Source: Candidatus Izemoplasma sp. (GTDB lineage Bacteria > Bacillota_I > Bacilli_A > Izemoplasmatales > Izemoplasmataceae). Taken from it: a DNA stretch of 39,937 nt. The notes under the pieces were generated by a model that had not been told where the DNA came from, did not search any database, and saw nothing but the letters and a program-made list of their open reading frames with translations. The translations under genes were made by a program, and so were the position numbers. Location: assembly GCA_007135105.1 (NCBI GenBank), contig SLJL01000100.1:1-39937 (forward strand), in the 5' to 3' direction. Positions 1-39,937 of this stretch are shown here, piece by piece (position 1 is the first letter of the stretch; the number at the start of each line of letters is the position of its first letter).

Positions 1-525
1 CTGAAGAAATACCCGAAACTTCTCAACAGCTCCGGACGCCTCGTCTCCGATTTCATCCGCGATTATGGCCGCGCCCCTACCATGCTCAATGTCGGGCTTT
101 TGGGGATTGTCGCGTTACTGTTCCTGACAGTGCTGCGTATTGAAATCAACGGACCCGTCATGGGCGGTATCCTTACGGTCATGGGGTTCGGTGCCTTCGG
201 GAAACACCCGAAGAACTGTATACCCGTCATGCTCGGGGCTTTGCTCGGGGCTTTGCTGTCCCCGGTCTATTCCTTGGACGAAGTCGGCATGGCAATCGCG
301 ATTCTGTTTGTTACAGCGGTGGCACCGATTGCGGGAAGGTTCGGTTTCTTCATCGGTATCCTCGCAGGGTTCATTCACATCATCATCACCCCGCTGGCCT
401 ATTTTTTCCAGGGTGGATTCGATTTATATAACAATGGTTTTGCGGCAGGGTTTGTCGCGGCGTCGCTGGTGCCGTTTTTAGAAGCGATTATGAAAAATAA
501 CGGAAAAGAGGAGGCGGAAGCATGA
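1..525 (+). CDS. DUF1576 family membrane protein, C-terminal part (5' end outside window)
   Basis: The frame is open from base 1 with no start codon that fits a complete protein, so this is the last 174 residues of a longer gene. The visible part is strongly hydrophobic, with about five membrane segments. It carries the glycine-rich run GKHPKNCIPVMLG and the near-terminal LYNNGFAAGFVAA, both of which I associate with the DUF1576 family of roughly 400-residue integral membrane proteins from Bacillota. The family has no assigned function. The stop overlaps the start of the next gene (ATGA), so the two are almost certainly co-translated. Family assignment is from memory of the family pattern. 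The function is unknown. Confidence 0.8.
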   Translation: MKKYPKLLNSSGRLVSDFIRDYGRAPTMLNVGLLGIVALLFLTVLRIEINGPVMGGILTVMGFGAFGKHPKNCIPVMLGALLGALLSPVYSLDEVGMAIAILFVTAVAPIAGRFGFFIGILAGFIHIIITPLAYFFQGGFDLYNNGFAAGFVAASLVPFLEAIMKNNGKEEAEA

Positions 526-884
526 ACAAATTAGAGATGCGGATCATCAGCGTCATAATCAGGGAGGTATCTTTATTCTTCATGATGCACGGTCTGAGTG
601 ATTTCGACATTCATACCGAAATCAGGAAAGACAAGATCCTTTTGACAACCAAAACGAAATTGCTGCCGGTGGATCTGGTCGAACATGTCCGTGAGAAGAT
701 GGACCGCCCGCGCGAACTCGAGATTGAGACCTACGGGTGGGAATTGATTGGTGACATCGACAGCAAAAGTGAGTTGGAGATCGTCGGTCATTTGATCGAT
801 GAGGTCGTGTTGCAATCAAAAAACGGAAATACAGTCATGACTTTTATCAGGCAAAACCATTATAAAGAAAAAAAAGAACGCTGA
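522..884 (+). CDS. Small soluble protein of unknown function, partner of the DUF1576 gene
   Basis: This is a 120-residue protein with no membrane segment or signal peptide. It is rich in charged residues and mixed alpha/beta in appearance, starting MNKLEMRIISVIIREVSLFF and ending in a Lys/Glu-rich tail. A GAGGAGG ribosome site lies inside the end of the DUF1576 gene, and the start overlaps that gene's stop by four bases, which indicates translational coupling and perhaps a joint role at the membrane. The stop codon lies inside the terminator hairpin that follows. I do not recognise the family and assign no function. Confidence 0.85.
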   Translation: MNKLEMRIISVIIREVSLFFMMHGLSDFDIHTEIRKDKILLTTKTKLLPVDLVEHVREKMDRPRELEIETYGWELIGDIDSKSELEIVGHLIDEVVLQSKNGNTVMTFIRQNHYKEKKER

Positions 885-899
885 TATCGGCGTTCTTTT
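872..899. terminator. Bidirectional intrinsic terminator between convergent genes
   Basis: A ten-pair stem (AAAAGAACGC at 872-881 with GTGTTCTTTT-like partner 890-899, all Watson-Crick in its outer nine pairs) encloses a short GATATC-centred loop. The stem itself ends in T runs on both strands, so it can stop the DUF1576 unit on the plus strand and rnhC on the minus strand. Confidence 0.8.
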
Positions 900-903
900 G
901 CTT

Positions 904-1824
904 TCAATAGGTCGGGTTGTTGCTATCAAGAAGCGCTTTAGCTTTTTCGGTCGTCTTGAAATGGATCTTTGCAATGTTGTTGAGTGCGTTCATGCCACCT
1001 TGCTTGATCAGTTTCGAAGCGAGGTTGTCTACTTTGATGCTTGCGCCTTTGAGGAGCCTGATACCCGTTTCATCGCTGAGACGTTTCAAATGAATCAAAA
1101 ACGCGTAGCGGGCGATGATGCTGGCAACAGCAACCGAGGCATAGGCGCTTTCGGCTTTTGTGATGAACAGGTCCGGTTTGATCGGATCCTTGAAGGCTTT
1201 TAGATAATTGAAGTATGTCTTTTCACTGCAGAACTGGTCGACGACGATTTTCGGTCTGTCCTTGGTTTTCAACAGCATTTTCTTGTGTGTCTGTGCATGA
1301 AGATAGGCTTTCAGTGTATTGGCGTTATACCCCTTGTTGATGAGATTGTTATATTTTTTGTTGTTGAGTACCAGTAGGGAATAAACCACCCGTTTCATAA
1401 GTTTCGGAGCGGTTTCGATGATCTGCTTGTCGCTCAGCAGTTTCGAATCGCGAACATTGTTTTCCAGCAAGAAGTCCTTATCTTCGTCTTTTATATAGGC
1501 TGCACATACCGTCAAGGGCCCGAAATAATCACCGACACCCGATTCATCGCTACCGATGGAAGGAATGAAATAATCGTCCTTTATCTTGGGTTTGGTCAAC
1601 TCCGGCGGCATGGGGAGATCGAAATTTTCATGCCAAAAGAAAAAGGCTTCCTCGGCTTCTTTACCCTGGAACATGACCTTGTGGGAAGCATAGATCGTAA
1701 TTGTCAGATTATCATCCTTGATCATGGCGGTAATGTGGGGTTGCGGGGATATTTTAACGTTGTGACGATAAAAATCCATCAAAGCCTTTGTTTGTTTGTC
1801 GTTGAGTTCCATGACAAAATTCAT
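904..1824 (-). CDS. rnhC: Ribonuclease HIII
   Basis: This enzyme cuts the RNA strand of RNA/DNA hybrids in the cytoplasm, removing primers and R-loops. The N-terminal 80 or so residues match the TBP-like substrate-binding domain of RNase HIII. The catalytic domain follows, with the signature GSDESGVGDYFGPL. Counting from the upstream GTG, the acidic residues D96, E97, D199 (VVDQF) and E228 (KAESAYASVA) form the expected D-E-D-E active site. The frame opens at a GTG (1833), but the AAAGGAAG ribosome site abuts that codon. The ATG at 1824 has a normal 8-base spacing, so I start there (306 residues). The gene is divergent from mutS2. In Bacillus, rnhC also lies close to mutS2. Confidence 0.95.
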   Translation of the reverse strand: MNFVMELNDKQTKALMDFYRHNVKISPQPHITAMIKDDNLTITIYASHKVMFQGKEAEEAFFFWHENFDLPMPPELTKPKIKDDYFIPSIGSDESGVGDYFGPLTVCAAYIKDEDKDFLLENNVRDSKLLSDKQIIETAPKLMKRVVYSLLVLNNKKYNNLINKGYNANTLKAYLHAQTHKKMLLKTKDRPKIVVDQFCSEKTYFNYLKAFKDPIKPDLFITKAESAYASVAVASIIARYAFLIHLKRLSDETGIRLLKGASIKVDNLASKLIKQGGMNALNNIAKIHFKTTEKAKALLDSNNPTY

Positions 1825-1893
1825 CTTTTTCACTTCCTTTCCTTTATTTTACCACGAAATTTGATAAAATAATAGATTGAGGACGTGATTATT

Positions 1894-4218
1894 ATGCGTT
1901 ATGATTTGAAAATCCTTGAATACGACAAAATATTGGCGATGCTCAAGGACAAAGCGCAGACAAATGATGGCAAAGCTGCCATCAGCAAATTGAAGCCTTT
2001 GAAAAACGAACAGAAACTCAATGAAGCATTCCATGAACTCTCGGAGGCTTTTCAGTATGTCCAAGACGATTCGACACCCGCATTCGGTGGCATCCATTCG
2101 TTGGATGAAGCATTGAATCGTGCGCGAATCCAAGCGCAGATCGACACCGATGATTTCATGAGGATTGCAGCGCACATCGATGCGGCAAAACGTATGAAAC
2201 GAGATTTGAGACGGTTCCCCGAATCCATAGATGCGACTTTCGAGATAGAAGCACATGGTGATGCCTTGATTGTCCTACACGAACTGAAAGCTGAAATCGA
2301 CCGGATCTTCGATGCCCGCGGCAACATCAGGGATGATGCTTCGGATACCTTGCGTCGGATCCGTATCGAACGCAACCAGACCGACAGGAAAATCAAGGAA
2401 ACGCTCGAGAATATCTTGAATAAAGAAAGCAAGAAACTCACAGAAAAATTGTTTACCATTCGCTACGACCGTTACGTGATTCCGGTCAGACTGAGCGACA
2501 AGAACAATGTCAAAGGCGCCATTCTCGATTATTCTAGCAGCGGCGAAACGGTTTTTATCGAACCGGAAAGCATTCAGAAACTGACAGCGAAGAAACTGCG
2601 GCTGGAAAACGACGAGGTCAAGGAAATCGAACGACTCTTGCTGGCGTTATCCTATGAAGTCGCAAAACATATCGAGCCCTTGAAGGCGAATACGAAAATA
2701 TTCACGCACCTCGATACGGTCTTCGCCAAAGCGAAATTCGGCTATGATATCGAAGGGACCATTCCAATAATCGGTAGTACCGTCAATTTCATCAAAGCCC
2801 GTCATCCCCTGATCCCGAAAAAGGAAGTGGTCGCCAACACCATCACCTTCGATGAAGATAAACGCATGATGGTGATCACCGGCTCGAACACCGGCGGCAA
2901 GACGGTAACGCTGAAAACCATCGGTCTCTTGACGCTCATGGCCCAAAGTGCGATGATGATTCCGGCGCTCAAAGGCAGTGAATTCAGGATATTCAACAGC
3001 ATCAGGGCCGATATCGGCGATGAGCAATCAATCGAGCAATCCCTCTCGACTTTTTCATCCCATATGAAACGCATTGTCGACATCATCGAGCACTATGATG
3101 ACAATCATCTGATCCTGTTGGACGAACTCGGTAGTGGGACCGACCCGAAAGAGGGCTCGAGTCTGGCAATGAGCATCCTTTCGCATCTTTCGACCAAAAA
3201 CAGCATGGTTGTAGCGACAACACATTATCCGGAACTGAAAGCGTATGCCTATACTGAGGACTTCATCATGAACGCCTCGGTCGAGTTCGACGAGACGTCC
3301 TTGAAACCGACCTATAAATTATTGTTGAGAACCCCAGGTGAATCACACGCTTTCTTGATTTCGAGTCGGCTGGGTCTTGAAGATAGCGTCATTGAAAACG
3401 CCAAAAACATGGTGCTTACCCAAAAAAGCGAAGTCAGCGAACTGATAGACAAACTGAAAAAGGAAAGCAAACGTCTTGAAGAAACCTTAAGCGATTATGA
3501 AAAGAAGAACCATGAACTGCAAACAGAAACCGACGCGCTCAAAGCCGAGAAGAAACGGCTTCAGAACGAACGCGAGAAACTCAAGGAAAAAGTGATGCTC
3601 GAAACCAATAAGGAACTCGCTCAACTACGCATGCAAGCAGAAACCTTGATATCCGAACTCGAGGCCATGAAAACCAAATCATTCAAGGCGCACGAGCTTG
3701 CGGAAAAGAAACATCAGGCCAAATCGTTGCAACCCGAAGCGAAAACGCAGAGCTCCAAAACAAAGGATCATACCTACAAAGTCGGCGACAAGGTCTACAT
3801 CCTCAAATACAACCGTTACGGTGAACTTGCGAAAAAACAAAAAGGCAAACAATGGCTCATCAACATGGGCACGCTCTCCAGTGTCTTCCACGAAGACGCG
3901 TTTGAGTACGCCGAACAACCAAAACAGGAAAAACAGACTGAAAAAACCACTACCAAAACACCGAGAAAAACCACACAATCCACACTGGATCTCCGTGGTA
4001 TGCGCGTCCATGAAGCCGAGGAAGCACTTGAGAAATACCTGGATGATTGTGCATTGTCAAAACAACCCTATGCCACAATCATCCACGGCTTCGGTACCCT
4101 GGCGCTAAGAAAAATGGTCAAGGATAAGGTCGCACAAAGCCCGCACGTCGTGCGCCACAGGGACGGCGAAGGCAGCGAAGGCGGACAAGGAGCTACCATT
4201 GTTTATTTCACCGAATGA
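1894..4218 (+). CDS. mutS2: Endonuclease MutS2 (Smr-domain MutS paralogue)
   Basis: MutS2 is a dimeric ATPase that in Bacteria suppresses recombination and, in Bacillus, rescues collided ribosomes through its Smr nuclease. About 774 residues are present, the usual length. The order is core/lever domains, then Walker A GSNTGGKT (330-337), Walker B with DE at 410-411 followed by GSGTDP, then a long Glu/Lys coiled coil (about 510-610), a KOW-like linker, and a C-terminal Smr domain with LDLRG (698-702) and the histidine motif at 731. That motif reads HGFGTLALR instead of the common HGKGTGALR. The frame opens at GTG 1885, but the GAGGA site sits two bases before it. ATG 1894 is better spaced. Confidence 0.95.
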   Translation: MRYDLKILEYDKILAMLKDKAQTNDGKAAISKLKPLKNEQKLNEAFHELSEAFQYVQDDSTPAFGGIHSLDEALNRARIQAQIDTDDFMRIAAHIDAAKRMKRDLRRFPESIDATFEIEAHGDALIVLHELKAEIDRIFDARGNIRDDASDTLRRIRIERNQTDRKIKETLENILNKESKKLTEKLFTIRYDRYVIPVRLSDKNNVKGAILDYSSSGETVFIEPESIQKLTAKKLRLENDEVKEIERLLLALSYEVAKHIEPLKANTKIFTHLDTVFAKAKFGYDIEGTIPIIGSTVNFIKARHPLIPKKEVVANTITFDEDKRMMVITGSNTGGKTVTLKTIGLLTLMAQSAMMIPALKGSEFRIFNSIRADIGDEQSIEQSLSTFSSHMKRIVDIIEHYDDNHLILLDELGSGTDPKEGSSLAMSILSHLSTKNSMVVATTHYPELKAYAYTEDFIMNASVEFDETSLKPTYKLLLRTPGESHAFLISSRLGLEDSVIENAKNMVLTQKSEVSELIDKLKKESKRLEETLSDYEKKNHELQTETDALKAEKKRLQNEREKLKEKVMLETNKELAQLRMQAETLISELEAMKTKSFKAHELAEKKHQAKSLQPEAKTQSSKTKDHTYKVGDKVYILKYNRYGELAKKQKGKQWLINMGTLSSVFHEDAFEYAEQPKQEKQTEKTTTKTPRKTTQSTLDLRGMRVHEAEEALEKYLDDCALSKQPYATIIHGFGTLALRKMVKDKVAQSPHVVRHRDGEGSEGGQGATIVYFTE

Positions 4219-4257
4219 TTCGCATACAAAAATACTGCGATTATGTGGGCAAAACAA

Positions 4258-4286
4258 TTGTATTTATCGTTAAAACTATGTATAAT
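4258..4286 (+). promoter_or_regulatory. Sigma-A type promoter of trxA
   Basis: TTGTAT at 4258-4263 and a perfect TATAAT at 4281-4286 are separated by 17 bases. The start codon of trxA lies 45 bases downstream, so thioredoxin has its own transcript independent of mutS2. Confidence 0.75.
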
Positions 4287-4331
4287 GACAGATGTAAAGT
4301 GACAATAGTCATCAATTAAGGAGGAATGGAA

Positions 4332-4640
4332 ATGGCTGTAGTTTATGCAGATAGTACCAATTTGGACGAAAAAGTGAAAGACGGCCTCGTCGTGCTTGAT
4401 TTCTATGCCGACTGGTGTGGACCATGTAAAATGATCGGTCCGGTTTTAGAACAAGTCGCCACTGAAAACGAAGACATCAAAGTCGTGAAGGTCAACGTCG
4501 ATGAAAACATCGGTCTTGCACAACAATATGGTGTGCAGGGAATCCCCTCGCTCTTTGTGCTCAAAGATGGTCAAGTCGTCAGTCAAAAAGCTGGCTTCAT
4601 GCCGAAAGACGCGCTGGTCGACTGGGTTAGAAACGCTTAA
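4332..4640 (+). CDS. trxA: Thioredoxin
   Basis: This is a cytoplasmic disulfide reductase that passes electrons from thioredoxin reductase to ribonucleotide reductase, methionine sulfoxide reductase and other targets. The 102-residue protein has the complete active site WCGPC (C29, C32) after DFYADWC, and the cis-proline region GIPSLFVLKDG. It is a normal single-domain length. There are two in-frame ATGs, at 4326 and 4332. The AAGGAGG site (4318-4324) is one base from the first and seven from the second, so 4332 is chosen. The gene is flanked by its own promoter and a strong terminator. Confidence 0.96.
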   Translation: MAVVYADSTNLDEKVKDGLVVLDFYADWCGPCKMIGPVLEQVATENEDIKVVKVNVDENIGLAQQYGVQGIPSLFVLKDGQVVSQKAGFMPKDALVDWVRNA

Positions 4641-4660
4641 TCATTCGAATTTGACAGTCT

Positions 4661-4691
4661 GCGGTGTTCCTGATGGGACACCGCTTTTTTT
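4661..4691 (+). terminator. Intrinsic terminator after trxA
   Basis: A GC-rich ten-pair stem (GCGGTGTTCC with GGGACACCGC, one wobble pair) with a TGAT loop is followed by seven T residues. Confidence 0.92.
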
Positions 4692-4701
4692 ATGGATTGC
4701 A

Positions 4702-4730
4702 TTGGTTTTGACCTTGCTTTCGTGTATAAT
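4702..4730 (+). promoter_or_regulatory. Promoter of the truB-ribF unit
   Basis: TTGGTT at 4702-4707, a 17-base spacer and TATAAT at 4725-4730 lie just after the trxA terminator and 15 bases before the truB start. The transcript would have a very short leader. Confidence 0.65.
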
Positions 4731-4745
4731 GGATACGGTGATAAT

Positions 4746-5609
4746 ATGGACGGAATACTCGTACTGAATAAAGAAACGAACATGAGTTCACACGATTGCG
4801 TAAATCAGGTGCGCATGGCACTGGACACAAGGAAAGTCGGCCATGCCGGCACCTTGGATGTCGCCGCTTCCGGCGTTTTGGTTCTTGGTGTGAACAAAGG
4901 CACGAAGATCATGCAATATCTCAATCAGGATAATAAGACCTATGAATTCAGCGTGGCTTTCAATCAGGAGACCGATACGCTTGATCATACCGGTAAAGTT
5001 ACACTCGAAAAACAGGTGGAGGACTTTTCGAAACTAGAAGAAGTGCTGGCAACATTCATCGGATCCTATGAACAGATACCACCCTCATATTCGGCAGTTA
5101 AAGTCAAGGGAAAAAAGCTTTATGAATATGCCCGTAAGAACCAACCGATCCCTGAAGTCAAACCTCGTAAGACAACGATTTACAAACTAGAAAAAACCTC
5201 GGAATTGAGAAAAATTGATGGCCTGCCTGCCATCGATCTCAAAGTCTCGTGTTCCAAAGGCCTTTATGTCCGACAACTGGCCCTGGATATCGCAAAGAAA
5301 CTTGGAACCGTCGCCCATACCACCCGGATCCACCGGACACAATCCGGTAGATTCACGTTGGATGATGCTTTCAAAATGGAGGATCTCAAACGGGGTGCAA
5401 TTGAGTTGATCGGTTTGAACGATGCCTTGGAAGGCTTCAGCTCCGTGCTTGCCACCGATGCCATGGTAAAGCGCATCACCCATGGACAGAAATTGAATCT
5501 TGATGCACACGCAGAGATCATCAAACTGATCGATAAAGATAAAACCTTGCTTGCAATTTATGAAAAAACAGATAAGAAACTATACAAACCCACCAGGGTT
5601 TTCATATGA
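4746..5609 (+). CDS. truB: tRNA pseudouridine(55) synthase
   Basis: TruB isomerises U55 in the T-loop of tRNAs to pseudouridine. The 287-residue protein starts MDGILVLNKE and carries the catalytic motif GHAGTLDVAASG with the nucleophile D38, followed by the family's KGKKLYEYAR and GLYVRQLA motifs. The frame continues upstream to 4692, but that extension runs through the promoter and is not like TruB, so the start is ATG 4746. The ribosome site is weak (GGTGAT). It is directly followed by ribF, the usual Bacillus order (truB-ribC). Confidence 0.95.
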   Translation: MDGILVLNKETNMSSHDCVNQVRMALDTRKVGHAGTLDVAASGVLVLGVNKGTKIMQYLNQDNKTYEFSVAFNQETDTLDHTGKVTLEKQVEDFSKLEEVLATFIGSYEQIPPSYSAVKVKGKKLYEYARKNQPIPEVKPRKTTIYKLEKTSELRKIDGLPAIDLKVSCSKGLYVRQLALDIAKKLGTVAHTTRIHRTQSGRFTLDDAFKMEDLKRGAIELIGLNDALEGFSSVLATDAMVKRITHGQKLNLDAHAEIIKLIDKDKTLLAIYEKTDKKLYKPTRVFI

Positions 5610-5625
5610 CAAAGGACGGATCTGT

Positions 5626-6549
5626 ATGAAAATCGTACCGTTGAACGGCAAAGCCATCGCACCGAACACCGCCGCCGCCATCGGCTTTTTTGATGGTGTC
5701 CATCTGGCGCATCAGGCGTTGATCAAACGTATGATCGCCATTGCGGATGAACGTGGATTGAAAAAAGCGGTGATCACTTTCGATAAACATCCCAAACATG
5801 TTCTACTCGATATCGAGTACTACTATCTCACGCCTTTTGATGAAAAGATGAACAAGTTGAAAACTTTCGGTGTCGATGTGATCTATCTGATCGAGTTCGA
5901 TAAGCAAAAAGCGGCATTGGATCCCCTTGTTTTCATCGAGCAGTATCTAAAACCCCTCGAATGCCTCGTATGCGGATTCGATTTCACTTTCGGCCTTCGA
6001 GCGCGTGGCAATGTCGATACACTCAAGAAACACGCACCGTTTGAAACAGTGGTCATAGAAGAGCAAACCCGTGACGGATTCAAAATCGGTTCTACCTACA
6101 TCCGTGATCTGATCCGGGGTGGACACGTAGATGAAGTGAAAGCCATTCTCGGCCATTATTACCGTATAAAAGGTACGGTCGTCCATGGCAACAAGCGTGG
6201 TCGTACCATCAATTATCCCACCGCGAACATCGATGTTGGTGAATACCTGATTCCCAAACGGGGCGTCTATGCGACCATGAGCAAGTTCAACGGTCGTTGG
6301 CATAAGTCCATGAGTTCGATCGGGTTCAATCCGACGTTGAACCGTACCCATAAGATCAGTGTAGAGTCCTATCTGTTCGATTTCGACAAGACAATCTATG
6401 GTGAGACGATTGAAACGGTCTTCATCAAACGCTTGCGTGACGAGAAAAAGTTCGATTCGACACAGGCATTGATCGATGCGATCAAAGAAGACGAAGTCGT
6501 GACTTTAAGTATGTTGAAGGATGTGGTCATTGATGATGACGCTTTATAA
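5626..6549 (+). CDS. ribF: Bifunctional riboflavin kinase / FAD synthetase
   Basis: RibF makes FMN from riboflavin and then FAD. The 307-residue protein has the N-terminal nucleotidyltransferase domain with GFFDGVHLAHQAL (20-32) and the C-terminal flavokinase domain with GNKRGRTINYPTAN (188-201) and PKRGVYA. The start is ATG 5626, behind an AAAGGA site. The longer open frame overlapping truB lacks family features. It lies 16 bases downstream of truB with no room for an FMN riboswitch, and its stop overlaps the next gene by 17 bases. The INYPTAN motif differs slightly from the common GFPTAN, but the binding residues are kept. Confidence 0.95.
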   Translation: MKIVPLNGKAIAPNTAAAIGFFDGVHLAHQALIKRMIAIADERGLKKAVITFDKHPKHVLLDIEYYYLTPFDEKMNKLKTFGVDVIYLIEFDKQKAALDPLVFIEQYLKPLECLVCGFDFTFGLRARGNVDTLKKHAPFETVVIEEQTRDGFKIGSTYIRDLIRGGHVDEVKAILGHYYRIKGTVVHGNKRGRTINYPTANIDVGEYLIPKRGVYATMSKFNGRWHKSMSSIGFNPTLNRTHKISVESYLFDFDKTIYGETIETVFIKRLRDEKKFDSTQALIDAIKEDEVVTLSMLKDVVIDDDAL

Positions 6550-7540
6550 ACGGAATCCCGCTTTTGCGTTCATCCTGCTTTCCTTTCTGTTTTCATGGCT
6601 GATCTGGATCAGCTCGCCCGTGCTAAGTTTCGGGCGTGAAGACGTCCAGCGTCTGCTCGATATGACAGGCGCCTTCGGACCTTCACTTGCGGCTATTTTA
6701 ATCACTTTCAAGCTTGAGGGACGCAGTCTCATGCCCGATATCAGATTGCACCTGAGCATCTTTCTGGTAACCGGTTCGATGATCATCTTCGCGATGCCCT
6801 CGATTTTTGAGATGACCTACGATATCCCGAGTGTGCTTGTCGGTCTGATTTTGGCGGATGTTGCGGCCTACGTGATCGGCATGGCCATCAAGCACAGGGC
6901 CGATATACCACTATGTTCATCGGCTGTCTCCTACAAGCACCACCGCAGATGGATTTTCATCGCTGCTTTGCTTTTTCCGGCGATGGTCCTTGTCGGCTCG
7001 CTTATCGATCATAATCTCGGTGGCACAGTGATGACCAACTACCACTTCGGCGGCGTCTTAACCAACCTGCTCATGATGGTTCTGGCCATTGTTGTCTTCG
7101 CCGTTTTCGGCGGCTCTATCGGTGAAGAGCTGGGTTGGCGCGGTTTTTTGACGTCGACGCTGCTGGAGAACTACAATCCGATTCTATTGGGATTGTTCAT
7201 CGGTTTCGTATGGTCTTTGTGGCACGTGCCGTTGCACTTCAATGGTTTCTATGAAACCGGAAGTTTTGAAACCGGGGTCACAGACGCACTCGTACGTTTT
7301 GTCTGGAATGTGCCGCTTGCCGTTCTTTTCACCTGGGTATATATCCGTAGCAAAGCCAGTGTCTTGCTTGCGATCATCATGCACACCAGCGTCAATGCCT
7401 CGCAATATGTCTTGCCGCTCAGCGGTGGCGGCATTGAAATCGGGATGATGATCATGATCGGATTCACTGTGCTCGTAGTGTTTGTCGACCCGTTGATGCG
7501 TGATGGTAAGAAAGCCCGTCATTTTCTTTACAAATTATGA
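6533..7540 (+). CDS. CPBP family intramembrane metalloprotease (CAAX protease-like, ABI domain)
   Basis: About 335 residues with at least eight hydrophobic segments. The three catalytic motifs of the CPBP/ABI family are present in order: EE198-199 with R203 in GEELGWRGF, H231 in WSLWHVPLH, and H284 with N288 in HTSVN. It is therefore probably an active membrane-embedded glutamate/zinc protease. Substrates of bacterial members are mostly unknown; some act in bacteriocin immunity or anti-sigma cleavage. The frame opens at ATG 6521, but the GAAGGA sequence fits ATG 6533 (or 6536) better. It overlaps ribF and so belongs to the truB unit, wedged between ribF and rpsO, which are adjacent in Bacillus. 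Confidence 0.9.
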   Translation: MMTLYKRNPAFAFILLSFLFSWLIWISSPVLSFGREDVQRLLDMTGAFGPSLAAILITFKLEGRSLMPDIRLHLSIFLVTGSMIIFAMPSIFEMTYDIPSVLVGLILADVAAYVIGMAIKHRADIPLCSSAVSYKHHRRWIFIAALLFPAMVLVGSLIDHNLGGTVMTNYHFGGVLTNLLMMVLAIVVFAVFGGSIGEELGWRGFLTSTLLENYNPILLGLFIGFVWSLWHVPLHFNGFYETGSFETGVTDALVRFVWNVPLAVLFTWVYIRSKASVLLAIIMHTSVNASQYVLPLSGGGIEIGMMIMIGFTVLVVFVDPLMRDGKKARHFLYKL

Positions 7541-7549
7541 TGTTTCGAC

Positions 7550-7577
7550 TTGCATAATCGTTGAAGTGTGCTATAAT
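7550..7577 (+). promoter_or_regulatory. Promoter of rpsO
   Basis: TTGCAT at 7550-7555 is separated by 16 bases from TATAAT at 7572-7577. It lies just after the CPBP gene stop and gives a leader of about 80 bases before rpsO. Confidence 0.7.
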
Positions 7578-7583
7578 AATTTC

Positions 7584-7664
7584 CGCGCCTGTTACTTGGT
7601 TTAACGTTCTCCAGCGTTTTACGAAGTTCCAGGGGACAAAATAGCAACCCAAGGAGGAAAAAAG
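7584..7664 (+). promoter_or_regulatory. Structured 5' leader of rpsO, possible S15 autoregulatory element
   Basis: The leader can fold a hairpin from 7594 to 7627 (ACTT/AAGT outer pairs, AACG/CGTT inner pairs with internal mismatches). The arm CTTGG at 7595-7599 can alternatively pair with CCAAG at 7649-7653, which overlaps the AAGGAGG ribosome site at 7651-7657. S15 is known to repress its own mRNA in several bacteria through different leader folds. That this leader does so here is inference from the competing pairings only. Confidence 0.35.
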
Positions 7665-7931
7665 ATGCTTAGTAAAGAGCAAAAGCAAAAATTGGTAGAG
7701 GAATACCGTGTCAAGGAAGGCGACACCGGTTCACCGGAAGTGCAGATCGCCATTCTTACCAAAGAAATCGAAAGCCTGAACCAACACCTTAAGACGCATA
7801 AGCACGACCATCATTCGCGTCGTGGGCTTTTGATGAAAGTAGGCCGCCGTCGTCATCTCATGAAATATTTGATGAGCCAAGACGTCGAACGCTACCGTAC
7901 ATTGATTAAAAGGCTCGGATTGAGACGTTAA
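7665..7931 (+). CDS. rpsO: 30S ribosomal protein S15
   Basis: S15 is a primary binder of 16S rRNA that organises the platform of the small subunit. The 88-residue length is canonical. Conserved segments include [26 protein letters not shown] and the C-terminal [14 protein letters not shown] perfect AAGGAGG site stands seven bases before the ATG. It has its own promoter and terminator, so it is a single-gene transcript here, although it sits between truB-ribF and pnp as in Bacillus. Confidence 0.98.
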
Positions 7932-7934
7932 GAC

Positions 7935-7962
7935 AAACAGGCGTATGTGCGCCTGTTTTTTT
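7935..7962 (+). terminator. Intrinsic terminator after rpsO
   Basis: An eight-pair stem AACAGGCG (7936-7943) / CGCCTGTT (7950-7957) with a TATGTG loop is followed by a run of seven T. Confidence 0.92.
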
Positions 7963-8027
7963 ATTCTTTTAGAGGGACTCCGCTTTGTTTCATGTTAAAA
8001 TGGGGTTGAGTGCAAAGGAGGAACGTC

Positions 8028-9164
8028 ATGAAAGACTATCCCAAACAGATTCGCTATCTGGTCAATTTCGGTCTTGTGGCCGTCATTTTACTGGTTCTAT
8101 ACCTGTTTATGCTTGTTTTCGGTAATTTTATCACCCGTTTCATGCAAGCCGCCACATCGATCATTTTGCCTTTCTCGATTGCGCTGTTCATCAGCTATCT
8201 GCTGGCGCCGCTTTTCAAGCTGCTGGAAAAGAAACTCCGATTCAAACATCGGATGGTGAATACCATACTGATTCTAAGCGGTGTCGGTGTTTTGATGTTC
8301 TTCTTCATCAGTTACGCCGGTAACCTGATCTACCAACAGACCATCATTTTCATTGAAAACGATTGGCCCCGCGTCGAATCGGCAATCACCCAGTTTCTTG
8401 ATCGAAACGAGTTTTTGTATAATCTGTTCGATGGTGTCATTCAAACCTTGTCCCTTGAAAATCTTGCGGAATACGAAATCGATATTTTCGGTATTTTCCA
8501 AAGTGTCACCACCATCATCATAACCATTGTGCTCGTCCCGGTCTTCCTGTTTTTCATCCTCAATGACAGAGACAGGATCTACAAGGGTGTCGTCATGGTC
8601 TTTCCCAAAAAGGTTCGCCACCATGTCATTGAACTCCTCAAACGCGCGAACCGTGTCATTGAACAGTACTTCAACGGTCGTTTCATCACCATGACCATCA
8701 TGGCAATCGCGTTCATGATCATGTTCTGGATCCTCGGTTTCAAGGAAAGAAGCATCTTGTTCGGTTTCATGCTGGGCTTTTTCGATATCGTACCTTATGT
8801 CGGTCCCTTCATCGCCATGATTCTGCCGGTGTTGTACAGCTTGACCGATGATACGCTCATGTTCGGTGATTTCGCCCCCCTGGTCATCACCGCCGCTGTC
8901 ATTGTCGGACAAATCATCCAAAACAACGTCGCCCAACCGTTAATCATGGGTAAAGAGACGAAACTGCATCCCTTGCTTGTTCTGAGCTCTTTCGTGTTCT
9001 TCGGTTATCTGTTCGGTGTGGTCGGTATCATTTTGGCCATTCCCATCACCGGTATGATCCGGACGACATTCAATTACTTCAAGGAACTCAATGAAGATAG
9101 ATTGGCGCTGGACGCCAAGGAAAAAGAAAAACTAAATGAGGAGATTACTGATGACAATCATTAA
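8028..9164 (+). CDS. AI-2E family transporter (PF01594-type permease)
   Basis: A 378-residue integral membrane protein with two N-terminal hydrophobic segments, a central hydrophilic stretch (about 80-145), then a block of further segments containing the family-typical RANRVIEQYFNGR, GFFDIVPYVGPF and QIIQNNVAQPLIMGK. Family members export small molecules or act in Na+/H+ antiport. The AI-2 link is only historical, and the substrate here is unknown. The start is ATG 8028, six bases after AAAGGAGG; the frame opens slightly upstream at GTG 8010, inside a region without family similarity. The last 14 bases overlap the amidohydrolase gene. Confidence 0.92.
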   Translation: MKDYPKQIRYLVNFGLVAVILLVLYLFMLVFGNFITRFMQAATSIILPFSIALFISYLLAPLFKLLEKKLRFKHRMVNTILILSGVGVLMFFFISYAGNLIYQQTIIFIENDWPRVESAITQFLDRNEFLYNLFDGVIQTLSLENLAEYEIDIFGIFQSVTTIIITIVLVPVFLFFILNDRDRIYKGVVMVFPKKVRHHVIELLKRANRVIEQYFNGRFITMTIMAIAFMIMFWILGFKERSILFGFMLGFFDIVPYVGPFIAMILPVLYSLTDDTLMFGDFAPLVITAAVIVGQIIQNNVAQPLIMGKETKLHPLLVLSSFVFFGYLFGVVGIILAIPITGMIRTTFNYFKELNEDRLALDAKEKEKLNEEITDDNH

Positions 9165-10317
9165 GAACTGCACCTTGCACACAATGGAAGACGCGCCACT
9201 TGAAAAAGCCACCATCATCATCAAAGACGGTAAAATCGACCGCATCGGTACTGATATCGATCTGAGCGCCTATGACACGGCGACAGTCATTGATGCCAAA
9301 AACAACATCGTCACCCCGGGCCTTGTCGATCCGCACTGCCACGTCGGCATCGCGGAAGAAGGCATTCAGTTCGAGGGCAACGACACCAACGAGATGACCC
9401 ACCCCATCTATCCTGAACTGCGGGGCCTGGATAGCTTCTATCCGCATGACACAGCGCTAAAAAAAGCGATGGAAAGCGGTGTTACAACCGTTGTGAGCGG
9501 TCCGGGAAGCGCCAACGTAATCGGTGGGACCTTCGATGCCTACAAGACCGTCGGTGAAACCGTGGATGACATGCTGCTACGGGAGAAAGTCACAATGAAA
9601 ATGGCGCTTGGGGAGAATCCGAAACGGGTCTACAGCGGTCAGAAAAAAAGTCCGTCCACACGGATGGCCTCGGCCGCATTGATGCGCGAATGGCTAACCC
9701 GCGCACAGGAATATCATGCCAAACACAAAACATACGAGCAAAGTGGTGCGACATCCGACAAACCCGCTTTCGATATGAAACTCCATAGCTTGATGCCTGT
9801 TTTTGAAGGTCTGCGCGTCAAGATTCACGCCCATCGTTCGGATGATATCATGACCGCCATCCGCATCGGTAAGGAGTTCAATCTTGATATCACCATCGAT
9901 CACGGCAGTGAAGCACATCTGATTCCCGAAAGCGTCAGACGCAGTGGTTACCCTGTCATATTGGGACCAACCCTCGTCGCCGCCTCGAAATACGAAGTAC
10001 GCAACAAATCCTTCGCGAGTGCCAAAATTCTCGATGATTACAACATTCCCTTCGCAATCATGACCGATCATCCGGTTGTCGGGCTGGAACATACCCTGGT
10101 GCAACTTGCGTTGTTCGTCAAAGGTGGTCTCGACCCTGAAAAGGCCATGCGGACCGTAACCATCGATGCGGCAAAACTCAACAAGATCGATGACCGTGTC
10201 GGGTCCCTTAAAAAAGGCAAAGATGCCGATATCGTCATCTGGGATAATGATCCCTTGAACATTCTTACCAAACCAACCCACGTCTTCATTGACGGAAAAC
10301 TAGTTCACAAACAATAA
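9151..10317 (+). CDS. Metal-dependent amidohydrolase of unknown substrate
   Basis: A 388-residue cytoplasmic enzyme of the amidohydrolase superfamily (imidazolonepropionase-like branch). It has the N-terminal beta strand cap, the metal motif DPHCH (H62, H64), further likely ligands H226/H228 (KIHAHR), H251/H256 (IDHGSEAH) and D306 (MTDHP), and a C-terminal strand ending in VFIDGKLVHKQ. The conserved MKMALGENPKR segment precedes the second metal site. The substrate cannot be read from the sequence; a cyclic amide, peptide or ureide is typical of the superfamily. ATG 9151 has GAGGAG seven bases upstream and lies inside the preceding permease gene, so the two are coupled. Confidence 0.9.
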   Translation: MTIIKNCTLHTMEDAPLEKATIIIKDGKIDRIGTDIDLSAYDTATVIDAKNNIVTPGLVDPHCHVGIAEEGIQFEGNDTNEMTHPIYPELRGLDSFYPHDTALKKAMESGVTTVVSGPGSANVIGGTFDAYKTVGETVDDMLLREKVTMKMALGENPKRVYSGQKKSPSTRMASAALMREWLTRAQEYHAKHKTYEQSGATSDKPAFDMKLHSLMPVFEGLRVKIHAHRSDDIMTAIRIGKEFNLDITIDHGSEAHLIPESVRRSGYPVILGPTLVAASKYEVRNKSFASAKILDDYNIPFAIMTDHPVVGLEHTLVQLALFVKGGLDPEKAMRTVTIDAAKLNKIDDRVGSLKKGKDADIVIWDNDPLNILTKPTHVFIDGKLVHKQ

Positions 10318-10329
10318 GGATTGATACAT

Positions 10330-10869
10330 GTGTCATATATTTTAAGTTTAAACCCCTTTGTTTTATATACCCTCATCTTCGTCATCAAAATCATCGAAGT
10401 CGGCATGGCGACCGTCCGTATCGTTTTGATTACCAAGGGTGAGAAACTGAAAGGCTCCATCATCGGCTTTGTCGAGGTCCTGATCTGGGTCATGTTGACG
10501 GCGACCGTGCTGGTCGATGTCACCGACGACCCGATGAAGGTCGTCGTCTATGCCCTGGCTTTCGCCTTCGGCAATTATTTCGGTAGCATCGTCGAAAGCA
10601 AACTCGCCATCGGTACCGTCAAAATCGAGGCCATCGTGAACAAGCTTCATGGAAAACGGGTCTCCATCGCCCTAAGAGAGATGGGTTACGGTGTGACCGC
10701 TTCGGATGCCTATGGCAAAGATAACAGAAAAGAGATCATCTACATGCATGTGCCCCGTAAACAGATGGCCAAGGCCATCAGCCATCTAAGGGCTTTTCAG
10801 GAAGATGTGATGATTACCGTCAACGATATTCGTCCCGTCTATGGTGGTCATGGCATCCTTAGAAAATAA
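10330..10869 (+). CDS. UPF0316 / DUF2179 family membrane protein (YebE-like)
   Basis: About 179 residues. The N-terminal third holds three hydrophobic segments, including the family pattern EVGMATVRIVLITKG and AFAFGNYFGSIVESKLA. The C-terminal half is a soluble DUF2179-type domain ending in VNDIRPVYGGHG. The family is widespread in Bacillota and its function is not established; the DUF2179 fold is thought to bind a small ligand. The open frame begins with TTG 10321, but the AAGGA site touches that codon. GTG 10330 is nine bases away and preferred. The gene follows the amidohydrolase by 12 bases and closes the three-gene unit. Confidence 0.85.
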   Translation: MSYILSLNPFVLYTLIFVIKIIEVGMATVRIVLITKGEKLKGSIIGFVEVLIWVMLTATVLVDVTDDPMKVVVYALAFAFGNYFGSIVESKLAIGTVKIEAIVNKLHGKRVSIALREMGYGVTASDAYGKDNRKEIIYMHVPRKQMAKAISHLRAFQEDVMITVNDIRPVYGGHGILRK

Positions 10870-10893
10870 AGACAGTGTCACAACTGTCTTTTT
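10868..10893 (+). terminator. Intrinsic terminator after the UPF0316 gene
   Basis: The stem AAAGACAGT (10868-10876) / ACTGTCTTT (10883-10891) with a six-base loop is followed by further T residues. It overlaps the stop codon. Confidence 0.85.
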
Positions 10894-10931
10894 CATGAAT
10901 ATAACTATACTAAAACACCAAATTGTGGTAT

Positions 10932-10937
10932 TATAAT
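10932..10937 (+). promoter_or_regulatory. Candidate -10 element for pnp
   Basis: A perfect TATAAT stands 41 bases before the pnp start in an AT-rich stretch after a terminator. No convincing -35 hexamer is seen at 16-18 bases upstream, so the promoter assignment is tentative. Confidence 0.45.
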
Positions 10938-10977
10938 TAACTAGATAAAAGAAGATAGTAGAAAGTAGGAATAATTA

Positions 10978-13137
10978 ATGTCAGAAGCCAAAATTTTCGA
11001 GTTTGACTTCAACGGAAGACCGCTGCGCGTTGAGATTGGCGAAGTCGCCAAACAAGCCACCAGCGCCGCCCTTGTCTATTACGGTGATACTTCGGTACTC
11101 ACAGTAACCCAAGCGGCGAATGAGCCTTCTTCAATGGGCTTCTTCCCTATGATGGTCAACTACACAGAAAAATTGTATGCGGCTGGAAAAATCCCGGGGG
11201 GATTTTTCAAACGTGAAGGAAAACCTTCAGAACTGGAAACCTTGACGGCTCGTTTGATCGACCGTCCACTCCGTCCATTATTTCCGGAGGGATTTCAATA
11301 CGAAATCCAAATCATCAACACCGTCATGAGCGGTAACACCGACCATTCACCACCGATGACGGCCATGCTGGGTAGTTCACTTACCCTGGCGCTTTCACCC
11401 ATGCCTTTTGAAGGCCCGATCGCCGGTGTACAAATCGGTCGTGTCGAGGGTGAGTTCGTGTTGAACCCCACAGAAGAGGAACTGGAACTTTCCGATATCG
11501 ACCTGATTGTGGCGGGAACCGCCGAAGCAGTCAACATGGTTGAGGCCGGTGCGAAACAAGTCGATGAGGACACCATGCTCGACGCGATCGAGTTCGCACA
11601 AGGCTGGATTACGAAATTGTGTGATTTCCAGAAAGAAATCGTTGCGGAACTCGGCCAGGAGAAAATGGACTTCGTTGTCGATACGCTTGAAGAAGAACCA
11701 GCTCAATACGTCATCGACACATTCAAGGATGCCATTGAGAAAACCGTCCGGACATTTGACCGCGAAAAACGTGGCGAAGACATTCGTGCGATGAAAGATG
11801 AGATCGAATCGGTTTTTGAAGAGAAATATGCCGATTTGGATCAAGATGAACGCAAACAGAAGATCAAAGATGCAAAATCGAAAGTGGATCAACTGGTCGC
11901 AGAGACCATTCGACGCATCGTCGTTGATGAGAAGATCCGTCCTGATGGGCGTAAACTTGATGAAATCAGACCATTGAACAGTAAGGTGGATCTGTTCGAG
12001 CTTACCCATGGGAGCGCGTTGTTCACCCGTGGACAAACCCAAGCAGTCAGCATCACAACGCTTGGCGCCCTTGGAGAACATCAAATCATCGATGGTCTGG
12101 GTGACACCGATAACAAGCGGTTCATGCTGCATTATAACTTCCCACCGTACAGTGTCGGAGAGGTCGGACGTTACGGCCCACCGAAGCGACGTGAAATCGG
12201 TCACGGTGCCCTTGGTGAACGTGCCCTTGCCCAAGTATTGCCCGATGAAGAGGATTTCCCCTACACCATTCGTGTGGTGAGTGAAATTCTCGAAAGCAAC
12301 GGGTCTACTTCCCAAGCTAGCATCTGTGCCGGCTGCATGAGCCTTATGGCCGCCGGTGTACCGCTTGCGGCACCTGTTGCCGGTATCGCGATGGGCCTTG
12401 TTCACGAAAACGGCGAAAATCGTGTCCTATCCGATATCCAGGGTCTTGAAGACCATATCGGCGATATGGATTTCAAGGTTGCCGGTTCGAAAGAAGGCAT
12501 CACCGCCCTACAGATGGATATCAAAATCAAGGGTCTTTCGAAGGATGTATTAAGAGAAGCCCTCATGCAAGCGAAAACAGGAAGACTACACATTCTTGAT
12601 AATATGCTTGAAGCGATTCCAGAACCACGTCCCGAGGTTTCCAAACATGCGCCGAAAGTTAAAATCATGGTCATCGATCCCGATAAAATACGGGATGTCA
12701 TCGGCCCTGGTGGAAAAATCATCTCGAAAATCATCGAAGAAAACGATGATGTCAAAATCGACATTGAACAAGATGGTCGCGTTACGATCATGCATACGGA
12801 AATGGGACCGATTGAAAGCGCCCTCAAGCGCATCGAGGAACTCGTGCGCGTTGCGAATGTCGGTGAAGTGTACAAAGGAAAAGTTGTCCGCATCGAAAAA
12901 TTCGGCGCCTTCATTGAACTTTGGCCAGGTACCGACGGTCTTTGCCACATCTCGAAACTCGCACATGAACGTGTCGGTAAAGTCGAAGACGTCATCAAAC
13001 TCGGTGACCGTGTCGACGTGAAAGTGATCGGCATCGATGATCGCGGTCGTATCGACTTATCACGCAAAGCGACACTACCAAGACCTGAAAGCCCCAAGAA
13101 ACCGGAAAACAAAGACAAGAAAACCGAAAAACAATAA
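10978..13137 (+). CDS. pnp: Polyribonucleotide nucleotidyltransferase (PNPase)
   Basis: PNPase degrades RNA 3' to 5' by phosphorolysis, as a trimer. The 719 residues contain two RNase PH-like domains (about 1-225 and 315-545) joined by an all-helical domain, then a KH domain (IMVIDPDKIRDVIGPGGKII) and an S1 domain (YKGKVVRIEKFGAFIELWPG). The catalytic-domain signature KRREIGHGALGERAL is intact. A short Lys/Pro-rich tail follows. The ATG at 10978 is preceded by GTAGGA. The stop is only about ten bases from the start of rnpB, with no terminator between them, so the pnp transcript probably reads into RNase P RNA. Confidence 0.97.
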   Translation: MSEAKIFEFDFNGRPLRVEIGEVAKQATSAALVYYGDTSVLTVTQAANEPSSMGFFPMMVNYTEKLYAAGKIPGGFFKREGKPSELETLTARLIDRPLRPLFPEGFQYEIQIINTVMSGNTDHSPPMTAMLGSSLTLALSPMPFEGPIAGVQIGRVEGEFVLNPTEEELELSDIDLIVAGTAEAVNMVEAGAKQVDEDTMLDAIEFAQGWITKLCDFQKEIVAELGQEKMDFVVDTLEEEPAQYVIDTFKDAIEKTVRTFDREKRGEDIRAMKDEIESVFEEKYADLDQDERKQKIKDAKSKVDQLVAETIRRIVVDEKIRPDGRKLDEIRPLNSKVDLFELTHGSALFTRGQTQAVSITTLGALGEHQIIDGLGDTDNKRFMLHYNFPPYSVGEVGRYGPPKRREIGHGALGERALAQVLPDEEDFPYTIRVVSEILESNGSTSQASICAGCMSLMAAGVPLAAPVAGIAMGLVHENGENRVLSDIQGLEDHIGDMDFKVAGSKEGITALQMDIKIKGLSKDVLREALMQAKTGRLHILDNMLEAIPEPRPEVSKHAPKVKIMVIDPDKIRDVIGPGGKIISKIIEENDDVKIDIEQDGRVTIMHTEMGPIESALKRIEELVRVANVGEVYKGKVVRIEKFGAFIELWPGTDGLCHISKLAHERVGKVEDVIKLGDRVDVKVIGIDDRGRIDLSRKATLPRPESPKKPENKDKKTEKQ

Positions 13138-13147
13138 ACAATGCAAG

Positions 13148-13509
13148 CCTTCCCTTGCGTTTGGGCAATCGAGCCCGGATTTATCCGGGTTAGGAAAGTC
13201 CATGCTGGCACATCCTGAGATGGATGTAGTGATTGTGATGGCGGAAACAATAACGCCATGCACCTTAACCGGTGACGGCCGGGTAAGCGGCTCTTGCGAG
13301 TCGTGATGCCCTTTAAAAGTGCCACAGAGACGAGCTTGGGTGGTGACACTCAAGGTGGAACGGGTAAACCCCGCAAGCCAGAAACCCAAATTATGGTAGG
13401 GGCACTCCTTAGCGGTAATTCAACCGCAAGGGAGGCGCAGTATGCGCAGATAAATGATTGCCGCCCTTTTTCAAGGGTACAGAACATGGCTTATAAAACG
13501 CAAAGGGAT
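13148..13509 (+). ncRNA. rnpB: RNase P RNA, type B (Bacillus-like)
   Basis: This is the catalytic RNA that trims the 5' leader from pre-tRNAs. Recognisable conserved blocks, in order and on the plus strand, are GGAAAGTCCATGCT (near 13192), AAAGTGCCACAGAGACGA (near 13317), GTGGAACGGGTAAACCCC, GAAACCCAAATTATGGTAGG, AGATAAATGATTGCCGCC and a 3' ACAGAACATGGCTTAT. These match the Bacillus subtilis RNA rather than type A. The P1 helix is formed by CCCTTGCGTTT (from 13152) with AAACGCAAAGGG (ending 13507), which sets the ends to within a few bases. P19 is reduced to a short CCC/GGG hairpin. A 73-residue frame across it is not a gene. Confidence 0.95.
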
Positions 13510-13510
13510 A

Positions 13511-13540
13511 AATAAAGGCGCTACACAGCGCCTTTATTTA
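13511..13540 (+). terminator. Intrinsic terminator after rnpB
   Basis: A perfect 12-pair stem AATAAAGGCGCT (13511-13522) / AGCGCCTTTATT (13527-13538) with an ACAC loop is followed by a T/A-rich run. Confidence 0.88.
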
Positions 13541-13572
13541 ATTATTAATGCAAAAAAATCGGAGATGTTATA

Positions 13573-14406
13573 ATGAAATTACTTGATGATGCCATTCGTT
13601 GGGCCTGGCAAAATGCCGAAAAACAAACGGACATTGTTGACTTCATCGATAACCTCGATGTATCAGCGGGTTATTTTTCACGCTTGTTTCACGTCTGCAT
13701 GCATATGACCTTTTCTGAATATTACCGACGTGTGATCGCATATCTGACTTTGTTGGAAGTCAGCGAATCCGGTTCTGTCGATGCCGTGATCAAAAACGGT
13801 TTTGCATCACTGAACCGGTTCAAACAGGTAACTACCCTCGATGAGACTACGGATATCACGGACGTGGATCCTGAAACCTACCGTCCTGTAAAAACATATA
13901 CTACAGTGAAGATGCTGTCTCTTCCAGAAAAAATCGTCACAGTAGAACCGAAAGATTTTCTCGGGTTTCTCTATCGGGGCCACAACCCTGAAATCGGCGT
14001 GTTGAAACAATGGGAGAAACTGGAGAATTATTTGCCGGATTTGCGGTATGATCATCCGAAATACCGTTCTGGCCTGATGGCACCGATCCGTGACAGTGAT
14101 TTCGAGCTTAACAATCCCTCGAAGGGGGCTTTCAGTTATTTTTGCTGCCAAGAGGTCGAAGGCTTCACCACATCGCAAAAACCCTTCGTCTATCGTCTGT
14201 TGCCCAAAAGAAGGTTTTTACGTTTCACCCATACGGATGCTATTGCATCCTTGAACGATACATACAAATATATTTTCAGCAAGAGACTTGTTGCTTTGGA
14301 AATCGACTACGATGAAGATTATATCTATGAAATATTCGAAGAAACCCCCGATGGTCTGCTGGTGCATATACACGTGCCAATAAAAACCGAGGATGACGTT
14401 CGATGA
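13573..14406 (+). CDS. AraC-family-like regulator with GyrI-like effector domain
   Basis: A 277-residue protein. The first 90 or so residues resemble a degenerate AraC double helix-turn-helix: VSAGYFSRLFHVCMHMTFSEYYRR matches the first motif, and SVDAVIKNGFASLNRFKQV the second. From about residue 115 it looks like a GyrI/SOUL-type effector-binding domain of the kind fused to AraC and MerR regulators (EPKDFLGFLYRG, then a C-terminal FEIYEETPDG-like strand), which senses small lipophilic or drug-like molecules in known cases. Targets are unknown, and no efflux gene is adjacent. It follows the rnpB terminator, with GGAG eight bases before the ATG. A promoter was not clear. Confidence 0.75.
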   Translation: MKLLDDAIRWAWQNAEKQTDIVDFIDNLDVSAGYFSRLFHVCMHMTFSEYYRRVIAYLTLLEVSESGSVDAVIKNGFASLNRFKQVTTLDETTDITDVDPETYRPVKTYTTVKMLSLPEKIVTVEPKDFLGFLYRGHNPEIGVLKQWEKLENYLPDLRYDHPKYRSGLMAPIRDSDFELNNPSKGAFSYFCCQEVEGFTTSQKPFVYRLLPKRRFLRFTHTDAIASLNDTYKYIFSKRLVALEIDYDEDYIYEIFEETPDGLLVHIHVPIKTEDDVR

Positions 14407-14433
14407 TTTCCCTTATGATGCGGCTGTTTTCAA

Positions 14434-14462
14434 TTGAAATCACATCCGTTTTGTTGTAAAAT
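14434..14462 (+). promoter_or_regulatory. Promoter of lepA
   Basis: TTGAAA at 14434-14439, a 17-base spacer and TAAAAT at 14457-14462 lie in the 80-base gap before lepA. Confidence 0.65.
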
Positions 14463-14492
14463 GATTTAAGCGTTCGAGAAAGGAAGATGGCC

Positions 14493-16322
14493 GTGAAACC
14501 CAAAGATTATAAAGCCATAGAAAAACGACAAAAAGCCATTCGCAATTTTTCCATCATTGCGCATATTGATCACGGCAAAAGCACATTGGCCGATCGCATT
14601 TTGGAAAAAACGAAATCCATAACCGCACGCGAAATGCGCGAACAATTGCTGGATTCAATGGATCTGGAACGCGAACGCGGTATTACGATAAAGTTGAATG
14701 CTGTAGAAATAAACTACGAACATACCGACGGTAATCCCTACATATTTCATCTGATTGATACACCGGGACACGTCGATTTCACCTATGAAGTCTCACGTTC
14801 CCTCGCTGCTTGCGAAGGAGCGCTTTTGGTCGTCGATGCCGCTCAGGGTATCGAGGCCCAAACATTGGCGAACGTCTACCTGGCGCTCGATAATGATTTG
14901 GAGATCATTCCTGTCATAAACAAGATCGACCTGCCCAGCGCCGATATCGAAAAAGTGAAACGGGACATCGAAGACGTGATCGGGTTGGATGCCAGCGATG
15001 CGGTCCTGACCAGCGCCAAAGAAGGTAAGGGCATCGATGACATCATCGACCATATCATCAGACGTATCCCTGCGCCGCAAGGCAATGCCGATGCGCCACT
15101 GAAAGCCTTGATTTTTGATTCAATCTATGATCCTTACCGTGGTGTCATCCCTTCCATCCGCGTTATGGAGGGCACCATCGAGAAAGGCGATATCATCCGG
15201 ATGATGTCCAATAAAATCACCTACGAGGTCACGGAAGTCGGCGTCACCACACCGAAACAGGAAAAACGTGATTTTCTGGCACCTGGCGATGTGGGCTATG
15301 TTGTCGCTTCGATTAAAAATGTCGAAAATGTCCGTGTCGGCGATACCATCACCAAAAAAGAAAATCCGGCCCAAAAAGCCTTACCGGGTTATCGTTCACT
15401 CAACCCGATGGTGTTTTGTGGTCTTTTCCCAATCGATTCGAACCGTTACAACGATCTGCGTGAAGCGCTTGAACGCCTTAAGTTGAATGACGCATCCCTT
15501 GTTTTCGAAGCGGAAAGCTCCCAGGCTTTGGGCTTCGGTTTTCGTACCGGTTTTCTCGGTATGTTGCATATGGAAATCGTTCAGGAACGTCTTGAACGAG
15601 AATTCAACATCGATCTGATTGCCACCGCCCCGAGTGTCATCTATCATGTGTATATGCATGATGGTGTCATGCAGAAAATAGACAATCCTTCCCGTATGCC
15701 GGATTCGCAAGATGTGGAACGCATTGAGGAACCCTACGTCGATGCGACCATCATGTGTCCCAAAGAGTATGTCGGCAACATCATGGAGCTGTGCCAGAAC
15801 AAACGGGGTCACTTCCGTAATATGGAGTATCTTGGTGAATATCGGGTACAGCTGACCTACGACCTGCCATTGCTTGAGATCGTCTATGATTTTTTCGATA
15901 AGCTGAAATCATCATCCAAGGGCTATGCCTCTTTGGATTATGAACTGAAGGGCTACAAACCGAGCAAGCTCGTGAAGATGGACATCCTTATCAATCACGA
16001 AACCGTCGATGCCCTATCGACGATTGTGCACCGTGATTTCGCCTTCCATCGCGGCAAGGCCATTACCGAGAAACTAAAGGACCTGATTCCACGACAAATG
16101 TTCGAAGTACCGGTGCAAGCGGCGATAAACGGAAAAATCATCGCCCGAAGCACCATCAAAGCCATGCGAAAAAACGTGTTGTCGAAATGTTATGGCGGCG
16201 ATGTCTCTCGTAAGAAGAAACTGCTGGAAAAGCAAAAGGAAGGCAAGAAACGCATGAAAAGCGTCGGCAACGTCGATGTGCCGCAAGAAGCCTTTCTTTC
16301 AGTCCTGTCCATTGATGAATAA
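14493..16322 (+). CDS. lepA: Elongation factor 4 (LepA)
   Basis: LepA is a ribosome-associated GTPase affecting initiation and back-translocation. The 609 residues show the G1 motif [10 protein letters not shown]3 DTPGHVDF, G4 NKIDLP, EF-G-like domains, and the LepA-specific C-terminal domain ([20 protein letters not shown]). Length and order are standard. The open frame starts at ATG 14487, but the AAAGGA site is two bases from it. GTG 14493, eight bases away, is the better start. lepA then hemW is the usual Bacillus order. Confidence 0.97.
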
Positions 16323-16345
16323 CACGCGCCCGCGTGTTATTTTCA
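16318..16345 (+). terminator. Intrinsic terminator after lepA
   Basis: A ten-pair stem AATAACACGC (16318-16327) / GCGTGTTATT (16332-16341) with a GCCC loop overlaps the lepA stop and is followed by a short T run. Confidence 0.82.
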
Positions 16346-16357
16346 CATAGTCGATGT

Positions 16358-16363
16358 TATAAT
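16358..16363 (+). promoter_or_regulatory. Candidate -10 element for hemW-xerD-deoB
   Basis: A perfect TATAAT stands 14 bases before the hemW start and just after the lepA terminator. A -35 hexamer is not convincing. Confidence 0.45.
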
Positions 16364-16376
16364 AAGAGGTGATTTG

Positions 16377-17483
16377 ATGGAATCCCTATACATCCACATT
16401 CCGTTTTGCCACAGGATTTGCACGTATTGCGATTTCGTCAAGGAAGTCGCTCACCCCGATAAACAAGCGGCTTACCTGGATGCTCTCGCAACGGAATTCG
16501 CTCTTTATAAAGATAGACTCGAGGGAATAAAGACCATTTTCATCGGGGGCGGCACACCCTCGAGCTTACCACTGGAACAGTTGCAAAAACTGTTTACACT
16601 TATACGGAGTCATGTCGATCTCGATAAGGTGATTGAATTCACCATCGAATGTAATCCCTCCGACATCACGCCTGCAAAAGCCCGCTGCTTCAAGGCCGGC
16701 GGCATCAACCGCATCTCGCTTGGTGTTCAGACTTTCAAGGCGAAGCAGTTGGCGTTTTTGAACCGGGACCACCGGGAAGAAGATGTTGTGGCGGCGATAG
16801 ACATCCTGAAAGCCGAATGTTTTGCAAACATCAGCGTCGATATGCTGTTTGCCTTGATCGACCAGACACTCGCGGATGTCAAAGAAGATTTGAAGAAAGT
16901 ATTGACCTTGGACATAACCCACATTTCCTATTACAGTCTCATTCTGGAAAGCGGTACTAGATTATATACGCTTTATAAAAAGGGTGAAATCGCTTTGACC
17001 GAAGAAACACTCGAAACCGAAATGTATGAAACGGTCATCGAAACCCTGGTGCAACATGGCTTTGAACACTATGAGGTTTCGAACTTCGCTTTAGACGGCA
17101 ATCACTGCCGGCACAACCTTCATATCTGGAAAGATGGCGATTATTTGGGCCTGGGACTCGGTGCACACGCCAAGTACGATGATAGGCGCAGTGAAAACAC
17201 CGGTCGCGTGAAAACATACATCGAAAGCATAAATGAAACCGGAAAACCAGAACAAATCTTTTATCCCTACGAAGATAAGCGGGATTACCTGCTAAACGGA
17301 CTTCGTCTGATCAAGGGCGTCGATCTAAGCGAGTATCAAGCCCGTTTCGGCACCGATCTTCTCCAGGACTATCCCGCTTTGAAAAAATACCTCGAAAATA
17401 ACCTCTTGAAAATGCAAGCTGGCCGGTTGGCTTTTACCCGGCGTGGCCTGTTTTTGGGTAACGAAGTCTTTCAAATCTTCTAG
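16377..17483 (+). CDS. hemW: HemW-like radical SAM protein (heme chaperone / oxygen-independent coproporphyrinogen III oxidase-like)
   Basis: A 368-residue radical SAM protein. The cluster motif C11-X3-C15-X2-C18 lies in FCHRICTYCDF, followed by FIGGGTPSSL and ECNPSDI, as in HemW/HemN relatives, and a C-terminal HemN domain. HemW inserts heme into target proteins in studied cases; the older HemN name implies oxidase activity that HemW lacks. AGAGGTGA precedes ATG 16377, which is used over the upstream TTG. With no other heme genes in view, a heme role is inferred from family only. It begins an operon with xerD and deoB. Confidence 0.93.
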   Translation: MESLYIHIPFCHRICTYCDFVKEVAHPDKQAAYLDALATEFALYKDRLEGIKTIFIGGGTPSSLPLEQLQKLFTLIRSHVDLDKVIEFTIECNPSDITPAKARCFKAGGINRISLGVQTFKAKQLAFLNRDHREEDVVAAIDILKAECFANISVDMLFALIDQTLADVKEDLKKVLTLDITHISYYSLILESGTRLYTLYKKGEIALTEETLETEMYETVIETLVQHGFEHYEVSNFALDGNHCRHNLHIWKDGDYLGLGLGAHAKYDDRRSENTGRVKTYIESINETGKPEQIFYPYEDKRDYLLNGLRLIKGVDLSEYQARFGTDLLQDYPALKKYLENNLLKMQAGRLAFTRRGLFLGNEVFQIF

Positions 17484-17492
17484 GAGGCGCTT

Positions 17493-18392
17493 ATGCTTTC
17501 ACAACTGTTAAAAGAGTATGAATATGAACTCAAAGCTTCGGCGACCCTTGGAAAACAGTCCCAAAGCGCTTATTTAAGCGATCTCAAACAGTATATTGCC
17601 TATCTGGCCAATAAGGATATCACCCGCCCGGAAATGATCACGAAACATACCATCAAGCAATATCTGATGGTTTTACGCAAAAGACACGCCTCCCCGGCGA
17701 CCGTCAGCCGTAAACTGAGTGCACTCAAGGGCTTCCATCAGTTCATGCTGGATGAAAAACTTGTCGAGGACAACGTTATCCTGAATGTGCCACGACCGAA
17801 AATGCACAAAAGATTGCCGGATGTTTTGTCAATCGAAGAGATGGAACGCTTGTTGGCAACAACGGGTAAAGCCGGCCCGCTCGACCAAAGGAATCTGGCT
17901 ATGCTGGAGTTGCTTTATGGCAGCGGTCTGAGAATCAGTGAACTGATTGAGCTGAAAATCAATGATCTGCATATCAATCAAGGGCTTATCAATGTACACG
18001 GAAAAGGTGAAAAAGAACGTATCGTCCCCATCGGTTCGATGGCGGAAAAAGCCTTGAAGGCATACCTTGAATCCGGCAGACTCGCCCTTAAGAAAATGCC
18101 AACGCCTTATGTCTTTTTAAATCGACATGGATCACCGATCAGTCGTGTCGGCTTTTTCAAGGTTTTGAAAAAACTGGCAGCCACCGCCGGCATCACCAAA
18201 CAGGTTTCACCCCATACATTGAGGCATTCGTTCGCTTCACATCTCTTGGAGGCGGGTGTCGATCTGCGATATGTACAGGAGATGCTCGGTCACGCCAGTA
18301 TAGCGACCACAGAACTATACACCCATATCAATAAAAAACAACTCATTGCGGTTTATGATGCCTACCATCCGCATGCTAAAAGGAGAGATTAG
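17493..18392 (+). CDS. xerD: Site-specific tyrosine recombinase XerD
   Basis: XerD resolves chromosome dimers at dif together with a partner recombinase. The 299 residues contain the N-terminal SAM-like core-binding domain and the catalytic domain with R147 (GSGLRISEL), K171 (GKGEKER), H241-X2-R244 (HTLRHSFASH), H267 (GHASIATTE) and Y276 (LYTH). The full catalytic set and the position directly before deoB (as in Bacillus xerD-drm) argue for housekeeping XerD rather than an integrase of a mobile element. AGGAGG lies just upstream of the ATG. The stop TAG directly abuts the deoB ATG. Confidence 0.95.
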   Translation: MLSQLLKEYEYELKASATLGKQSQSAYLSDLKQYIAYLANKDITRPEMITKHTIKQYLMVLRKRHASPATVSRKLSALKGFHQFMLDEKLVEDNVILNVPRPKMHKRLPDVLSIEEMERLLATTGKAGPLDQRNLAMLELLYGSGLRISELIELKINDLHINQGLINVHGKGEKERIVPIGSMAEKALKAYLESGRLALKKMPTPYVFLNRHGSPISRVGFFKVLKKLAATAGITKQVSPHTLRHSFASHLLEAGVDLRYVQEMLGHASIATTELYTHINKKQLIAVYDAYHPHAKRRD

Positions 18393-19568
18393 ATGTATAA
18401 AAGAATGTTTTTGATTGTTATCGACAGCGTCGGCATCGGTGCGATGCCCGACGCCGAAGCATATGGTGATGTCGGAACGAATACCATCGTCAACATCGCC
18501 AAGCACGAAGGTGGGATTTCACTGCCGAACATGGGCAGACTCGGTTACGGCAATCTTGCCGATATCCCCGGGGTAGCCCCGGAGAAATCGCCGATCGGAA
18601 ATTACACCAAAATGGCGGAAATGAGTGTCGGTAAAGATACCATGACCGGCCATTGGGAATTGATGGGTTTGAAAATTGAAACCCCGTTTCAGACGTTCAC
18701 CGAGACAGGTTTCCCCGATGCGTTGATCAAGACGTTGGAAGAAAAAACCGGACGTAAGATCGTCGGGAACAAATCCGCCAGCGGTACGGTGATTCTCGAT
18801 GAACTCGGCGAACATCAGTTGAAGACGGGAGATTTGATTGTCTATACCTCGGCCGACAGTGTCCTGCAAATCGCGGCGCACGAAGAAAAAATCGGTCTGG
18901 ATGAACTGTATAAGGCCTGTGAGATCGCCCGGGAACTGACCATGAAAGAAGAATACAAAGTCGGTCGTGTCATCGCCCGACCGTTTATCGGCGACAAAAA
19001 AGGCGCGTTCCAAAGAACGGCGAACCGCCATGATTATGCGCTTAAACCTTATGAGGAGACCACCCTCGATTTTCTGAAAGAAGTCGGATACGATGTGATC
19101 GCCTTCGGAAAAATCAATGACATCTACGATGGGGAAGGCATTACAAAAAGCATAAAACAAGCCGATAACGATGAAGGCATGCAGAACTACATCGCGTATG
19201 CCGAAAAAGATTTCACCGGTCTTGCGTTTTTGAATCTTGTGGATTTCGACGCCAAGTATGGCCATCGTCGCAATCCGAAAGGCTACAAGGACGCCCTGGA
19301 AGCTTTTGATACACAACTCGCGGAGTTGATGCGTCACATCAAGGATGATGATCTGTTGCTGATCACAGCCGATCACGGGAATGACCCCACGCACACGGGA
19401 ACGGATCATACACGTGAATATGTGCCGCTTTTGGTCTATAACCCGAAACTCGCAGGAGGACATTTCCCGCAAAGGAAAACTTTCGCCGATGTCGGTGCAA
19501 CGATTTCCGACAATTTCAAAGTGCGTTTTCCATCACATGGGACGAGTTTCCTAAAAGACATCAAGTAA
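18393..19568 (+). CDS. deoB: Phosphopentomutase
   Basis: DeoB interconverts (deoxy)ribose 1- and 5-phosphate in nucleoside salvage. It is an alkaline-phosphatase-superfamily metalloenzyme of 391 residues. The metal ligand D11 lies in [12 protein letters not shown], the phosphorylated Thr85 in KDTMTGHWE, and the second metal site in [19 protein letters not shown]. All are intact. The ribosome site AAAGGAGA sits in the end of xerD, and the genes abut without a gap. It is last in hemW-xerD-deoB. Confidence 0.97.
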
Positions 19569-19604
19569 AAAATCGCGTTCAGGTTCTTACCTGGACGCGA
19601 TTTT
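19569..19604. terminator. Bidirectional terminator between deoB and the coiled-coil operon
   Basis: A 15-pair stem AAAATCGCGTTCAGG (19569-19583) / CCTGGACGCGATTTT (19590-19604) with one wobble pair serves both converging units. The minus-strand stop codon (19603-19605) lies at its edge. Confidence 0.9.
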
Positions 19605-22476
19605 ACTTATATTTCAAGTTGACGTTTTTCAAATGTGAACGCATCTCGGCGCTCAGTGTCTTTTTCACGGAGGCTTCACGTTTCTTTTGACTGGTCGTCA
19701 TTTTCTTCAAATACGCTTGATAGGCGTCTATGGCCGGTTTCAAGGCATCGTTCAAACTTGATTTGAGATGACTCAAAGCCTGGATGTGACCGGTGAGCTG
19801 TTCGGAAAGCAGTTTCGCCTGTTCGTCCCGCTCCTTGCGGTAGCGCTCCGCTTGTTTCTTGATCTGTTTTTTCATGCTTGTTTGAAGCATCTGGCTTGTG
19901 GTGTCATCGGTTTTCTTGTCGATGTTGTCGATTTGCTTGTTGTGGGTTTCGATGAAGTCCAATCTTTCGTTTTCGAGGTGATTGAGACCTTCAGTCAACG
20001 TTTTTTTGCGTTCAGTCATGCTGTTTTCGAAGGCTTGTTCGATGGTTTCCTTTTCAGCTTTGACTTTCTCGATCTTATCCTTGTTTTCACTACCCGTTTC
20101 GATGGCCTTACGTTTTTCTTCCAAAATCTTTAGTTGCGCTTTTGGTTCACGCACTTTTTCGGCGTATGTGCTTTTGGCTTCCTCGATGGATTCGTCCAAC
20201 CGTTCCTTGGCGGTTGTCTTTGCTTCTGATTCGATATATGGCGCCAAGGTGGCGGCATCGGAGTTGCTTTGGAACTGGTTCAGTTTATCTTCACTGCTTT
20301 GCAGCATGTGTTCAAAGGTCTCGATGCTCTTGTTCATGATTTTTTCCGCGTCATTACGTGCGTTTTCGGCCCGTTTTTTTGCTTTCTCTATCTGGGTGCG
20401 GTAGCGTTGGACGTTGCGGTCGTTTTGCTCTTTATGCGTGATGGCGTCCAGTTTGTCTTTATATTGGTCTTCGATGAGCGTCTGTTGGGCATTGAGTTCG
20501 AGTTTATCCTTTTCTTCGGTGAACAGGGCCTGTTTATAGGAGAGATCCTCGAGTTTCCGGTCCCGTTCCCTTTCCAGTTCCAAGCGGTCGGTCTTGTAAG
20601 GTTGCAGATGTTCCAGCAATTTCTCTTCGGCGTATTCGAGTTCGCGTTTCAACGCTTGGTCGATGTTTTCCAGACGCAGTTCGAATTCGCTTTGGGCATA
20701 CTTGATCTGTTGTTGGGCGAAATTGATCTGACTCTGCAAGGTGGTCGAAACCATGGTCTCATTGATGTCTTGACCCACATGAAGCCGTTCAGCCTGTGCT
20801 TTGGTCAAGGTGATCTCACTGTCGTACAATGAGTTAATCTTGAGTAACTGCAGCTCGTATTCCTTATCCGCCAGGTCGATGAGTGCGTTTTGATAGATCA
20901 TCTCGTTTTGAATGTCTTCTTCAGCGGAGAGCTGGGAGATTTCACCCCGTTTGATGATATCGGTCATTTTCTTATCGAGCGCTGCTTGTTTCTGGTGGTA
21001 GGCGATTCTGGCCGCGTGCATGTCAATCTCGGCGATAAGCTTTTCTTTGAGCGAACGGTGGTTGAAATGCTTGAGTTTGAGAGCCTTGAGAATATCGAGC
21101 TGTGCTTTTTTGAATGTCCTTTTAAGCGGTTCGATCCGGTCGGCCATTTCTGTTTGCGCTTTCAGGAAAAACGCGTGTTTGTCGAGAATGAAGGTGTGGA
21201 TGCTGTCGCTGAAGTCAAGAACACTTCGTATGAAAGTGTCATAGTCCTTCAAGGTTTTTTCCAGGGTCATTATGAAGTTTTCATTGAATGTTTTATCATG
21301 AAGCAGGGCCTGAGCGTCTTCCTTGAGCTTGAACAGTTCACTCGAATCGCTTTTGGCGATGTTTTCCTTTGCGATTTCGAACTTGAGCGCATAAAGCTTT
21401 TTGATGTAGTCTTTTTCGGTTTTGTGCTGTGCTTTCAGTATCTTGTTTTTCTCGCGTTTGACGAGATCTTCGGTCTTGCGATCGATTTTCTCGGCTTCGA
21501 GTTTCAAGTTGGCTTTTTCACGTCGTTCGTATGCTTTCAGAAGTTCTTTCAGTTTTTCGTGGTTTTGTGTTTTTTCCGCATAGATGATCTCAAGACGCAA
21601 ATTCTTTAGGTCCTGTTGGGCGGTCTGATTGAGTTTTTCTTCCTTTTCAAGTTTCTGTTTGTTTTTTGTTTTGAGTGTTTCGTAGGTATCTTCGTAGACG
21701 TTTTTGAGTTTTTCATCGAGGCTTTCGAGTTTGGATGTGAAACTTTCCTTCAATGCCTGTTCCTCATCGATGAGGTTTTGAATTCTGGTCTTGATGGTTT
21801 CGTTGATGCGGTCTTCCAGACTGACTTCGTCTTCCTTGTTTTGGAGCATATGTTTGCGTTCCTGGTAGAGTGCCTCCAAACGGTCGAAGAAGGTTTTGAA
21901 GGTGTCGTTGAAAGCCTCGACGTCTGTATTGAAGACCTTGAGCTGATCCTCTAGTCCTTTGATATCGCTGTCATCGATGGAAAAACCGGGTAGGCTTTTT
22001 TCGATGAAGTCGGATAGGAAACGATGGGTTTCTTCATTTACTTTTCGATTGTAAGGGGAGAAGAAGTTCTCATGTGACATCGTTTCTTCCAGGATGCTTA
22101 GCAGTGATTGCTTGAGTGTTTCGGCTTTGCTGGAGCTGTCCTGGTTGAGGTAGGCGTTGATGTTTTCCTTGCGCATATCCCTCAAGGCACTGAAAATGCG
22201 GTTTTTCGATTCCAGCACGTAGTTAAGTTGCTCGATGGTCGTTTCATGGTCTTTTTGGTTGATTGCTGTTTTGAGACGTTTGATGTCCGCACTTAATATC
22301 TGGAGCTTCTCCTGGGTTTCCTCCAGGCGTTTTTGATGGGATGCTTTCAGTTTCTGGTTGGCGTCGACGACTTCACTGATGAGGTTCTGTAAAAGCTTGC
22401 TTTCCTTTTGCAGATCTTCATCGATCAACGCGCTGAGGTTCTTGTTCGGTGATGTGATGTCATATTTTTTTGCCAT
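19603..22476 (-). CDS. Giant coiled-coil protein B (957 residues)
   Basis: The protein is almost entirely Glu/Lys/Gln/Leu-rich helix with heptad-like spacing. I see no Cys, no Trp, no signal peptide and no membrane segment, so it should be a cytoplasmic rod. Less charged breaks lie at about 135-205 (FFSPYNRKVNEETHR and SLPGFSIDDSD) and about 400-470 (LDFSDSIHTFILDKHAFF), which could be hinges or folded nodes. Pro-Gly content is very low elsewhere. There is no Walker motif, so it is not an SMC or RecN protein. AAAGGAG stands eight bases before the ATG. It lies 15 bases after the larger coiled-coil gene, so the two are co-transcribed. The function is unknown; a structural or cytoskeletal role is inference. 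Confidence 0.92.
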   Translation of the reverse strand: MAKKYDITSPNKNLSALIDEDLQKESKLLQNLISEVVDANQKLKASHQKRLEETQEKLQILSADIKRLKTAINQKDHETTIEQLNYVLESKNRIFSALRDMRKENINAYLNQDSSSKAETLKQSLLSILEETMSHENFFSPYNRKVNEETHRFLSDFIEKSLPGFSIDDSDIKGLEDQLKVFNTDVEAFNDTFKTFFDRLEALYQERKHMLQNKEDEVSLEDRINETIKTRIQNLIDEEQALKESFTSKLESLDEKLKNVYEDTYETLKTKNKQKLEKEEKLNQTAQQDLKNLRLEIIYAEKTQNHEKLKELLKAYERREKANLKLEAEKIDRKTEDLVKREKNKILKAQHKTEKDYIKKLYALKFEIAKENIAKSDSSELFKLKEDAQALLHDKTFNENFIMTLEKTLKDYDTFIRSVLDFSDSIHTFILDKHAFFLKAQTEMADRIEPLKRTFKKAQLDILKALKLKHFNHRSLKEKLIAEIDMHAARIAYHQKQAALDKKMTDIIKRGEISQLSAEEDIQNEMIYQNALIDLADKEYELQLLKINSLYDSEITLTKAQAERLHVGQDINETMVSTTLQSQINFAQQQIKYAQSEFELRLENIDQALKRELEYAEEKLLEHLQPYKTDRLELERERDRKLEDLSYKQALFTEEKDKLELNAQQTLIEDQYKDKLDAITHKEQNDRNVQRYRTQIEKAKKRAENARNDAEKIMNKSIETFEHMLQSSEDKLNQFQSNSDAATLAPYIESEAKTTAKERLDESIEEAKSTYAEKVREPKAQLKILEEKRKAIETGSENKDKIEKVKAEKETIEQAFENSMTERKKTLTEGLNHLENERLDFIETHNKQIDNIDKKTDDTTSQMLQTSMKKQIKKQAERYRKERDEQAKLLSEQLTGHIQALSHLKSSLNDALKPAIDAYQAYLKKMTTSQKKREASVKKTLSAEMRSHLKNVNLKYK

Positions 22477-22491
22477 GGAGGCGGCTCCTTT

Positions 22492-25400
22492 CTATTCAGT
22501 GTCGGTGATGCTTTTGATTGTTTCTGAGATGTATTGGTCGAATTGATCGCGTTCCGGTTCGAAATAGGTTTCGAGATTTTCGCTGTGGTCCGGAATGTCG
22601 AAGATGTGGTCTTTTGCGTGGTGTCGCAAGGATTCCTTGAGAGTCTCGTGCATGTTGTCGAAGGCATCATAAAGCTGGTATTCTTTTTCGTTGATGGTAT
22701 CGATCAAATGTTTCATCCGGGTTGATTTGATGCGGACTTCATCATCCAGCGATCGGATTGCCGTTTCAATCTGGCTTTCGAGCCGGGCTTTCGAGGTAAG
22801 AATCTGTTCCTCGTAATCTTCCAGTTTCTGTTTGAGATTGACGTTTTCCTTTTCCAGCGCTTTTTTTGTCTCCGCTTTCATCATTGAGATCTTTTCGTGT
22901 TGGGTCTGGTAGATGTAATCGTATTGTTCCTGGGCGCTGTCCATTTTTTCCTGGAAGATCTGTTCGATATCCATATCGGCTTTTTCGATGTTGGAAACGG
23001 CGTAATTGTAGATGCTTTGTGCGTCTTCGAGCCGTGCTTTGATTTTCTCTTCGCGTTCGGTATACCGTTTGAGCATGTTGCTACGTTTGTGGTCGTAGTT
23101 TTCTTCGATGGTATTGATCATCAGCTCAAGATCGTGCTGTAACTCCTCCTCGGCATCATTCAGTTTCTGGAGAATGGTTTCCAGCTGACCCTGCAAAGAT
23201 TGAATGGATGTTTCGATGTCGCTGGCTTCGCTGCTGAGCTGTGAGAGTTGTTCGGCACGTTTTTCCGTGAAGGATTCTTCGAGATTTTCAAAATCATCCT
23301 GGTGTTTTTCATCCAGACCTTCGCGTTGGATCTCGAGTGGTTTCATGGCTTCCTTGTAGCGGTCGTTTTCTTTTTCAATCGCTTGTAGACGCGAATGTTT
23401 CGCTTTGTCGAGTAGGGTGGCGTCGGTATGGTATAGCGGTTCGAAAACAGTCTCTATCGTGGTTTTGGTGCTTTCGAAGTGAGCCTTTATTTCTGCGATG
23501 AGCAGCTTGGCTGTCTCCTGGACATGCCTTTGTAAGGTTGCCAGTTGCATGGAGTTTTTCTTCTTCAAGGTCTCAAGCGGTTTTTTCAGTGTTTCGTCGA
23601 TGCGCTTGATGCGTGCTTCCAACGCGTTGTCCAACTGTTGTTTCTGCCGCCGGTATTTTTGTTCGAGTTTTTGTTTGGCGGTATTTTTCTTTTTCTGATT
23701 TTCCATTGAATCCAGTTCGGATAATTCGAGATCATAGGCGAATGTGTGACTTTCTTCCATGGTCTTCGTCGCATCTGTGAGGAAGTCCTTGACTTCGTTT
23801 TTGAATGGACGGGTTAGAATCGGCAACAGGTCTTTGAGTTCAAGGTCGACTTGCTTGGTCTGCTTAAGAAAGTTTCTCAGGTCGCCGAGCAGCGAACCAT
23901 AAGCTGTTTTTACCGGGTTCAACCGGGCGTTGATCATGCTTTTGATTTCGTCGATGTTGGTTTTGGCTTTTTCGCTTTCGCGCTTGAAGGCTTGTTCGAT
24001 GAATTCTATTTGTTTTTCATGCCGTTCCTTTTCATCGTCGATTTTCTGTTCCAGTCGTTTGACTTCCTTGTTGTGGTTGTTTTCCAAGAGTTCTTTTTGT
24101 CGCGTTTCTTGTTGGTTCAGGACCGCCTCGATCTTGTTGATGCGGACATTCAGTCTTTCCAGATTGCGCTTGCGTTCGGAAATCATGAGTTCCAGACGGG
24201 TGTTTTCCTGTTTTTCGCTTTCACGTTGTTCTTCTTGATTGAGTCTTAGACGCTTTTCGGTTTCAAGAATCTCGATTTTCTTTTCCAGTTCAAGGATTTT
24301 AAGATCGAGTTTCTTGCGCTCCGCTAGCTGGTTCTGGTCTGTTTCGACATGGTTTTTCCGTAAGGTATAGATGAGCTTGGCCATCTTTTTTTCTTCATCG
24401 AGCGCGTTACGCTCACGTACGGCTTCCATCTCGGATTTTATGTTCTTAAGTGCTTGTTTCTCTTTTTCCAGATCGATGGTGAAAAGACAGTTGCTTTCGT
24501 TTAGTGTCTGGTCGTACTCCAGTGTCGCCAAGGTCTTTTCATGGTTTTTTTGTCTCAAGGTCATCTCGTGACGTAAAGCGGCGTCTTTTTTCTCGACCTC
24601 GATTTTTTCCTTATGGACCTTGATTTCTTTGAGCGCTTCCTTGGTATCCAAAAAAGCCCGCAGGTCATCGGCCTCTTCATAGAGCGGTCGCAGTGCGGTG
24701 GTTGATGTATATAGGGTGCTCAGTCGTTTTTGCTCGAAAGCGAGCAAGGTTTTGAGCACGTCGTGAATCAGAGCCTTGATCTGTTCGAAGTGTTTGGTCG
24801 GGTTGCTGTCCTCGAGAAGTTTTTTAAGCAAATCTTCCCGGTTGGGATTTGCCTGCTGGAAAATGTCGAACCGTTTCTTGATGAGACTTTGGTGTAAAGT
24901 GACGTGTTTCTCGATGTCTTCAAAAGTATTTTTAAGCCCGCCAAGCGTGTGTTCGGCAACGGTTTTAAGTGCACTGGTTGCTTCGATCAAGCCTTTTTCA
25001 ACGGTAACAGCATGATTTTTCAGCGCGGTTTGCCGGATTTTGTTGAGTTCGAGCTGTTTTTTCATGGACGTCTGGTAGGTTTCATCGCCTTCGTGCTCAT
25101 TCATGAGTCTTTCCAAACGTGCGGATTCGGAGTCGACGTCCTGGTCTACGGCTTCTAAGAAGGTCTTGTGCTTGTGCCTGATGTTCTTCTCGATAAGCGA
25201 AAGTTCGCTTTTCAGCCGTTCAAACGGTTCGTTCAACCGACTACCGAGCTGATAGAGGTGTTTACTCAATGCTTTGGACGCGTCATTGATCGTTTTTCGC
25301 AAATTGTTGATTTGATGGTCGAGTCTGTTTCTTTCCTCTTTCAGTTTATGTTCTACGGACGCCTTGTCGGTTTTAAAACGGCTGATGAGCATGTCGAAAT

Positions 25401-25983
25401 CATCATTCAATGCTTTTTCAAGGGTGTTCAACCGTTGTTTTTCACTTTCATGTCTATCCTGAACGGATTTCAAGAGCGCGTCCATGTCTTTTTTGATGGC
25501 TTCCTTGTTTTTCTGAAGCGTTTCTTCATGTAAATCGATCTTGTCTTGATAGGCTTTGGTGTTTTTACGGTGTTTCTCATCGATGTCGGTAAGGATTTTG
25601 TCCTTTTCCTTCGTTGCCTTTTTGATTGCGTTCGTCAGTTGTCTGATTTCGTTTTTGTGGTCACTTTTGAGTTGGGAAGTCTTTTCCTGATGGTGCTGTT
25701 TCAAGGTCTCGATGCGTTTTTCCTGTGTTCGGAGGCTCTCTTCGTATTGTTTTTGTGTGCTTCTTGTGGTTTTCAAGTGTTTTTTCTGTAATTCGTTCAA
25801 AGCCTTCTGGTGGGCTTGTTCGTTTTCTTCAAAAGCTTTTTGGGCACGAGAAAGGATATCATCGTAACGCTTCTTGAGCGCGATGATATTTTTCTGGTAC
25901 GGCTCGATTTGCTTTTGCATGTCTTTTTCTATGGTATAAAGCGATTTTTCCAAGGTGGATGGCTTTGGCTTCTTACCGACCAT
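22492..25983 (-). CDS. Giant coiled-coil protein A (about 1163 residues)
   Basis: First gene of the minus-strand pair. It is a long, highly charged alpha-helical protein with no Trp, a single Cys (C499), and no membrane segment or signal peptide. Helix-breaking nodes stand at about 370-440 (QQANPNRED, SNPTKHF, ALRPLYEE) and 688-730 (LNPVKTAYGSLLG, LLPILTRPF), dividing it into three rods of roughly 330, 250 and 430 residues. The tail is acidic and less coiled (IPDHSENLETYFEPER). There is no ATP-binding motif. The open frame begins at TTG 26004, but GAGGAGGG fits the ATG at 25983 with normal spacing. I do not recognise the family. The function is unknown. Confidence 0.92.
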   Translation of the reverse strand: MVGKKPKPSTLEKSLYTIEKDMQKQIEPYQKNIIALKKRYDDILSRAQKAFEENEQAHQKALNELQKKHLKTTRSTQKQYEESLRTQEKRIETLKQHHQEKTSQLKSDHKNEIRQLTNAIKKATKEKDKILTDIDEKHRKNTKAYQDKIDLHEETLQKNKEAIKKDMDALLKSVQDRHESEKQRLNTLEKALNDDFDMLISRFKTDKASVEHKLKEERNRLDHQINNLRKTINDASKALSKHLYQLGSRLNEPFERLKSELSLIEKNIRHKHKTFLEAVDQDVDSESARLERLMNEHEGDETYQTSMKKQLELNKIRQTALKNHAVTVEKGLIEATSALKTVAEHTLGGLKNTFEDIEKHVTLHQSLIKKRFDIFQQANPNREDLLKKLLEDSNPTKHFEQIKALIHDVLKTLLAFEQKRLSTLYTSTTALRPLYEEADDLRAFLDTKEALKEIKVHKEKIEVEKKDAALRHEMTLRQKNHEKTLATLEYDQTLNESNCLFTIDLEKEKQALKNIKSEMEAVRERNALDEEKKMAKLIYTLRKNHVETDQNQLAERKKLDLKILELEKKIEILETEKRLRLNQEEQRESEKQENTRLELMISERKRNLERLNVRINKIEAVLNQQETRQKELLENNHNKEVKRLEQKIDDEKERHEKQIEFIEQAFKRESEKAKTNIDEIKSMINARLNPVKTAYGSLLGDLRNFLKQTKQVDLELKDLLPILTRPFKNEVKDFLTDATKTMEESHTFAYDLELSELDSMENQKKKNTAKQKLEQKYRRQKQQLDNALEARIKRIDETLKKPLETLKKKNSMQLATLQRHVQETAKLLIAEIKAHFESTKTTIETVFEPLYHTDATLLDKAKHSRLQAIEKENDRYKEAMKPLEIQREGLDEKHQDDFENLEESFTEKRAEQLSQLSSEASDIETSIQSLQGQLETILQKLNDAEEELQHDLELMINTIEENYDHKRSNMLKRYTEREEKIKARLEDAQSIYNYAVSNIEKADMDIEQIFQEKMDSAQEQYDYIYQTQHEKISMMKAETKKALEKENVNLKQKLEDYEEQILTSKARLESQIETAIRSLDDEVRIKSTRMKHLIDTINEKEYQLYDAFDNMHETLKESLRHHAKDHIFDIPDHSENLETYFEPERDQFDQYISETIKSITDTE

Positions 25984-26031
25984 TACGTACCCTCCTCGAG
26001 TCAATGTTGTAAGCGATTTACACTTATAATC

Positions 26032-26060
26032 ATTTTATCATAAGCATGACCATAAAACAA
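26032..26060 (-). promoter_or_regulatory. Promoter of the coiled-coil operon
   Basis: Read on the minus strand, TTGTTT (26060-26055) and TAAAAT (26037-26032) are separated by 17 bases, about 50 bases before the start of protein A. It diverges from the ruvB promoter. Confidence 0.55.
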
Positions 26061-26091
26061 CGTAGATAAAATCTAAAATCGTGTTTTGTGG

Positions 26092-26119
26092 TTGTAAAAG
26101 AGTGGCGATTGTGTATAAT
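26092..26119 (+). promoter_or_regulatory. Promoter of ruvB-queA
   Basis: TTGTAA at 26092-26097 is separated by 16 bases from TATAAT at 26114-26119, which is 23 bases before the ruvB start. Confidence 0.65.
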
Positions 26120-26142
26120 TTTTATTGAAAGTGGGTGTCATC

Positions 26143-27156
26143 ATGGATGAGAATATGTTGAGTGGTGAAAAACTAAGGGATGATGTCGAACAAATAGAGC
26201 TTCGACCGAAGTATCTCGATGAATATATCGGCCAGACGCACGTAAAAGAGATGATGCGTATTTTTATCACGGCCGCCAAAAACAGAAATGAAAGTCTCGA
26301 CCATGTGCTTCTTTATGGTCCACCGGGTCTGGGGAAGACGACGTTGGCCAACATCGTGGCCAATGAGATCGGTGTTTCCATCAAGGTTGCCAGTGGTCCC
26401 TCGATCGAGAAAAGCGGCGATCTGGCTGTGTTGCTTACTTCCTTGGAACCCGGCGATATTCTTTTCATCGATGAAATCCACAGGTTGCCGCGGGTGGTGG
26501 AAGAAGTGCTTTATCCGGCCATGGAGGATTTTGCCATCGATCTGATTGTCGGAAAAGATGAGACATCGAAATCCATAAGAGTCGATTTACCACCGTTCAC
26601 CTTGATCGGGGCGACCACACGTTACGGCGATCTGACCGCACCGCTTCGAGATCGTTTCGGTGTGGTGCACAAGTTGGAATACTATGATATCGATGCGCTC
26701 GAGCAGATCTGCCGGCGTACGGCAAAGATATACGAGGCCGACATCGAGGAACAAAGCGTGAAAGAACTGGCGAAAAGGAGCCGGGGAACACCGAGAATCG
26801 TCAACCGTCTGTTCAGACGTATCCGTGATTTTGCGGATGTCTTGAACGATGGCATCATCGATCTTGCCATCACGAAACTGGCGCTTGAAAAACTGCAGAT
26901 CGATGAAATGGGTCTCGATCAGAAGGATCACGACTATTTGAACGGTTTGATCGACAATTACGGTGGTGGTCCGGTCGGGGTCGAATCGCTGGCTTCATCC
27001 ATCAGTGAGGAAGTGACAACGATCGAGGACGTCTATGAACCGTATCTGATGAAGCTCGGTTTCGTCAAACGCACACCAAGGGGAAGACAAGCGACGGAAA
27101 AAGCCTATAAGCACTTGAAGAAATCCTATCAAAGCGGTTTGTTCAATGAAAACTAG
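26143..27156 (+). CDS. ruvB: Holliday junction branch migration ATPase RuvB
   Basis: RuvB is the hexameric motor that drives Holliday junction migration with RuvA. The 337 residues carry Walker A GPPGLGKT (59-66), Walker B FIDEIHR, sensor [18 protein letters not shown], and a C-terminal winged-helix DNA-binding domain ending [13 protein letters not shown]. The open frame starts at TTG 26125. I use ATG 26143, which follows an imperfect AAGTGGGTG ribosome site. ruvA, the usual upstream partner, is not here; its place is taken by the divergent coiled-coil operon. It overlaps queA by 11 bases. Confidence 0.97.
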
Positions 27157-28189
27157 AGATTTCGACTACTCGTTGCCGGAAAACCTGATTGCACAGACAC
27201 CGCTTAAAAACCGTCTAGATTCCCGCCTTTTGGTCATGAACCGTTTTACCGGCGTCATCAGGCACGAGCAGTTCAGCCATTTACACCGGTATTTGAAACC
27301 CGACGATGTCCTCATCATCAACAACACCAAAGTGATTCCGGCACGTCTGGTGGGAACCAAGGTATCGACGGGTGCCGCCATTGAAGTGTTGCTGCTATCA
27401 GAGCTTGGGGAGGATACGTGGGAGTGTTTGGTGAAAAAAGCGAAAAAGATCAAAGTCGGAACCACGATCGCCTTCGGTCAAGGTCAGCTCAAGATGGTAT
27501 GCGTCCAGGAAAAAGCAGAAGGTCTCCGGGACTTCAGGCTCATCTATGACGGTATCCTCTATGAGATCCTGGATGCTTTGGGGCAGATGCCACTCCCTCC
27601 CTATATCCATGAAAAACTGGAAGAACCGGACCGCTATCAGACAGTCTATAGTGAAGAAAAAGGAAGTGCCGCCGCACCGACGGCGGGCCTGCACTTCACA
27701 AGCAGTTACCTTGAGAAGTTGAAAGCACGCGGCATCACCATCGTACCGATTACATTGCATGTCGGTCTTGGCACTTTCAGACCGGTGAATGTCACCGATG
27801 TCGAAAAACACAAGATGCATGCCGAGCGGTACGCGATATCCAAAACAGCCGCGGATACGATCAACGCCGCGAAACAGGCCGGTAGAAGAATCGTCGCCGT
27901 CGGCTCCACCAGCATGCGCACACTTGAGACCGCGCATGACAACGGCCATGTTCTGTCGGGAAGCGGTGTCAGTGAACTGTTCATCTATCCCGGATTCACC
28001 TTCAAAATCGTCGACGCGCTCATCACGAATTTCCATTTACCTCAGTCCACGTTGTTGATGCTTGTCAGCGCCTTTTCAAAAAAAACGCATATCATGCACG
28101 CCTATCAGACGGCCATCGAAGAGAAGTACCGGTTTTTCTCGTTTGGTGATGCCATGTTTTTAACAGATGACCCATTAAAAAAAGCGTGA
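27146..28189 (+). CDS. queA: S-adenosylmethionine:tRNA ribosyltransferase-isomerase
   Basis: QueA converts preQ1 at tRNA position 34 into epoxyqueuosine, using SAM as ribosyl donor. The 347 residues show the family blocks [34 protein letters not shown]-like [11 protein letters not shown], and [18 protein letters not shown]. The start lies within ruvB (11-base overlap) with little ribosome site of its own, so translation is probably coupled. Its pathway partner tgt is 5.6 kb downstream, whereas in Bacillus the order ruvB-queA-tgt is contiguous. Confidence 0.97.
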
Positions 28190-28208
28190 TCCCGCGAGAT
28201 CACGCTTT
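28181..28208. terminator. Terminator between queA and the SHOCT/DUF2089 operon
   Basis: An 11-pair stem AAAGCGTGATC (28181-28191) / GATCACGCTTT (28198-28208) has a CCGCGA loop. The T run is clear on the minus strand, so it ends the minus-strand operon best. It contains the queA stop and may also stop queA. Confidence 0.82.
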
Positions 28209-28211
28209 CGT

Positions 28212-28592
28212 CTATTCGATATAGATCTGAACCGTATCGCCATCACCGGATTCGATGTCGACGATTTTGCCGTCTGTGCCCTGTTCGATCAAATCGAGAA
28301 TCTGGTCGAAATCGATATCGACATCCATGTTGGCCATTTTCTTGTTCAGATTGGGAATGCCTTTCTTGCTTCTCAAGGCAACTTTGGCGAATTCAAGAGG
28401 TATTTGAACATTGACCTTATCGCCATCGCCACTCTGAATCCGGATTTTGAACATTTTGAAAGCTTCTTTTTTCGCCACTTTCGGTGCGGATTGCTTATCG
28501 GCGTCCACGGCTTTCAAAAGCTCGGCACCTTCTTGTGGTGAAATGACCTGGTTCTGGATCATTTCCAGAATTTTGAGTTTTTCCTGGCTCAT
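28212..28592 (-). CDS. SHOCT-like / YvlB-type small protein
   Basis: A 126-residue soluble protein. The N-terminus (KILEMIQNQVISPQEGAELL) is a SHOCT-like helical hairpin of the type found at the start of YvlB-like envelope stress proteins. It is followed by a strand IRIQSGDGDKVNVQIPLEFA, an Asp-rich helix, and a C-terminal GKIVDIESGDGDTVQIYIE strand pair. It is paralogous to the protein encoded at 28984-29346, in particular at the C-terminus. It is third in the operon, four bases after the DUF2089 gene. The function is unknown. The operon suggests it works with the DUF2089 regulator. Confidence 0.85.
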   Translation of the reverse strand: MSQEKLKILEMIQNQVISPQEGAELLKAVDADKQSAPKVAKKEAFKMFKIRIQSGDGDKVNVQIPLEFAKVALRSKKGIPNLNKKMANMDVDIDFDQILDLIEQGTDGKIVDIESGDGDTVQIYIE

Positions 28593-28596
28593 ACAC

Positions 28597-28971
28597 TCAC
28601 TCTCCCAACATCTTCAAGGCTTCTTCACTGCTGATTTCGCCTTTAGACAGTTTTTCGAGAATGGCATCGCGGTCTTTCTCATCCATGTGGTCCTCTTCAT
28701 CCTCGACGCTGTAACCGAGACTTTGCGTTACTTCATTCAACAGTTTCTTAACCGTTGGATAGGATACATTCAGTTCTTTTTCCAGCTTCTTGATTGAACC
28801 CTTGTTTTTGATGAAAAGCTCGATGAAATAAAGATGGTCCTTTGACAGGTAATTGAATTTCGACAGCTGGAATTTCCCACTGATCTCCGTATGACAGTTG
28901 GTGCACTCCAGTTTTGTGACGAGCAAGTCGTGCTTGCAGATCGGGCATTCGCCAATGACGTGTTTTTGCAT
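28597..28971 (-). CDS. DUF2089 family zinc-ribbon/HTH putative regulator
   Basis: A 124-residue protein with an N-terminal zinc ribbon (CPIC at C9/C12 and CTNC at C23/C26), then a helix-turn-helix-like region (KLEKELNVSYPTVKKLLNEV), and a C-terminal SHOCT-like helix pair (ILEKLSKGEISSEEALKML). This is the layout of DUF2089 proteins from Bacillota, presumed DNA-binding regulators. TAGGAGG overlaps the stop of the upstream gene and stands eight bases before the ATG. Its C-terminal motif is shared with both neighbours in the operon, which suggests the three proteins contact one another or a common partner. Confidence 0.88.
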   Translation of the reverse strand: MQKHVIGECPICKHDLLVTKLECTNCHTEISGKFQLSKFNYLSKDHLYFIELFIKNKGSIKKLEKELNVSYPTVKKLLNEVTQSLGYSVEDEEDHMDEKDRDAILEKLSKGEISSEEALKMLGE

Positions 28972-28983
28972 ACATACAACCTC

Positions 28984-29346
28984 CTAATCGATTCTAATGC
29001 TGATGATGGCATCATCGCTGATGATGTTCACTTTCGTACCACGGGCGTATCTTAAAAGTTGCCGCAATTCCTCGAGTGATATCTCATCATCGACTTTTTC
29101 CGGTATTTTTATGAAACGGGTCGCGAAACCGATAAGGCCGACCGGTAAAGGAAACATGAACAGGATCCTTAAAAATGTGTTCAATGCTTTTGACTCCTCG
29201 GGAAGATACATTCGTAGCCGCAGGTACCTAGCGCGTTTCAATTTGCTTGGTGGATGCATTTCTGCGGGCGGATACAATTTCTCGTAGGCTTCCTGGGCAC
29301 TTAAGCGCCCTTCTTGAACGGCAGAAAGAATTTCTGATTCAGGCAT
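28984..29346 (-). CDS. SHOCT-like small protein with a hydrophobic segment
   Basis: About 120 residues. It starts with a SHOCT-like hairpin (ILSAVQEGRLSAQEAYEKL), continues with a basic stretch and strand ARYLRLRMYLPEES, then a hydrophobic span around FLRILFMFPLPVGLIGF that may insert in or lie on the membrane, and ends GTKVNIISDDAIISIRID. That ending parallels the C-terminus of the third protein in the operon. The upstream ATG at 29364 is poorly placed; GAGGTGG fits the ATG at 29346. It is the first gene after a strong promoter. The function is unknown. Confidence 0.82.
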   Translation of the reverse strand: MPESEILSAVQEGRLSAQEAYEKLYPPAEMHPPSKLKRARYLRLRMYLPEESKALNTFLRILFMFPLPVGLIGFATRFIKIPEKVDDEISLEELRQLLRYARGTKVNIISDDAIISIRID

Positions 29347-29400
29347 TTTGCCACCTCGTTCCATGCTCGATGTGATGTTTTTAATTGTCTTGTGCTTTTA

Positions 29401-29429
29401 TTATAGTAGATATTCGATAAAAAGTCAAA
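29401..29429 (-). promoter_or_regulatory. Strong promoter of the SHOCT/DUF2089 operon
   Basis: On the minus strand, TTGACT (29429-29424), a 17-base spacer and TATAAT (29406-29401) form the closest match to the sigma-A consensus in the window, 55 bases before the first gene. Confidence 0.85.
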
Positions 29430-29465
29430 CATATAATTGATATAATTAATTTGTTTATTAAAAAA

Positions 29466-29487
29466 GTTTAATAATTAAAAATTAAAC
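29466..29487. repeat. AT-only inverted repeat, possible operator
   Basis: GTTTAAT (29466-29472) and ATTAAAC (29481-29487) are perfect inverted arms around an eight-base AT centre. They lie in a very AT-rich gap of about 260 bases between the divergent SHOCT operon and the activase genes. The repeat could be a regulator site; there is no direct evidence. Confidence 0.35.
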
Positions 29488-29574
29488 ATGAACGAAATCA
29501 ATACAAAAGTATTTATAAATAAGATAAACGTTTCTAAATAGCGATATATGGTAGAAATCGGGGTGAAGATACGT

Positions 29575-29580
29575 TATAAT
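29575..29580 (+). promoter_or_regulatory. Candidate -10 element for the activase genes
   Basis: TATAAT stands 29 bases before the start codon. No good -35 hexamer is seen 16-18 bases upstream, so activation by a regulator is possible. Confidence 0.45.
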
Positions 29581-29609
29581 TATTAAGAATAAGGGAGTAA
29601 GGTGAGAGC

Positions 29610-32562
29610 ATGAAAACATACAGAGTGGGGATAGATATCGGCAGCACCACCATCAAGGTTGTCGTGCTGGACGAACAGGATACAATCGTTCATAAAAGCT
29701 ATGAACGCCACATGAGCAGTATTTCAGAATCGCTTAAGCGCATGTTTGAAACCTTGCGTGATAAATTCGGCGATCAGAAGATGCATTTCAATTTCACCGG
29801 TAGCGCCGGACTATCCTTGGCCAAAAACATCGGCGCCCAGTTCACACAGGAGGTCATCAGTGCCACTTCGGCACTCAGGTTTCATGTCACGGACATCGAT
29901 GTCTGCATTGAACTCGGCGGTGAAGATGCCAAAATCATCTTTTTCGACGGCGCCAATGTCGAACAGCGGATGAACGGTACCTGTGCCGGGGGCACAGGCG
30001 CTTTTATCGACCAGATGGCTTCGTTACTGGATACCGATGCCGCCGGCGTGAACGAACTGGCCAAAAATTATGAAAAGATACACGACATCGCTTCCCGATG
30101 TGGTGTTTTTGCTAAGACGGACATTCAGCCCCTGCTCAATCAAGGAGCCCGCAAAGAAGATATCGCGGCATCGATCTTCCAGGCGATTGTCAATCAGACG
30201 GTGGCCGGATTATCCCAAGGTAGAAAAATCAAAGGTCGGGTTGCTTTCCTGGGCGGACCGCTCACTTTTGCCAGCGAACTGCGTAAACGTTTTATCGAGT
30301 ATTTGAAACTCGAAAATGTTTTCATGCCTGAAAACGGTGAGGTTTTTGTCGCGTTCGGGGCTGCTTTGGAGGCCAAGGAAGTACGGTTGTCCATCGCCGA
30401 TGTCATCGAAAACATCAAGAATTACCGTAAAAGACACAAAGCAGGCATGCGCAAAACCATTGAACCGCTTTTCAAGGATGATGCCGATTATCAGACCTTT
30501 AAGGAACGCCATAATCTATCGCAAGTCAAAACAGGCGATCTCGCTTCCTATGAAGGCAATGCCTATCTGGGCATCGATGCCGGCAGCACCACGACGAAGA
30601 TGGTTCTGATCAGTGAAGACAACGAACTGCTTTATTCTTTTTATGCCCATAACCGTGGCAATCCGGTGGCGCTTGTGAGAAAGGCCTTGTTGGCCTTTTA
30701 CGAAAAACTGCCTGAGAAGGTCATCCTCAAGAAGGCTTTCTCGACCGGATACGGCGAAGAATTAATCAAACACGCCTTCCATCTGGATGGTAGCGAAGTC
30801 GAGACCATCTGTCATTATAACGCGGCGAAACATTTCAACGACCGGGTCAGTTTCGTCATCGACATCGGTGGTCAGGACATGAAATGTTTCAAAGTCGAAA
30901 ACGGCGTCATCACCTCGATTGTCCTCAACGAGGCGTGCAGTAGCGGCTGCGGATCCTTCATCGAGACTTTCAGTGAGTCGTTGGGGTATGAGATCGCCGA
31001 TTTCGCCGAGCTTGCCGTCAAGGCACGGGCCCCGGTCGATCTGGGTTCGCGCTGCACGGTTTTCATGAACTCGAGCGTCAAACAAGCGCAATCGGAAGCC
31101 GCAAAAACCGAGGACATCTCCGCAGGACTCGCAGTCAGCGTGGTGAAGAACGCACTTTACAAGGTGATTCGAGCCCATGATGTGACTGAGGAATACGGCG
31201 ACCAGATTCTCGTCCAGGGCGGTACGTTTAATAACGATGCGGTCCTGCGGGCTTTTGAACGTGAGACCGGTGTCAACGTCACCAGACCCTCGATTGCCGG
31301 TCTGATGGGGGCATACGGAGCGGCGCTACTCGCCAAGGAGGCTGCACGCCCACATAATCACAGCACGATGTTGTCATCACATGCCCTGAATACCTTCACC
31401 TACAGTGCCAAGGGTGCGGTCTGCAACAAATGCGAAAACAAATGCCCCCTGACGGTCAACATCTTCGGAGACGGCAAGAAGTATATCAGCGGCAACCGCT
31501 GCGAAAAAGGCGCCGGCATCAAAATATCCTATGACGAACTGCCGAATCTCTACCTTTATAAATACGATAAACTGATGCAGTACCAGCCTGATCCCGAAAA
31601 GACCTATCAGAAGACCGTCGGGTTGCCGCTGGTTTTGAACATGTATGAAAACCTGCCTTTCTGGCAGCCGTTTTTCGACGCGCTCGGTCTGAAAACGATC
31701 TATTCGGAGCGTTCGACGAAAAAACTGTATGAAACGGGTCAGGATTCGATTCCAAGCGATACCATCTGTTATCCGGCGAAGCTGGTGCACGGACATATCG
31801 AATCGCTTGTCAAGCGAAATCCCGATTTCATCTTCTACCCCAACATGCCCTATAACATCCTCGAAAAAATCTATGCCGACAACCACTATAACTGTCCTGT
31901 GGTGGCCCACTATCCCGAGGTCATCGAAGCCAACATGACACACGTGGACCTAAGCGACTACAAACAACCCTATCTCACTTTCAACGATAAGAAGAAGTTC
32001 GTCGAGACAGTCTATCGGATGATCAAATCCTATTGCAAGACCAGCAAAAAAAACATCGCCCAAGCCTATGACATCGGCATGGAAAGTTTCAAGGCATTTA
32101 GAAAAGACGTGCAGCAAGAAGGCGAACGTGCCTTGCAGTACGCGCTTGATCACGATCTGAACACATTGGTCCTAGCCGGTAGGCCCTACCACATCGACCC
32201 CGAGGTCAACCATGGCATCCCGAAGTTGATACGGTCGCTCAATGTCGTCTTGATCAGTGAAGATGCCATCAGTCACTTAGCAGAACAGGAAACGGTCGCG
32301 GTGTTGAACCAATGGACCTACCACACGCGACTCTATGATACCGCCAAAGTGATTGCCGGATTGTCCCCACGGGTCAACCTCGTTCAGCTGGTCAGTTTCG
32401 GATGCGGCCTGGATGCGATCACCGCCGATGAGGTCAAAGACGTCCTCGAAGCCAACAACAAACTCTATACCCAGATAAAAATCGACGAGATTTCCAATCT
32501 CGGGGCGGTAAACATCCGACTAAGAAGTTTATTGTCTACCATGAACAAAGAGGCGAAAACAT

Positions 32563-32576
<14 letters not shown>
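29610..32576 (+). CDS. Acyl-CoA dehydratase activase-like protein, two ASKHA ATPase domains plus DUF2229 region
   Basis: 988 residues of the BadF/BadG/BcrA/BcrD-HgdC activator type. There are two ATPase domains, each with a phosphate loop (GIDIGSTTIK at 7-16 and GIDAGSTTTK at 321-330) and the cysteine pair that in HgdC holds a shared [4Fe-4S] cluster: C125/C164 and C443/C482. A CX2CX3C motif with a later Cys (C605, C608, C612, C631) follows, then a DUF2229-like region (PSDTICYPAKLVHGH). In many Bacillota this is the first two-thirds of one roughly 1400-residue protein; here the rest is a separate gene overlapping by 14 bases. HgdC relatives use ATP to inject an electron into a dehydratase. 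The substrate here is unknown. Confidence 0.9.
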
Positions 32577-34948
<2,372 letters not shown>

Positions 34949-34966
34949 CCTTCCCTCAGGTTTTAA

Positions 34967-34996
34967 TTGTCAAAGTATTTTATTCTGAGGCATAAT
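34967..34996 (+). promoter_or_regulatory. Promoter region of ftsZ
   Basis: TTGTCA (34967-34972), an 18-base spacer and CATAAT (34991-34996) make one candidate. A better -10, TATAAT at 35001-35006, stands ten bases on but lacks a clear -35. One or both may act. Confidence 0.5.
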
Positions 34997-35035
34997 GCGT
35001 TATAATAACCCTAAAGATTTGATGGAGGTCATACT

Positions 35036-36199
35036 ATGTTTGAAGACAACGAACAATTTCACCAAAAACCCTCGATAAAAGTCATCGGCATCGGGGGCGG
35101 CGGTGGCAACGCCGTCAACCGCATGATAGAAAACGAAGTCAAAGGCGTCGAGTTTGTCGCCATCAACACGGATGCGCAAGTCCTACGTCTTTCGAAAGCG
35201 GATATCAGACTCCAAATCGGTAAAATGCTTACACGCGGACTTGGCGCGGGCGCCGATCCCGAGATCGGTCGTCGTGCAGCCCTGGAAAGCGAAGATGAAA
35301 TCCGGGAACTGCTTTCGGATACCGACATGGTCTTCATCACTGCCGGTATGGGTGGTGGCACCGGAACCGGTGCGGCGCCCGTTATCGCCAAAATAGCCCG
35401 GGAATCGGGTTGTTTGACGATTGGTATCGTCACCAAACCGTTCAAATTCGAAGGCCGTCGTCGTGTCGCTACCGCTTTGGAAGGTCTGGACGCCTTGAAG
35501 CCGTATGTCGATACGATGATCATCATTCCCAACGACCGTCTTCTTTATGTGGTTGACCGCAACACCTCCATGCTGGAAGCTTTCCGTGAAGCTGATAATG
35601 TCTTAAGACAAGGGGTTCAGGGCATCGCGGAAATCATCACCGTGCCCGGACTGATCAACGTGGATTTCGCCGATGTCAAAACCGTCATGAAAGATAAGGG
35701 GACCGCCCTGATGGGTATCGGGATAGCCTCCGGGGAAGACCGGGCGACCGAAGCGGCGAAAAAAGCCATTGATTCACCGCTTCTTGACGCGAACATCGAT
35801 GGGGCCACCGACGCGATCGTCAATGTCACCAGCGGTGTCGGCATCGCCTTATGGGAAGTTACCGAAGCCATCGAGTCGATTCAAGCGGCCTCTTCCACCG
35901 AAATCAACATCATCCACGGTGCGACCATCAACGAAGATCTGGACGATGAAGTGATTGTAACCGTCATCGCCGCCGGCTTCGATGAAAACCGCAACATCGA
36001 ACTGGAAACCCTCGGTGATTCCGATTATGTCGAGGTTAAAGACGCACCGCAGGTCGATGATGATGTCGATGATGCGAACGTGAAGAAAAAGACGAAGAAA
36101 AAGGCCAAAAAAGACATGAAAGAGGATGTCGAGGAACCGAAGTCGGATGAAGAACGTAAATCGACCATTCCATCATGGCTCAAAAGCCGTTTCAAATAA
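35036..36199 (+). CDS. ftsZ: Cell division protein FtsZ
   Basis: FtsZ is the tubulin-like GTPase that forms the division ring. The 387 residues contain the GTP-binding signature GGGTGTG (106-112), the upstream [11 protein letters not shown] loop, and the T7 synergy loop NVDFADVK. A charged Asp-rich then Lys-rich linker (about 335-375) follows, and then the conserved C-terminal peptide [10 protein letters not shown], comparable to the IPxFLR tail bound by FtsA and SepF elsewhere. GGAGGT lies seven bases before the ATG. ftsA and the mur/dcw genes that usually precede ftsZ are absent; tgt is upstream. ylmE-sepF-ylmG follow directly. Confidence 0.98.
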
Positions 36200-36202
36200 A
36201 TC

Positions 36203-36844
36203 ATGAACAAAACCTTGATTGAATACCTGAAAGCGAAATATCCCGATGTCACCATCGTCATGGCCAGCAAATATCTGGAAGCCGATGCGTTTCAACCCTT
36301 CATCGACGCGGGGATTCGTGATTTCGGCGAATCGCGTGTCGAAGCGTTCCTCGAAAAACTGGAAACCTTCAGACATCTCGGCATCACCAAGCATTTTCTC
36401 GGTCCGGTTCAAAGCAAGAAAATCAAGAAAATCGCCGATGATGTCGATGTGCTACACAGTCTTGACCGTGTGAAAATCGCCAGGGAGTTCGACAAAAGAA
36501 GAACAAGACCACTACCTTGTTTCATTCAGATCAACATTTCGGGTGAACCTCAGAAACACGGCCTCAAGCCCGAGGCATTGCCCGATTTTCTTGAAAACAT
36601 CCGTGATTTGAAGTTCATCGAACCGATCGGGTTGATGGGCATGGCGGCCTTGACAGAAGACGAAACGGTTTTGAACCGTCAATTCGCATTATTGAACAGT
36701 CTACGGGAGAAACACAGAAAAGACCACCCGATGTTGAACAACCTGTCCATGGGCATGAGCAACGATTATGAAATCGCCCTCAAACACGGCGCAAGCCATC
36801 TCAGACTAGGACGGATCCTTTTGAAGGAGGAAAGCCATGGCTAA
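36203..36844 (+). CDS. ylmE: YggS/YlmE family pyridoxal phosphate-binding protein
   Basis: A 213-residue PLP homeostasis protein of the alanine-racemase N-terminal fold. The PLP lysine is K23 (VMASKYLEAD). FGESRVEAF, HFLGPVQSKKIKKI and SMGMSNDYEIALKHG are family motifs with the phosphate-binding end RLGRILL. It starts three bases after the ftsZ stop without a clear ribosome site, so it relies on coupling. It overlaps sepF by eight bases. Members regulate free PLP; the conserved link with division genes is unexplained. Confidence 0.95.
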   Translation: MNKTLIEYLKAKYPDVTIVMASKYLEADAFQPFIDAGIRDFGESRVEAFLEKLETFRHLGITKHFLGPVQSKKIKKIADDVDVLHSLDRVKIAREFDKRRTRPLPCFIQINISGEPQKHGLKPEALPDFLENIRDLKFIEPIGLMGMAALTEDETVLNRQFALLNSLREKHRKDHPMLNNLSMGMSNDYEIALKHGASHLRLGRILLKEESHG

Positions 36845-37130
36845 GAAAAAAGAGAAATCCGCATACGACCGCACCGATTTCATCAAGGTTGATGAAGACA
36901 TCGATGTGTTTGAACTGGCGGATAAACTCATGATGCGCAAACCTTTGATTTTGAACTTTGAAGATTTCGACGCCATCGAAAGCAATCGATTCATCGTGTT
37001 TCTAAGCGGTGTCATCTATGCGCTTGACGGCGATGTCGAGGTCATCAAGGATAAGATCATGGCTTTTGCGACCAAAGAAGATTTCAAAGACAGTTCTTTA
37101 AGGAAATTCATTCGTAAATACAAGGAGTAA
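36837..37130 (+). CDS. sepF: Short SepF-like division protein
   Basis: 97 residues with the SepF core: KPLILNFEDFDAIESNRFIVFLSGVIYALDGDVE. SepF polymerises, binds the FtsZ tail and in Bacillus anchors it to the membrane. Bacillus SepF is about 150 residues with an amphipathic N-terminal membrane helix and a linker. Here the N-terminus is only MAKKKEKSAYDRTDF, without an obvious amphipathic helix. AAGGAGG stands seven bases before the ATG. It lies between ylmE and ylmG, as in Bacillus. Confidence 0.9.
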   Translation: MAKKKEKSAYDRTDFIKVDEDIDVFELADKLMMRKPLILNFEDFDAIESNRFIVFLSGVIYALDGDVEVIKDKIMAFATKEDFKDSSLRKFIRKYKE

Positions 37131-37136
37131 TGCTTC

Positions 37137-37397
37137 ATGTTGATAACCCTGCTAACGATTCTGCACCAGATACTGACGGTATACTTTTACCTCTTGATCG
37201 GTTATATTCTGCTTTCCTGGGTTCCTGAAATCCGTGAAAGCCGTTTCTATTATTACCTGCATGTGATTTGCAATCCCTACATGCGCATTTTCAGAGGTTT
37301 GCTCGTCTTCGGCGGCATGGACTTCACCCCGATACTGGGTTTCATGTTCTACCGCATCGGTCTGGAGGCCTTCGGTCAATTTATTCAAAGTCTTTAG
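37137..37397 (+). CDS. ylmG: YggT/YlmG family membrane protein
   Basis: 86 residues with two membrane spans (about 5-27 and 60-80) and the family motif between them around NPYMRIFRGLL. The family is linked to division and membrane organisation in Gram-positive bacteria and chloroplasts; the molecular role is not settled. AAGGAG precedes the ATG by nine bases, overlapping the sepF end. It closes the ftsZ unit. ylmH and divIVA, which follow in Bacillus, are absent. Confidence 0.92.
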   Translation: MLITLLTILHQILTVYFYLLIGYILLSWVPEIRESRFYYYLHVICNPYMRIFRGLLVFGGMDFTPILGFMFYRIGLEAFGQFIQSL

Positions 37398-37399
37398 AC

Positions 37400-37428
37400 T
37401 TGCTTTTTAGCGATATTTCAATTATAAT
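37400..37428 (+). promoter_or_regulatory. Promoter of the ileS leader
   Basis: TTGCTT (37400-37405), a 17-base spacer and TATAAT (37423-37428). Transcription should start near 37435. Confidence 0.75.
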
Positions 37429-37434
37429 CTAATC

Positions 37435-37661
37435 GAATATCAATGAAGCGGACACGCTTTTGAACTGTGTTTATTGAAGAGACCAAGTGGAGCTGCGAAC
37501 TTGGATAAACCGTTTGAAGGTATCACCGTGGAGATGCGTGGTGATAAAGCCATGCCGTCTATCGGCGTTAACGATCCAAGCGCTGGGCAACCGGAAGCAA
37601 GGTGGTACCGCGGAGGAATCCGTCCTTGTTTTTAGGGCCTTTTTTTAATATTAGAGGAGTG
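37435..37661 (+). promoter_or_regulatory. T-box riboswitch upstream of ileS
   Basis: The T-box sequence GGTGGTACCGCGG lies at 37601-37613. Terminator arms CAAGG (37598-37602) / CCTTG (37624-37628) and CGGA / TCCG are followed by a T run, giving the usual terminator versus antiterminator choice. Stem I is formed by GTTTAT (37469-37474) / ATAAAC (37505-37510) around CCAAGT (37483-37488) / ACTTGG (37499-37504). The apical loop contains GGAGCTGCGA. A likely isoleucine specifier ATC is at 37522-37524, in GAAGGTATCACC, although that stretch can also pair with GGTGATA downstream. Uncharged tRNA-Ile would permit read-through into ileS. Confidence 0.9.
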
Positions 37662-37666
37662 ATACC

Positions 37667-39937
37667 ATGAAAGACTACAAAGATACCCTGCACATGCCGA
37701 AAACCGATTTTCCGATGCGGGGAAATCTCGGCAAGAACGAACCGCACCGGCAAACGTTTTGGGAAGACAACGACATCTATAACGCCCGTCTTGAAAAAAA
37801 CAAGGATAATACACCTTATGTTCTACCAGACGGCCCCCCTTACGCCAACGGCAACATCCACATCGGGCATGCCCTGAATAAAATTCTCAAGGATATGATC
37901 GTCCGCGACAAATCGATGCGCGGCTTCTATACCCGTTATGTCCCCGGGTGGGATACCCACGGACTGCCCATCGAATCCGCACTTACGAAAAATGAAGGCA
38001 TCGACCGCAAGGCGATGAGCCTCGTCGATTTCAGAAAGGCGTGTGCCGATTACGCATTAAGACAAGTGGATAACCAAAGAGACCAGTTCAAGCGACTCGG
38101 CATTCTTGGTGAGTGGGAATCGCCCTATCTTACCTTGGATAAGAAGTATGAGTCCAGTCAGCTCGAGGTCTTTGCCGATATGGTCGAAAAGGATCTCATC
38201 TTCAAAGGGCTCAAACCGGTATTCTGGTCGCCTTCCAGCGAGACGGCTTTAGCGGAAGCGGAAATCGAATACCATGACAAGAAATCCCCCTCGATCTATT
38301 TCGCGTTTGACGCCGTCAACACCGGGCGCTTCGCCGCGCCGTTCAAGTTCCTCGCCTGGACCACCACGCCTTGGACGATACCAGCCAACCTCGCCATCGC
38401 GGTGAGCGAAGCCATCGACTACACGTTCATCAAGGCCGACGGTACGGTCTACGTGCTGGCCACAGCCCTGCTTGATAGCCTGAAGACAACGCTTGCCTGG
38501 CAAAACGTCGAGGTGTTGGAACATATCAAGGGCAAAGACCTGATCGGTCTGACCTACAACCATCCGCTTTACAACCGGGAAAGTCCGATCGTCCCGGGTC
38601 ATCATGTGACCATCGAAAGCGGGACCGGTCTGGTCCATATCGCACCTGGACATGGTGAGGATGACTTCATCATCGGTCAGCAGCAGAACCTGGAAGTGCT
38701 CTGCCCGGTGGATGGCCGCGGCCATATGACAAAAGAAAGCGGCCGTTATGAGGGCATGTTCATCGAGAAATGCTCCAAGGCGGTCGTCGAGGATCTAAAA
38801 GAAAGTGGCCATCTGCTCAAGATGGAATGGATCAGCCATGCCTATCCGCACGACTGGAGAACGAAACAACCGGTCATCTTCAGGGCCACCGACCAATGGT
38901 TCGCCTCGATTGAAACCTTGAAGGCAGCCCTGCTTAAAGAAGTCGATGCTGTCACATGGATTCCCGCCTGGGGAAAAGTCCGCATGGAAAACATGATCAA
39001 GGACCGTGATTCCTGGTGCATCTCGCGTCAAAGAGCCTGGGGTGTTCCCATCCCGGTGTTCTATCATGAAAACGGAGAAGCCATCCTTGATGGCGATATC
39101 ATTCGTCACGTCGCGAGCCTGTTTGCAAAACACGGCTCTAACATCTGGTTCGAATGGGACGGCAAAGACTTGCTGCCTGAAGGTTACAAAAGTGAAAAAT
39201 CACCTAACGGTGCCTTCCAGAAAGAAACCGACATCCTCGATGTCTGGTTTGATTCGGGTACATCGCATAAAGGCGGCATGACCGATTTCGGCTTAGGTTA
39301 TCCTGCCGATCTCTATATCGAAGGTTCCGACCAATACCGCGGTTGGTTCAACTCAAGTTTGACCACGGGTCTTGCTTCAAAAGGAAAAGCCCCTTACAAA
39401 GCTGTCTTGACGCACGGCTTCGTCCTCGACGGCCAGGGGAAGAAAATGTCCAAATCCCTCGGGAACGTCGTCGACCCGCTCAAGGTCATGGATCAACTCG
39501 GCGCAGACATCCTCAGATTATGGGTCGCTTCGGTCGATTATCAGGCCGATGTGCGCATCAGCGATAAAATGATCAAACAAGTCAGCGAAACCTACCGTAA
39601 AATCCGCAACACCATCCGTTTCATGTTGGGCACCCTTTCTGATTTCGATTTCGACAAACATGGTGTCTCCTATGAAGCCATGAACGCGACCGACCGGTAT
39701 ATGCTCATCAAGCTCGATCAGCTCATCGGTGATGCGAATCAGGATTATGCGAAATACGCCTACGATGAGGTGACACGGAATCTGAACCGCTTCGCCACCC
39801 GGGAACTATCGGCCTTCTATCTCGATTACATCAAGGACATCGTCTATATCGAAGATAAAAACGATCCGGTCCGAAGAAGCGCACAGACGGTGGTCTACCA
39901 GACGGTGAAAGCCTATTTGACCCTGTTGACGCCCATC
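37667..39937 (+). CDS. ileS: Isoleucine-tRNA ligase, 5' part (3' end outside window)
   Basis: 757 codons are present without a stop, out of an expected 900 or so. The class I signature HIGH is at 65-68 and KMSKS at 593-597. The CP1 editing domain includes [14 protein letters not shown] and [15 protein letters not shown], and the anticodon-binding domain begins after KMSKS. GAGGAG stands seven bases upstream of the ATG. This is the bacterial form typical of Bacillota. Its expression should follow isoleucine charging through the T-box leader. ileS downstream of ylmG is conserved from Bacillus. Confidence 0.98.

Follow-up and report, generated by a model that had tools for sequence, protein, structure and literature searches.

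What work two adjacent genes for giant, almost wholly helical proteins might do beside ruvB in a bacterium without a cell wall is the question raised by this locus. The window, meaning the whole stretch of 39,937 nucleotides that was analysed, was read with the standard bacterial code and comes from contig C14 of a Candidatus Izemoplasma sp. assembly (1.2 Mb, 127 contigs in total). The reading favoured here is that the products of the two genes, A and B, may together make up a single structural scaffold in the cytoplasm of the wall-less Izemoplasmatales, each supplying one subunit, a proposal to which we give an even chance of being right. Joint action of A and B is much safer ground than any statement about where or how they act.

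The pair lies on the minus strand, flanked by deoB (18393-19568, +) and ruvB (26125-27156, +), with B upstream, A downstream and a gap of 15 bp between them. The first-pass annotation had described two consecutive minus-strand genes of 957 and about 1163 residues beside ruvB, and its coordinates were right in essentials (Table 1). The preferred start of B is the ATG behind GAGGAGGG; an alternative TTG at 26004 would add seven residues. By their sequences, the ribosome-binding sites of both genes appear good. The same annotation gave the pair one promoter and one terminator. The terminator is plausible, as the 16-bp stem at 19569-19604 is probably common to deoB and A, whereas the single promoter likely shared by B and A is judged from spacing, promoter-like matches in the region being at chance level (6 found, 5.7 expected). 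Elsewhere in the window, three small minus-strand genes (28212-29364) sit between queA and an hgdC-like gene, two of them with DUF2089/SHOCT-like domains, and similar-sized small genes recur at this position in many genomes of the same family, f1.

Table 1. Features of the A-B locus, with positions in the window
Feature	Position	Strand	Basis
Gene A, predicted all-helical rod protein, 957 aa	19603..22476	-	ORF; homologues; dN/dS
Gene B, predicted all-helical rod protein, 1163 aa	22492..25983	-	ORF; profile matches; f2 orthologues
GAGGAGGG, predicted ribosome-binding site of B	25990..25997	-	sequence
AAGGAG, predicted ribosome-binding site of A, within the 15-bp B-A gap	22485..22490	-	sequence
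Stem-loop, 16-bp stem, between deoB and A stop codons, overlaps A stop codon	19569..19604		sequence
Promoter-like site of ruvB, TTGTAA-16-TATAAT, divergent from B	26092..26119	+	consensus match only
A node, residues 558-578	20743..20805	-	Pro/Gly position conservation
A nodes, residues 734-756 and 768-788	20113..20277	-	Pro/Gly position conservation
B node, residues 243-263	25195..25257	-	Pro/Gly position conservation
B nodes, residues 698-730	23794..23892	-	Pro/Gly position conservation
Most conserved core of A, residues about 515-620	20617..20934	-	conservation
Conserved N-terminal region of A, residues 1-100	22177..22476	-	conservation
Conserved segment of B, residues 421-480, near-invariant D439	24544..24723	-	conservation

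The first-pass annotation allowed that the pair might prove confined to one strain; it is instead carried by 25 of the 28 genus-level groups (g1-g28) of the order Izemoplasmatales. The exceptions are g4, which has a shortened B only, g13, which has lost the pair, and g15, a single genome, 67 % complete, that gave no match. A profile search of 71 genomes of the order found A in 57 and B in 57. By family, A was detected in 31 of 37 genomes of f1, which includes the window genome and G072, and in 26 of 27 genomes of f3, which includes G028; the figures for B were 33/37 and 24/27. Incomplete assembly accounts for many of the missing cases: no intact ruvB match was obtained from G053, G067 or G069 either, and the sequence of G022 stops inside B. 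Both genes were found in G072 and G028, putatively the cultured Xianfuyuplasma coldseepsis zrk13 and Hujiaoplasma nucleasis zrk29. The first A and B profiles found nothing in genomes of f2, four of which carry two adjacent helical genes (1108-1129 aa and 931-971 aa) that adjoin ruvB in one genome and lie a few genes away in three. In HMM-HMM comparison, these genes match collinearly (A-A, E=1.5e-14; B-B, E=1e-8), and they are taken as orthologues because those matches are far stronger than the controls, i.e., reversed profiles (0.09 and 0.03) and cross matches (0.15 for A with f2 B, 5e-4 for B with f2 A). The order B then A, with the genes adjacent, holds in 47 of 47 intact loci examined (43 from f1 and f3 with both ORFs intact, plus the four from f2). 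Apparent natural losses occur as well. Within G017 (C235, L258:2246-2258), deoB stands 11 bp from ruvB with no pair between; in G063 (C81, L186), a 462-aa gene occupies the pair's place; and in G008 (C91, L184:7680-9788), B is shortened to 702 aa and A is absent. Since two genomes thus lack the pair and a third keeps only a shortened B, the pair is dispensable.

Beyond the order, a profile that included the f2 sequences found no convincing homologue in 392 genomes across the phylum, and a scan with RuvB as the query returned only more distant relatives. The A profile also gave weak C-terminal matches in other members of the class, which seem to be chance resemblances between helices. The order-wide pattern is one of vertical inheritance, and its simplest account is that the pair dates back to the ancestor of Izemoplasmatales or earlier. 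As a separate observation, two Anaeroplasmataceae contigs bear a single charged helical gene of 1067 or 1160 aa (L084:5665-8868(-) and L090:4772-8254(-)), which lies upstream of ruvA-ruvB in divergent orientation, one or two small genes away, and has a period of 3.62-3.64; its profile comparison with A and B was non-significant.

Across the family, lengths are held nearly constant (A, 966 +/- 21 aa; B, 1168 +/- 26 aa; CV 2.2 % over 53 A and 49 B sequences), even though sequence identity with the window proteins drops as low as 10-17 %. The ratio dN/dS is 0.04-0.13 for A and 0.04-0.14 for A and B together, the two pairs of genomes that have diverged least giving 0.04-0.08 and the values up to 0.14 lying near synonymous saturation; such ratios indicate that both proteins are under purifying selection. 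Tree lengths of 18-22, against 3.7-6.5 for RuvB, QueA, DeoB and XerD, mean that A and B change some three to six times faster. After correction for the mean of five neighbouring enzymes, A and B show a correlation of 0.81 between their residual branch rates, which stays within 0.80-0.85 when only f1, terminal, internal or short branches are used, whereas the highest value among the other 20 pairs of the seven genes is 0.44, or 0.51 in any subset. This covariation supports the view that A and B form one functional unit, but it falls short of proving contact and could arise partly from both being the same fast-evolving type of protein, the controls being five neighbouring enzymes only. The two speed up jointly and strongly on the branches to L058 (G018) and L055 (G010) when set against the neighbouring enzymes. 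No claim of paralogy is made: the two profiles align with each other at E=1e-10, but B aligns with its own reversed profile at 2e-14, and the resemblance may be one of composition.

The same data bear on the idea that the pair is kept beside ruvB for a function, as an accessory to RuvB or to recombination, which we regard as improbable. It draws on the adjacency to ruvB in f1 and f3 and on a modest rate correlation with RuvB (0.43-0.44). Yet other genes intervene in the three f2 genomes, genomes without the pair keep ruvB, and the pair forms a separate unit on the opposite strand. The pair does stand where ruvA would be expected, as the first-pass annotation remarked, but it is no replacement, for ruvA is located elsewhere in 18 of 18 genomes tested.

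As to what kind of proteins these are, searches of Pfam, NCBIfam and PHROG gave no fitting family for A or B, and neither a catalytic family nor an NTPase motif was found. The absence of a nucleotide-binding motif and of a membrane span, both reported in the first reading, was borne out: neither protein has a Walker A motif, and the top 19-residue Kyte-Doolittle means are 0.62 (A) and 0.73 (B). Family searches and hydropathy, used here in place of a dedicated signal-peptide predictor, gave no sign of a signal sequence in either. The lack of Trp, and the single Cys, located in B, are true of the window proteins but are not a family trait, homologues having a median of 1 Trp and 1 Cys and up to 6 Trp. 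Long helical proteins in general might bring to mind a secreted adhesin or a phage tape-measure protein, either of which the first reading said would undo its proposal. This we consider scarcely credible, given no membrane span, no PHROG match and housekeeping neighbours in every genome examined, and it is contradicted by the conserved synteny and order-wide vertical inheritance.

The geometry of the helices sets A and B apart from classical coiled coils. All 53 A and all 49 B sequences show a stronger hydrophobic periodicity at 3.62 residues than at 3.5, while SMC coils from related genomes, treated by the same method, peak at 3.50. Periods of 3.6-3.67 correspond to a mixed heptad-hendecad, nearly untwisted packing of helices. 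The 3.62 period suggests that A and B are straight rods; they are helical, but the coiled coil of the earlier reading is not supported in the heptad sense. Single-sequence AlphaFold models are helical throughout, with breaks, but at low confidence (mean pLDDT 48 and 52), and their Foldseek matches were set aside for that reason. Profile matches among PDB sequences were to designed helices (A) and mainly to apolipoproteins (B), and are best read as matches of amphipathic pattern.

A stripe of this kind would also let helices lie on a membrane, in the manner of apolipoproteins or of PspA/Vipp1-like coats. This membrane-surface reading, which we judge unlikely, draws on a period between 18/5 and 11/3 and on B-profile matches (best E=8.8e-8) to the PDB sequences of apolipoproteins A-IV and A-I. 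The likeness to these 11-residue-repeat helices lies in the stripe, near 3.6-3.67, and in a weak profile match over B residues 115-400, which covers a generic amphipathic pattern. In A and B, however, the polar-nonpolar border is not enriched in Lys/Arg, Glu/Asp also lie outside the polar centre, and the hydrophobic moment resembles that of SMC coils; charge layout and moment thus differ from those of class-A helices, and an apolipoprotein relationship was rejected as generic amphipathicity. There was, moreover, no PspA match in Pfam, and Vipp1/PspA entered the Foldseek list for the low-confidence B model at no better than E about 0.6.

The nodes that were said to break the rods were confirmed: in 31 diverged homologues, Pro/Gly residues fall at shared positions far more than in shifted controls, with a variance of 0.044 for A (null maximum, 0.011) and 0.036 for B (0.010). 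The core of A contains the near-invariant residues E539, L550, E554, Q561, R564, T579, Q583, Q590, E597 and R601; to judge from its sequence, it is probably a helix pair around a putative turn near G568, and residues 515-620 may be the likeliest interaction site.

The cellular setting accords with the two-part intracellular rod system of a wall-less lineage put forward in the first-pass annotation. The transpeptidase PF00905 was found in 0/18 relatives versus 10/14 control genomes, and the cultured strains are wall-less cocci of 300-800 nm (zrk13; PMC8397711) and 300-500 nm (zrk29; PMC10470597). Three tandem MreB genes occur in six pair-bearing genomes (G013, G072, G074, G015, G021, G011), and the window genome and those tested from f2 and f3 yielded none; as the pair is found both with three MreB copies and with none, a role as MreB substitute was rejected. 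Weaker MreB matches in frames of about 600 aa are, by frame length and score, probably DnaK.

The first reading also floated a chromosome scaffold. As a nucleoid organiser, the pair would supply rods that bridge the chromosome or fence it in, canonical SMC having been lost from the lineage, and this too seems unlikely to us. Canonical SMC above the TIGR02168 cut-off is undetected in all 24 genomes of the order searched, complete ones included, although eight other members of the class score above it; the SMC hinge PF06470 appears in 1 of 18 genomes, and B is about as long as an SMC. But SMC is also undetected in five genomes outside the order in which no pair was found (G076, G088, G080, G078, G083), and a role as SMC substitute was rejected as non-specific. 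Some pair-bearing genomes, moreover, have a JetABC/Mks-type condensin, a JetC/MksB-type SMC occurring in several f2 genomes and in G028, with a JetB/MksE-like gene adjoining in the two examined. Most homologues are acidic, with net charge down to -43 (one B is basic). For all their likeness to SMC/MukB-type condensins in length and long helices, A and B have no ATPase heads, no hinge, no known DNA-binding motif and another helical period, and Pfam scans of their homologues gave no SMC_N, hinge or other SMC match. Several other candidates were set aside: proteins of about 1080 aa, at first suspected of being headless SMCs, resemble JetC/MksB and have intact ATPase motifs, the 1075-aa frame of G008 resembles SbcC, and PADLOC matches to ZorA and Csm3 are weak and confined to helical stretches.

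Two known kinds of cytoskeletal protein invite closer comparison. IF-like rod proteins are defined by a coiled-coil rod of >80 residues in one block or with short interruptions, by the lack of a signal sequence, membrane span, enzymatic or other known domain, and by nucleotide-independent filament assembly and cytoskeletal function (PMC2680258). A and B show none of the excluded features and are helix-dominated with conserved nodes, but with a period of 3.62 rather than the heptad 3.5. They resemble crescentin, FilP and relatives (PMC10873595, PMC2680258) in their segmented helical rod of >80 residues, absence of another domain, fast sequence change and presumed cytoskeletal role, and differ in being longer, a fixed pair, of another period and of a separate sequence family; no credible match to the crescentin/FilP families was found in Pfam, NCBIfam or PDB sequences. 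HMW2 of Mycoplasma pneumoniae is a single protein of 1818 aa, part of the attachment organelle, whose rod length sets the length of the cytoskeletal core (PMC8191905). Like HMW2, which belongs to a wall-less relative, A and B are giant helical proteins; unlike it, they are two, and Izemoplasmatales strains are described as free-living cocci. The NCBIfam and Pfam models, whether or not one of HMW2 is among them, gave no match pointing to kinship with it. A literature search, within the papers and terms it covered, found no report linking Izemoplasmatales with such rod proteins.

The structural scaffold, then, would consist of two nearly all-helical, largely straight rods, each jointed at fixed nodes. 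At full extension they would reach at most about 145 nm (A) and 175 nm (B), in cells 300-800 nm wide. Constant length and joint positions, together with a drifting surface sequence, are what is expected of struts or rulers whose geometry matters, and A and B may be such. A would bind B, the two would polymerise or cross-link, and the rods would lie beneath the membrane or span the cytoplasm, giving mechanical support or spacing. If the proposal is right, the scaffold would work like IF-like rods or the HMW2 ruler, without sequence kinship to known families. A fuller version, in which obligate partner rods of straight, hendecad-rich helices co-assemble into a two-component cytoskeleton that sets internal dimensions and evolved once in the Izemoplasmatales ancestor, is offered more tentatively, as a possibility on the doubtful side. 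Such a pair bears on how free-living wall-less bacteria keep their shape and divide, about which little is known outside Mycoplasma and Spiroplasma. A co-evolving, vertically inherited pair of giant rods offers two named genes to test, in the cultured deep-sea isolates zrk13 and zrk29, and sister lineages with natural loss of the pair are available for comparison. More broadly, A and B represent a non-heptad type of rod that standard coiled-coil surveys may undercall.
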